From: Allomyces arbusculus
Lineage: Eukaryota; Blastocladiomycota; Blastocladiomycetes; Blastocladiales; Blastocladiaceae
Length of the DNA stretch: 64,000 nt
NCBI GenBank assembly: GCA_027604705.1
Contig: JADHYV010000003.1
Span: 62,001 to 126,000, forward strand
Direction of reading: 5' to 3'
A program made the position numbers and the translations under genes. The notes under the pieces were generated by a model. That model made no database searches. It saw nothing but the letters and a program-made list of their open reading frames with translations, and was not told the origin of the DNA. Every line of letters starts with the position of its first letter. Position 1 is the stretch's first letter. Positions 1 to 64,000 of this stretch are shown here, in pieces.

Positions 1-781
1 GGCCAAGAATCTGCGCAACGCACGGGTCAGTCCCCACTCTCCCCACCGTATCCAGCACCTCCCAACCAACAATGGACATACCCGAGCAACTGTTCCGGCG
101 ACGTGCACTCTTCCTCGCGCGCATTCAGCCATTTGATGTTCCCAAACTCGTCTTCGCGAATGCGCACGCCCAAGTCGCCCCCGCGCGACGACGTGGACGC
201 GGCCGTTCCTGGTCGACTGGGGCCACCGAGAGCCGGCTCCCGCGCTGGGTTCAAGAGATCCACGAGTTCCTCGTTGTAGAGTTCGAGAAATGAGACCTTA
301 ACCGTGTAGGACGACGGTGGTGGGTACCGTCGCGGCAGGTCCGCAAAGAGCGCGTAGATGGCGCGCGGGACAATGCCCTGGTTCTCGGTGTGCACGTTAC
401 CGTCGAGGCCCGTGCCCATACTGTAGGTCTTGCCGGACCCGGTCTACCAGGATTGGGATCGGAATCACCATCAATCAGTTTGCCAGCGTATTAACGCGTG
501 CCCCCTGAATGTGTATGCATGCGTACCTGGCCGTACGCCAAGATGGTGGCATTGAACCCGTCGAGAAACTTGTCGATCAAGGGCGCGACGCACTGGTCAT
601 AAACGTTGCGCTGCGGTGTGTCCGGCGGGAAAACGTGGTCGAACGTAAACGACCGGTCGGACCCGATAATCACTTGCGGCTCGGACGGGATGTAGGAAAT
701 GCATTCCGAGCAGTTGGCAAGCGTCTCCTTGGCCGTCAGCGGGCGCACACGCAAACCGACTTGCACACTCGTGGTGGCCAT
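1..781 (-). CDS. Kinesin-4 family motor (KIF4/KIF21-like), N-terminal part
   Basis: Microtubule motor ATPase; only the first ~210 residues are in the window and the gene runs off the left edge. Exons as I read them are 781-527, 443-82 and 10-1; the splice at 526/443 rejoins the P-loop as AYGQ|TGSGKTYSMG. Visible motor motifs are VGLRVRPLT near residue 10, FTFDHVFPP near 45, the P-loop near 84-94 and VSFLELYNEELVDLL near 140. The EPQVIIGSDRSFTFD stretch and the YSMG ending fit kinesin-4 (KIF4/KIF21) better than kinesin-1 or -13. A Gly/Ser/Arg-rich loop follows LLNP. The start ATG lies just before the first motor strand, as in the family. The tail, which would separate KIF4 from KIF21, KIF7 or KIF27, is absent. 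It diverges from the PH gene at 2383. Confidence 0.85.
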
Positions 782-2382
782 GGCGTTGGGGGTGGCGCGG
801 CGGCGCGAGGAGAGAGGACAGCGCGGGCAGAGATACAGTCGCGAACGGGATCCGTGTGCACGGCGGCGGCGGCAAGAGCGAGCGGGTAGCCGAGTGCACG
901 CCGTCAATGCAGCCGCGTCAGCGCGAGCAGGTAGGCCGCGCGGACGCGGGTCGATGGCCACCGACGGACAGAGCAGCGAATTCGGCGGTCACAGACGATT
1001 CGGCGCGCCAAGTCCACGGGCTGGATTTGACGTGCAGCAACGGAATCACTCGGATCCACCGCAGTGGCAGGGCTGGGCGAGCACGAGATCGAATTCGAGC
1101 TGGTTTGCCAGAAAAAAATGGCCGCGTCGTCACACCGCGAGCGGCCAGATCATGGAGCGCCGTGCCGCGAAAAGCACTTGCAGTGTCTACCGCGCCGGGA
1201 TGCGGGCTGAGAGCACAGGCAGCGGGCACCCGTGGGCTGCGATTGATCGGTGGGTCGACGGTCCTCGACCTTTATCTGCCGTGCGTGCGGTTGCGCGCAG
1301 CGGGCCCGAGCCGGCAAGAAGACGAATTGAGTGCGGTCGGTCGCACGTAGTCTCTGGCCGGTATGGCGGCACAGAGTGCAGCAAGAGGGCGATCGGGCGG
1401 GACGGGTTGATGTGCAGCAGCAGAAAACTAGAGGACGACAACGTCCACCGCGGCCGCGGCACACGCGAAGCTGGCTGTGAGGGACGGCACGGCCTGACAC
1501 ACGTGCATCCATGCGGAATGCACGCACCGCACGTGGAGGTGAGGGCGACGAAAGAGTTCGCCCTAGTTGCACGGATTTCGCCTTGTTTCGCCCGTTTCGC
1601 CCTCAAAACAGCGACAAACCTCAGTTTGTGTTTGATGCAGCTGAAGCGGCAAAAGGCGCGGTCGGGCGAAATTCGGCGCAACGCGTCTCAACCGTCTCGC
1701 AGCAGTACCAACTTGAAGCCTCGAAGGCGTCGCCACCCAAACCCGCGACCCACATCCCCTTTCGCCACCGTCGCCAATCGGTCACCCCAAGGGAAGGCAC
1801 AGTCAAGAAGGGGGTCACCAAACGGTGATAGGCAACCGTCGGACGCCAAGCAGTGGCCCAAAAATCAACGCGCAACCCAGTGCCGGGACTATTGCGCCAA
1901 AACCCCCCCCCCCCCCCCCGTCCACTTTCATCAGTCTGCGCGTGTGCGCCGCGCGCATGCAGTCACCCGCCGCGCGCGCCCAGCACGGTGGCGACGCTGC
2001 TCATCCTCAACTTTCGAGGGACTTGCGTCGGCGTTATTTGATTGATGTACTTGCGCCCGCTTCTTGTGCCACCACACTCAACCGGCGGCGCTGGGTTGTC
2101 TTCTGAACAAGCTCCGGCTGTCGGCACCACTAGTTGGTCGACTGCGTCCTGTACATAAACTGGCCGCATCCCCCCTTTCCACTGCACCAATCACCACCAC
2201 CACCGACACCTGCCCGACTCTCCGTTACCCGGTCGGTCCGCAGCAGCAAGACGCCGGCCCGCTCGCCCGATTCTCGTCCTCCCAAGCTCTTGCTCTCAAC
2301 TTGCGCTCGCACGGCCACTTGTGATCGCGGCCGCTCATCAGCTCGCCCGGAACTCCACACGACCCCTCCTACAACCTCCACC
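782..2382. other. Intergenic region between the divergent kinesin-4 and PH-domain genes
   Basis: No conserved coding sequence was recognised. It should hold both promoters and 5' UTRs. A + strand frame stays open from 699 to 2045, but it is Arg/Pro/Ser-rich, shows no domain and starts antisense to the kinesin, so I treat it as a GC-rich chance frame. The last ~150 bases before 2383 are C/T-rich, as before several other starts here. Confidence 0.6.
1903..1919. repeat. Poly-C homopolymer (17 C)
   Basis: An uninterrupted run of 17 C in the intergenic region, about 460 bases upstream of the first PH-domain gene. It is one of five long G/C homopolymers in the window, all outside exons. Confidence 0.9.
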
Positions 2383-3075
2383 ATGAACTACGGCGCACCC
2401 GCCATGATGGGCATTGCCTACATGCCCAAGCCCAAGTCCTCGTCTCGCTCGCGGTCCACGTCGCGCCCGCGGTCGACCAAGTCCGACAACGACGGCCCTT
2501 GGAGCCCAACGACCGGCACGATGCCCAGCATGCCGTCGACCATGAGCGGCCGGTCCGACACGGTCTCGATGCACTCGACCTCGTCGGGCGAGCACATGTC
2601 GTCGTCGCGGTCCACGCGCGGGCGCAGCAAGGGCGCCGCCATTGACTTGCTCGCAACAAGCGGCCACGCGGGCGACATTGCCGTGCAACACTACGTGCAG
2701 CTTGCGACCAACCCGGACGAAGCCGTGTCGGGCGGGTGGATCACCAAGGCCGGTGGTAAGCGGCGATTCCTGGTCCTGTTTTCCAGCGGGCGACTCGTCT
2801 ACTACAAGCACCGCGATCGCAAGGACGTGCTCGGTGTGGCCATGGTCCAGGCCCAGGCGTCGCTGTCGCAGCCGGACCCGACCAAGTTGCAGCTCTACAT
2901 TGTGTGCTCGCCGTTTGGCGCGTCAGAAGATGCTGATGAGTCGGTCAACCTGTGGATCACGTTTGAGGACGCATGGACCATGGAAATGTGGATCGACGAG
3001 CTCAAGAAGGTGATTTCGCGCGCACGCGCAAAGTTGCTCGAGGGGGCGCACGTGTCGCCGCTCGCGGCCGCGTAG
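2383..3075 (+). CDS. PH-domain protein, short paralogue (230 aa)
   Basis: Single-exon gene of 230 residues. The N-terminus (MNYGAPAMMGIAYMPKPKS) leads into a Ser/Arg-rich, probably disordered region to about residue 85. A pleckstrin-homology domain fills about 117-222, with strands KRRFLVLFSSGRLVYYKHRD and VNLWITFEDAWTMEMWIDEL; the last contains the hallmark C-terminal helix Trp. PH domains bind phosphoinositides or proteins, so a membrane-cortex adaptor is plausible, but the ligand is not readable here. No membrane segment or catalytic domain is seen. The next gene on the same strand (4619) shares both the N-terminal motif and the PH domain, so the two are a tandem duplication. The first in-frame ATG with the MNYG motif was chosen because the paralogue begins identically. 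Confidence 0.8.
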   Translation: MNYGAPAMMGIAYMPKPKSSSRSRSTSRPRSTKSDNDGPWSPTTGTMPSMPSTMSGRSDTVSMHSTSSGEHMSSSRSTRGRSKGAAIDLLATSGHAGDIAVQHYVQLATNPDEAVSGGWITKAGGKRRFLVLFSSGRLVYYKHRDRKDVLGVAMVQAQASLSQPDPTKLQLYIVCSPFGASEDADESVNLWITFEDAWTMEMWIDELKKVISRARAKLLEGAHVSPLAAA

Positions 3076-4618
3076 AGGGTGGAGACGCTTTTGATAGAGA
3101 TTGCGATGGGAAAGAGAGATGGAGGGACGCTGTGTGGGCATGTCCAGTGAGCGTTGCTGATCGAGAAGAAATGTACATACGTTTTTCACTTGCAAATTAC
3201 GCTTTTCATTGCTTCCTGCGACCGCGGTCGGCTGCAGTCAGTCGTGTCGCACGGACCATGATCGAATGTGACGACTCGCACTGCGGTGGTCGGCGACTGA
3301 TGGTCACTTGTAGTCGGTGATGCCGTTTGTACTAGTTCACAAACCCCGTCGCGATGTGCAACGATCGGGAGCGAGGTTGCGGGACCATATTGAATGTGGA
3401 GCTTCTCAACATCTCGGGTTTGGGGTTTCGCATCTCGACAACTTCAGCTCGACCCCGAAAGACCTGTCCCAGAATCCCACGTCCACTGGAAGGCAGGATT
3501 TCGCCACAAATCGGGTCACACGCGCGGCGCAATGCGCGGAAGCCTCCCTTTCTCGGCCACAAGCTCGTTTCCGGAAGCTCGATCAAGGTCGCACCAATTT
3601 CGGTTCAATGCCAGCTTGGCGGATCTGACAGCCAATCCAGTGCGCTAGGCGTATGCGTGATGGGCGCGTGATGTCGCATTCGACTTCGTTTCGCACGGTT
3701 CGCCATCCGGGCGCGTTGCGCAGGCAGTTGCTGTGAGGCAAACGCGCGTGAGGTTCAACGCCACGGCCGGAATGATCACTCCTATGATCACCCGGGCGCG
3801 CCCACGCGACGTACGTTGCGCCACAAACGCCGCCGCCCACCACCAGGCCGGCGCGCGCGCGCGCGTCCGTGTGTCCGCGCCAGCCAGCCGGTCTGTCATT
3901 TGTGCTCCACTCCTCCGCCTCGGGCGACGTGCACTGCGCTTCCCGGCCGCTCCCGGCCCGTTTAGTCCTGCTTGGGACAGACTACTCTCCTTGGGACGCG
4001 CGTTTCGAGGTTTTGGTCCATCCCCGCACATCCGCCCGGCCGCCGATGCCCAGCGTCGTGCATACGCGCACACGGACAGACGGTGGATACCCTGCATCCC
4101 ACCCGTTTTGACATCTTGTGGTCCCTTTGCCACAGTCAGTCGGCGTCGCCGAACGCGCTCGGCCTCCCCCTTCGGTCGCCACCCAACGCCGCCTGTCCGC
4201 TTCTGGCTCGCCACCACTTCCTCGACATCGGCATCAACACCGTCCGACTGGGTCCCGACGCCGACGCCGCTGCAGACTGCAAGCTTCCTGCTCCCCGACT
4301 CGCTGCACGCCACGATTTACCAAGTCGCGCAGCATCGACGACTGCGTTCCTGCGGCCCAGCATCGTCAACGCTCTGCAAACTCGCTCTTGGCCCATCAAG
4401 CAGCACCCGCAACAGAGGACCAGACCTCAACGACATCGCTTGCCGAGTCACTCTCCAACCGACAACCTCGTTGCTGCGATTGGCGTGTTCGAGCTCGACC
4501 GACACCAACTCGCCGTCGTCACCGCGCCGGCCCGCCGCACCCTGCAACACGCTCCACCGTACCCCTCTACCCTCTTTGCCCCATCGCCTGGCACCACGCG
4601 GCCCGCCCCCTCGCCACA
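3076..4618 (+). other. Intergenic region between the two PH paralogues
   Basis: Holds the 3' end of the first PH gene and the promoter/5' UTR of the second. Open frames run through it on both strands but none resembles a protein family. The final ~450 bases before 4619 are C/T-rich. I see no repeat or RNA gene. Confidence 0.55.
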
Positions 4619-6094
4619 ATGAACTACGGCATGGCGCCCGCCATGGGCGTGGCCTACTTCCCGAAACCCAAGTCGCGGTCGCGGTCCAAGTCCAAGACGC
4701 GCGGGACCAGCGGCGACCGGACCAACGGCGACGACGCTGTCCCGCCCGTCCCGCGAAACCTGGGCGTGCCAACCGGCGCGAAGGGCACGTCGGTTCGTTC
4801 GGGTCACTCGGAAACAGCGTCGATGCACTCGGAAACGTCGTCGGGTGGGACGTCCACGCGGCGTGGGCGGTCTCCCGGTAGCTCGCTGCGCATGCCTGCA
4901 ATCGATTTGCTCGACGGGTCGTCGCCGACGGGCAGCGCCATTATTCTGCAAAACTACGCATTTATTGCCGCAACCGCCGACGAGGCGACGGGGTCCCGCG
5001 TGCTCGGTCGGCTCAGCAAGCCGGGCAAGCGGCGGTTCCTGGTGCTCTTCAACACGGGCCGGCTCGTCTACTACAAGCACCGTGACCGCAAGGACGTGCG
5101 CGGCGTCGTCATGGTCAAGGACCAGGCATTCATGTCGCAGCCGGACCCGACCAAGCTGCAGCTGCATCTCGGGTGCTCGCCCGCGGTCGCGGGCAGCGAC
5201 GATCTCGTGCACCTTTGGATCACGTTTGAGGACGACTGGACCATGGAAATGTGGGTCAAGGAACTCAAGGACATCATTTCGACGGCGCGCGCCGCCGCCA
5301 GGATGGCAAGGCCCGAACCGGGCATGTCGCGCGATGAGCAGCTGCTGCTCGATACGCCGCCCGACGAACTCAGCCAGCCGCCAACGTTGCCCGAACTGTC
5401 GGTGCTCAACGAACCGGGGTCGCTGATGCCGGAACCGACAGAACTGCACGAACTCGCCGCCAAGATGCAGGACGCGGCGCTTGCGAGCCCGCGATCCGAG
5501 CACGGGTCGCACACGACCGAGCACAGCGACGGGCACCACGACGACGACGATACCGACTCGGACGACATGCTCGACTACTACACGAACTTGGCCGACGATG
5601 AGGACGAGGACGGTGCAGCCTCAGCGCCCCCGACCGACGACCACGCCGACAAGGCGCTCCCACCGGTCCCGCCAATCCCCGTGCGATCTGACTCGGCCTA
5701 CTCGTCGGGCAGTGTGCGTCCCGCACCGATTCGCACGTCGTCATGGTCCACCTCAACGGGCCCCGACTCAGCCCACCCTCACCACCACCTGCCGTCGCCG
5801 TTGAGCGCCAGCGACCGCGATTCCGGGTACTTGATTTCGCCGCGGTCGACGCTGTCGGCGCACCCGCCAGGACTGCGCCACTTGTCGCTCGCGTCCGATA
5901 ACCACTCGGATATTCGGTCGTCGGTCTCGAGCTCGACGCACTCGCTACCGGCCTACGGCCACCGTCGCGCGCTGCACCGGCCCATCATGAAGATGCCGTC
6001 GATGGTCCCACCGCCCGCACCGGCACCGTCGGCACCGCTCCCGGCGGTACCGCAGGGGCCGCCGAGAGACTCGGCATTGGCGCTGGAAGAGTAG
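4619..6094 (+). CDS. PH-domain protein, long paralogue (491 aa)
   Basis: Single exon, 491 residues. It begins MNYGMAPAMGVAYFPKPKS, followed by a Ser/Arg-rich linker and a PH domain at about 125-228 that closely matches the upstream gene (shared GRLVYYKHRDRKDV, SQPDPTKLQL, LWITFED and WTMEMW). Unlike the short copy, about 260 further residues follow: acidic DDDDTDSDD-type and Pro/Ser/His-rich segments without a recognisable domain, probably disordered. The open frame extends upstream to 4118 without a recognised motif, so I start at the MNYG methionine. Likely a cytoplasmic or cortical adaptor; function unknown. The copies differ mainly by gain or loss of the tail. Confidence 0.8.
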   Translation: MNYGMAPAMGVAYFPKPKSRSRSKSKTRGTSGDRTNGDDAVPPVPRNLGVPTGAKGTSVRSGHSETASMHSETSSGGTSTRRGRSPGSSLRMPAIDLLDGSSPTGSAIILQNYAFIAATADEATGSRVLGRLSKPGKRRFLVLFNTGRLVYYKHRDRKDVRGVVMVKDQAFMSQPDPTKLQLHLGCSPAVAGSDDLVHLWITFEDDWTMEMWVKELKDIISTARAAARMARPEPGMSRDEQLLLDTPPDELSQPPTLPELSVLNEPGSLMPEPTELHELAAKMQDAALASPRSEHGSHTTEHSDGHHDDDDTDSDDMLDYYTNLADDEDEDGAASAPPTDDHADKALPPVPPIPVRSDSAYSSGSVRPAPIRTSSWSTSTGPDSAHPHHHLPSPLSASDRDSGYLISPRSTLSAHPPGLRHLSLASDNHSDIRSSVSSSTHSLPAYGHRRALHRPIMKMPSMVPPPAPAPSAPLPAVPQGPPRDSALALEE

Positions 6095-6972
6095 GCCCCG
6101 TCGTGCGTCTCTGTTTCGCATTTTTTTTGTCGGTTGGGTGGTTCTTTGGATCTCGAGTTGGTTGGCAGCGCCCACCCTTTCTCCCTTCCCGCGCGGTGCC
6201 AGTTTTGATCTCTGTCTCTTTCGTTGATTTGCGGCCCATCTTTTTCTGTGTTGTTCGGATTCAAGTGTGCCCCGCTGGGCGGCTCTTGGCGAAGACCTTG
6301 ACGGCTCTTCTCGTGTTGATTGCCGGTTTGATGCCAATTTGCGCTGACCATTGGATGTGGCCAGGATGGGAACGAAACAAGTTGGAATGTCGACCAACTG
6401 CTGCTGGCATCTTCGCCTCAGTTCATGCCGTGGGCGACTAGAACCTATGCCGAACAGGACCGGGCTTCGGTTCGTGGTACACCTCATGCGCTCACCTCGC
6501 CGTCGAGTTTGCACGACGCGGGCCACACCTCGCCAGCTTGTTCTCGAAAACGTCGTGGTCGCGAGCCCCACTGCAGGTTTCAGCCACCCGAAGGCGCCTC
6601 GAAGCCACGGAACTGTTCGAGCAGTCTCGACCATCCTTTTCGCGCACGCGTGCGTAACACGTAGTCGCGGGGCGCACAAGTTCAGTGCCATTTCCCCTCC
6701 TATCTCTCGTTTCCTCTCGCCTGCACCACCAGGGACCTCGCTGAAACTTGCCCAGCTCGTTCCACCGATTATCGCTGGCCGGCTCTGTGAGCGCGCCCAG
6801 CACCCGACGCCGAAAGCGAGCGAAAACGCCCTTGCTCTTTTCTCTCCCCTCTCTTCCGCCGGCATTCCCCCGCACGCAGGACAGTTCGCCGTTCACGGTC
6901 CGGCCGCTGCACGCCACTGTACCTGACGCGAGGACGTTACTACGACCCATCACCTATTCATCACCACCACCA
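6095..6972 (+). other. Intergenic region
   Basis: Holds the 3' UTR of the long PH gene (T-rich near 6120-6260) and the promoter of the four-helix membrane gene. No conserved reading frame was found. Confidence 0.55.
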
Positions 6973-7833
6973 ATGGCGTTCATCGAGTCGGCCGTGCTCG
7001 GCTTGTTGACGATTGCGTTCCTGCCGGCGCAAATCGTGCTCTACCTGCACATTATCGGCGAGGGGTTGCTGGGCGTGTTCATGCTCGCATTTTCGTGTGC
7101 GTTTGTGCCGCACTCTCCACCTCCTGAAGGGATGATCAAGAAGGGCGGCCAGTTTGCTGATCGTTTTTTGATGGTTAGCATGGGCATCAAAGACCGTCAA
7201 ACGGCTCACATTTGGGCAGATGGAGGAAGAGAACCCTTTCGACAAGGCTATGTCGAACGTGACGTTTGTCGGTGCCGTCGTCCTGTCGGGCGTCGTGCCG
7301 AGTGCGCTGACCATCGCGTCGCAGAATTATATTGAGCGCAAGATCATTTACGTGGTGCGTAACAATTCACGGTTGGACTGATGGCGAGCACCCTCCAAGC
7401 TGACCGGCACTCATGCTGCGTGCACAGGCCATGGTCGGATTCGCGTATGCGCTGCAGGGCACGCGGGTCGTGTTCCTCTACATGCGCCGCGACCTCGAGC
7501 GCAAATCGGTTGAGTGGGACTCAGATTCGGAAAATGCGGCCAAGTGGATGCTTCTGGCCGAGGTGCGTTCGCGATGCCTGCTGGTCTTCCTCCCCCCCCC
7601 CCCCCCCTCCTCCCATTTCAATGAACTAACAGCATTCATTTGGGTAGTGGATCCAATTGCTCGCCATGACGATTTCGGTTATGTTTACCGTTCTTGCCGA
7701 CCTGAGGGAGAAGCGCGACAAGGCCGTCGCTGATGCGAAAGCCGCGGCCGCTCAACGAGCGGCTGAAGCGGCGAACCAAGAGCACCAGTATGTCGACGGG
7801 TTCTATGGCGGCAACGGCCCGCAGATGGTTTGA
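6973..7833 (+). CDS. Small four-helix membrane protein, unrecognised (206 aa)
   Basis: Exons as read are 6973-7096, 7179-7354, 7428-7562 and 7648-7833, giving 206 residues. Three introns use the donor GTGCGT and phases are consistent throughout. Four hydrophobic segments are visible: residues ~7-40 (IAFLPAQIVLYLHIIGEG, perhaps a hairpin), VTFVGAVVLSGVVPSALTI, VGFAYALQGTRVVFLY and WIQLLAMTISVMFTVLADL. A charged Ala/Lys/Arg/Glu helix and a Tyr/Gly-rich tail end the protein. The NPFDKAMSN loop lies between helices 1 and 2. I do not recognise a family; an endomembrane location is likely from the lack of a long soluble domain. The first splice is the least certain because no homologue guided it. 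Confidence 0.6.
7592..7607. repeat. Poly-C homopolymer (16 C) inside an intron
   Basis: Sixteen consecutive C within the last intron (7563-7647) of the four-helix membrane gene, forming part of a polypyrimidine stretch about 40 bases upstream of the 3' splice site. Confidence 0.9.
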
Positions 7834-8107
7834 ATCATTTCCGTGTAGGGTGCCTGTTGCGGCCGTGCGTGGTCGGCGTCGGCGATGTGCTAGAGACCAA
7901 ATAATTTATACAGACGTGCAAGTGGATACTCATATTTCTGCTTTTCCTCAACGATGCACTTCTCACGCGGGTGTGACGTGGGCTGGCTGTGGGTGATCAT
8001 TTTCTCCGTCTTGTCACTCGCCTCATTCTTCACCACCTCCAAATCCTCAATTTCGAGCGCGCCCCTGCGCTCGACGCTCTTGGAACAGCAGCAGCACTCG
8101 ATACCAC

Positions 8108-9821
8108 ATGGACGCACTCAAAGGAGCCCGGTCCAAGACGAACTGGCTCGCGCAGGCGCAACAGACCGCCGCCCAGACTGCACCCGCACCGACCGCACCA
8201 ACAGCCAGCAAAAGTGAGGACCGGAAGCGCACGTCGCGCCGGCTGCAGGCGCTGCACGAATGCGTCAAGATTTACGAGACGTGGCCGGAAATCTACACCA
8301 AGTACCGCATCGTGGGCAAAATTGGCGAGGGTACAACTAATCGGGATGGGAATGGAGCTTGAAGCCATGGAACGACCCGACCAACGATACGATGGATGGT
8401 TTAGGCACTTTCAGCACCGTCTTCAAGGCCGTCGACTTGGAGCGCGACCAGTACCTGCCCGTGGGCGTGACCAAGACGGCGCCGCCTTACATGGCCCTCA
8501 AGAACATTTTCCCGACGAGTTCAGCAAACCGGATTGTCAATGAGGTCGATATTTTGGCGCAGCTCAGGTACACGATTGACACGGCGCCAACGAAAATGAC
8601 GCGATCCATTTATCTCACCGCGTTGGATTTGCGCACTGTTAGGGGACACCCGAACGTCGTGAGCCTGACCACGGTGCTGCGCAACGACGAGCAAATTCTG
8701 CTTGTCATGCCGTATTTTGAGCACTTGGACGTCAAGGTTCGTTTTGGCCATCATTTCCCTGAATCGACAAGCTCTCACTCTGACACGTCTCTCGACTCCA
8801 CGGTTTACAGGAATACTTCAACGAGCTCAACCCGGCCGAGCTGCGCTACTACTTTGCATGCCTGTTCTCGGCACTCGAGTTTTGCCACGTCAAGAAGATC
8901 ATTCATCGCGACGTGAAGCCAAGCAATTTTCTCTACCACCCAGCGCGGAGGCACGGCATGCTAGTCGATTTTGGGCTCGCTCAGGTGCGTTTTCGATGCC
9001 GAATCGCGGGCGATTGTGTCGCAGCCCACTGATCGCACATCTCTTCAACAGAAAGCGCCCTCAAGCAAGGCGAGCCTGTCGGTGCTCGGCAAGCGCAAGG
9101 ATCGCGACGCGAGCTTGAGCGACCTGCTCAAGCACTCATCGGCGTCGTCGCGTGCCGTCCCGGAATTCGCGCACGGGCCCACAAAACCGGGCCTCGTCGT
9201 CAACGACAGACGGTACCACGCTCTTTTCCTCCTCAGCGGCTCGATCCACACACCAACTCACTCGGCTTTGGCATGGATTAGACCGAGTGTGCACGCGAGC
9301 CGCGCCGGCACGCGTGGGTTCCGCGCGCCCGAAGTTCTGCTCAAGGTGGAACACCAGACGACGGCACTTGACGTGTGGTCGGCGGGTGTGACGCTGCTGT
9401 GCTTCTTGACACGCAAGTTCCCATTTTTCCAATCGAATGATGACGTCGAGGCGCTGCAGGAAATCGCCGTCTTGTGCGGGGAACACCGCATGCGCGACCT
9501 GGCCAGTAAATACCGTACGTGGCTCTCCTCTCGGTTCGTCTCGGATTCCTCTGGCTGACCCTGCGGAACGTGATAGAACGTATCTTCCTGTGCCGGATCC
9601 CGACCGTCGACAAGAAGGGCGTGCACTTGCCGGACCTCGTCTACTCGATGAACCCACACGACTGGCCTGAGATCCCGATCGAGGCGCTCGACTTGCTCAG
9701 CAAGACGCTTGACCTCGACCCGGAGTCGCGCATCACCGCGGCCAAGGCCATGCAGCACGGGTGGCTGCGCGGGATCCCGACCACGGGCGCCGACGCGGTC
9801 CAGGAATTTGTCGAAGAGTGA
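8108..9821 (+). CDS. CDC7: CDC7 (DDK) protein kinase
   Basis: Catalytic subunit of Dbf4-dependent kinase, which phosphorylates MCM helicase to fire replication origins in the nucleus. Exons 8108-8330, 8405-8567, 8643-8736, 8811-8984, 9052-9212, 9282-9514 and 9577-9821 give 430 residues. Visible are the Gly loop GKIGEGTFSTVFKA, the ATP Lys in YMALKNIF, the catalytic loop IIHRDVKPSNFLY, the DFG motif in LVDFGLAQ and the Cdc7-type APE segment GTRGFRAPEVLL. A Ser/Lys-rich insert of ~65 residues between DFG and APE is the kinase insert typical of Cdc7 and argues against other CMGC-like kinases. Helix I ends in LDLDPESRITAAKAMQHGW. Length and order match small fungal Cdc7 proteins. No DBF4 gene is in the window. 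Confidence 0.92.
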
Positions 9822-9987
9822 GTAGGATGTGGCCGATCCAGAGCTACGCTGTCAATCTTTTTTTGAAACTTGTAAATACTCTCCTTCGGTGTCCCGTGCT
9901 GGTTGGACAGAGAAACCGCTTTCCCGCGTGGGTGAAATGAATCGTATTTGGGTGTGTCAACCAACCAACCAAGCACCTGCGTCTTCA

Positions 9988-12049
9988 TTACAAATGGTCG
10001 CGAACCCACGTCGCCAGGTCCAAAATCGGCGTCGGGGCCGTGTTCCAGTCGGCTCGCACGACCCGGGCGTGCGCGATAAATTCCTGCGACTGCCTCTACA
10101 CGATTACGAACAACGAGAACATCAGATGGTATCCTTACAGCGCGAACGAGCCAAGCGCGCGCACGAACCTCCGTCAATGCCCTCCCACCATGCACGACCG
10201 CGCGCATCAACCCGGCACACTCATCCAGCTCAATCAACAACTTGCGCTTCCCCACAGCTACTTGCACGACCATCGCTGGCCTGCCCGGGCGACTGGCCCC
10301 CACGAGCGCCGCGACCGATGCCGGCTCGACCAACTCACAACCTAACCCGGCTTTTTCCACGACCCCGCACTGCGCGATCACCGCGCGCACTGTCCAGGCA
10401 CGCGCCTCAATCTCGTGCATCCGCACCGTCGTATCTGTGGCTCGCGCCGGGTCCGCGACGCGCGGGACCGTATCGGCTGGCACGAGCTCCCCACACGGCA
10501 GCGGCACACCGTTCTCGCGCACGGCGACGCCCGCGTCCGACCAGACCACCTCGAGCGCCGCACCGGGCTCAGCCGCCGTCGACGCTGTGGCCACGGGCAC
10601 GAGCGCGGGACCCGCCACTTCAACCGGCCGCGCCACACACCGGACCGTCAACTCGTGCCGGTCGCGCGCAGCCTCAATCGCGCCAATCCCCGTCACGTGG
10701 CGGAGAACGCGGTGCCGCGCCTGTGCCGCGCGCATGGAACGCTGCACGCGCACGTCGCGATGGCCAAATTGCCGGACGGCGCCGGCGAGCGCAGCTTCGC
10801 GGTCGGCGAGTAGGGTTTGGAAGTGCGTGACGGTTGCAGTGGCGGCGGTGTGTTGCGCGGTGAGTGACTCGTGCGCGGCCAGGAGCGTGTCGAGGTCGGC
10901 CTGTTGCGACTGGAGGTGCGCAGTCGCGCGACCGACTTCGGCTTTCAGGAACTCGGCCGCGTGCCGGAGTTCGTCGCTCTTGTGCGGCTGCGGTCGCGGT
11001 TGGCGGGCCTTAATGGAGGTGGGGAGGAAGGGAGTGAATAAAGTGGGAGAGAGAGATAAGGTGGAGAGTTGAAGTGGGGGACGGACCAGACGCGTTGATT
11101 CTTCCAAGAGCGCATCAATTTCGGCGAGCATTTGCTCAATGGATCGCTCCTCTGTTCATTGGAGGAACCGACAATTGGTGAGGAATCAAATGGTAGCTGG
11201 CGTGGTCCAATAGCAAAGTCATGGAAGACATACTGTGCGCAATGTCGGTGGCTAATTCGGTCAAGATGGCCTTGACTTCGTCAGCCTCGGCCTTGGCTTG
11301 CGTAATGATTTCCTGGAGCTCCGTGACCGCATTTCCTACCCAGTCGGCAACAAGCAGAGTGGTCAGTGACGGGCAAAGTCGCGTCGCCATGCGCTGACCA
11401 GAGAACGCACCCAGCTCGTTGGCATCGTCGTTCGAGTAGAACACGGGCACATCAGCGGGCAAGAGCCGTCCAAGGACCTCGAGCTTGGTGAACCGCTCGA
11501 CAATGGTGAAATGAGCGTTGTCGTGAACAGTCTGGCGGGGCGCGACAACGGTAAGCAACAGCACAACTTCGATTGTCCATCGTCATGGTAGTCCCAAGCG
11601 TCGGTACCTGGAGCTGTTCAAGATCGCCGGCGATTGATTCGGGCGTCTGCACAAAGTGGTTGAGGGGATACTGCAGAAACTCGTCGCTCGACAGCGCGTC
11701 CGGTCGTGGCGCGGCCGCCGCGTTCTGCTGCTGGAAGACTTGCGCCAGAGCGCATAGTTGAATTGGTCCCGCTGGGTCGGAGCGCATCGCGGTAAAGAGC
11801 TCGCGCGACGGGTGTAGTTGCCTGCGGAACACAGGGACTCGTGCTTGAGCTACTGGGAGGGGCCAAGAAACGGGACTGCGCAAGGGTCCTGAAAGCCTAC
11901 TCTTGAATTTGAGCAACCAACTGCGCGAGCGTATCGTCGTTGGGAGCTGGAGCGGCGCCCGGTGTCGGCGCCGCTGACGGTGCTGATGTTGAGGATGCAT
12001 GCGGTGCGGCGGCGGGGGCCGCGGGTGGGGGCGTAGCACTGAGATCCAT
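9988..12049 (-). CDS. Coiled-coil protein of unknown family (563 aa)
   Basis: Six exons (12049-11901, 11821-11608, 11531-11234, 11151-11087, 11008-10139, 10083-9988) join in phase to 563 residues. The N-terminus (~50 residues) is Ala/Pro/Ser-rich; a mixed region follows with LFTAMRSDP and ERFTKLEVLGRLLPADVPVF; residues ~155-320 look coiled-coil (ITQAKAEADEVKAILTEL, ERSIEQMLAEIDALLEE and a long Gln/Leu/Ala heptad stretch). The C-terminal ~230 residues alternate strands and helices and end RADWNTAPTPILDLATWVR. The layout, a long coiled coil before a folded C-terminus, recalls kinetochore proteins of the KNL1/Spc7 or CENP type, but no diagnostic motif is visible and I do not assign it. It is convergent with CDC7 (166 bp between stops) and divergent from MCCC1. 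Confidence 0.65.
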
Positions 12050-12574
12050 GGTGGAAGCGGTCGGCGTCGTTGGATGCGGCAAGTTGCTGGAGAATATTCA
12101 AGGCTGTTGGGCAAGGGATTGTGGTCGACGACGACAGCGCAGATTGGAACGAACATGGCGGCGGTGACAAGGCGACAACTGATCGCTGAGGTTTTGAATG
12201 TGACGTGGACGCAGCGTGTGGCGATCTTGCGGCCAAATCGCGTGCGGTCCGCCGGCCGGCCGACTCGGCCTGTGTCGATCAGTTTCAACCAGTGTCGGTT
12301 CCCCCCACCGTGCGAAGACACACGACCGCCGGCATCTCGCCCGTGTCCAACGTCGTCGCGGTCGACCGGGTTCGCCAGTCCTGCTCGACGCCCGGGAGCG
12401 CACGCTCCTCTGGCCTGGCTGGACCTTCAGCGCAACCTCAAGGACCACTTGTCGTCGAGGCTACCGCTCTTTCGCTCCCCACAAGCACCCTGCGCGCGGA
12501 TTGCCGTTGTCAGCGCGTATCAAGCCGACCGGCCTTTGCCCAGTGTGCACTCGCTCGACCGCGACACGATCGAC
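12050..12574. promoter_or_regulatory. Shared divergent promoter, coiled-coil gene / MCCC1
   Basis: 525 bp separate the two start codons. A frame stays open on the + strand up to the MCC start and contains an upstream ATG near 12155, so an N-terminal extension of MCC (for example a targeting peptide) cannot be excluded. No clear promoter element was identified. Confidence 0.45.
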
Positions 12575-15371
12575 ATGACGAGCCCATCCCCGCCCGTAAC
12601 CTCCGGCGCGTGCAACCGGCCGATTCAACGTGTCCTGGTCGCCAATCGCGGCGGTACCGACCTTCTCCACCCAGTGCGCCGGGGATCAGACCAGGGTATC
12701 TGATCTATGTACGCGTGTCGAGCAGAAATCGCGTCGCGCATCTTTCGCACATGTCGTGCCCTCGGCAAGGACACGGTTGCCGTGTATTCCGACGCGTAAG
12801 GTCTTATTTCTCCACCGGATATGCGCTTTTGTGTCCCTGACATGCCGCGGCACACGTCCTGTAGGGATCGCACCATGCCGTACGTCCGCGATGCGCTGCA
12901 AGCCGTCGCGCTCGGTCCGGCGCCCGCGACCGAGTCCTACCTCAACATGTCCAAGGTGATTGACGCGGCCAAAACAGCCGGTGCCGACGCGATTCATCCC
13001 GGTTCGTTCATTTTCACGCGTGTCGCCAAGTCTGGATATGCGGTCAGAAGCTCACGTTCCCCTGGTCGCTTCGCAGGCTACGGATTCCTTTCAGAAAACC
13101 AAGAGTTTGCGCAAGCCGTCCTAGACGCTGGCTTGACCTGGATTGGGCCCGACCCGGCGTCGATTGCGGCCATTGGTGACAAGCGGCGCGCCAAGGAGCT
13201 CTTGTCCCAGCACCCGCAGATCGCGCTGGTTCCGGGCTACCATGGCGCGAACCAGGACGTGGCGTTTCTGGTTACCAAGGCGCGTGAAATCGGTATGTTC
13301 ATTGTCTTCTCCTTCCAGGCAAAACTTTGGCGCTCATTGACCGCTGTTTTTCTTGGAGCCAGGGTTTCCGCTGCTGCTCAAGGCATCGGCGGGTGGAGGT
13401 GGCAAGGGTATGCGCGTCGTGCGCGACGAGTCGACGTACGCACAATCTAATTTTGGTGTTCTTTTCCTCGAACAGCATATCTCACGCACAGCCTCCTGTC
13501 TCGTTGTTAGACTGCTCAAGGACATTGAAATGGCCAAGGGCGAGGGCCTCCGCTCGTTTGGCAGCGGCGAGTTGATCATGGAGCGCTATTTCGAGCACAT
13601 CAAGCACATTGAAGTGCAAATCATGGGGTACGCACACTACCCTGTTTTGCCAAGGTGCCCGTTCTCGTCTAATCCCTCTCTCGCGAACCTCCCCATCCCA
13701 GAGACCGACACGGCAACGTCGTCTCGCTCGGCACCCGCGACTGCTCCTTGCAACGGCGGCACCAAAAAGTGATCGAAGAAGCGCCCGCACCTGCGCAATA
13801 CCGTTCGGCCCCACCCGGCCAGCACGCCGCGACCACGCACCTACCGTCTCTGACCATGGAGGAGGCGGCCGTACAAATCGGCCAGCTCATCCGATTCGTG
13901 GGGGCCGGCACCGTCGAGTTTCTGTTCGACATGGCCAAGGGATGCTGGTACTTTCTCGAAGTCAACACGCGGCTGCAAGTCGAGCATTGCGTGACCGAGC
14001 AAGTCACGGGGCTCGATTTGGTCGCACTGCAGATCTGGATCGCCGAGGGCCAGGCTTTGCTGGCTCTCCTCCCACCAACACCAGCAGTCGCGCCGCCGCC
14101 ATTGCACGCGATTGAATGCCGGCTCTACGCCGAGGACCCAGACAACGAGTTTGCCCCGTCGACGGGCACGATCTTGCAGTGGTCGGCGCCCACCTCCACC
14201 TCGACCTTCGCGACGCCCGCAGGCATGCACGTCCCAGCGATCCGCGTCGAGTCGGCGCTCGCGAAGGGCAGCTCCGTAACCGTCTTCTACGACGCCATGG
14301 TATGCAAACTCATTACCACGGCCCCGTCGCGCGCCGCCGCGATTGCGGCCATGCGCCGCGTCTTGCTCGACACGGTGTGTCTCGGCGTGCGCACAAACCG
14401 CGCGTTTCTCGCGCGCCTGCTGAGCGAGTCGGCGTTTGTCGAAGAGACGCACACGACGCGCACGATTGCTGAGATCCTCGCTCGCAATCCCACGGCCGGT
14501 AACGCTGACGAGAACGCGGCGGTCATGGTGAGCGCCGTAGCCGCGACTTGCTGGCACGCGCTCGCAATGCAGCGCGCGCGGACCGCGTGGCGGTGCGTGC
14601 CCAGCAACTGGTCGAACATGCCGTCCCATCCGCCGCCGAAAGCCGCGTGGATCGATTTGCGCAGAAAGGCGCGCGTCGAGGTCACGTACCGCCGCCGCGA
14701 TGATGCGGCGCACGCGTGGGAGATGGTGGTGGCGGTCGGCGACGAGCCGGCGAGGGAGCCGGTCACGGTGGACGTGCACCACATTGAGTGGCCGCACGCG
14801 CTGGCCGTGGCGATTGATGGCGTGCAGCAGACGGTGCATTTGGCGCGTGCCGTTGAGCCGCCGCGGTTGCCGAGACGCGGGAACGACGAGATGGTATTGC
14901 ACGTGCAGCCGGGCGCGATGTGGGAGACGGTACCGCTGCAAAAAGTGTCGCGGCTCTGGTCGAAAGCGCAGTCGGCCGAGGAGAGTGGTGCGTTTGTGGT
15001 CCTGGGGTAGGGGGGGCGGGGGGGGGGGGGGGGGTAAAAGACATGTGCTTACGTTCGACCTGGCGTGGAACAGATACGGACTACAAGTCGCTCATGCCGT
15101 GCCGCGTCTTATCAGTGAATGTCGGGCATGGTCAACTGGTACGTTTTGCTGATGGTGCTCATCGACACATGGTTTGGGGATGTGACTGACATCAAATTGA
15201 TGCCGCAACTAGGTTCAAAAGGGGGACTTGATTCTCGTCATTGAGAGTATGAAAATGGAAATGCGAATCGTCGCGAAGCAAGCCGGACATGTCACGGTGC
15301 ACGTTAAGGAAGGCGCCCTCACCGAAGCGGGCGTGCTTCTGGCCCAGATCAAGCCGGTGCCGACGGATTGA
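12575..15371 (+). CDS. MCCC1: Methylcrotonyl-CoA carboxylase, biotin-containing alpha subunit
   Basis: ATP-dependent biotin carboxylase subunit of the mitochondrial leucine-degradation enzyme. Nine exons: 12575-12653, 12726-12795, 12865-13001, 13077-13292, 13363-13435, 13511-13627, 13702-14987, 15074-15138 and 15213-15371; 733 residues, near the human 725. Visible are RVLVANRGEIASRIFRT (residues ~19-36), IHPGYGFLSEN, the ATP-grasp Gly loop KASAGGGGKGMRVV, the QRRHQKVIEEAPAP signature and FLEVNTRLQVEH. A biotin-carrier domain ends the protein with ESMKMEM, the biotinylated Lys being residue 695. QRRHQKVIEEAPAP and total length favour MCC over propionyl-CoA or pyruvate carboxylase. The start shown gives no obvious mitochondrial presequence. 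The beta subunit is not in the window. Confidence 0.93.
15010..15034. repeat. Interrupted poly-G run in an MCCC1 intron
   Basis: Seven G, one C, then 17 G on the + strand, inside the intron 14988-15073 of MCCC1. It could form a G-quadruplex in the pre-mRNA. The reading frame of the neighbouring exons is intact. Confidence 0.9.
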
Positions 15372-15529
15372 GGCCAGGTTCGGCCTGTTGAGCGAGCCGG
15401 GGAAGCAGTGGACGATGACACGTTCGTGTCATCCATTTTTTCTTTTTGAAGGTTGAAGATACCAGGTGCAATGGTATCCAGGTTTTGCAAACAGCATTCC
15501 ACCACTCCAGTCCCAACCGACCGATGCAG

Positions 15530-17915
15530 TCATACGCCCGGCCCGCGTACCTGCTGGATCCGGTCCTTCAGGTCCGCCAGTCGCCGCATCTTCTCGTCCA
15601 CCATGATCTCGAGCGCGGCCACGTACACGTCGAACGAGACCACAGCCTCAATGCAGTCATCAATCAAAGCCTCCTCCTCCTTGGCTAAATCTAGGATTGT
15701 GTGCAGACAGCTCACATGCAAGTCGAGCAGCGCCGTGGCCCCGTCGTCGTCAAGTGCCGGCCCGGCACCCGCATGCAGCCTCGGCGCAACCGGCGGCGAC
15801 GCAAGATCCGGGCTGCTACCCTCGGCTGAGTCGGAAGACGGAGATGCGGGTAAATTGGTTGCGAGTGGAGGACTGCGCCGAGCGACCTGTGGCGTGCGAT
15901 CCTCGCCGTCCGACGCGGGCGTGCTGATCGACTCGTCGTCGTGCTCAAACGACGCGTCGTCATATCTGGTTTCGTAGCCGGCGGCGGGCGGCTCGGGGCC
16001 GCAGCCAAAGCCGCCGCTCGTCTCGATGGGCGACGGCGTGAGCGCCGACAGTTGCTCAAGCAAGTCTTCGGCAGTCGCCGGCAACGGCATCCCACCACCA
16101 CCCCCATTCCCACCGCCGGTCGCGTGTGAGTACTCCTTGATGCGGTTCGCGTAATGCAAACAGCTCATCGTCTGCTCGACGGTCAAGTTGGTCGGCGCGA
16201 CATTGAGGACCATGATGCACGTGCCCGCGCGGAAACAGTCGCGCAGGACACACGTCAACTTGTTGGACCGAAACGGTACGTAATTGCTATTCACGTGCAA
16301 TGCGCGGATGCATTCCTTGAGCGCGAGCAGGCTCTTGTTGATGGCGGCGCCCTCGCGCCGGACCGCGGCCGACGCCGACGGGTTATCGACGCCGCGCTCG
16401 CTGCCGGCCAGGTCGATCAGGGTCAGGAGCGACGTGGTGCCCGTGTTGGGCACGCGCAGTTCGAGTCGGAAGATGGCGTGCGACCGGCTCGACGTCGAGT
16501 TGGAGTCGGTCGCTTGCGTCGTGCGCGTCGCGGTGCCAACGGCCATGATTTGCAGGCAGTGTTGCACGGACGCGGCGTGCGATTCGCGGAGGCCCTGGAA
16601 GAGGAAATTGCCATTTTGCTCGAGCAGGTTGATCGGTTGCCGGTTGTTGAGGAGGTCAACGACTGGAGGACAAGTAGTCTCGTAAGATCAAGTTCAAGTT
16701 GTTTCGGAGAAATGGGAGGGTCAGAAGTGCGGGCTGGTACCTTTGCCGCTGTAAATTTCCAGAAACGAGACGAACACGTCGGCACCCATTTCGGCTGCGA
16801 CACCAAAGACCTGCGAGCACGCGTAGTGGTAGAGCCCGATGTCGGCCGCAGTCGTAGCGGATCCGCGGCCACCCTCTGGCCCAAACACCGTGTCTGCGAA
16901 TGACCACGGAAGAGTGAGCGAAAGACGACTGACCGAAGGCAAAATGAGCCATACGAACGCGTTTTGCCACTCCCCGTAGCACCGTAGCAAAATAGCGACA
17001 CATTCTTGCCATCCTTGAGCTTGGGAATGGCGGGCTGCAGCGTCGTTTGAAAGATAAGGTCGTTGCCCGCGTACTCGTCAAAGACCTGGATTGAGAAGAG
17101 ATGGTCAGCACCGAAGCTCCTTGATCAAGATCGCTGGCGAAAAACACAAGGTGCCTTGTCGAAATGGAACGGATGGGTCACGATCGACCGGGACCGATCC
17201 AAGCTCAGCTTGGGTTCGTGCAAAAACGCGCACGCGTGCGGGTGCACCGCCGTCGTAGTCGTGATGATGTCGAACCCCCTTTTACCGGCCTCTGGCGAGA
17301 GAAATTCGGTGAGACCGTGCAAATCCACCGACACGACACAACGCAACTTATCCACTCACCTTTGTTCGAAATCGGCCGCTTGCGAACGCACACCTGGATC
17401 GGCGCATCCCATTCAGCGAGCGCCTGCGCGGTACGGCGTCCCTTCCAGCTCTCGACCCACTGCATCCACGCGTGTCGAAACTGGTGAATCTTGGCCTCAT
17501 ACTCTTCCACCATCATGTCGGTCTCGTCCTTGCCCGCACGCGCCTCGCGGATCAACTCGGCCTGCCTGCGCCGCAACTCGCGCGCGGCCTTGATGCGTTC
17601 AATCTCCTTGAGCGGCGAATTCGTGTCGAGCGTGGGTGCCGTGGTCGTGGTTGCAGCTGGCGCACGTGTGTGCAGGGCCGTGCGGCTCGCCGAGGCCGCG
17701 GCCGATCCGGGGCGGCTTGGTGGACCCGAGTGAGACCATGTCTTGCGTGTCGGGTTGGACGACGAGCGCCTGCTGGTGCTGGTATCGGTCGCGGGAGCGG
17801 ACGGTGTCGCGGTGGATGCAGCGGCCGTGACACGTTCGTCTTGCTGCGCGCGAAGTCGCTCTTGGCGCGCCTGCGACGACCGCAACAGGGCGGCAGGCAC
17901 GGCGAATGCTGACAT
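15530..17915 (-). CDS. Kinesin-13 (MCAK/KIF2-type) microtubule depolymerase
   Basis: Internal-motor kinesin that removes tubulin from microtubule ends, acting at the spindle and, in flagellates, in flagellar length control. Exons 17915-17360, 17291-17155, 17085-16959, 16893-16741 and 16662-15530 give 701 residues. The first ~165 residues are Ser/Thr/Pro- and then Arg/Glu-rich; the motor follows with IQVCVRKRPISNKE, the P-loop GATGSGKTHTV, switch I SNSTSSRSHA, switch II LIDLAGSERG and YANRIKE. A motor placed after a basic neck, SNKLT.VLRDCF and HYANRIKEY are kinesin-13 features. A C-terminal helix (LADLKDRIQQ) ends the protein. The second intron appears to use a GC donor (17154). It is convergent with MCCC1, 158 bp between stops. 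Confidence 0.88.
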
Positions 17916-19553
17916 GGCGCAGATTGCAGCGAGTTGGGAACAGGCGCGGATTGGAAAATTGGTGGAGATTCGTTGTCGATGCAGGATTGCTTGCTGGCAC
18001 GCGAATGATCGCGAAAATGAAGATCAAGAACAAAATCGGCAAGTCACGCACGCAACCTAACCTACCAGCTTCTTCCCAGCCCCCGGACGCAGCCAAGCTC
18101 GGGCATTGTTTCCCAATATCGTTCAGCAGCGAATCAGAGCAGCTTGGATGATTCAGGCCCTTCCTTGCTCACCCTGACGAAAATTGCCCTGGATATGAGG
18201 AAAAGAACCACCAATCGGTTAAATTGGTGAGGATCTGGAACTCGAGGTTGTCGTGACAATTTGTCTTGAAAATGGAGTGGTGTGAAAGCGCGGTGCCAGC
18301 TTCTCATTTTTTACCACTCCGCTTCTCGCACCGGGAGCAGCGCATGATGTCGAAATGTGGATTCGGAAATGGCAAACCTGGCCGTCGCGATCATTTCGAC
18401 TGTGCCAGACCGACACAAAACTCCCAAAAAGATTGAAAAACAAGGTATATTGTAGTCAAGACAGACCGAGCGCGTTCAGGACCACCTCCTCCACCCATTA
18501 ATCGTGGACAAGAGTGAATCAACAGCGTCACAGGTGACCTGTCGTGACGACACCCATTTCTGCGTGCGCATCGCTCACCACGCGCAGCAGTGGGCCAGTT
18601 TGGCTGGTCCCTATGATGCTGCATGCCTATTGCCGCCATGTGCTCGTGCGGCATGCCCGACAATTATCAAGTCGAATTGACTGGGGGTTGACCGAACGCA
18701 TCAGTGCGGGGCCCTTGTGAGCGACCATGTGCTTGATGCATGTCAAGGACTTGCCTTGGGCCGCAAGCAGGTCCTCCATTGTTGGCAAAGCACGAGCAGG
18801 TCCGACATGTCGTGATCGCGCGGAGAAAGCACCTAGTCATCAGGACGTGGCAAGGCGATGGTCGGACGCGAGGTACGGATTGACGAGGCCGTCGTGATCA
18901 CGAGCTGATGTCTAGCAATGATGCAAATGCGGTCGGCAAAGCCAGAATTGGGCGGGAGTGGGTGCGGCCGACCGAGTCGTCACTGCCCACCACTTCGGCC
19001 TCGGCCTCGTCGGGTGACGGGTAGGTGTGTCGCGTTGTCGTCTTGGGGCGCGAATTCGCCGTTTCCATGTCACATTGGATTCAGCAGTAATTGCGACTGC
19101 GGGGGTCGGATTGGTCGCGTTCGTATTTAGCTCTTGTCACGTTTGGCGCCATGTGGTGCTGGGCCGCATCCGTGAATGAGCTCGACGATAGACGGAACGG
19201 TTGCAGCGGCTGAGCGACCAGCCGAACAGTAAGGACGAGGCGAGATCCAGCTGTCCAGCCCGCTCACAGCACCTTTCGGGAGATGTGGCGGTGAACGGGC
19301 TTGAGCACCTGGCAACCGACCCACCCATGTATCGTGCCATGGCCATCGTCGGACGCGTGATGAAAATCAACAGAGAAGCCCTTGCGCGAAGCCAGCAAGA
19401 AAATCAATCAAGTCGGCCAGGTGGGCCCGGGAAGTGATCAAAACAGTGGCCAGGCCACCGACTTTGCTCCTCCTCTCCCATTCCACGGCCGAGCAGCAAC
19501 CCCCTCTCCCCCTTCTTCTCTTGACCTTGTTCAAGGAACTCCTTGTTGCAAAC
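17916..19553. other. Intergenic region between kinesin-13 and SSB Hsp70 (divergent)
   Basis: About 1.6 kb containing both promoters. Only short frames without family resemblance are present. I could not pick out heat-shock elements with confidence. The C/T-rich run at 19489-19530 directly precedes the Hsp70 start. Confidence 0.55.
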
Positions 19554-21774
19554 ATGTCGACGTACACGGAAGCGTTCAACGGCGCCATCGGCATCGGTAC
19601 GCGCCTTTCTGTCCGAAACGGAGGCTACCACGAACACCACCACCCTTCTCCACCATTTTCCGTCGTCGAACCGTCTCCGAACGGGCAAGAACGCTGCGGT
19701 CGGGCCGCCAGGGTTGCCATCGCTGCCCGTGCTGGCGGGAACGACCATTCGTCGCTGCCGTCATTGCCAGTCTGTCTGGCATGATTGTTTGTTCAGTCGG
19801 CCAACCCGAATTCCTCGTCGCAGGCCTTCCCCTCCCCTCTTCGCTCGGTGGCCCCCCTCGTCTACGCCGTTCGCCCAGCAATTTCTGACACCGCCTCTTT
19901 GCCAATGAAAAACAGATCTCGGCACGACCTACTCGTGCGTCGCCTACATGACGCCCGACGGCCGCGTCGAGGTGATCCCCAACGAGCAGGGTAACCGCAC
20001 GACGCCCTCGTACGTGGCTTTCACGTCGACGGAGCGCCTGATTGGTGACGCTGCCAAGAACCAGGCGGCCATGAACCCGAAGAACACGGTCTTTGACGCC
20101 AAGCGTCTCATTGGCCGTCGTTTCGACGAGCCCTCGGTCAAGAAGGACATGGCGCTGTGGCCCTTCACCGTCGTCGACCAGGACGGCGCGCCCTTCATCC
20201 AGGTCGAGTACATGGGTGAGGAGAAGACCTTCTCGCCGCAGGAGATCTCGGCCATGGTTCTCGTCAAGATGCGCGAGATTGCCGAGATGAAGATTGGCCA
20301 GTCGGTTGCCAAGGCTGTTGTCACCGTCCCTGCCTACTTCAACGACTCGCAGCGCCAGGCGACCAAGGACGCTGGTTCGATTGCCGGCCTCGAGGTGCTG
20401 CGCATCATCAACGAGCCGACGGCCGCCGCTATTGCCTACGGTCTCGACAAGAAGAACAAGGAGGCCGCTGGTGAGAAGACGGTCTTGATTTTCGATCTTG
20501 GCGGTGGTACCTTCGATGTGTCGCTGCTCACGATTGCCGACGGTGTCTTCACGGTCAAGGCCACGGCCGGTGACACGCATCTCGGTGGTGAGGACTTCGA
20601 CAACACGCTTGTGAACCACTTCGCGGCCGAGTTCCAGCGCAAGCACAAGAAGGACCTGACGGGCGACAAGCGCGCGCTGCGTCGTCTTCGCACGGCCTGC
20701 GAGCGTGCCAAGCGCTCGCTCTCGACGCTGGCCAAGGCCACGGTCGAGATCGACTCGCTCTTCGAGGGTGTCGACTTCTACTCGACCATCACCCGCGCCA
20801 AGTTCGAGGACATCAACGCCGCGGCCTTCGGCTCGACGCTCGAGCCCGTCAAGCAGGTGCTCAAGGACGCCAAGGTCGACAAGAAGTCGGTCGACGACAT
20901 TGTCCTGGTTGGTGGGTCGACGCGTATCCCCAAGATCCAGTCGCTGCTCGTCGACTTCTTCGACGGCAAGGAGCTCAACAAGTCGATCAACCCGGACGAG
21001 GCCGTTGCCTACGGTGCCGCTGTCCAGGCTGCGGTCCTGACGGGCACCGCCTCGGCCCAGACCGCCGACCTGCTGCTGCTCGATGTCGTGCCGCTGTCGC
21101 TCGGTGTTGAGATGGAGGGCGGTATCATGGGTGTCGTTGTCCCGCGCAACACTCCGATCCCGACCATCAAGAAGCGCGTCTTCACGACGACCCACGACGG
21201 TCAGACGACGGTCGAGTTCCCGATCTACGAGGGTGAGCGCACGATGACGCGTGACAACAACCTGCTCGGCGAGTTCACGCTGTCGGGTCTCCCGCCGGCG
21301 CCGCGCGGCGTGCCTGAGCTCGAGACCGTCTTTGAGCTCGACGCCAACGGTCTGCTCAAGGTTACCGCCACGGAGCGCACGTCGGGTCTCTCGGCCAACG
21401 TCACCATCTCGAACAAGGCTGGCCGTCTCTCGGGTGACGAGATCACTAAGCTCATTGCCGAGGCCGAGAAGTTCAAGAAGTCGGACGCTGAGCACACCGC
21501 TCGCATCGAGGCCAAGCAGCAGCTCGAGGAGTACATGTACCAGGTCGAGAACACGCTCAACGACGCCAACGTCGCGACCAAGCTCAAGTCGGCCGACCTC
21601 ATCATTGAGGAGCTCGCCGAGGCCATGGAGTGGCTTGAGGTCGACGGCAAGGAGGCCGCCAAGGAGGACTTTGTCGCGCGCAAGAAGAAGATTGAGCGCA
21701 CCGTCACCAAGGTCTTCGCGTCCATGTACGCGCAGGAGGCCAAGAAGGGTGGCCGCGGCGGTCGTCGCAAGTAA
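19554..21774 (+). CDS. SSB1: Ribosome-associated Hsp70, Ssb type
   Basis: ATP-dependent chaperone; Ssb Hsp70s bind translating ribosomes in the fungal cytosol and fold nascent chains. Exon 1 (19554-19596) encodes [14 protein letters not shown]; a 319-base intron precedes exon 2 (19916-21774); 633 residues. Visible are [44 protein letters not shown], the [13 protein letters not shown] phosphate-binding loop and the substrate-binding domain from ~residue 395. [36 protein letters not shown] and [13 protein letters not shown] are closer to Ssb than to Ssa or BiP. There is no EEVD or HDEL end; the chain ends in a basic Gly/Arg tail ([10 protein letters not shown]), a small departure from yeast Ssb. 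Strong codon bias toward C-ending codons suggests high expression. Confidence 0.9.
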
Positions 21775-22393
21775 GGTGCTCGCTTTGTCGAGTTGGTGTC
21801 GGGGAGCGGTGCGCTCGCTGCGCTGCCCCCCGCGCCATTGGTGTGTGGGCCGTGCTGGGTTCGTGCGTGATGGGTTGTGCTAGTAGGTAGTGTCCAGCGC
21901 TTCGAGGGAGTGGATTTGCTTCTCTCTCTGCGGAATTCAAATTGTAGATTTTGTTGCTCCATTCTCATGGTTGGTTCGGCCCAGGTTTGGCCCGGGCTTC
22001 TGCAGGATCCCTCCCCCTTGACCTTGATGGTGGGATGCTGGATTCAGAAACACAAGGGCCGGGTGAAGAAGTCGGACCGCAAACGTCAGCGGCGACGTTG
22101 TCCAATCGCTCGAGCAAACCCTCTCCGTGACCGACCATGACAGGTTGCAAGCACGACCAATCACGGCCACCACGAGCATCAGCAACATGCAGCACCAGGC
22201 ATGATCGCAGGCAAGATAGTGTGCAAGTCCAGCAATAACAAGCACAATCATCAGACTGCCAACGGTAAGGTCGCCGCGAGCCAACCTGTATCACCTTGAC
22301 AATCTCGGCAACAGCAGGCTTCTGCTGCGACTATGCTCCACGACACGGTCTTTTTCAGCAAGTGCACCCAGTTCATCGACAGTGGGTGGCATT
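21775..22393 (+). other. Intergenic region after SSB1
   Basis: 3' UTR of the Hsp70 gene and upstream sequence of the orphan frame at 22394. The frame leading into 22394 stays open upstream for some distance without an ATG, so an unseen upstream exon is possible. Confidence 0.45.
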
Positions 22394-22984
22394 ATGGCCG
22401 TGCCGTATGCCCTCTTCTCGTGGCCTGAACTGTCTGATACGATGTCGGACGTGCAAGACGCGTGCCCGGGCCTCCATCTGGACATCTTGCCTGACACGCT
22501 CGGGTCACGGCACGTCCCGTGGGTGCTGATCCCGCTTGCCGATGTACACAATCCTGTTGCGCCAACCGTGGTTTGGGCGTGGCAAGCGCTTGCTGCTGTT
22601 GCCGCGCACATCACCGCCACAGCTCTCCACATGGTCGAAGTCATCCACGAACCCTTTTACGTGACCGAAGCCGCCCAACAGCTGTTCACGCTCGACCGCG
22701 TCGCGTTTGTGATCAAGAGCGCGGGTGTCATGGACATGACCTCGTTTAGCGTGCATTTTGGGCGCACCCGCGTTACCTACTCGGCCAACGGCGCGCCAAA
22801 CCACCCGAACGCGAAGTTTTTTGACGCCCCGGTCGGCGTGGTCATGGTGCGCAGGCGCGCGTGCACGGTCGCGTTGTTTATGCGCGAGGTCGGGCCCAGG
22901 GCGCAATGGACTGGCGAGCCGGTGCCGATGCGCGTGCAGGGGCCAGTGCGTGCGGCGGACGTTGCGGGCCAGGCCTTCGAGTAG
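22394..22984 (+). CDS. Hypothetical protein (196 aa), possibly the 3' exon of a longer gene
   Basis: An uninterrupted frame of 196 residues starting MAVPYALFSWPELSD. It has mixed composition with plausible helices (TVVWAWQALAAVAAHITATA) and strands (TSFSVHFGRTRVTYS), unlike the Arg/Pro-rich chance frames elsewhere. No domain, signal peptide or clear membrane helix was recognised. The frame is open upstream of the ATG, so the true start or an upstream exon may have been missed. It lies alone between SSB1 and eIF2A on the same strand. A chance frame in GC-rich DNA cannot be excluded. Confidence 0.4.
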   Translation: MAVPYALFSWPELSDTMSDVQDACPGLHLDILPDTLGSRHVPWVLIPLADVHNPVAPTVVWAWQALAAVAAHITATALHMVEVIHEPFYVTEAAQQLFTLDRVAFVIKSAGVMDMTSFSVHFGRTRVTYSANGAPNHPNAKFFDAPVGVVMVRRRACTVALFMREVGPRAQWTGEPVPMRVQGPVRAADVAGQAFE

Positions 22985-24214
22985 ATGCTCGATGCCAACC
23001 GCGCCGGCGATGTGCCCAATGACGCGTGGCTCGACAGCAGTCAGTGTGGGCGGGCGTGTGTGGATAGATGTTTGGGAATGTTGTGTAAGGCCGTGTGCTG
23101 CCGGTTCGGACCCGGCGCGGCGCGTTTCGTCGGTGCGGCGCGGTACGGCGCGGTCGGTCGGTCGGTCGGTCGCGCGCAACACACGGTTCATGGTCTGCTT
23201 TGGTGTGGTCGTGGTCGAAAAGGGTGCAATCGCTGGATCGGGTCCCCTTTTGTTTTCGTTTTGTTGTGATATTCCCTCACCAACGCTCTGGTTTGAAATG
23301 CAATCCCCGTTTCTTTGCAAGGTGCAAAATTGATCCACGACGCGCACGCTGGGCCGCCCCGAGCGCCGAGCACAGACGGAATCGCGCCAACCAGTCGGCT
23401 TTTGAGAACGAAGCCGCGAAAATGGCCATGAAGAAAGGCACCAGCGCAGCTCGACTTCCTCACGCGACGAAGCCAATAAAATGGCGCGTCAAGTCAACGA
23501 CACCGACTCTGGCCGTTGCGAGCACACAAGAGAAGCTCAGATTGGGGATTAGGCAAAATTGAAAGTGCGGTATTCGGGCCACCCCGGGTGGAGTGGGGTC
23601 ACACAAACCGTGACAGATGCTCCTGGTTGCACAATCCGGCGCGACGTCGACTAGTTCGCAGAGTGAGTTGAAATCGACCACGATCACCGCCACCCGATGG
23701 TTCACCGGGAACGCTCACACACGATTTCTTGGTGCTGCACGCTGCTGAAGTGATGATCAGATCATGATCATTTTCAAGGCCCAGCTTTGGTGCCATGGCA
23801 ACGCGGGTGTGTGGGATCACGTGTTAAGCAAAGACCACGTCGCCGACGACCGCCGCGTGTCGTGTGCAAACGACCTCCTCTCTTCATCCACCACGACAGC
23901 AGCTGCTCTCGGTCGACTGACGACGCCGTGCGCGCAAACCGTGCAACCCGCTGCAAGAAGAGCCAGTGCTTTTGCCTGTGCCAGTGCCTGTGCCAAGCTC
24001 GTCCTCAAGCTCGACCCGAACCGGTCAACACCGGCCGATAATATTTCCATTGGGCAGCCCACACGCTATTGTGCTCCCATCCTTCGACCTCGCGTCCCGC
24101 TTGCTTCAAGTCGAGCCGCTGCTGCTCGACGCCCGTGTTCCTCGCCGTTTCCCGGTCATATCCGTCCTGTTCCCGACCCGACAACCCATTTGATTCCGCT
24201 GTTCTTTGCCCAAT
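22985..24214 (+). other. Intergenic region
   Basis: About 1.2 kb without recognised genes, apart from a short GGTC microsatellite. A 323-codon frame on the minus strand (22505-23476) overlaps the orphan frame and looks like chance. The promoter of eIF2A should lie in the right half. Confidence 0.5.
23152..23172. repeat. GGTC tetranucleotide microsatellite (5 units)
   Basis: About five tandem GGTC units in noncoding DNA downstream of the orphan frame. Confidence 0.85.
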
Positions 24215-26323
24215 ATGCAAAAGTCGCAGCAAATCGTTGCCTGTACGCCCGTCCGTCCACCAACCCTTTGCGTCGCCAGCTCCAGTCGCTAATTATGGAT
24301 AACGGCTCCTTCAGACCGCTCCGGTGCCGACATCGCGGCCTGCGACCCGTTCAACCCGGAGGCTGCGCTCGCAACGCCGTTTGCCCGCGCTGGCGCGTTC
24401 CGCCATTTTGAGTACTCGCGCGACGGTTCGTCGCTTGCCTATGTCGGCCCCGAAGGGTGCGTGCTTGGCCGCTCTTTCCCCAAACTCGTTCTCCAACCTC
24501 GAGCCTGACCGAACGCTCCTCTTTTGATTCGAACAGGTTGACCGTCGTCAACGTCGCAACTGGCGAAGACGTCTACACGTTTGCACGAAAGGGCATCATC
24601 GAGGTGTCCGTGTCGCCCAATGGCTCGTTTGTGTGCACGTGGGAGCGCCAAGGTTCTTGTCACTTTATCCGTTTTTGCTTCGTCTGATCGATCTCTGGTG
24701 GTTCAACGCGCTCACTTTTGCGCTTGATCCACGTTGTAGCGCGCCCGGACCCGGAAACCAAGAAGCCGCACCTGAACCTGCTCATCCACTGCCTGACGAC
24801 CAAGGCCGTGATTGCCGAGCACGCGCACAAGGCGCAGGCGTCGTGGGCGCCGCAATGGACCGACGACGAGACCATGTACGCGCGGCTCACGTCGAATGCC
24901 GAGGTCACCATCTACTCGACGGCGCAGCGCGGGTCCACATTCAAGCTGCGCGCGACCAACATTGCCGCCTACTCGCTCTCGCCCGGCCGGAACCCGCACA
25001 TTGCCATTTTCATTCCCGAGGCCAAGAACGGGAACCCGGCGATCGTCAAGATGTTCAGTCTTGGCAACTTCAACGTGCCCATTTCCAACAAGACCTTCTT
25101 CAAGGCCGACAAGATCAAGTTTATTTGGAACAAGATTGGGACTGGCGTGCTGCTGCTCACGTCGACCGAGGTCGATGCGACGGGCCAGAGCTACTATGGC
25201 GAGAACAACCTCTACTATATGAGCACGGCCGGCAACTGGGATTGCCGCGTGACGCTCGGTATGGTTTTCGATCGCCTGACTCTTCCTTTCCCTTTGTCGG
25301 AACCGATCCGCTAACAATTGCTTCCCATTGTCGTGATTTTCAGACAAGGAAGGTCCGATCCACGATGTGGCATGGGCGCCCAACTCCAAGGAGTTTGCCG
25401 TGACCTACGGGTTCATCCCATCCAAGACGGCGCTCTTCTCGTACCGCGCCGACCCGATCTTCGAGTTTGGCACGGGCCCGCGCAACACTGTCTCCTTCAG
25501 CCCAAACGGCCGCATCCTGTGCATTGGCGGGTTCGGCAACTTGCCCGGCCAGCTCGATTTCTGGGACATGACCAAGCGCGCTAAGATCGCGTCGGTCTCG
25601 TGCCCAAACTCGACGCAGCTGTCGTGGTCGCCCGACGGCCGGTACCTGCTCACGTCGACGCTCTCGCCGCGCCTGCGCGTCGATAACGGCTGGAAACTCT
25701 GGCATTACCGCGGCGTCTGCGTCGCGTCGCACGCCGCCAAGGAATTGTTCCAGGTTATGTGGCGGCCGTGCGCGCAACTCGCGCCAAACCCAGAGTCGTG
25801 GGCGAAGCGGGAATTGTCGCCCGCTCCCGCAGGTCTCGTTGAGGCCGTGAAGCCGAAACCCGCGGGGGCCTACCGCCCGCCGTCGGCGCGACTCGGGCCG
25901 CGCGCCGTGCCCGGTGCCTCGTTCACGCAGCCGCCGCCGCAGAAGCGCACGGTGCCTGGTGCGCCGCAGACGGGCGGCCTCGTCCCGCGGAACGGCAGTC
26001 CGCAGCAGCAGCAGTCGCGCGGGAACTCGGCGAGCCCGGCTGGCGCGCAGCAGCAGAACGGCAACCGCGGTCGCACGCAGGGTGGGAAGCCGGCGTCGCC
26101 GGCACCTGCGCCTGCGGCCGATGCGGGGCCCGCACCGGGTACGGACCCGCAGTCGATTGAGAAGCGGTCGCAGTACCTGATCAAGAAGCTCAAGCAGATC
26201 ATGGGGCTCAAGCAGAAGATGGCGAATGGCGAGACGCTCGACCCGGCGCAGGTGCGCAAGCTCGAGAGCGAGGGTGAGGTGCGCATGCAGCTGGCCGAGA
26301 TGGGTGTCACGCCGCCGCTGTAG
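24215..26323 (+). CDS. EIF2A: Eukaryotic translation initiation factor 2A
   Basis: Alternative initiator-tRNA/40S-binding factor of the cytoplasm. Exons 24215-24242, 24315-24456, 24537-24652, 24740-25258 and 25344-26323 give 594 residues. The N-terminal WD-like propeller shows IVAYRSGAD, FEYSRDGSSLAYVGPEG, IEVSVSPNGSFVCTWE, GPIHDVAWAPNSKEF and STQLSWSPDGRYLLTSTLSP. FVWNK-type KIKFIWNKIGTGVLLL and DNGWKLWHYRG match eIF2A rather than eIF3b. A Pro/Gln/Gly-rich linker (~residues 455-540) precedes a C-terminal basic helix (KKLKQIMGLKQKMANGE). The tiny first coding exon (MQKSQQIVA) was chosen because it restores the family's N-terminal strand; the more obvious ATG at 24295 is out of frame and is followed at once by a 3' splice site. 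Confidence 0.92.
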
Positions 26324-26681
26324 CACATTGGTTGTGCAGGCAGGTTCGAGTCTCGTCGTGTCGACGACCGCTGACGGCGGGGCGGGAGCAGCGTGGCATG
26401 GCGTTGCAGAATTTATGAATATTGTCGAAGAGAGCGACGAAGCACTCATTTTTGGCTGACAGTTGAAGTGGGTTGGAATCGACAGTCACGATCACGTTAT
26501 CGCGTCGTCCGCACATTCAAGCGGTCCAAAACAATCAAGGAAGATGGCGATTGCCGACCCATCCGACCCACGATTTCAGCTCTAGTAGTCGCTCCGCGAC
26601 CCGTCGATATATTCGAACGTGTCTACCAGCCACACGGCCAACTTGTCGCATTTGTAAGAGAAGAACCAGAAATCACCAATC
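26324..26681 (+). other. Short intergenic region
   Basis: 358 bases holding the eIF2A 3' UTR and the promoter of the CoA-binding gene. A T-loop-like string near 26343 is not part of a tRNA. Confidence 0.5.
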
Positions 26682-27165
26682 ATGGCCAGCCTGACCCGTC
26701 AAATGGCCACGTTCTTCGAGTCGTCGCGGTTCGCCGTGGTCGGCGCGTCGATTGACAAGAAGAAGTTTGGCAACCGCGTCCTCTGCTGGTACCTTGACCA
26801 CAATAAGCCCGTCACGCCCGTGCACCCGGTGCGCACTTTTCAGAACCAGCAAAATGTTGCTCAACACACATGCTCACCATTACCGTCACCACGGCCTGAA
26901 CTTGCAGAAAGAGCGCGAAATTGAGGGCATCGCGGCCGTCCCTTCGCTCGCCGACCTGACGGGCGAGCCCACTGACGTGTCCGTGTCGGTGATCACGCCG
27001 CCGGCCGTGACCAAGGGCGTGCTCGAGCAGGGCGTCGCCAAGGGCATCACCAAGTTTTGGCTACAACCGGGCGCCGAGTTCCCCGGGTGGCAGGCGTTTG
27101 CCGACGAGCACAAGGTCCTGGTAATTGCACAGGGACCGTGCGTGCTGCGCGACGCCAAGCTGTAA
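26682..27165 (+). CDS. CoA-binding domain protein (YccU-like, 134 aa)
   Basis: Small Rossmann-fold protein of the CoA_binding (succinyl-CoA synthetase-like) family. Exons 26682-26828 and 26908-27165. The first strand and nucleotide loop read FAVVGASIDKKKFGN; the splice yields VTPVHPKEREIEGI, matching the family's P-x-N/H-P-K...EI.G pattern. Downstream are VSVSVITPPAVTKGVLEQG, KFWLQPGAE and a final strand VIAQGPCVLRD. The family's physiological role is poorly defined; bacterial members bind CoA. There is no targeting signal, so it is probably cytosolic. The length (134) equals the typical bacterial single-domain protein. Confidence 0.88.
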
Positions 27166-28571
27166 AGCGCGTGGGCGGGCGGAATTGTTCGCTTCGCGGA
27201 CTTGGATGGTCGGACCAGATTTATGAGGGCACGCACGACCTCCTTCACCTGGTGGGATGTGACGGCGCGGCCACAATGGTGGAGGTGCGAAATGAAATGA
27301 AATGTATCGCTGATGTTTGTCTTGGCTGCTTGGGAGAGAGTGCCATTTTCGAAAGCGCTTCTCAGCTGCCAGCAATCTGGTGCACCTGGACGAAATGAAA
27401 TGAAATGCGCGATATTTCAGCCAGCAAGAGCGAGCACCTGTGCGTCGGGTCGGCTTCTCTCGCGGATGGCGACAACGCCGCCAAAATGCGATTTGCGCCC
27501 AGCAGGGCTTCCCAGGGTCATGGGGCAGTGCTAACTTTTGCCGAAAGGTCAAGCACGCAAGGCACCATTTGTCGTCGGGTTCCACAAAAGCCCAAATCAT
27601 TTCATTTTGCGCGCGTTGTCCACCAAGTGTTCTTGGTGGAGGCTTGCACCATCACCCCGCCATCACAACGTCGATGCCGCCAATATTTTCGGACTGGCTG
27701 CATTCACATGCAGATAGGAGCGGGTCAACGGAGCAATTGGGCCCATGCCGGCGCCATGGTTGACCAACCCGGTCAAAATAAGAGTGGATTTTGTGCTCGT
27801 TGGTGCCGCCAATGCTTCAAGCCGACCAAACCGACGCTCTTCCCCCCAGCAGACGACAGTGGACGCCTTTTCAAATCCCTAAAATGAAATCCCTGGCGCA
27901 CGCGTCCAGGAATATTCTTTTATGAAACGTTCGAGAATAGTCGCCGGAAACGAGAGGTGGCTCGCTCAGCATGGAGCGCTGCCGCGCACCACTCGGGCCG
28001 GGTCGAGCCACCAAGAGCCACTCGCCCACTTGGCGCTTGACACGACGCACGACCCTCCAAGGTTGCTTGCAGGTCGCGCGCGCCACACCGTCGCCACCAT
28101 TTTTTCCTTTCTTCCCCGTTGATCACCGCCGCGCCGACGACGAGCGGCCGCTCCGAGACGGCTGGCGTGCCCACGCTGGCGTCATCCAAGCACGTTGCGC
28201 GCGCGGGGTCGAGCCGTGCATGTTCGGGTTCAACGCGCGCACACGTTCTACGGCAACTGCTCTCCTCCTGCTCGGTGCTCTTTCTCTTCTCTCTTCAGTC
28301 GCTCACGGCACGCCGCCAAACAAAACTCGAGCCGTCACCCTCCGAACCTGCAAGGGGCGCTCAACTGCGCGGCCGGCCGGTACATCAAGCTTGATCACCG
28401 CTGATCACCCGGACTCGGCAACTGCGCTCATTGTTCAATCAACAATCCACGTTTCCGGGGACCCTTTCGCTCCCGACCCCCAGATCCTGCGAGGATCCGC
28501 CTCGATAGCGCTGATCCCGCCAGACCTGGTCAACATATCTATCCGGTGCTCGACGAAAGACTATCTGCACC
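27166..28571 (+). other. Intergenic region upstream of the receptor gene
   Basis: About 1.4 kb. It contains scattered GAAAT-like repeats (27286-27304 and 27391-27405) but no supported gene. A frame on the + strand (27971-28978) reads through toward the receptor but has no domain and ignores its splice sites. Confidence 0.5.
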
Positions 28572-31500
28572 ATGCACGACCTGAACCGCCGCAGCGACTT
28601 GCGGCCGCCACGGCGACAGGTGACCGAGCCGTTGACGCCGCGCTTGCTCCAGACATGGGCCGGCCTGGTCATGGTCGGGTTAGCCGTCGCTTTGCTCGCT
28701 GCGGTACCAGTGGCCGGTGCAACCGAGTTCAAGATTGCCGTTTCGTTGCCCTTGTCGTGTACGATCCATTCGCACGTCGTTGTGATGCGACCAGCGCACC
28801 GCTTCGAACGATGTCGTTGACCGTGATCTTTCATCCATCACCAGCGCCTGGTGACGGGTACTCGGCCACTGGCATCAAGGAGGCGCTCGAGATGGGGTTC
28901 GACGAAGTCAACCAGTGGGCTGCGTCGAGCTTTAACGGCAACAAGTTTTCGATGCTAATGTGCGTTCCTGTTTGCTGACAACGACGATCCGTTGGAGATT
29001 GGACTCTGGGCTGATCTTTGCGCGCACTTTGGCTCTGTATCAGGTACGACTCGTACAATTCGACGTCGTCGAGTGTCAAGAACATGTTCCAGGCCGACAA
29101 GGACGGCGCGGTTGCCATGGTCGGCGATTACCTGTCGTCGAGTACGTTCCGGATGCCATGCGGCCGCAACCACGTTTTTTATCTGTTCTCGCGCGATCCG
29201 TCGCTCACCCGTCGAACGTTCTTGCAGCGGTTATTCCGCAGGCTCTGGCCGGTAACAACTTCCAAATGTGGCAGTGCAGCGCGTCAGCGTCGTCGCCCAC
29301 GCTCAGCAACAAGAGCGACTTCAAGTTCTTTTTCAGGTAGGTCGCCCACCTCGCGTTGAACACCGAAATGCGAGCGCAGAGCAGTGGGCTAACCTGATGT
29401 CTTTCTTCTCCGTGACCCAGGACGATCCCAGTGCGTTTTTAATCGAGCATGTGAGCGGATTGTCTGACTGCGGCACTCACTCTTGCTTCTCCACCAGGCC
29501 GATAAGACGCAGGGCGCCGCGCTCGCGATCTTTGTCAAGGGGATGGGATGGCACAACGTGGCCATTATGGCATCGTCTGACGACTATGGCGAGGGTATGG
29601 AGCCGCTCTTGCACGCAACCACGTCCCCGGGTTTGCGATTAGATGGCTAATTCTATTGCTCGTTTCCCGTACCTAGGGATCAAGCAAGTCTTCACGGAAA
29701 AGGCCGGCGACCTGGGCGTACGCATCGCGTCGGTGCAGTCCTATTCACCCGGCGACCCGACGGGCCGGTCCTACGAAATTGCCGTGGAGGGTATTCGCAC
29801 GTCGGGCGTGCGCGTCGTCGTGTTCATGGGGCTGCACGAGGACCTGATTCCGATCGCGCGCATTGCGCGCAAAGTTAATGTCATTGGCGCCGACTGGGCG
29901 TGGGTCGCGTCCGAGGGCGTCTCGACGCTCGACGAGGCCATTACGCACGCCGCGGCGCAGGGCGACCATTCGACCTACTCGGACCAGGACAAGGAGAACA
30001 CGAACGGCCTGATCTTCATGTTTCCCGCCGAGTCGGGCGCCGGGTTCAAGGATTTCTTGGCTGCCTACCAGCAGCGGTTCAAGCGCCCGGATACGTTGTT
30101 TTACGCGACGCTGTTCAAGGTGCGTGGGTGGTAATGGTCGCGTGGTTTGGGCATCAGCCCTTCGTTGGCTCGTACTGACCGCATCGACTTTTCTCATTTC
30201 TAGGATTGCCTGACGGCACTGGCGCGCGGCATCGCCAAGATGGTCAAGGCCACGTCGGAAAAGGACGTGCTTGCGCGCAAGTACGGCAACAACCAGATTG
30301 GCGATTTCCTCGAGACCTTCACGTCGACGACGTCGGGCACCGTCGAGTTTGACAAGAACGGCGACCGCGTCATGGACTACTCGGCGTACGATTTGTCGCA
30401 TTCGTAGCCATTGCGCGCTTTCTGCCACGGCCCTTGTTGCTGACCGTTGACGACCCTCCTGACAGCATCAATCTGTACAACATGAAGCGCACGGTCGCGT
30501 GGACGGTGCACATGAAGGACCAAACAATCGAAAAGCGCGCCGAGGCGACGTTTTTCTCGGGCACCAATGTGCCGCCCAAGGACGAGCCCGACTTGCAGCG
30601 GGGGTACCCGCTCTTCACCGATATCGGCGCAATCGTGACCATGGGCCTCGCCGGCCTCCTGATTCTCTTGATCGTCGGCACGCTCGGGTACTTAACCATC
30701 AACCGCGAGCATAGCGCCGTCAAGCACATGTCGCTGCCGTTCATTTCGCTCACGTGCGCCGGTCTCGTCTTTGTGCTCGGTGCCACGTTCCTGTGGGTCG
30801 GCCGGCCGACGCCACTGACGTGCATGCTGCGGCGCTGGATCTTTTTGATTGGGTTCGAGCTAACTATGTCGGCGGTGGCTGCCAAGGCCTACCGGCTGTA
30901 CAAGATCTTTGATAACGCTGCGCTCAGCAAGCTGCACAAGCTCAGCAACGTCAACCTCATGATTGGATGCTCGTTGATCATTCTAATCCAGATTGGTATG
31001 CTCGCGGCGTTCACGTTCTTGGCGCCGCAGAAGAGCGTGCACATTGTGTCGTTTTCATCGGACACGTATGAGTGCGTCGCCGACAATGCCGGGATGGACC
31101 GGCTCTTCAACATTCTCTCGCTCGTCTACAACGGTCTCCTCGTTGCGGCGGTCGCATATCTCGCGTTTGTGACGCGCAAGGCGTATAGCCAGTTCCGTGA
31201 GAGCGTTTTCATCATGTACTCGGTGCGCCTTTTGATTCTGGTTTCTTGAACCATGTCACGGACACCGTGCTAAGAATCTGGTGATGGACACGCGCAATAG
31301 GTGCAAAACATCTTCCTCAGCGCCGTCGTCGTGTCGCCGTTCCTGTTTATTATCGGCGGCGACTTTGCGCTCGGCGCCTACTATATCAAGGCGCTGACCG
31401 TGTGCTACGCCGTCGCGTTCACGTACGCGTGCCTCGTTGGTCGTATTGCGCTCGCTCTGCACCTGGCCAAGTCGAAGTCGGCCAACACGGGCGTCAAGAT

Positions 31501-32147
31501 GAACCTCAGCAACGACCCGTCGAGCTCGGGCAACAATGGCATCTCGTCGGCCGAGAACCTGCCGGGCAAGCCACAAACGATGCACGGAAAGTATCCTGTA
31601 AAGGTACGAACGAATCCTCGCGATGCTGCCTCGTATTCCGCTGGTGAAGGCTTACGTTCGTGGTTCCCCCTTCCCCACGCTCCAGATCGCCAACAAGCTC
31701 TTCGAGACGTGGCACACGAACCGGGTCATGCTCCTCGCGCTCGAAGGGTATCTGGCGCTCACACGCAACACGGGATCGACGGAATCGGGCAAGCTGTTCA
31801 AGCTTCGCTCGATTACCTTTGATCCTAACCCCCCTTCGTACCCAATTTGTTTGGAAATTCGCGCCGACTCGACATCCTACCTTATTCAATTTAACAAGGA
31901 GGAGGACAAGCAGAAATGGGTGCGCGCGCTCTCGGTGCATTGCCTGATCATGTCGAAATCGTCGGCGAACAAGTCGTCGAACAACGGCGCCACGACTCTC
32001 GGCACGCACCCGGGCGTCGGCAACCCGAACACGTTTGGCGCGCGCAGTCTGGCGTTCTCGGGCGGCGTCGGCATGGCCAGCAACAACAACGCGACGAGCC
32101 AGTTCCAGTCGCAGATTGGGGCGTACGTAGGCGCGGGCAAGAAGTAG
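28572..32147 (+). CDS. Class C (GABA-B-like) GPCR with C-terminal PH-like domain
   Basis: Predicted plasma-membrane receptor of 926 residues from 11 exons: 28572-28758, 28845-28959, 29044-29141, 29228-29336, 29421-29430, 29498-29594, 29677-30119, 30204-30403, 30466-31222, 31301-31603 and 31686-32147. A signal-anchor-like stretch lies at ~25-49. A periplasmic-binding-protein (Venus flytrap) ectodomain spans ~51-420, with FFFRTIPADKTQGAALA, WHNVAIMASSDDYGEG and DTLFYATLFKDCLTALARG. Seven hydrophobic helices lie between ~440 and 720 in the class C order, including FLWVGRPTPLTCMLRRW and the CVADNAG loop. After a Ser/Asn-rich linker, ~774-860 looks like a PH domain (LEGYLALTRN, LEIRADSTSYLIQF, KEEDKQKWVRAL). 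Ligand unknown. The 10-base exon is needed to keep frame. Confidence 0.85.
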
Positions 32148-32595
32148 GGCGGCGCTGTCGTCGCTTGACCGTTTTTTGATTGTTCCTTTGATCGTTTGTC
32201 GTTTCGGGCTCCCATTGGCGGCCGTCTTGGCCAGTGGAGAGTATTTTTTGTTCGCGTGTCCTCAAGCTTCTTTAGCCCATACATCAATAGACGACGAGGT
32301 AGTTTGGTCCATAGTCTTCTATCGTCGACCACCCAATGAGCACGTTCCCGGTGGCCCACTGCCCTTCGCTGCCAACAAGAGAGATGCCTGACTTCGGAAT
32401 CTTCTGAGTCACACATGTGACATGTTCGACCGTATTTTCTCTTTCGCCAACGCTTCAACCAACTCCAATCATGATCGCAACCAGCTCTTTGCAAACCTCC
32501 GCCAGCAACTTCATTTCCGACACCACGCACGAGCAGCACGAGCAGCACGCGCCTGCTCACTCCTCGGAAATCGATCTCCACCGTGCCCCAACACC
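32148..32595 (+). other. Short intergenic region
   Basis: 448 bases holding the receptor 3' UTR (T-rich near 32170) and the HIS6 promoter. No other gene was seen. Confidence 0.5.
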
Positions 32596-33871
32596 ATGAG
32601 CACCACCACCGAGCCGACTGTGGCCAAATCCGGCGCTCAGCCGGAAAAATTGGCGACGCGCCAGATTGCCAGCCATTTCCGCCCGTGTATCGACCTGCAC
32701 CATGGCCAGGTCAAGCAAATTGTCGGCGGGACGCTCGACGACAGCGACCCGAATGCGCTCAAGACCAATTTTGTGTCCAAGTACGCATTTGTCGCGCGCC
32801 CCTTCACCACCATCAACGCAAACGGATGCGCTGACGCTGTGCGCCGATTGCACAGCCACTCTGCGAGCCACTACGCCGAGCTCTATCGCAAGCACGGCCT
32901 GCACGGCGCGCACGTCATCAAGCTCGGTCCGGGCAACGACGAGGCGGCAACGAGTGCGCTGCAGGCGTGGCCAAGTACGTCTGTGCCGATTTGAACCAAT
33001 CGACTGTGTTCGCGTGCGGCGGCTCACAGCTCGAAAGACGGCTTACAGGTCGGCGGCGGCATCTCGCTTGACAACGCGCAGCTGTGGCTCGACCGCGGCG
33101 CCAAGCAAGTGATTGTCACGTCGTGGCTCTTTGTGGACGGCAAGTTTGCTGAGGACCGGCTGCGCGCGCTGTCGAGCGCGATTGGCCGCGACCGGCTGGT
33201 CGTGGACTTGAGGTACGCGCGCTGTCACCCGGCTGTGGTTAGGGTGAACCGGTTGAATAACGGATTGTGCGCGTATGGCGTAGCTGTCGCCGCCGCGGCG
33301 ACCAGTGGATCGTGGCCATGGACAAGTGGACCAAGTTGACCGACCTGCACGTCAACAAGGGTTCGCGCTGCTTTTCTTCAGCTCTTCTCGTCCTCGGCCG
33401 TGTCCATCTTGATGACGCTCTGACGATCATGAACGTATCCAGACACTTTGGATCGGCTGTCGGCGTACTGCACGTACGCCATTTCCGCTTTCACTTCTCC
33501 ACCCGTTCACACTCCGCTCACGTTTCCTCATCCACAGCGAGTTCCTGATCCACGCCGCAGACGTGGAAGGTCTGTGCCAGGGCATCGACGCTGACCTCGT
33601 GCGGTGCCTCGGCGCGTGGTGCACGATCCCCGTCACCTATGCGGGCGGCGCGCGGTCAATTGTTGACCTGCAGCTCGTGCACGACCTGAGCGGCGGAAAG
33701 GTTGACTTGACGTTTGGCAGGTGCGTTCCTCTCGTCCTCCCGCACCAGTTCGTATACGAGGGACTAACCTCCGTCACGACGTGTGACGGCAGTGCGCTCG
33801 ATATTTTCGGCGGGTCGGGCGTCACCCTCGACGAGTGCATCGCATGGAACCAGGCGCACCCCCGCGACTGA
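32596..33871 (+). CDS. HIS6: HIS6: ProFAR isomerase (histidine biosynthesis)
   Basis: Catalyses the Amadori isomerisation of ProFAR to PRFAR, the fourth step of histidine synthesis, in the cytosol. Exons 32596-32780, 32856-32978, 33030-33212, 33284-33360, 33443-33473, 33538-33720 and 33793-33871 give 286 residues. The (beta/alpha)8 sequence follows yeast His6 throughout: [16 protein letters not shown] near residue 31, [90 protein letters not shown]. The fifth exon is only 31 bases. The eukaryotic stand-alone type, not the bacterial HisA branch, is indicated by the inserts. It is convergent with VAC8 (230 bp). Confidence 0.93.
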
Positions 33872-34101
33872 ACGGAGCCGAATCGCAATCGAAATCAAAT
33901 CAAACCAATACGAAACGAATCCAACCTGTATTGATTCGTGATGGTCGCAAAAATTTACCCCACCGCTGCGCGCGGCGGAACGAAAGAAAGACAAGGACGA
34001 GGAAGAACGTCAACGGCGAGCGCGCCCCCTGGTGAGGCCTCCCAAAACCACAAACACCAAACCAAACCTTAAACCAGCAGATTCCCATCTCTCCCGACTC
34101 C

Positions 34102-36872
34102 CTACACCAAATCATAAATCGCGCGAATGCGTTCCGTCAACCGGCGCACCTCGTTCATCTGCGACGCGACACTGTAGTGGCTGCTGCGATTCGCCGCCGC
34201 ATCCGCCTCGGCTTGCGCCTGCGCTTGTGCTGCTGCCGCGGATGCTGTTGCGGGCTCGTCAGCGCGCAAGTCCTCGGCCGAGGCCTCGCCGCTCGGCGGG
34301 ACACTACCGGACGCGACCATCACCTCAAACTCGGCTGGTTGCGACCGTTTTGCCGAGCCGTCGCCGTTCATTGCTGTCGGCTCGGCGCCCGCCGACATCG
34401 GCCCATCGGCCGCGCGCGATGGCACGCGCAGTGTAGACCCGGACGACGCTGACGCGCGACGGCCAGTCCCTGGCGTTGCGCCGGGCAGGGATGGTGGTGC
34501 AGGCGGTGCCGCGTGCGGGAGCAACGGCAGGAGCGGGCGCAGCGCGCGCAAAATCCGCACATCCCCTAAATCCAGCAACTGCACGATCGCATGCAACGCG
34601 AGGTGGCGCAACGTCCAGTCGTCGAACCGCAGGAGGGCGGCGAGCGCGGCGACCAGCGGGGACATGGGTGTCGACGGCGCCGTCGTGCTCGACCCGTGCG
34701 ACGACGCCGTCGAGTTGCGGAGGACGCTCCGGTGCGGGTGGCCCAGTGGGGACGGCGGACGGTAGAGCGATCCCACGAGCGCATGGGCAAGGGACTCGAT
34801 ATCGGTCGGCCGCTGCGCAAGGTTCGCGAGGGCGGCGACGCCATTCGCCAGGACCTCGATCGATCCTTCCATGTCCGGATCGAGACAGTCGGGCATGACC
34901 GCATCAAGGTGCCGGTTCCCGTCGTCGTTCATCGCCACCGCGAGGCTTGGCGGGATCCGGCACAGGTACTCAAGCAACGGTACAACGTGGCCCTGCGCCG
35001 GGTGCAGCATTTCGGCACGGCACTTATCGTCGGTCGCGAGTACGGCCATGGCCGCGCCAATCTCGCACTGCACGGCCGCGTTCACGATATAGACTTCCGG
35101 GTCCATGGCGTCCCCCGCGGGTCCCGGATCCTCGACGAGCGCGCCGAGGAGCGGCGTCGTTTCCGCGACCACGAGCGAATTGGCCCGTGTGGGAGTTTCC
35201 GGTGGCATCCCGGACGACGCCGGCATGAGCAGGACGCGGCGGAACGTATCGAGCGCGCCGAGCCGCAGAATCCGGACTTTGTAATCCCGATCGGCCGCGG
35301 CCAAGTTGCGCAGCGTCGACGCCGCATGCAGTCGAATCTCGTCCGTCACCTGCCTGGTCAACACCGTCCCATCCGTGACGAGCAACTGTTTGACCAAGTT
35401 TGACTGCACGATGCCGCGATCGCTGACGAGCGCCAAGAGCACGTTCACAAATGTATCCTGCAGTCCCAAACTCGCGAGCCGTGCGGGCAACGCGTCGCAG
35501 ATCGACAGGTTGCGCAGACATGCCGCGGCAGCGAGCCGCAGTGGCGGGTACTCGGACCGCGCGTGCGCAATGAGCACACTCAGGGCTGACGAGTGCACAA
35601 TCAAGTTCTGGAAGACGGTGGCCGATGCCAAGTTGCGCAGCGCGAGTGCCGCCTGCGTCTGCAGCCGCAATGGCGTTGGCGGGCTCAGGTGGCCGACAAG
35701 CGTCGGCGTCAGCGACGCGTACCGGTCGAAGTCGGTGAGCCGCGCGCGCGTCGATGCGTCCACGGCGAGATTCGACACGGCCGTTGTCGCGTAGTAGACG
35801 ACTTCCGGGTCCTGGTGCCGCCGGAGCAAGTCAATCAGGGCGGCGAGGGCATCGACGGCGGGTTCCGCGCCCGACTCGTAGAGCGCGTCAGCGTCGGGCT
35901 CGACGAGCATCGCGCGGTGTGTGGCTGAGTGCGTCAGGTTGAGCAACGCACCCGTCGCGTTGCGCGCAACGCGCACGTCGTCGGCCTGCGTCAGCGAAAT
36001 CAAACTCGTCACGAGTGCGGGCGTCGTAATATGCGACTTGGTTTCGTCGTCGGTCAAGAAATTGGTGATGCAGCCCACGGCATTACACTGCACCTCGATG
36101 CTCTGCGACTCGGTCAGCGCCAGAAGCCGCGAGACAATGTCGTCGGTGACGATGCTCGGCTTATTCTCGGCTATAGATCGAAAAGCAGGTCAGTGGCAAA
36201 TCCACAAAATCGCCCAGAACGAATCAGTGCGGACCAACTACAGCCAAGTTGCCCAGCGCGGCACTTGCTGCTCGTTGCACCTCGTCGTCCTCAAACCCAA
36301 GCAGCGACGTCAAGATGTCAACGACCGTCTCGTTGACGACGAGTGGTTCTGCAGACAAAAAAATGGGTTAGGCTGAGCCGAGAAACACGTCACCGATGCA
36401 GAAAAGCGCTACACGTACCACGTTCCGTGACATTGGCCAAAATCAACGCGGCAGCGCGCCCGCTCGGGATGTCCGTTGCGTCCGACTGCAATACGTTGAG
36501 CACTTCGAGCAGCTCACCCTGGAAGAAATCGCTCGGTGGATGCTCGAGCAATGAGCCCGTCGCGCCGGCATAGTCGGCAAAAAAGGGCAGGGCTACATCA
36601 ACCAGCAAATCACATCAGCTGCCCCGTCCAATACGTTGCTTGTCTAAGGCGGGGGTGCACGTACACTCGACAAACGAGAACACCTCGGCAATCGCATTCC
36701 GCTCGGCCTCGCGTGGGTCGGTCGCGAGCTGGTCGTAGAGTTTGCGTGACCGGTCGTCGCGCGACAAGGACGGGCAACACGCCGTCAGGCCGCAGCAAGT
36801 CCATGCAGTCGACGTGTCAGGCTCCGGCGGCGATGGGGCCAGCGTCTCGACTTGGCTCGAGGCGACGCCCAT
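34102..36872 (-). CDS. VAC8: Vac8-like armadillo-repeat protein
   Basis: Vacuole-membrane scaffold; in yeast Vac8 acts in vacuole inheritance, nucleus-vacuole junctions and the Cvt/autophagy pathway. Exons 36872-36665, 36592-36419, 36348-36235 and 36170-34102 give 854 residues. MGVASS offers an N-myristoylation Gly2, and Cys26, 27, 32 and 33 could be palmitoylated, as in the family's SH4 region. Armadillo repeats fill ~60-560 ([62 protein letters not shown]). The C-terminal ~250 residues extend beyond yeast Vac8 (578) with disordered Ala/Ser/Gln-rich segments and a final helix ([15 protein letters not shown]). It could be a paralogue with an altered role. One donor appears to be GTCCGC. Confidence 0.87.
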
Positions 36873-37853
36873 GATGAGGACGCGTCGAGGGGAAGCGGGG
36901 AAGGGAAAGAACGCGCGGAGCTAGTAGAGCAACCGGGTAATGGACGCGTCATTCGTGGTGTGCGTCGTATCGAGAGCGCGAGGACGCGAGAGGGGGGGGG
37001 GGGGGGGGGGAGCAAGGCGAATGAGCAGGGAGCACAGCTGTCAGCTGCTGGTCCCAGAGCAGTACGTTTCGGGACGACAAGTGCTGCTGCTGCTCTGTGC
37101 CTGAGGATCAGCGCGGGGAAAGGTGGCCGGGGCCAGCGAACGGCAACCACGGTCATGGCGAGAACCCCGCCCATCCTCGGAACACAAGAAGAGCGGCATC
37201 TTTCGCTGGTACAATAAGAGAGAGTCGGGAATTACCTGCACTCAGGAGCCGGATCGCGGCCAGGCAATGCGTCTGGTGCTGACGACGGCTGGGTGGATGC
37301 GTCCACTTGCCGATGCCAAGGACTGGGGAACCAGTGCACAGCAACGGTCCAAGAGCACCGGGGAATCGACTTGTTGTCGAGTGTCGGCGCTGTCGTCGGG
37401 CTGGAGCAGTCGAAAGGGGCCGTGAGGGTGTCGTCGATGGTTGCAGCAGAGCTGGCGGTTGGGTGCGCTTTCGTCGAGACTCGGCTGGGTCGCTGCACGG
37501 ACGCTTGGTACAAGAAACTTTTGCAGCAAGTATTGCTGGTGACGGAGGCGAGGACGGGGACCGGTCGTTGGTCGCGGCCGCCAGGGGACGATGAAGAGGT
37601 CGACCAGAAGTCCGAGAGGTCAAGCAGGGTCAAGTTCGCACTTGCGCTGCCTTGCAACGGTCGTTTTGGCGCGGTGCACCTTTGCAGTTTGCCACGCGGC
37701 TTTGCGTTTCGGTCGGGTGCCAGCACAAGGCACGGCCTTCAAACGCTGCCAGCTGCAAGCCTACAGGGCCGAGTTCCACGTCGATCCCAATCCAATCCAA
37801 AAATGAAATCCGCACGTCATGCACCTCCACTCTCCACACACTCTCCACCCTCT
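36873..37853 (-). other. Intergenic region between VAC8 and GCP3
   Basis: Nearly 1 kb between the GCP3 stop and the VAC8 start, both on the minus strand. It holds the GCP3 3' UTR and the VAC8 promoter, including a 19-G run ~120 bases upstream of the VAC8 ATG. No supported gene. Confidence 0.5.
36992..37010. repeat. Poly-G homopolymer (19 G)
   Basis: Nineteen uninterrupted G on the + strand (C on the VAC8 sense strand), 120-138 bases upstream of the VAC8 start codon. Confidence 0.9.
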
Positions 37854-40800
37854 TCACGCCGGCCCGCGGTCGCTCGCCGCGCGGGGCACTACCCGGCGCA
37901 CCTCCGGCGTTGGCGGGGCGAGGGGCATCTCCACGCTCCCCGCGTGGCCCTGCAAGATCGCCTGCGCCGCCGACATGGACCGCGACCGTGCCGGCATGCC
38001 GCCGCCGGACGAGGATGAGCTCGCTGGTGGTGGCGGGTCGACATTGGGCGACGCTCCCGCTCCCGCTCCCGCTCCGCCCCCTCCACCGCCGACGATTGGA
38101 CTTGGTGCGGTCGACGAGAGCGCCGACGCTGGCCGGTAGACGTTCATGTCGACGAGTTTCTGCACGGGCGCCTGCGCGAGCTGGTAGTGCTCGTTGAAGT
38201 TGAGCCGCACGGCGAGGTTGCGCAGATGCTCGTCGGGGTGTGTCGACAGCTCGCCGAGAATCTCGCCAACCAGGCTCTGTATCGCGGGGATGAACCGACA
38301 TCAGTGTGAATCTCGTGTGCCCTTCACCAGAATAATCCAAGCAATCAAGTAACTGCACCTTGAACGTCTCGCGCGCCCGCGCAATCGTGTCGGTAATCTC
38401 CTTGAACGACCGCGCATTTGGTCTCGCCGACCGCGGCATATCCTCGACCCCACCCCCGAGTCCACGGTCCAATGACCAGTGCTTGCGATGCCTGAGCTGC
38501 TGCTCCGCGCGCCATTCGTCGGCCTCGCGCTCAGCATACTCGTGCAGCTGCCCAAGCCCGCGCCGAATCACGCTGATTTGGTTAAAGATCCGCATGAACC
38601 GGTCCAACAGCGTCGTCTCGCCCGACGCGCTCGCCGGCATTGGCTGCGGCGGGAACAAGCCCGACGACGAAGCGGTCGCCGACGGCGGGGCACTGTTGTC
38701 CCCTAACGTCATGGAGGGCGCGGCCTGCATGACGAACCCGCGCGTCGCGAGCCGGTTCAGGTACTTGTGGTGCGCGGCAATCAGCATATCGAGGTCAATC
38801 CCGGGCTTTTCAATCTCCTGCATCAGTTCCGACCACCCGACCTCAACCACTTCAAACACGTAGTAGTACTGCAGCTGGTAGACGAAGTGCGTCATTTCCG
38901 ACCACAGCACGTGCCCGAGATGCAGTTCGCGCTTGACGCGCGGCGAGATGCCGCCCGGGGCCACGTTACCCGTGACGTGCGCGGCCATGTTAGGTGTCGA
39001 CGCGGCGGACCGTAGCCCGCGAACTCCGCCGGGCCGGTCGAGTGCGTGTGCGGCGGCAGCCGCTGCGCCGGATCCGCGCGGGGCCATGGCCTTACGTGCG
39101 GCACGCATGGTTGTGGCTTCGCGTCGGGTCGCGAATGCATGGTCGGACCACCCGCGCGCGAGCACGGATTCGGCGCGCTTGAGGTTCCACAAGAAGTTGG
39201 ACAATTTCTGGTACTGCACGAGTGCGTAGGGCGAGATGACAGTGTTGATGGGCGCGTCCACGTGGTAGTCGACGCTGAACACGTCCCATCCGACGTCGCC
39301 CGCGGCGTGCTGTTGCAGTCGCACGTCGAGCCGGCGCAAAATGTCGGGGTCTTCGTATTGCGCGTTCGATGACCTGATGGATTGCTCCAAGACCGACGTC
39401 AGGTGGTGTCGGTAGAGCGTCGACGCGGGCTTGTTGAGGTGCGCGCTGGGGTGCAAATCGAGAATGAGTGAGGGGACGCAACCGCGCACGGTTCGGGGGA
39501 GTGAAGACGAGAACGTACCTCAGCCCCTCGAGCAAACACTGAATAAAGTCGCCCTGGCCGAGCAGCAAATACTTCTTCAGCGCCAAAAAATGCTCCTTGA
39601 GCCGGAACTCGCCGAGCAGCCTAGACACGAGCCGATCGGCCGTGATGCGGAACGCCGCGTCGATACTCGTCTCAAACAAGTGCAAGTCGCCGTACTCGAT
39701 CCCGACGGCGCGCGCGCCCAACTGGCTGCGCATGGCCACCCACTCGTGATCGCGCGCGCGAAACCGCAAAAAATTGAGCGATTTCCCGATCAGGTAAATC
39801 TTCTTGGCGAGTGTCTTGTCAATAAAACTGGGCGTCATTTCGTGCCGCATCAGGTACTTCTTTTTCCACCAGTGCTCGTGGTCGTCGCGAATCTCCGGGT
39901 CGGACTTAATAAAAAACTCTTCGTGCGGATCGACTAGGTCGCCCTCGTAGACCCAACGCCGCACCATGCCGAACAGCGGCTGGCAAATCGTGCGTAGGAT
40001 GTGTGTCGTGAACGCCTGCACGACCGGGTCGCCGTGGTGCAGGTACGAGTGCACGTTCGTCACGGCTTGCCCGCCGCGTGAATTCCAGCTCGTGGTCGCC
40101 ATAGCCGACATGAGCCGGAGCCGCTGCGTCGGCTCGGCACTCCAGTGAAGAAGTCGGCGCAGCGTCAGACCCTGCGCGCCTGACTGGCTTGCAGCCGTCT
40201 CGAGCACTGCCACAAGCCGGTAGTAGTTGGCGAGCTCGGCCTGCAGTGCCGCGCAGAGGGACTGGCCCACGAGCCCTTGCGGTTGCGCGACGCCCGGTGC
40301 GAGTCGTGCCTCGAGGCCGCGGTACAATGACCCAACTTCGCTGATTAGCGTCACAATGGTTTTGATGGGGTGAGAAAACCCGTCGGTCGAGACGAGCTTG
40401 TACCCTTCTTTTTCGTCCCACTTGATGAGCTTGCCGTCGACGCCCTGCAGCACGAACAGCAGGTCCTGGATGATGGCGGCTTCCGGGACGGCGTAGGAGG
40501 CTACATGAGAACGGCGTAAATTGTCATAACTCGGACCAACTGAGAGAGAGAAAGGCGTCGGTGGACGCACATTCGGCCTCGGTGACGGTGTCGAACCGCG
40601 ACTTGGAGCGGCTTGGTCCTCTTGCCGGCGCTGCCGAAGTCTGGGTCACGTTGGGGCTATCGAGTGCGGCCTGCGACGAGGTGGGCGTGATCCCGCGCGA
40701 CTGCGTAAACGGAAGGGCCAGCTGGGATGCGCTTAAGCTGCTGAGCGGAATCTCGACCTAGATGGCGCGGCGGTGAGCACTTTGTGGGCGCCGCGCAAAT

Positions 40801-41564
40801 CGTGAACAATGGGGCCGTGATTCGTACCGCCGAGTCGTCCGTTTGCTCAACTTGCTGCGCAACGGCGTGCAGAAAGTAGAGAATGGCCCATTTGCGCGTG
40901 ACTTTCGGGTTCTATGCCGTGCGGCCTGGGCATGAGACGAGAGATCGATTGGATGGACGCTAGAGAGGTTAGGGAAACAAACCCTCTGCAACTGGCCAGC
41001 AAGGTACGAGAATCGAAGCGCGCGCGTGGCCGTGGATGAGCTGGTCGCGACTAGTGCCAACGAGACGTCGCGTCAGATTTGGCCATGGACAGAGTGCGAC
41101 CCCCACGAACCCCAGGAACCACCACCACCATACGTTTCTTCTTGATTAGGTCGGCCACGACCGTTTCGTTGTGCGACGCCGGTGCGGCGATGCGACTGGC
41201 GGTCATACAGCGTCCCATTAGCCCCCACAATCACACTACTCGCAAGCCTTCACTCTCGCAACAAATACCTGCCGAGAATGCGCATGCAGCGGTTCCGCAG
41301 GCGCGCGAGGCGTGGGTCGTCATCGGGCCCCGGGCTGTCGTTCCCAGCTGCCATGGATGAGGTTCCCGCCATGGCCGAGTAGAAGCCCGAGTCGGGTTCC
41401 GGACGCGCAACAAAACGGCGGATCAAGAGGTCGAGGTTCTCGGCAATGGCGCTCGGCATCTGTGCGGCGCTCGGATGCCGCGGCAAGTTGCGTGGGGGGG
41501 GCATGGTGCCACTGCCAAGGGCACCGCCGAGCCCGCCAGCGGCGTTCGGGTTGCTGGACGACAT
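37854..41564 (-). CDS. TUBGCP3: Gamma-tubulin complex component 3 (GCP3/Spc98)
   Basis: Core subunit of the gamma-tubulin small complex that nucleates microtubules at the spindle pole body or centriole. Eight exons: 41564-41269, 41195-41134, 41050-40983, 40911-40828, 40757-40571, 40500-39519, 39445-38359 and 38276-37854; 1,062 residues. The GRIP1 region shows AAIIQDLLFVLQGVDGKLI, GLVGQSLCAALQAELANYYR and LTLRRLLHWS. GRIP2 shows YLLLGQGDFIQCLLEGL, SSNAQYEDPDILRRLDVRL, GDVGWDVFSVDYHVDAPI and LAVRLNFNEHYQ, all GCP3-specific. The N-terminus keeps a short RKWAILYFLHAV motif. An Arg/Ala/Gly-rich insert near 'MAPRGSGAAAAAAHALDRPG' and a long Pro/Gly/Ser tail make it longer than human GCP3 (907). Confidence 0.93.
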
Positions 41565-41833
41565 GGTCGCAAGCGCGTGCAGCTAGTTGCACGTCGTGGG
41601 CGTGGTCAGAGTGCGCGGAATGTCGGATCGCAGCGTCGTCGTTGTCGTGCTGGCTGCAAGAGCTCGAACCTGACGCCGTCGTGCAGGAAGCGCTCACGTG
41701 GCGGGGATGTGGTTGCAGCCACGACGCGCCGGCCGCTTGCTCGCTGTCGACCCAGCCCGGGCCCGCTTCGACAGCACGACCAAGACGGCTGCACGGCGCC
41801 GGCAGCACCGTGACCAACAGCACAACAACCACG
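41565..41833. promoter_or_regulatory. Shared divergent promoter, GCP3 / SPC2
   Basis: Only 269 bp separate the two start codons, so both genes probably share one nucleosome-depleted promoter. No named element was recognised. Confidence 0.5.
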
Positions 41834-42659
41834 ATGCACGCGCCAGAGTACCCGCTGTCGGCATTCAAAGACGACCACAGTTCGTACCAGCCCCCTGTCA
41901 CCCGACGCCGACCACCACCATGCTGCAACTCATGACAACCCGGCCTGCATCCAGAACGCTTCGGCAAGGTCGCGCCCTACTCGTTCCACGACTACCGCCA
42001 CACGCTCGAGGACTCTATCCGCGACGTGCGTTTCCGGCTGCGCATTCCACAACCGTCACGGCGTGGTCACCCGGCCTGACCGTCCGCTGCGCTCACGCGC
42101 ACGCCGACTGTAGATCCTCGAATACGACCTCGAGTTTGACCTCTCCACAAAGTGGACCGACATCCGCATTGTCCTCGGCTTTCTCGCGTCCATTATCGGG
42201 ATTGGCGGCGCCGTCTACGGGTTCCTCGTCCCGTTCCACGAATCGAAAGCAGGCGTCACCGCATCCGTGATCGCCTACCTGGCCGTGTCGGCCATCACGA
42301 CCTACATTACCCTCTTTATCGAGGACGCCAAGGTGGCCACGGGCAAGCGCGTCGACCCCGTGGGCGTGGTACGCCCTCTTCCTCTCCCACTTCTCCACCA
42401 GTGTGCGGCTCACTTTGAACGGCCGTGTTAGGACCCACCCGTGACCCTGACCGTCGCGTCGGCCGTCGATGCGGCCTCGCCCAACTGCCAGCTGCAGTTG
42501 ACCTTCCACGCGCGCGCCGGTGTGCGGCACGCCGAAGTGCGCGCGACCGCGCCGCTCGAACGGTATTTCACGGCGTCTGGCGAATTGATCGCCGTCCGGT
42601 TCTACCGTGACGTGGTCGCGTGGATCCACGACGCGGTGCGGCAAACAGGAAACGAATAG
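41834..42659 (+). CDS. SPC2: Signal peptidase complex subunit 2
   Basis: ER-membrane accessory subunit of signal peptidase. Exons 41834-41879, 41955-42025, 42114-42368 and 42432-42659 give 199 residues. After a cytosolic start (DDHKRFGKVAPYSFHDY), two transmembrane helices lie at about 56-80 (IVLGFLASIIGIGGAVYGFL) and 90-112 (ASVIAYLAVSAITTYITLFI), separated by the family's lumenal-turn motif VPFHESKAG (compare PFPESK in human SPCS2). The soluble C-terminus carries VTLTVASAV and ends AWIHDAVRQTG. The first exon of 46 bases was accepted because its splice yields the Lys-rich sequence before the family's conserved Leu-Asp-Asp segment. It ends 42 bp from the convergent APEH stop. Confidence 0.87.
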
Positions 42660-42701
42660 AATCAACCTTGTATTGTATTCGTCTACCGAATTGTGCAATG
42701 T

Positions 42702-45092
42702 CTACACGCGAAACTCGGCAAAGAACCGCACCGTCGCCTCGAACCCGTACCGCGCTGCATCCATTGAATCGAGCGCGTGCCCAGAATCGTCAAACACGAG
42801 CGTGCGCACGGGCACGTGCGGCTTGTTGCCGCGCATCCACGCGATCCATTCAAGTGCCTGGTGGTTGGGCACGCGCGCGTCCTTCTTGCCGAGTTGCATC
42901 AAGGTCGGCGTTTCGACGCCGTTGATCACCGAATACGACGAGTGCGTCCACATCCGTGCGTAGGTCTCGGGCGTCACGAGCGAAGGGCGACGCAGGTCGT
43001 GTGGGAGTGCGGCCTCGGCGAAGGACCAATCCCTAAGCCGGTGTTGAGAGGGTGAGCGAAGGGGAGTACGGATGAAGGGTGGAGAGGATCAGGAGAACGC
43101 ACATGATGTCGGTGCCCGAGAAAGTGCCGAGGTTGAGTGCCGGGTTGCGAATCGACGCGGCGCGGTAGAAGCCCTACAAGCCCGCATCAGTTTTGTGCGC
43201 ATGCCGGAGCTGAAAGCAAATGAACGCGTACCGGGTACCGCCCCATCAAGAATGCGCCAATCAATCCGCCGTGCGACCCGCCCAAGTAATACACGTTCTC
43301 CTGGTCGAGGTTCAGGTCGGTGCGCGCAAGGAGCGCCTTGGCGACACGGTGCGAGTCCTCCACCTCGAGGTCGCCAATCTTGCCGACAAGGGCGTAAATC
43401 GACCCGTTGCCAAAACCGGTCGAGCCCGTGTAGTTGACTAAGAACCGACGACCAAACTTGGTTAGCACCAAATCCAGATTGCATGTGCATGCCAGGAAAA
43501 AACACATACCTAGCGCAACCGTATGCCCGTGCGCAACATACCCGAGAGTGCTGGCCGCCGAGACATCCCCCCACTCGTTCGCCGATGCCGAGTGCGGCCC
43601 GCCGTGCGGCAACAAGATCAGCGGCGACGGGTCCACCTGGTCCTTTGGGCGCACGACAATCGCCTGCACGCGCGGCGCAAACTCCTCCACCGTCACCTGT
43701 ACGTTTGCGAGCAATTTGGCCACCACCGCAGGCAACGTAAATGCCTTGACCGTAACCCACGCGCCGTCCTCACCAACCCGGACGAGTCGCGGCGGCTGGT
43801 CGAGCGCGCTCTCGACCGCAAGAATCCCGCGTTCCGACGCGTGCAGGACGCGGTACGATCGGTCTTCACGCCCGGACAGCCGCGTAACGGCGCCCGTGGC
43901 CAGATCAATCCGCACGATCTTGGTCCACGAGTACCACGCGGTCGTTGCGTAGATCGTGCCCTCGTAGGTCGTCTGCGCGGGGGTCAGCGCATCGACAAAC
44001 AAGCCCGGGAACGCGCCGGGCGATTCCGGGTCCTCGACGACTGGCACGACGACGCGAATATCGCCCGATTCGAAGTCAATTTCGTGCAGGGCCGAGCACG
44101 AGTTGTGCGGCCCGCCCACGGGCATCGACAAATACACGGCCTTGGAGCGCGAGACGTGCAAGACGGGGTACCGCGCGGCGTAGGTGTCGGGGGTGAGGGG
44201 GTTCAGATCGGTCCCGTCGAGATTCAGCGTATATAGCTGCGCGAGCCGGTTCGGGCAGTAGACGAGACCCCAGACTTTGGGCGCGCGGAGATACCCGACG
44301 AGAAGGAGCTTACTGTCGTCGAGAATGAACGTGGGCTATTGGTTGGTCGGTTCCCTGTCAGTATCGGTCATCCCATTCGCGAAAATGATTCTCGCGAGCG
44401 AGTACCTTGGATGGCGACACGTCGGTGCCAAGATCCAACACGTTGGGCGCGCCGAACGTCCACTCACCCTCCTCGCTCTGGTTCAGCACCAAATGCACGA
44501 CCACGGGCGGCCGCTTGCCCCAATACGCCTCGCCAAAATCCGGCTCGTACGTGAATGCGTCGACCGCGTCCCGTTTCGCCTCCTTGCGCTCGGCCACGTA
44601 AACAAGCTGTGTGCCCGACGCCGACCACGCAAGCGCTCCAATCTGGTCTGTTTTCACCATCAAATCAGTCCCCTGGATCACTACGCCTATCCACCCGCCA
44701 GAATAAAGCGTACTGTCGACATAGAAATCGCCGTGCGCGTCTGTCACCTCTGCGCTCGCGACCAGCACGCCCTCGTGATCCCAGACCTCGATCCACCGCT
44801 TCTTGCCCGCCCCATTGGCTACAGTGCGCTGCACGGCGCGCCACCAGGTGCCGTCACCGCACTCAAACACGGAGTCGAGCCCAAGCGACGCGTCTTCGGC
44901 GGGGACCGACGCCGTGGCACCGTCGAGGAACAGCGTCTGGTGCAGTGTGCGCTTGGTGTTGCGCTGCGTGTCGCGTGCGGTCCATGTGGTGGTCACGACG
45001 CGGTCGGATCCGAGGAAACGCGCGCTGGTGATGACGGGGGTCGCGGCGACCGCGCGGAATCGGGCGAGGGTCGTGTCGATATTGTTGGACAT
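42702..45092 (-). CDS. APEH: Acylaminoacyl-peptidase (S9 prolyl oligopeptidase family)
   Basis: Cytosolic serine peptidase that removes N-acylated residues from short peptides. Exons 45092-44406, 44335-43510, 43437-43232, 43173-43103 and 43032-42702 give 706 residues. Residues ~1-440 form the beta-propeller (DIGALAWSASGTQLVYVAERK matches the APEH signature). The alpha/beta-hydrolase domain shows ILLPHGGPHS, VNYTGSTGFG, nucleophile elbow GGSHGG (Ser559), Asp648 in GKKDARVP and His682 in DSGHALD; the triad is complete. SIRNPALNLGTFSGTDIMDW aligns with human APEH. An in-frame ATG 81 bases upstream (45173) would add 27 Ala/Pro-rich residues; I prefer 45092 because it aligns with the family's start. 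Confidence 0.92.
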
Positions 45093-45384
45093 GGTTGCTG
45101 TTGGTGCTGGTGCCGCGATTGCTGCTGGTGGTGCAGGCGCGTCAAGAGAGAAGTAGTGTGCGGGCACTTCCATTCGGCGAATTTATATTTGCGCTGCCAA
45201 AGGAGAGGAAAAGTGACGCGACAATGGCGACGAGAATGGCGAGCTTGCGGATGAACAGTGCGCGTTGTGTGTCGCGTGCATGCGAGCTGGTGGTACGATG
45301 TGATCGCCCGCATGTGGATCCGCCGGTCGGCCCGATCAAAAACTGATTCCTCGAGACCAAACCAATTTCATTCATTCATTTGAT

Positions 45385-47013
45385 TTAACGGACGTGCCAG
45401 AGCAAGACGGCGCCGTCGCCCGTGCCTGCAGCCAGGAGTTGCTGCGCCGACAGGGTCCACGGCGACACGGCGGGTGCTGCCGAAGCGGTTGCGGTCGTGT
45501 CGGCGAGAACCGGCGAGAAGGCGACAGCCGCGGCCCCCTCGACCGTGCACGGCAATGTGGCCAAGTGCTTGCCATTACGCGACAGGATGTGGACGCTGTG
45601 AACGGAGAAATCCAGGTCAGTTCCCAGTCATTCAAGGGCCAACCAAGGCGAGCACGAACCCCGATGACCACGACGCGACCGCGATGCGCTTATTGTCCGC
45701 GCGGAACACGAGGCCATGCACACCCGTCTTGCCGTCGTCGGTGCCGGTCGTGGTGGAGAGCAGATTCAGTGGAGAAACAATCACACTTGACGCATCCTAT
45801 CCACGAGCTAATAGCGTCAGCAACCCGGGCCGGGCCAACTCTCCCAGCCTCATCCCCAAACCAGCGTACCTGCGAGACGAGCTCAAAGAAGTACAGCGTG
45901 CTCGACGCGGTCCCCGCGACTCCGACCTTGGCCTTGCGGTCGGGCACCGCACAGGTAACTGGAATCCCGGCCGGTGCGACCGTGACTTGCGCAAGCGGCT
46001 CTGGCCCACGTCCAGGTGGGCGCACACGTGGCGCGTCGTCGTCGGATGTGCGCCGCCAGCCCCAGGTCACGACGGTGCCCGACTCGTAGCCGGCCAGGAG
46101 ACACCATGGCGTGATGAGCGACGGGTCAGCGCGGTGGAACCAGCGCAGGCTCAGGAGCATGCCAAACGAAGTGGGTTGAGAGGAGTTGTGGCCGCAATGA
46201 CGAACGACGGGGGCGAAGCGGCCCATGCTGGAGTCGGTGCTGCTGCCGAGTCGGAGCAGGAACACGTCAAACTGGTCAATAGATGGGTCAGAATCAGCGA
46301 GCAAGAAAGATCGCAGAGCAGATAATAACTACACACCTTGCCGCTCTCGTCTGCACTCGGGAGTGTGACAAGGAAATGCGACTCGCCGGTTGCATCGCTC
46401 GAGACTGGTACGGGACCGCGACCTGGTCAGGAAAATTACCGCGAAAACGAGCAAAATCGGACAGGACGGACTTGGGATCACGTCTCCACCGCACAGACCG
46501 CCTGACAGGACTTGCATCTGCGCAATCAGGGGCGGCGTGGTGGTTTCGGCCTCGTCGAGCGCGCCCTTGGCCGCACCAGCCAAGACCACTTGGTGGTCGC
46601 TCGTCAAGTCCCACACATTGACCGCGTCGCCGCGACCAAAACTGCAAACAGCGGCGGGTTGAGTCAAACTGCTGATCCGCACGTTTAAAGATTGAAATCA
46701 GCAAGACCAAACGTACGTCAAGAGTGTCGTGTCGCTCAAGAACGAGACGCGATGAATTTGGCGGCCCGGATGCGCGTGCCAGGTACGGGCGGGGCGAAAC
46801 GTGGCGGTGCTCCAGATCGCGACGTGGCCGTTTTGGTCGCTTTGCTTTGTGGCATGGCGAGCACGTGGTCAGCGCACATCAGCGCGGAAGAACGAGCGAG
46901 CGGGTGGAGACGCACGCCGAGGCCATTAGGGTCGCGTCTGGGCTGAAGTCGACGGCGGAGACGGCGGCATGGTGGCGACGGAGCGTGAAGGCGGGGACGG
47001 CCGTGCCGGCCAT
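45385..47013 (-). CDS. WD40-repeat protein, ASA1/GNB1L-like
   Basis: Seven exons (47013-46916, 46839-46717, 46641-46499, 46422-46337, 46271-45870, 45796-45660, 45595-45385) join in phase to 399 residues. WD repeats are seen throughout: FTLRRHHAAVSAVDFSPD, LMASADQNGHVAIWSTATF, GRGDAVNVWDLTSDHQVVL, LLAGYESGTVVTWGW, and a final LLAAGTGDGAVLLWHVR. The start (FTLR.H.A.V.AV.FSPD), the size and a seven-blade layout with an Ala/Asp-rich loop resemble Asa1 (ASTRA/TTT complex, PIKK stability) and human GNB1L; WD proteins diverge enough that this stays tentative. Position and phase support the short ATG at 47013 over upstream in-frame ATGs. It is divergent from the NmrA-like gene. Confidence 0.75.
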
Positions 47014-47402
47014 GGCGGGCGCGGCGGCGCAAACTGGCTCGGCGAGCGTGAGCCGGGCGCTGAAAGGCAAGCTTGTGCGGGTCGTTGGCCCGAGTGGCAG
47101 CGCGATATTCACGCTCTGCGGTTGAGGTCTTGAGGATATTGAATTTGAATCAACGCGCCAGCAGTGTTGTCGCGACGTTGCGGTGGGCAGCATCCGCGTG
47201 AGTGCACGCGACCGCGTCGGTGCGGTGAGCGAGCAGTGCTGTTCTTGTTCTTCTTGCCGCACGCTCGTCAGCGTCGACCTGGCTGGCTCCAGCGCGCGCC
47301 ATCCGTTCTCTCCACGACCGACCGCGACACGTCAACGTGCACGACGCGACACTGCACGCTCACGCACCCACAACTTGCCGCACTGCCAGCATCGCGACCA
47401 AG
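47014..47402. promoter_or_regulatory. Shared divergent promoter, ASA1-like / NmrA-like
   Basis: 389 bp between start codons. In-frame ATGs upstream of the WD40 start (for example near 47190 on the minus strand) lie in an Arg/Ser-rich stretch that looks untranslated. No named element was recognised. Confidence 0.45.
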
Positions 47403-48692
47403 ATGGCCTGGCTGCGTAACCGCGGCGCGCCGCGCTCCACGCTCCGCACCACCTCCACCGCCACGACCCTTTTGCTGCTGGTCGGCACCGCGTTTCTCGC
47501 CCTTGTTAACGCATCCCCTGCCATGACAACCGCCAAGTCCAATGCCAACGCCGCGCCTGTGCCCATTCTCGTTACTAACGCCGACAAGCTGCTCGGCTAC
47601 GTCGCCGCCAAGGATTTCCTCGCCCACTTTGGCGCATCGGCCTTTCCGACCGTCCTGCGCTCCGACGACGCGCAGCACGTGCTCGACACTGAAGCAGCCG
47701 CGAAAGTGCCGATCTACCAGGTGCACTGCACAGTCTCTGACGAGACCTCGGCCTACGCCGCGCTCGTCCGCGACCTCGGGTGCACGACGCATCAAATCGA
47801 GCCCAAGGCCACCTCGTCGGAACTCGCGCAAGCCTGGTCGACTGTCCTTACCGCAATCCCGCACCTGCGCGGCATCGTCTACGTGCCCGACGTCGGGCCC
47901 GACGCGGGCAAGCAAGCGCGCGTCGCCTTGGCAGCGGCCGCTAACCGCGCGATTGCCCCGGACCTGCACCACGTGGTTGTCTGGTCGCGCCATGGCGCTG
48001 GTGGGGCAGGCACCGCCGACCTCAAGGCATTCCAGTGGTATGCGGCCGTTGAACGCGCTGCGCGTCTGACGCTGCGTGGCGACCAGGCACCAAGTTTCAC
48101 GCTGCTGCGCCTGTCTTTTGCACTCGAGCGGTTTTTGGACATGGCCATGGATATTCAGGATTATGGCGCGCTGCGGTTGCCGCTCGGTGAGGACGGCGGG
48201 ATCTTGTCGCCGATTTCGCTGCACGACGCGACGTGGGCGTCGCACAACCTGTTTGAGGCCGCCGAGTCAGGGGCTGTGACCAAGGAGCCGTTCAAACAAG
48301 GTAACAACCTCATTTCCCGGAATCTGCACTCTCAACGCGATCTTACCACTTTCGTACAAACGCTAGTCATGACCCTCACGCTTGACTACCACGTCTCGGC
48401 GCGCGACCTGGCCGCATCGGCCTCCGAGGCACTCGAGCTCGACGTCGGGTACATTCCCGTTTCGCGCGAAGAGGCCATCGACATTTTCAGCTCCCTCGAA
48501 AACTTCACGCCGCGGCTCGTCACGACCATGCTCGATGTGCTCGAGTGCGCGACGCGCGGGCCCGAGGCCGAGTGCAACACGCTCGCGCCCGCCGAGGACG
48601 TGCAGGCGCTGTTGCCTGGACGCAAGGTCAAGCCGCCCGTTTGGTTTTGGAAGAAGTACGCCGACCTGTTTGAGCCGGGAGGTGGCGAGTAA
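47403..48692 (+). CDS. NmrA-like NAD(P)-binding-fold protein with N-terminal hydrophobic segment
   Basis: Spliced as 47403-48300 and 48367-48692 (407 residues). The 66-base intron is a multiple of three with no stop, so an unspliced 429-residue form is also open. The N-terminus has an Arg-rich start then TTLLLLVGTAFLALVNAS (residues ~20-37), a signal peptide or anchor, or part of a mitochondrial presequence. The body starts VPILVTNADKLLGYVAAKDF, in the place of a Rossmann first strand but without the GxxGxxG loop. FQWYAAVERAARLTLRG, FTLLRLSFALERFLDM and the C-terminal EEAIDIFSSL resemble NmrA-like atypical short-chain dehydrogenases, which often bind NADP as sensors. The degraded dinucleotide loop suggests a non-catalytic role. 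The family call is weak. Confidence 0.6.
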   Translation: MAWLRNRGAPRSTLRTTSTATTLLLLVGTAFLALVNASPAMTTAKSNANAAPVPILVTNADKLLGYVAAKDFLAHFGASAFPTVLRSDDAQHVLDTEAAAKVPIYQVHCTVSDETSAYAALVRDLGCTTHQIEPKATSSELAQAWSTVLTAIPHLRGIVYVPDVGPDAGKQARVALAAAANRAIAPDLHHVVVWSRHGAGGAGTADLKAFQWYAAVERAARLTLRGDQAPSFTLLRLSFALERFLDMAMDIQDYGALRLPLGEDGGILSPISLHDATWASHNLFEAAESGAVTKEPFKQGNNLISRNLHSQRDLTTFVQTLVMTLTLDYHVSARDLAASASEALELDVGYIPVSREEAIDIFSSLENFTPRLVTTMLDVLECATRGPEAECNTLAPAEDVQALLPGRKVKPPVWFWKKYADLFEPGGGE

Positions 48693-48895
48693 AGATCGAG
48701 GAGGCCCTGCGTGCACACTCTTTTGAGTGAGCGTTTTGTTCATAGTTTCCCATTCTCTCGCTGCCCGCCGTGCGGCAGCCAGCAGCAACATCACAGCCTC
48801 TGTCTTATCCATCCACCATGAATATATATCACGACCAGTCCATGCCTTGCCCTCTCTCCCTCCGCACCCACCCAAATCCAGTCTGCCATGTCTCT

Positions 48896-50454
48896 CTACA
48901 CGACGCGCATCGCCGACAATGGCCGCGCCAACTCGCGCTGCAGCCATTCCTGGTACTCGCGATCTGCACTGCGCAATGCATCCAACCGATCTTGCTCCTC
49001 GTCGGCCACCGCCTTATCGCGCCACTTACGTTCCTCCATCTGATCCAACAGCGCCTCCTGGTACTCGAGCTGCACCAACCGATCCGCCAACCGCTCCTGG
49101 TCCTCGGCACGCCGCTGCGCCTCGACTGACCGCTCCAGCTCCTCACGCTCCCGCCGGGCCTCGGCCAACGCTGCCGCCGCAGACGCACGCCGTGCGGCCA
49201 ACTGCTCGGCGCGCGCAGCCATGACCGACTGCATCAACCGCTCGCGTGCCTTGGCGTCTGCTTCCGCACGGGCGGCACGCGCACGAGCTACGCGTTCCGC
49301 GTCGGCCGCATAGGCGCGGTCCAGGTCTGCGGCACGCTGTGCGGCGGCGGCGCGTTGCGCGAGCACGGTTTCGCGGAACGCGGCCAAGTCCTTGCGCAGT
49401 GCGTCGCGGTGCGCGTCGTGCGCGGCCTTATCTTCGGCGTCCAATTGCGCGAGCTGCTGAATCCACTGCAGATCGGCCTCCAACGCGGCTGCTGCCTCGC
49501 GCGCGCGCGCGACCGCACGGTCCCTCGTCGACTGTTCCAGCTCGGCCCGCGCGGCGCGTGCGGCGGCGGCCTGTTTCGCCTTGGCGTGTGCGTCACGCAC
49601 ATCGGCCAGGGCCAGTTCCTGTGCGACGACGGCGGCTTCTTCGCGTTCGAGTTCCTTTTCGCGCAATTTCAGCCGTGCGACGGCGGCGATTTGCGCTTCG
49701 AGCTCACGGACGGTCGCGAGGTCGGCGGCACGGCGGCGTGCCTGCGCGGCTTCTTCGGCAGCGACTTTCGCGAGCCGTTGCGCCTCCCATTGCGCGTCGT
49801 ACCGCTGCTTGTCGAGCTCGGCGAGGTGTGCGGCGCGCTGTTTTTCGGCGACTTGCGTGCTCCGTGCCGCGGTGACGGACCGGGTCAGGGCTTTGGAACG
49901 GTGCGTGCGCAGTTCGTCGCAGTTGAGTCTGAAAGTAGGCGGGGGTTATGATGCGATTCCATGGTGTGGGGGTGGGAGTGATGGGGAAGCGTACCGGCGC
50001 TGCTGCTCGAGTTTCTCCTCGACGATTTTGAGCCGCTCCTCCTCTCGCTTCGCCTTCAATTCCGCGACGCGCTGCCGCATTTCATCCACGCGACTCGCGG
50101 ACGTCGATTCCATGCTCAGTAACTCGCGCCGCCACCGCGCCGTATCCTCATCGAGCAGCGCGCGCAATCTACCAGACACGGAAATGACATGAGCCTCCAA
50201 AGCTCCCCACTCAAATCTTCATTCGCAACTGCGTACTTATCCCGCCGCTCCTCGATCCGCGCCTGATCCTCCTTGCGCATGGCGAGCACGGCGCGCGCGA
50301 CCGCGCGCCGGCGAATACTCGCGGGCGCGTCCTGCTCGAACCGCGAGTGCAAGTCGGCCGTCGCGTAGTACGCCTGGTGCGCCTGCATTTGCTCGCGCAT
50401 GGCCTCGGCGCGTTGGCGCGCGACGATCAGCCGGTCGGCGCCGGCACCGACCAT
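48896..50454 (-). CDS. CFAP53: Cilia- and flagella-associated protein 53 (CFAP53/CCDC11)
   Basis: Microtubule-inner or basal-body-linked coiled-coil protein needed for motile cilia. Exons 50454-50237, 50168-49995 and 49928-48896 give 474 residues (human 514), almost wholly charged helix. Splices recreate the conserved segments EERRDKLRALLDEDTARWRR, MRQRVAELKAKREEERL, VEEKLEQQRRLNCDELR and, near the end, EYQEWLQREL. Their order and spacing match CFAP53, and the TPH (trichohyalin-plectin homology) region covers residues ~100-430. CFAP45 and trichoplein are related alternatives but fit less well. A possible 5' UTR intron (donor at 50750, acceptor at 50491) lies upstream. Its presence is strong evidence for a flagellated stage. 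Confidence 0.8.
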
Positions 50455-51241
50455 GTGTTGGGTTGGAGCGGAAGTGCCGCGTCCGGGGCGCTAGAAAGAG
50501 AGATGGGGTGAGGGAAGGGCAGGGGTAGAGCGTGGATGGGTGGGGCGAGGGCGGCGGACCCGTTGTGCGTGGGCCATGGTGGTGGGGGGGGGGGTGCTAG
50601 GTTGGGTTGTGCAAGTTGGTCCAAGTCGGGACTGGGGTGGTGCGGGCTTGCTGAAGGCTGACTGGCTTGCTGCTGAAACCTGACGGAACGGATGCCGGCG
50701 TGGATTGCAGCAAGTTGCGCGGCTCGAGAGTGCGGGGAGTGGAGGCTTACCTCGACGACGGCGTCCGCCAACGACAGCGCGGTCGCTGACTTTGATCAAG
50801 CAAAATGATGTCCATCGCGGTCGCGTGATGTGACGTGGCCCCAAGACTCGCACGCGCTCAGGTGATGCGGTACCAGGCACCACCATCACAACCTATCAAC
50901 ACACAACAGCCTCACAGCGAACGTCGACCAGCCGTAACAACGCGAAAACGCTCGCGCAGCACGGCCGAACACGATTGTGCACAACGGGCAGTCGAACTGA
51001 TGTGTTCGCGCAATCAGCTTTTAATGTGAGGAACGACCACGATGCGAAGATGAGACGAGGACCCAGCCCTCGGCCAACTCTACACCAAGCTTCCGCTAGC
51101 AAGTACGACAAGCACCGCCGGTCGTCGGTCCCGTTTTCAGCACTCTCGCCACCACGCCTCAAGGTCTTAATTGCGTGACCCTGGCTCCCGATCTTCTCTT
51201 CCGTCCAGCAGCCCGTCAAGATCCACAATTCCGCTCCAACC
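50455..51241. promoter_or_regulatory. Divergent promoter region, CFAP53 / multi-helix membrane gene
   Basis: 787 bp between start codons. On the minus strand a good donor (GTAAGC, 50750) and a pyrimidine-rich acceptor (50491) suggest a 260-base intron in the CFAP53 5' UTR; the joined exon carries a short upstream reading frame. An 11-G run sits at 50584-50594. Confidence 0.4.
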
Positions 51242-52560
51242 ATGGCCTTGACTGAGGTTCGAGATGACCCTCCCCATCACCGCCAACGCTGCAAGACTGC
51301 ACGGTCGCAGAATGATCTGACGACGACACCGATTCATCGGAAACCTGGCTAGCCCACGTTCGTGTGGTCAGCATCAGCATTCCTGCTCGGCGCCATTGTC
51401 ATGCTCGACCTAAACACGTTCGGCACGGCGATTGCTCTGTATCGGCTTAAAAAATCGGGCTACTATCTTGCGCTTGTCGGCGTGACCGTTGCGCACATCC
51501 TTGACCTGATCACGGAAAATATTGGTTACCAAAAGGACGCCGAGGTAGGCGTGCCCATACCCATGAGCCAGACGGTGCTCGAGTGCTTGTCGCTGTTGTT
51601 TGCTTGGGCCGGCGGTATGGATGCTCACGAGCCGCCAAGTTGCCCAGTCGGTGTTCGTGCTGACTCTTCACCGTTCTGCCTGCGCGCCATGTAGCGTGCG
51701 GGTTCATCACGCTCAACTTTTTGCGATTCCGCGGCATTTGCGGACAAGACCTGCACACGGTCGTTTTTCTCGCGATCCAGAGCGGTTTCGGGCTCTTCAT
51801 CGCGCTGTACACGGCAAATACCGCGGCCTATTTCGTGCGCATCATCCAAGAAGGCAACGGGGACGCGCCAATCAGCACCAATATTACCGATGCGCTCAAT
51901 TTGGGTGCGTTTTCCGACTGATCGCGCGCGAGACCCGTCTCGTGCCCTGACCTCGATTCCTTCTTCTTAGCCAGCACGCTCTGCGATGCCGTCATCAACG
52001 GCACCATCTCGATCTTGTTCCTCAAGCACCTGAGCACGCTCGTCGGCCACGCTCGATCTTCTGACCCTGGGTTCCGCGAAGGGCTCGGGTCGCTGCTCAA
52101 CAAGGCCCGCGTCGCGCTCGGGTTCGAGGCCGTGCTGATCCTGTCCACCAACCTTGTCGTCGCGGTCGCACCAGACTGGGACCCGTGCTGGTCGAGCGTC
52201 TACCTGGCCGAATCTGTGCGGTTGCGCATTTTCTGCGTGTTTCTCGAAACGCTCGCGCGCATCATGCGCCGGCACGCGAACCCGGGCAAGCCGTCGCTGT
52301 CGCAGTCCGAGTCGACGGTCGCAAGCGCGATGCCAAAATCGCCACGGATCAGTAAGGCCACGGGCGAGATGGCGCCGCTGAAAGCGAAACTCGTGCCGTC
52401 CACATCCACGTCGGCGTTGCCGTCTGGGACCGCGACGGCAGGACCGTTACGCACGGGCGGGAGTGGACACTTGTTGCTACTGGGGACGGCAACAGCCGCA
52501 GCAGTCACGGTCGCGCGGTCGGCGTCGTTGGCGACGCGGTCACGCAGCGAGTTCAAGTGA
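51242..52560 (+). CDS. Multi-pass membrane protein, unrecognised (358 aa)
   Basis: Exons 51242-51256, 51353-51614, 51695-51904 and 51971-52560 give 358 residues; the first coding exon is only 15 bases (MALTE). Six to seven hydrophobic segments are visible: ASAFLLGAIVMLDL, YYLALVGVTVAHILDLI, LECLSLLFAWAGACGFI, VVFLAIQSGFGLFIALYTA, STLCDAVINGTISILFL and GFEAVLILSTNLVVAVA. The C-terminal ~110 residues are Ser/Thr/Ala-rich and probably cytosolic (IMRRHANPGKPSLSQSES). There is no signal peptide. A seven-helix receptor-like or transporter-like fold is possible, but no family motif is recognised. A broken tandem copy follows at 53219, which confirms that the frame and splice sites are under descent. 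Confidence 0.7.
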
Positions 52561-53218
52561 CCGACCAGTGGAGGAGGGCCCGAGGAGAGCGCAATGGCCT
52601 TTGAGGGTGTGGCGGTCGTTGCTATTGTGCGAGCGGATGGAGGTGGGAGTGGGGATGGGGGGCGACTTGGACGAGTCAATAGATGACTTTGCAGGTCCAT
52701 GGTTGGTTTTGTCTGCCGCTGCAGGCCATGTTTGCAGGCCGACGAGGCCAATCCTTGTCATAATTCCACGCCGGTCCTTGATGACGGAGACAGATGTTGA
52801 TCCTGGCAGGTCGGCGATGATGAATGCTAATGCGGAAGGAGGACACAGGGCACGATCCGTGGCCAAACTGCTCCCCGTTCACTTTGCAACACTGTGACCC
52901 GTTGAACCTCAATGAACCAGTTGACGGGCCGACGACGCGATTCCTACTCATCGCTTGACCGTACACGAATGAGCGCAATGGCAAACCCCACGTTTCCACT
53001 CGAAAATCAAACTGTCCGTGCACATGATGCGCCCTGCATGGAAAAACGTTCCGGCGAAGTGCCAATCTGGACCAGCTCGACCAGCGTCCCATCGCAATCT
53101 TGTCCACGCCTGCTTGGAGCGTCACCGCCTCGACACAAGTTCTCTCCTTGACACGACTGCAACTGAAACTCCCCGATCAGATATACGACCCAATGCCCCG
53201 TCAATATATCGCTCGAGC
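52561..53218 (+). other. Spacer between the membrane-protein gene and its decayed copy
   Basis: 658 bases with no supported frame. The ~20 bases around each copy's ATG are near-identical (both read ATGGCCTTGACTGAGGTTCG), so the duplicated block seems to include this junction. Confidence 0.45.
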
Positions 53219-54108
53219 CATGGCCTTGACTGAGGTTCGGACTGGCGTCCTTTGCCACACTTTTATTTCGAGCCTGAGGGTTCATTGTCCTCAATTTTCT
53301 GCGATTCTGCGAGATTTGCGCGGGCGTTGCATCCAGCTGTCCTTCGTGCGATCCAAGGCGGTGTCGGGCACTTCATCGCCTTGTACACGGCGTTTGCTAT
53401 CGCGTACTGCGTGGTCTTTATCCAGGCGGGCATTGGTACTGTCCCGATCGATGCCAGCATCACGCGTTTTCTCAATATCGGCGCGTTCATTCAGCTTTTG
53501 TGCGTTTTAGTGTACTTCAACTCACCCATTCGAGTCCTGCTCGGCTCCTTTCTCTAGCGAGTGCCATTTGCGACGGGATCATGAACGGCATCACCTCGAT
53601 CCTGTTTTTGCGACACCTGGGCACGCTGGTGGGCAATACGAACATGCCGGCTGACATTGGGTTCAGCGAGGGCCTCAGCTCGCTGCTCAACAGGGCGCGG
53701 TTCGCGCTCGGATTTGAGTGCTCACTCATCGTGTGCACAAACGTGACCGTGGCCCCGGTGCCCGAGTTTGATCCGGCCTGGTCGAGCGTTTGTCTTGCCG
53801 AGGTACGGGATGGACCAGCCGCTCTTTTCCCGTCGAAGATTTTCGGCCTGGAGGGGACAATACATGACGGATCACGCTCGTTAAATTAGTCGGTTCGCCT
53901 GCGAATCGTTTGCACCTTTCTTGAGACGTTGGCGCAGATCATGCAGCGGCACTCGAACCCGGGCAAGCCGTCACTGTCGTCGTCGCAGTCCGCGTCGGCT
54001 GCAAGACCGCACGGCACTGGGCCTAAGCCGCCGGCGATCAGCAAGACCACGGTGACTGACAATATCGCGCGCGCGCTGTTGACCGTCACCGCACCATCCC
54101 GTTCGTGA
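53219..54108 (+). pseudogene. Truncated, frameshifted tandem copy of the 51242 membrane gene
   Basis: It starts with the same MALTE mini-exon and donor as 51242, but the block matching that gene's second exon (first three helices) is missing. The next block (FIVLNFLRFCEIC) aligns with FITLNFLRFRGIC, then loses frame by about 2 bases near 53315 before HPAVLRAIQGGVGHFIALYT resumes. The following intron has a GC instead of GT donor (53481). Downstream, ILFLRHLGTLVG, ALGFECSLIVCTNV and IMQRHSNPGKPSLS match well. An extra 87-base intron (53803-53889) interrupts a codon stretch that is continuous in the intact gene. Overall a probable pseudogene, though a novel start or splice form is not excluded. 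Confidence 0.65.
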
Positions 54109-55156
54109 CTGCGCGTTTTCGGTCGACGGCATCATTGCGAGCTCGGTATTGCTTGAGTGCGATTGCCAACTGGTGGAGAAGGGAGAGAAGAGAGTGCTCG
54201 CGCGATCAAGGGTGGAGTTTGGAGGGCTGGTCGCGTGCTCAGCGAGCGAAACCTATATTCACTCTGCCTGAGGAGGGGGCCACGACAGGCCACGACGACG
54301 AAGCTGCGAAGCAGACGACCTGATCGGGAATTTTTGAAAATTGATCTCTCGCTATCCATAATTGCGTTATTCAGCCAGCCGAATGTGACGTTCCAGGCGC
54401 GCCTTTTTGGGTGGCGTTTTCGCGTTTCAAGATTTTAAGCCTGTTTTTCTCGCTGGCCGACAAACCGGCCAAGTCTCGCTCGCCGGCTTTGGGCAATCCT
54501 CCCTCCCTTTCTCCTTGCTTGGCCGTCCCCGACCGGTTTGCGCGCGGCCCCGAGTGCAAGACGACGACAACAGCGACTTGGAACCGCTGCGACGCCGACG
54601 CTCAACGCCCTGGTCAAGCGCGACGCGCCTGCCACGAATTTCATCAGCGCTGCCGCGGGCCGACGCGTGCCATTGGCCCAGATCAGCAAGCGCACAGCAA
54701 GTCGCGTGGAAGCGGTGCTGCAGCAACTGCCCTCCTCGGCAGAAAACAGCAGGCGCGCCCCCACGAGCGCACGGATCAAGGCTCGCACTTGCTCGACTTG
54801 CACGAACCCACTCGACGACGCGGCGCCAGATCAGGCGTGTGTCGGTTGCACGCCCGCCCCGTGACGGCCAAGAGGAAGCACTGAAGTCGCGAGCGCTGCT
54901 GCCCGCCCAGCTCAGTCCACCTTTGCTCGTGTGACCCTCCTCTCCGCCTTCGTCGACCGCTCTCGTCGCTGCCCGTTCCACGGCCGCTCCTCGTTGCCGC
55001 GGCCTACCACGCCGTGCGCAGCGCGATACCCTCGCGAGATACCCGTCGTCGACGCTTGGCTGGCCAAAGGCGCTGCTTCTGCTGCTGTTTGCACGCCACG
55101 CCGACGTTAGTTACCCCTCGACCTCGACGGTTTACCCCCAACGCAACCCCCGCACC
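54109..55156 (+). other. Intergenic region upstream of the YTH gene
   Basis: About 1 kb. Three overlapping open frames (54407-54934) on + and one on - (54427-54981) lack family resemblance. The ~150 bases before 55157 are C/T-rich, like other 5' leaders here. Confidence 0.5.
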
Positions 55157-57317
55157 ATGCTCTCGGCCAGTACGCCGCCCGAGCCCTCGCATGCTGCAGG
55201 TGGCCGTGACCCCGCCGCCACCCAAGTGGTCGCCATGCCGGCGCAAGCGCACGGCCACGACCATGCCGTGACCACGTCGGATTTGACGCCTGCTTCTGCC
55301 GGAACCCGCGATCAATCCGGGTCGCCGCTCTCGTCGAGCCATGCTGGTTCCGCTGCCGACACCGATCCGGCGCAGCTCATGGCGGCCATGACGCTCCGCG
55401 ACCCGACCAACGGCGCCGGCACGACGGCGAGCACGACGACGTCGGGAGGCGCTGTCCCCACCAATACCATGGCGCCGCAGGTCGGGACCGAGGAGCCGCG
55501 CCAGCACCGGTCGATTTGGGTCGGTAACATTAGCGACAAGGCGACGCGCGATGATCTGGTTCAGTTTTTTTCGCCGTTTCCCGGCTACGTGGTACGTTGT
55601 GATCATGACTGTCGTGGCGACTATATTGTGATCACAGACTTGAAACTGATAGGAGACTGGTGCGTCTAGAACCTCTACTACATGAAGAATACCCGGTCCG
55701 CATTTGTCAATCTGGCCACGGACGAGGCTGTTGAAGAGGCCGCGCTGCATTTCCACGGCCAAATGTTTCGCGGGTCGCGCTTGATTTGCCGCTCGCGGTT
55801 GCAAAAGGTACGGTTCTGCTTTGCTCTCTGATCTGACGCTTTCTCCCTTGCCGTTGTCGAAAGCAGTTATCCTGATCCCTGGTTCGCTTGCCCACGTAGA
55901 TACCCGTCCAGACGGTCCAGCCTGCGACTATTTACCCCGACCCGATGATGAGCGCGGCGCCGCCCATCATGTTTGGTACGTGCATTACCGGATATTCCCT
56001 CCCGCAAACGATCTCAAGCCGGATTTCGATCTGATACCCCTTTGTTTCCCGATCTAGCGACGCACCCGCCCCAGTGGCTCTTTTTCGCGCCGCCGACCTA
56101 CCCGTTCGTTCCGCACCCGGCTGCGTCGGACCCCAGCACCGCTCCGGGCACGCGCCCGAACACGGCGAGCAGCGGCACGCCCGCGACCCCACCAAACCCG
56201 GGCTACATGGCCGCTCCACCCGGCGCCTACTACGGGTACCCCCCGCCCACGGGCCCGCCCCCTCCCGCGATCGGCATGGGCATCATGATGCCGCCGCCCG
56301 GCCCTGGTGCGGCATCCAATGCGGCAGCGTCGCAGGGCACCATGTCGGTGCCCTCGTCGCCGATTCCGATGCCGCAGACTGCGCCGTTCCCATACGGCGC
56401 GAGTCCCGTAATGATGCCAGCAGGCGATCCGCGGTACGCGGGTGCGCCGGGGCCGCGCGCAACGCCGCCGTCGCCGATGCCCGGTGCGGCGCCGGCGCCC
56501 GTGAACCGGTACTTTATCATGAAGAGTTTGTCGCTCGACGACCTCGAGTTGTCGCTGCGGCACCGGCTCTGGTCGCCGCAGTTGCATTTGGAGGGGACGC
56601 TCGACCAGGCGTTCAAGGTACGTGATGCCTGGAGGTCGTGCGCTGTGGTGATTGGGGGTGGAGAACTGACGCGTGCGGGTACGGGTGTAGATGTCGGACA
56701 ACGTCTACCTGATCTTTAGCGTCAACAAGTCGGGCGAGTTTTTCGGGTTTGCGCGGTACGTGGCCCCTCCTGTTCTCGCCTGTTCTCGCTTATCGCTCGC
56801 TCTTTGCAGCTTTCCGATCCTGACATTCTCCACCTCGTCTTAATCAGCATGATGTCGCCCATTTCGCAGCGCCAGGGCCCGCCGCTCCGCTGGTCGATCC
56901 AAGAGGGCGCGCGCAAGAACGCGCTCGGCGGCGTGTTTGCGCTCGAATGGGTCGTTTTGCAGCGCCTACCCTTCTCGCACGTGCGTCACCTGCAGAATCC
57001 CTGGAACGCCGGCAAGGAAGTCAAAGTTTCGCGCGACGGCACCGAGCTCGAGCCGCGCATTGGCTACTCGCTGATTCTCGAGTTCTACCGGTTCCACGAG
57101 GCGCAGGTTGCGCTCATGATGCAGGGCAACCCGGCGCAGTACCCGCTGCCAAAGTACGTTGCGATTATATTATCGGAGCGTTCTGGTCGACTTGATTGAG
57201 AAGCCAACGTGACTTGATGTATCTAGGCGCTTCACGCCATATCTCCAGTACCCGTACCCGGGTGGCGTGCGTCCGCGCGGGTACCTGGACGTCGCCAAGG
57301 TGCCCACGGCGCACTAG
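55157..57317 (+). CDS. RRM + YTH domain RNA-binding protein
   Basis: Candidate m6A reader. Exons 55157-55591, 55670-55807, 55900-55975, 56058-56617, 56691-56755, 56848-57153 and 57227-57317 give 556 residues. A disordered N-terminus (~115 residues) precedes an RRM with RNP2 SIWVGNI and RNP1-like SAFVNLA (~119-190). A Pro/Gly/Ala/Met-rich linker follows, then the YTH domain at ~366-503: RYFIMKSLSLDDLELSLRHR, LIFSVNKSGEFFGFARM, ALGGVFALEWVVLQRLPF, HLQNPWNAGKEVKVSRDGTE. Trp in HRLWSPQ and in ALEWVV sit where YTH proteins place m6A-binding aromatics, so binding looks possible; yeast Mmi1 shows that the fold can lose it. RRM-YTH order is known in other fungi. Nuclear or cytoplasmic location cannot be read. 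Confidence 0.88.
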
Positions 57318-57901
57318 GCGCCCGACAACGACAATGGTGACGCGCGCTCGTGCCTCGATCCTTTTCCTCTCGTATTTCGCTCCGACAGGGACGATGCGCG
57401 CGCACCATCCCCTCCATGACCTTGTCGCTTTGCCCATTGATCTCTTGACCGCTTGTTTTCCTCTATTTTTCCCATTTTGCCAGAACCACCCGTCAATCTT
57501 TCCCCATCATTTTGATTCGACGTTCTGCCATTTTCATCAATTTTCTTTGGGCTTTTTGAACTTGTATGTTGTTTGCTCGTTATTGCCTGCCTTCCTTGCC
57601 TTACCTTGCCTTCCGCTTTCCTTTTCGACCGGGTTCCGCCCGCGTTCTGTTCATTCGCTTATCCTCCCCCCGCTCCCCCACCACCATGTCGCCGCAGTCT
57701 GGTCGTCGTATGACTGGATCGCGACGGCACGATACCCCCCATTGCCGATGACCGATTCTTTTCCGCCACCCCTTCAAGTCACCCCCCCTCCCCCCCTTAT
57801 CGTGCTCGACACAGCCGTGCGTGCTGTCGCTTGTTCGCTCATGAATTTTTTTTTCGCTATTGCTTTTCAAAAATAATGCTTTTTTTCGTTGTTTTTGGTG
57901 G
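57318..57901. other. Convergent 3' region, YTH gene / RIT1
   Basis: 584 bases between two stops. T-rich (57440-57560, 57842-57895), as expected for 3' UTRs and polyadenylation signals. No gene was seen. Confidence 0.55.
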
Positions 57902-59748
57902 TCATCGCAGCACCGCGTCCGCCGCGGCGGTAGGTCGAATGGGCAAATCGTTCGCAGCCTTGTTCGCGACACGGTCGGCTCCGCGGCCGGTGGCGGGCAG
58001 GTCGGGCACGACGTGGCCCATCAGGTGGAGGTTGAGCTTGCGCAGCGAAACGCGCGCGGGCAGGGCCTATGGACCGACGTTGTACACAGGTGAGCGCGGA
58101 TCGTAAAAGACGATTCAGATGCAGGGCCGAAAGCGTACCCTTGGGTGGTGTTCGGTGACAAACAAAAGAGCGGCGCGCATGTCGTCCTTAGACACGTCTA
58201 CATGGCCGCGCATCGCACCAGTTTAGTTCCTCGCGCACCAAATCCCTCGTCTGCAATCGGCGGCCACGCTTACCTCGACTCTCGACCCGATCAGCCGGCA
58301 CCACCAACGCACGGTAGTACCGCACCAACAACAACAGCGCGACCGTGACGCTCCGATCCATCCCCTGGTTACAGTGCACGAGCACTTTCGCCTCCCCTTC
58401 CTCTTTTCCAATCACATTCTTTGCAAACCACGCCTCGACCACGGGAAACGCCGCCAGTAACTGATCCTGGCCCTTTTTCCCTTCGTGCACGTTCAGGTAC
58501 AGGTACTGCTCCGGCCTTGGCACCGGATCGTACAAGTACTCGGCGTTCGTGCAGTTGATCACGTGCGTGAACTCGGTCCAAGGGCGGCGTGCGGTACCGC
58601 GCGTGCCGATCCAGAGCGGAGTGCCGGGTAAGTGGCTCGCGTGGCCGGTGTCGCGTTGGTCACGCGGGGTTGGAAGCGTGGAGAGCGATGCGAGTTGCGC
58701 GTCGCACGAGTCGGCGGATTCGAGGAACGCGGCCCGGTTCAGCCAGAAGAGGTCCGGGGTGAGGCCCTGTGGGGGTCAAGCAAAGTCAGCACCAACGCAA
58801 GAACATGAGCAGTCAGCAAACCACCGTACCTGCGCCCAATTCTCCTCGTCGTCCGCCGCACCCTGAATATACACGTAATTGTCGCCGCGGTACCCGTCGC
58901 TCTCTTCGACGACGCGCGACACGCACACGCAATAGACCGGGATGAAATCGAGTTCTGCGGGATCCGGGCGAGCGAGCGACGTCGACGACGGCGAGATCCA
59001 GAGCGCACGCAGCGGCTTGGTCGGACGGGCGGGGAGCTTGATTTGCGCGGCGCGCAGGCGCGGGAGAATCGTGGTCGCGAGATGGGCGGCCATGGCCGCG
59101 TTCTCGGACGCGCTGACTTGAGACGGTAACGTGCACAATCCAAGCGGCAGGTCGAGCAGGGCGTTCATGGCCGCGCACCATAGCGGAACGGTGCGCGTGA
59201 GCGCGTCAGGGAAGCGTTTGCCGCGTCGCGTCGAGTCGATGATGATGACGCTACAGAAGCGGTGTCAGCGGTGGGTGGAGAGTGGTCATGGCCATCGAGG
59301 GAGCGCGTACCCTTGGTGCTCGTCGAGGATCTTGAGCAGGTGCAGGTTGAGTCGGCGCATCGGTAGGTCCCATTTTCCGTAGTGGCCGTCAGTCGACTTG
59401 AGATAGCACGTGTCGTGCGTGAGGTCCGGTGGAGAGTACCACCGCCCGCAGCGCAAGTTGGCGACGATGGGGAGCTTGAGCTGGTCGGCGACGTGCGCGA
59501 CAAACTTGGCGTCTTCGTCAATGGACCGTAGGATGTGGTAGCTGAGGTTGGCCAACGAGCGTTTAGATTTGGCCAGCGTCGCGCTTGCGCATGCCGAGAG
59601 CGGGACCAGTTCGTTACGTTTGGTGCGTATGGCGTTTCAGTCGTCGTGCCGTTTGCGAGGTGGTCGGTCGCGCTGTCGAGGTGACGGCAGCCAGCTCGGC
59701 GTGGTCAGTGTGGCCATTGGCCGGCAGCGCGTCATTTGGCGCCGTCAT
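57902..59748 (-). CDS. RIT1: RIT1: initiator tRNA-Met A64 2'-O-ribosylphosphate transferase
   Basis: Adds phosphoribosyl to A64 of initiator tRNA, keeping it out of elongation. Exons 59748-59618, 59541-59311, 59250-58830, 58766-58274, 58197-58139 and 58066-57902 give 499 residues (yeast 513). The N-terminal domain shows YHILRSIDEDAKFV, LPIVANLRCGRWY, CYLKSTDGHYGKW, LNLHLLKI and IIIDSTRRGKRFPDAL, all Rit1 signatures. The C-terminal phosphatase-like domain keeps VLVHCNQGMDRSVTVAL, with Cys and Arg of the loop present. The end reads SLRKLNLHLMG. An in-frame ATG 75 bases upstream (59823) is an alternative start. The first intron (GTAACG donor) is supported by restoring the segment before YHILRSI. 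Confidence 0.88.
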
Positions 59749-60265
59749 GGAGCAGATTGCAGCTTGTTCACTTGATGCGGTCAGTCGCAATGATAATGAC
59801 GTGCTGGATTGGCTGTCGATCATGGATTATTGCAATAACCGCAGTGGTTGTGTCGGCAAGCTGTGGTCGCGGCGGGAGACAGGGCGGTGGTGGGGGGGCA
59901 AGGGAGGCATTTTGCGCACGTGTGAATCGACGCGAGTTCGCCACTTGACGACTATTTTGTCTCCCGGCGCAACCACCAGCTGGGGAACGTTCGCAAGGCC
60001 CCAACTGGCACAACCGCTCCTGCGCCGCGCCCGACGTTGCTGAAATCCCGTCGTCGGCTCGGCTGTCGGCAGCGACGCCGTGGCAGAGCCGAAAGTGCCG
60101 ACGAGCGCGTGCGGCTGGGAAGGGTCCACACTCTCCACCCGTTCTACTCTTCGTCGTCGACAATCGCCAGGCGCGCAACTGCTGCAGCCGCGACGCGACC
60201 GCTCCGACCACGACCGCTCCGACCACGACCGCTGCAATTTTCTGCAACGACCAACCATCACGACG
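59749..60265. promoter_or_regulatory. Shared divergent promoter, RIT1 / TMEM135-like
   Basis: 517 bp between start codons. It contains a short tandem motif, CGACCGCTCCGACCA-like, repeated around 60197-60232. No named element was recognised. Confidence 0.45.
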
Positions 60266-61919
60266 ATGAGCGCGGACGACGTGCCGACCATGGTGACGCC
60301 GCCGCCGTCCGGCGAGGGATCCGTGAACGCGAGTCGGCCCACGTCGCCCGGGAGCAATGCAGCTGCCGCATCTGCATGCGTCGACACGCACACAACCGTG
60401 ACTGCCGTCGTCGAGGATCACGACACGCCCACGCCGCGCCCAAGCCCGCCCCAGTCGCCCAAAGACCGTAGTCTCGCGCACGACCGCAGTCTCGGCAAGA
60501 ATGCGCTGCGTCGTTTGCGACCTGAGACGATTATTCGTCGAACGCTGCGCGCCTTTTTGCTCGCGTTTGGCGTCAAGTCGGGGATTGCGCTCCTGCTCAA
60601 GCTGTTTGCATTGGCACGGGGCAAGGGCAAAAAGTACGATATGCGCCTTGCGCCGGTCGTGCTGGTGTGATTCGCGATCCTCACTGGCAGTTGTCGCTGA
60701 ACAGGTCGTTTTTCCGGTCGATTCTTGAAGTCACGGTGCTCAATCGCGACGCTGGCCGGTTTGGCCTCCTCTTTGGCCTGTTCACGTTCCTGTTCCACTC
60801 GACGGTGCGCGGCATCCACGCGATCCCGGAATTGAGCAAGCAGCCGCGGCGCGTGCAGGGTATGATTGCCGGTGCCGTCGCCGGGCTGGCGGTCCTCGTC
60901 GAGACCAAGGGCAACCGGCTCATGTTTGCGCAGCAGCTGTCGATGCGCGCGCTGCAGGCCGGGTACAATTCGCTCAAGTACCACAACCTGTTCCATTTCC
61001 CGTTTGGCGACTCGCTGCTCTTTATTGCGAGCTGCGCGCAGATCTTGTTCTCCTACATTTTCTACCCCGACACGCTGCCCAAGGAATTCTACGCTTTCAT
61101 GATCAAAATGGCGCAGATCCCGCCGAACGTGTTGGGCGCGAACCGCATCGTGTGCCGCGCCGAGGAAACCGGCGGGATCGACTTGCCAGGATTGCTTGCG
61201 TGGGCCGCGAAACGCAAGTCGACGACGCCGGAGAACCTGGCGGCGATTGCCGCGTCCCCCGCGCACTTGGACATGCTGCCGTGCTGCTTCTTGCACCCGC
61301 ACTCGAACAGCTGCTCGTGGTACTGCGGGTCGCTCGCCAAGAACGTGTTCACCAGCATTTTCCCGGTCTACTTGACGCTGCACGTTATGCCGACACTGAT
61401 TTTCCGTGGGCGGTCAGTGCTGTCAAAGTACGTCCCCCTCCCCCTACTCTCCCTCTCACTCGCGTTTTGAACACAACGACTCACCGCGTTCCGCCATTTA
61501 GCCCGACCTCCTTTGCCTCGCGCGCCATGTTCAACACAATCCGGTCGAGCGTCTTCCTCGCCATGTTCATTTCCGGGTACCAAATCCAGACCTGTTTCCA
61601 CCGCCTGCTCTTCAAGCTCGGCGCGATCAAGCAGGACCACCGGCTGTGGTACGGGTGGTTTGGGCTCGTCACGGCCTTTTCGATCCTGATCGAGGACAAG
61701 AAGCGGCGGTCCGAGCTCGGCATGTATGTCGCGCCCAAGGCGATCCACTCGCTGTACCAGATCATGACCAGGCACAAGGGGTGGTTCCCGGCCGTGCCGT
61801 TTGTCGATGTCGCGCTCGTCTGTGCAGCGACCGGATGCCTGAGCTCGTTCTACGTGACGGGCCAGGCCGAGCACTTGTCGCCGCTCGTGAAACGCATTTT
61901 GCCCCGGTTTGTGCACTGA
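60266..61919 (+). CDS. TMEM135-like membrane protein
   Basis: Exons 60266-60633, 60705-61427 and 61502-61919 give 502 residues. The first ~95 residues are Ser/Pro/Thr-rich. Five or more hydrophobic segments follow: FLLAFGVKSGIALLLKLFAL, FGLLFGLFTFLFHSTVRGI, MIAGAVAGLAVLVE, LLFIASCAQILFSYIF and SVFLAMFISGYQIQTCF. The LDMLPCCFLHPHSNSC segment is the Cys-rich signature of TMEM135 family proteins, which sit in peroxisomes and mitochondria in animals and act in lipid and sterol handling and organelle dynamics. IEDKKRRSELGMYVAPKA near the C-terminus also fits that family. Peroxisome location in fungi is inferred from the animal family. It is divergent from RIT1. Confidence 0.82.
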
Positions 61920-62948
61920 GCCGGTGCGACCAGCGGGCCTGGCCCGAGGCGACGCGAGGTGGTTTGTGGGGGAGGGGCCGTTCAAATGTAGATATTGTTT
62001 CTTGCACGATTTTGAGAGTTGTGCGCGCCACACGCATCAGCGGGCAGATTGGCCTCTGGCCGGGGAGGGACCACTAGGATCAGGCTGAATCTTCGCTTCG
62101 CCGAGCGCGGCGGGCGCCAATGCAGGATAGGAAAGCGGCCGTCACATCGGCTCAGCCTGGATATGCTTGGGGGCCAACCACATGCACGTCAAACCGATCC
62201 ACGAGACTTGCAGCAAATTTGGGGACAGACCACGGTTTCGGTGTGTGGGTCAGGTCGAGCGAGGTTGCCGACCGCGACCACGCCAGCACGAGCAGCCATT
62301 TTAAAGGCGCACGACTGTCCAATGCGTTTTGGTGCATGCGTTTTGGTGCGCTCATATTTTCCGAGAAGCGGCGAAGTTCAAATGAAGCGCGCTTCGCTCA
62401 CGCTCACCCGCATGTCAACTGGCCCACCACCTCCATCAGCATCGCTCTCACCCTTGAATTCCGGCCGACAACTGCAGAACATAAATCAGCAACATGACCG
62501 TAATCTTCTCCACCGTGTCAGGCCGGCCTACCAAGCGGTGCTGCAATAACGTCGCCGACGCATTGGGCGCCCCATCAAAGACCAAGGACCCGCATGCAAC
62601 TCAAACCGACTACACAGATCAAAAACCAACACGCCGCGCAAAAAAAATGCCGCAGAATATAGCCGCCAGGACGGCTCCACTTTTTTCCACCGGACGCGGG
62701 CGCACCACGCATCGGCAAAGGGCGCGCGACCGCGAGCATCGATCTCGACCAACAGTGGCAAGGCAATCAATCACATAGGACACGACCGCAGCAAAAAGAG
62801 AAGGTTGGCAATGGAGACGTATTATTCAAAAATGAACGATTTCGCAAACACATTCAGCACAGAGAGAAAATATTACAAGAGAGATAGGGGACACTATGGG
62901 GGAAACGGCGACCGACTAGACCGGTCACCAGCGACAATCACGAGCTGC
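61920..62948. other. Convergent 3' region, TMEM135-like / repeat protein
   Basis: About 1 kb between two stop codons. Parts are A-rich (62780-62890). No supported gene, repeat or RNA. Confidence 0.5.
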
Positions 62949-64000
62949 TTAGCAGAACGAGATCGGGTGGGCGACCGTGGCAGAGTGCACATCGACCGAC
63001 TGGTACTGGCCCTGCGCTTGCGTCGCCGAGACGTTGGCGCCCGACGCGTCAATCGTCTGGAACTGGCCCTGCGCCTGCGTCGCCGAAACGTTGGCGCCCG
63101 AGGCCGAGACGTCCTGCGACTGGAACTGCGCCTGCTGCGCGAACACGTCGGCGTGGCCATGGCCGCCAGCCGAGGCCGAGACGTCCTGGGTCTGGAACTG
63201 CGCCTGCTGAGCGAAGACATCAGCGTGGCTGTTGCCCGAGGCCGAGACGTCCTGGGTCTGGAACTGCGCCTGCTGAGCGAAGACATCAGCGTGGCTGTTG
63301 CCCGAGGCCGAGACGGTCTGGCCCTGCAGCTGCGCCTGCTGCGCAAACACATCAGCGTGGCCGTGCGCGCCAACCGACTGCGTCTGGGCCTGGAACTGCT
63401 GCGCGAGCGTGTCAAAACCGTGGCCGAACGCCGAGACGTCGATGTGCTGGCCCTGGAACTGCGCCTGGAGCGCCGAGATGTCGAAACCGTGGCCCGCGAA
63501 CCACGAGCCGTCGGCGTGCTGCGCGGCGCCCTGGTGGGCGACAACGTACGAGCCGTCGTCGTGGCAGTGGCCGTGACCGTGGCCGTGACCGTGGCCGTGA
63601 CCGTGGCCGTGCTCGGCGCCGTGCGACGAGACCTCAACCGTCTGCTGCTGGGCCTGGCCCTGTGCGACCGAGACCGATGACGAACCGTGACCGGCGGCGG
63701 CGGTCGAGATATCGGCCGACTGGTACTGGCCCTGCACCTGGGCAACGTTCACCGACGACGAACCGGCAGCCGAAACGTCAGCGTGCTGGAACTGCGCCTG
63801 CCCCTGCTCGACCGAGACGTTGGCGCCGCCGTGGCAGCCAGCGGCCGACGAGGCGTCGAGCGACTGGTACTGGCCTTGCGCCTGCGAAACCGAGACGTTG
63901 CCCGAGGCGTCGATCGTCTGGTACTGGAATTGCCCCTGCGAGGCCGAAACGTTGCCCGAGGCATCGATCGACTGGTACTGGCCCTGCGCTTGCGTCGCCG
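62949..64000 (-). CDS. Gln/Ala/Ser-rich repeat protein, C-terminal part
   Basis: Open from the right edge to TAA at 62949 (~350 residues; the N-terminus is outside). It is built of imperfect 18-22-residue units of two kinds: NVSATQAQGQYQSIDASG and HADVFAQQAQFQTQDVSAS, about a dozen in all. A His-Gly run (HGHGHGHGHGHGHC) interrupts them around 63561-63611. Alternating Gln/Tyr/Phe and small residues suggest a beta-solenoid or amyloid-like fold, as in curli or adhesive surface proteins; this is inference. Cys is rare and the chain ends PISFC. There is no recognised family. The frame is open in two other registers because of the GC-rich repeats, but only this one shows a repeating, low-charge protein with a sensible end. 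Confidence 0.65.
   Translation of the reverse strand, partial: ATQAQGQYQSIDASGNVSASQGQFQYQTIDASGNVSVSQAQGQYQSLDASSAAGCHGGANVSVEQGQAQFQHADVSAAGSSSVNVAQVQGQYQSADISTAAAGHGSSSVSVAQGQAQQQTVEVSSHGAEHGHGHGHGHGHGHGHCHDDGSYVVAHQGAAQHADGSWFAGHGFDISALQAQFQGQHIDVSAFGHGFDTLAQQFQAQTQSVGAHGHADVFAQQAQLQGQTVSASGNSHADVFAQQAQFQTQDVSASGNSHADVFAQQAQFQTQDVSASAGGHGHADVFAQQAQFQSQDVSASGANVSATQAQGQFQTIDASGANVSATQAQGQYQSVDVHSATVAHPISFC
63181..63312 (-). repeat. Perfect tandem duplication of a 66-bp coding unit
   Basis: 63181-63246 and 63247-63312 appear identical base for base; each encodes one 22-residue unit (HADVFAQQAQFQTQDVSAS plus GNS). Flanking units are diverged, so this duplication is recent or kept uniform by gene conversion. 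Confidence 0.9.
63561..63611 (-). repeat. 12-bp repeat encoding His-Gly
   Basis: A GTGACCGTGGCC-type unit repeated about four times on the + strand, read on the minus strand as alternating His and Gly. It could bind metal ions such as Zn or Cu (inference). Confidence 0.85.

Follow-up and report, generated by a model that had tools for sequence, protein, structure and literature searches.

A family of class C receptors with a predicted C-terminal PH domain in the genome of Allomyces arbusculus

Described class C receptors and receptor fusions

Class C G protein-coupled receptors (GPCRs) are abundant in the Blastocladiomycota and Chytridiomycota, with 78 members in Allomyces macrogynus (Krishnan 2012, PMC3251606), and the same enrichment is repeated in the accessible text of PMC12842992 (its class 16). 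According to the accessible part of PMC3251606, the NCD3G domain is absent from all of the novel non-metazoan members. The terms ‘PH domain’ and ‘pleckstrin’ do not occur in the main text of either paper, as far as that text is accessible. Another group of receptors, the GPCR-bigrams of oomycetes and other organisms (GPCR-PIPK, GPCR-INPP, GPCR-TKL, and others), is defined by a catalytic accessory domain at the C-terminus in the accessible text of PMC6033456, and the excerpted text of PMC5784254 describes GPCR-PIPKs as seemingly absent from fungi. Within the accessible text of PMC12716839, PMC5784254, PMC6033456, and PMC10445921, ‘PH domain’ has no occurrence, and ‘pleckstrin’ is either absent or confined to the DEP domain's name.

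The receptor gene described here lies in a 64,000-nucleotide stretch of the Allomyces arbusculus genome (contig JADHYV010000003.1, positions 62,001 to 126,000, forward strand; hereafter, the window). Matches to radial-spoke, Zn_clus, and chitin-synthase families agree with an origin in a zoosporic fungus. The encoded protein resembles the fungal class C receptors of PMC3251606 and PMC12842992, as described in their accessible text, in its 7tm_3 domain, in the ANF_receptor domain that most of them have, and in the lack of NCD3G, and its source genome shares the large lineage expansion (59 loci here versus 78 receptors in A. macrogynus). However, those receptors are described there with additional domains on the N-terminal side only, whereas the receptor in the window carries a PH domain at the C-terminus. 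The GPCR-bigrams (PMC5784254 and PMC6033456, accessible text) likewise join a 7TM receptor to a signalling domain at the C-terminus of the same polypeptide, but their C-terminal domains are catalytic, while here a non-catalytic PH domain is attached to a class C receptor and no catalytic domain was matched in the protein by Pfam at E <= 0.1. The receptor is therefore bigram-like in layout and falls outside the bigram definition as given in the excerpts of PMC6033456, because the PH domain is non-catalytic.

The literature searched, which has many journals outside its coverage, gave no description of a PH tail on a class C receptor. The initial annotation knew of no described family with this layout, and the literature searched agrees, including the accessible text of the GPCR papers that do not use ‘PH domain’, although such agreement is not proof. 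Class C receptors are already known from zoosporic fungi, and it is their combination with a C-terminal PH domain that appears to be undescribed. The finding is also larger than the single gene annotated initially, as it concerns a receptor family, seen in one genome. Receptors and membrane-proximal adaptors are usually separate proteins, and here the adaptor would be fused to the receptor. An expanded fused family of animal-like class C receptors in a flagellated fungus would offer a natural test of what GPCR signalling gains from docking in cis, and the fused PH tail may serve as a marker for tracing the evolution of class C receptors in fungi.

The receptor gene and its relatives in the source genome

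The receptor gene has 11 exons and encodes 923 amino acids from start to stop codon (Table 1). Its splice sites are predicted, having been set by eye from the conserved receptor sequence and the open frame and then checked; all ten introns are of the GT...AG type with a length of 67–86 bases. The gene coordinates and the last splice (31603/31686), itself a prediction from sequence, coincide with those of the initial annotation, which put the protein at about 926 residues rather than 923. The Ser/Asn/Gly-rich end of the protein matched no Pfam family at E <= 0.1.

Table 1. Features of the class C receptor gene and other matches in the window (window coordinates).
Feature	Position	Strand	Basis
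Whole class C GPCR-PH gene	28572..32147	+	Gene model and domain matches
Exon 1: N-terminal hydrophobic stretch LVMVGLAVALLAAVPVAGA, putative signal peptide; start of the flytrap	28572..28758	+	Signal peptide read from sequence
Exons 2-8 (28845-28959, 29044-29141, 29228-29336, 29421-29430, 29498-29594, 29677-30119, 30204-30394): Venus-flytrap ectodomain	28845..30394	+	ANF_receptor, residues 74-416, reaching the end of exon 8
Exon 9: stalk and the greater part of the 7TM bundle	30466..31222	+	7tm_3 match in open frame 30467-31249 alone
Exon 10: last part of the 7TM match, linker of about 50 residues, first PH strand (GKYPVK, 31586-31603)	31301..31603	+	
Exon 11 (31686-32147), first part: remainder of PH, strand 2 to C-terminal helix (KEEDKQKWVRAL)	31686..31961	+	
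Exon 11, rest: tail rich in Ser/Asn/Gly, then stop codon	31962..32147	+	
Upstream neighbour	25337..26320	+	eIF2A match (2e-52)
Downstream neighbour, armadillo-repeat protein on the opposite strand	34105..36189	-	Match at 1.6e-20
Second weak PH match, in a 313-aa frame	2746..3015	+	21.6 bits, under the cut-off

Based on Pfam searches with the whole protein, the flytrap matches ANF_receptor with 137 bits (E 1e-39; cut-off 25.4), and residues 468–715 match 7tm_3 with 126.6 bits (E 1.7e-36; cut-off 33.5). Together with the PH matches given below, these support the order of a Venus flytrap, seven helices, and a C-terminal PH domain that had been read from the sequence initially. The flytrap and 7TM are homologous to those of the animal mGlu, CaSR, and GABA-B receptors, which, to our knowledge, have no PH tail. 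In contrast to animal mGlu and CaSR, the receptor protein has no Pfam match to the NCD3G cysteine-rich domain at E <= 0.1, a domain that marks these two subtypes and not class C as a whole. Among the best 60 of 149 phmmer matches to solved structures, the flytrap is nearest to mGlu3 (E 1.5e-23) and CaSR, and the 7TM matches mGlu5 as well as GABA-B2 (E 3.7e-18), so that the term GABA-B-type, used in the initial annotation, is too narrow.

In the whole protein, PH is matched at residues 778–853 with 20.6 bits (E 6.5e-4), which is under the Pfam cut-off of 25.1. Exon 11 alone gives 23.7 bits (E 7.2e-5), and a 100-aa segment that includes the first strand from exon 10 gives 26.2 bits (E 1.2e-5), above the cut-off. 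In an alignment of 13 PH modules from the source genome (A1; 122 columns), the Trp before strand 2 is invariant, an FDPNP-like turn occurs in most modules, and the PH-typical Trp of the C-terminal helix (W87 of A1) is kept in at least 90% of the 13 modules, L026 being without it. A profile built from the other 12 modules matched the window segment with 129.2 bits (E 5.4e-39), and the best of 2000 shuffles reached 7.7 bits.

The tail could instead be a PH-like barrel of other descent (e.g., PTB or FERM-F3), or else a novel fold resembling PH only in its sequence, but both are improbable given the profile matches. Scanned singly, 11 of the 13 modules match PF00169 at E <= 0.1 (best 2.1e-6), and the next family, SOS1_NGEF_PH (three modules), is likewise a PH family. 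When the A1 profile was compared with all PDB chains, eight of the nine rows at E <= 1 look PH-bearing by name; the top two are ArfGAP PH domains (2da0, E 0.0013; 5c6r, E 0.0038), and the sole exception is the ninth row, an unrelated effector (E 0.96). The profile match thus extends to the PH domains of ASAP-type ArfGAPs and of GRK2/3, although GRK3 is matched only weakly (E 0.14). What speaks for another fold is that two of the 13 modules have no PF00169 match at E 0.1 and that single-sequence AlphaFold modelling gave low confidence. Two models without the first strand (31686-32003 and 31686-31961) had pLDDT values of 46.3 and 46.0; the former has five strands followed by a helix, and the latter opens with a long helix. 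Foldseek placed the DAPP1 PH domain on top for the former at a non-significant E of 0.82. The structural check proposed in the initial annotation, run on a single sequence, is uninformative on the PH fold at a pLDDT of about 46.

A 7tm_3 search of the 25.9-Mb source genome gave 88 places, which were merged to 59 loci; these are exon matches and may include fragments. Modules were assigned to loci followed, within 2500 bases and on the same strand, by a match to the PH module or to Pfam PH. By this procedure, 27 of the 59 loci have a PH match, the nearest at 157–945 bases, with a best E <= 0.001 at 21 of them and weaker values (0.0025 to 0.08) at the other six. A family profile iterated over the retrieved loci also picks up L041, L044, and L047, which raises the number to 30 of 59. 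Pfam-PH gave 41 rows across the genome, of which 8 are within receptor loci, and the two module queries gave a single hit that is not downstream of 7tm_3 (C80:35143-35373). This hit, on the reverse strand, contains two internal TGA stops and is possibly a broken receptor gene; some 6.4 kb separate it from the L027 receptor module, which is on the opposite strand.

Twelve distinct genes have a TM7 stretch and PH sequence within a single open frame that is free of interruptions. The whole module is present in nine of these, and the incomplete cases are L012, with its module in two pieces, L017, with the first 35 profile positions, and L035, with the last 61. In three genes (L024, L026, and L028), the 7TM profile match is within the same open reading frame, and in L026 the flytrap, 7TM, and module all lie in one frame (603 aa long within the locus and 753 aa within the genome). 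TM7 and PH therefore form one reading frame in relatives of the window gene, and the 27 loci, the three added by iteration, the 12 one-frame genes, and L026 establish the 7TM-PH layout as that of a receptor family rather than of a lone odd gene.

The last exon of the window gene is also conserved as protein: compared with the closest paralogue, L010, exon 11 has a dN of 0.24 and a dS of 1.89 (near saturation) over 91 codons, and its third-position GC is 81%, versus 83% across the whole coding sequence. Such an exon could in principle belong to a separate gene or be a non-functional read-through, with the fusion an artefact of the gene model, and the splice between exons 10 and 11 is indeed only predicted. 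The one-frame paralogues, the excess of dS over dN, and the PH matches closely downstream of 27 loci nevertheless make a separate gene or a chance extension very unlikely, to a degree that we give it almost no weight. The initial annotation had named a separate gene for the last exon as the outcome that would overturn the fusion, and the paralogues with TM7 and PH in one frame contradict it.

Possible role of the PH module

Our preferred reading, to which we assign a probability of about 0.5, is that the PH tail is a docking module in cis for a signalling protein on a ligand-sensing class C receptor. The flytrap would bind a small ligand, such as an amino acid or a similar molecule, and the 7TM would activate a heterotrimeric G protein. 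The topology of class C receptors puts the C-terminal tail in the cytosol, where the PH domain, about 50 residues past the 7TM match, may act as an integral docking module on the inner face of the membrane. A protein partner (Gbeta-gamma, a small GTPase, or a scaffold) would be more likely than a phosphoinositide. ASAP-type ArfGAPs and GRK2/3 are cytosolic regulators acting in trans, and the tail could supply in cis the function for which GRK2/3 and similar PH-bearing regulators are recruited as separate proteins; it is this GRK biology, together with the weak GRK3 match, that suggests Gbeta-gamma as a partner. The source genome encodes many G-protein parts, including Galpha (37 rows, about 12 loci above the cut-off), RGS (11 rows), and PI-PLC-Y (two loci), and a classical GPCR output is therefore plausible.

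PH domains that bind phosphoinositides have a basic motif of strands 1–2, with an Arg in strand 2 at position W+3. In the register given by a Trp-to-Trp alignment of A1 with 2da0, the W+3 residue is Asn in the window module and Arg in only one of the 13 modules, so that the canonical phosphoinositide motif is not kept among the modules of A1 and the canonical Arg of the ASAP-type ArfGAP and GRK2/3 PH domains is replaced in the module here. Ten of the 13 modules have His at this position, where phosphoinositide-binding PH domains have Arg, and the conserved His might point to a site of partner contact or to a response to pH. Charge is not conserved either, as the pI of the 13 modules ranges from 5.0 to 9.9. 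Conservation thus covers the fold-defining residues but neither the classical Arg nor the net charge, which slightly favours protein docking over lipid binding, as far as can be judged from the sequence. However, the accessible text of PMC4704004 describes the lipid-binding motifs of PH domains as tenuous and of limited predictive value and reports non-canonical PH sites, so the missing Arg is compatible with lipid binding.

The principal alternative to docking of a protein is that the PH domain binds phosphoinositides, and thereby keeps the receptor in PIP2- or PIP3-rich patches of the membrane or makes it responsive to them. The module belongs to the PH family by profile, its best solved relative is the PH domain of a protein named PIP2-dependent ArfGAP, and a PI-PLC is encoded in the source genome; moreover, the window module is basic (pI 9.4, with 14 K+R and 9 D+E), which leaves room for lipid contact. 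Against this stand the W+3 residue, the neutral or acidic character of several modules (lowest pI 5.0 and 5.4), and the consideration that a 7TM protein is already embedded in the membrane, for which a lipid anchor would be superfluous. We therefore treat phosphoinositide binding as a somewhat disfavoured hypothesis, and the proposal of the initial annotation that the module would tie signalling directly to phosphoinositides is not supported, given a classical Arg in one of 13 modules, even if the predictive value of these motifs is limited (PMC4704004, accessible text). The module may instead set which of the paralogues dimerise or leave the ER. Class C receptors function as dimers, and in the GABA-B receptor a coiled coil governs pairing and ER exit. 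The many clustered paralogues with diverging modules, and the combination of conserved fold residues with variable charge, would suit such a role, but PH domains rarely act as dimerisers, and we regard a pairing or trafficking module as unlikely.

Spread and age of the PH tail among the paralogues

The distribution of the tail was compared with a FastTree phylogeny of the 7TM domain, rooted at the midpoint, which covers 33 of the 59 loci, the other 26 being left out. In this tree, 18 module-bearing receptors, including the window gene, form a single clade with a support of 1.0. A second module-bearing group (L041, L044, L046, and L047) has a support of 0.84 and adjoins L045 (0.92), and the node that unites it with the receptors of C50 and C37 is supported at only 0.25. 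The receptors C37/C46:16.7k and C102 are labelled module-less in the tree, yet they show weak signs of PH. An alignment of C37 and C46:16.7k (A3) matches A1 with an hhalign probability of 90.6%, and C102 (L033) reaches 19.1%. Scanned singly, PF00169 is matched by C46:16.7k (E 0.0039), by the C98 gene L044 (E 7e-4), and by C102 (E 0.039). There is no PF00169 match up to E 1 in C37, C6 (L032), L035, or L026, the last of which has a module seen by the family profile (75 bits).

The C50 cluster (L037, L042, L043, and L048) has two conserved adjacent exons past TM7, with the motifs LAVRF...APW...ILVVRS and LVLSLRKLV...EWH, which look by eye like the halves of a PH domain. The C50 tails are not supported as PH domains, as Pfam matched none of the four members and hhalign gave a probability of 2.8% against A1. 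Because the C50 tails are unsupported and the other loci have a weak PF00169 match or none, the count for the source genome is restricted to 27 of the 59 loci (21 at E <= 0.001), a number that rises to 30 when the iterated profile is included. The PH module is thus present at between a third and a half of the class C receptor loci in the source genome.

The weak PH signs in receptors labelled module-less make an ancestral tail that has decayed in places possible, the C50 cluster offering no sign that stands. A broader scenario, which we hold as tentative and on balance doubtful, is that the PH tail is old and near-standard in the class C receptors of this lineage of zoosporic fungi, predating most of their expansion and having diverged past the reach of Pfam in several clades, and that it would replace separate PH-bearing GPCR regulators as an adaptor in cis for Gbeta-gamma or small GTPases. 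The 7tm_3 loci are also clustered in the source genome, with six each on C98 and C50, five on C88, and three on C74, and these local clusters suggest tandem duplication of class C receptors.
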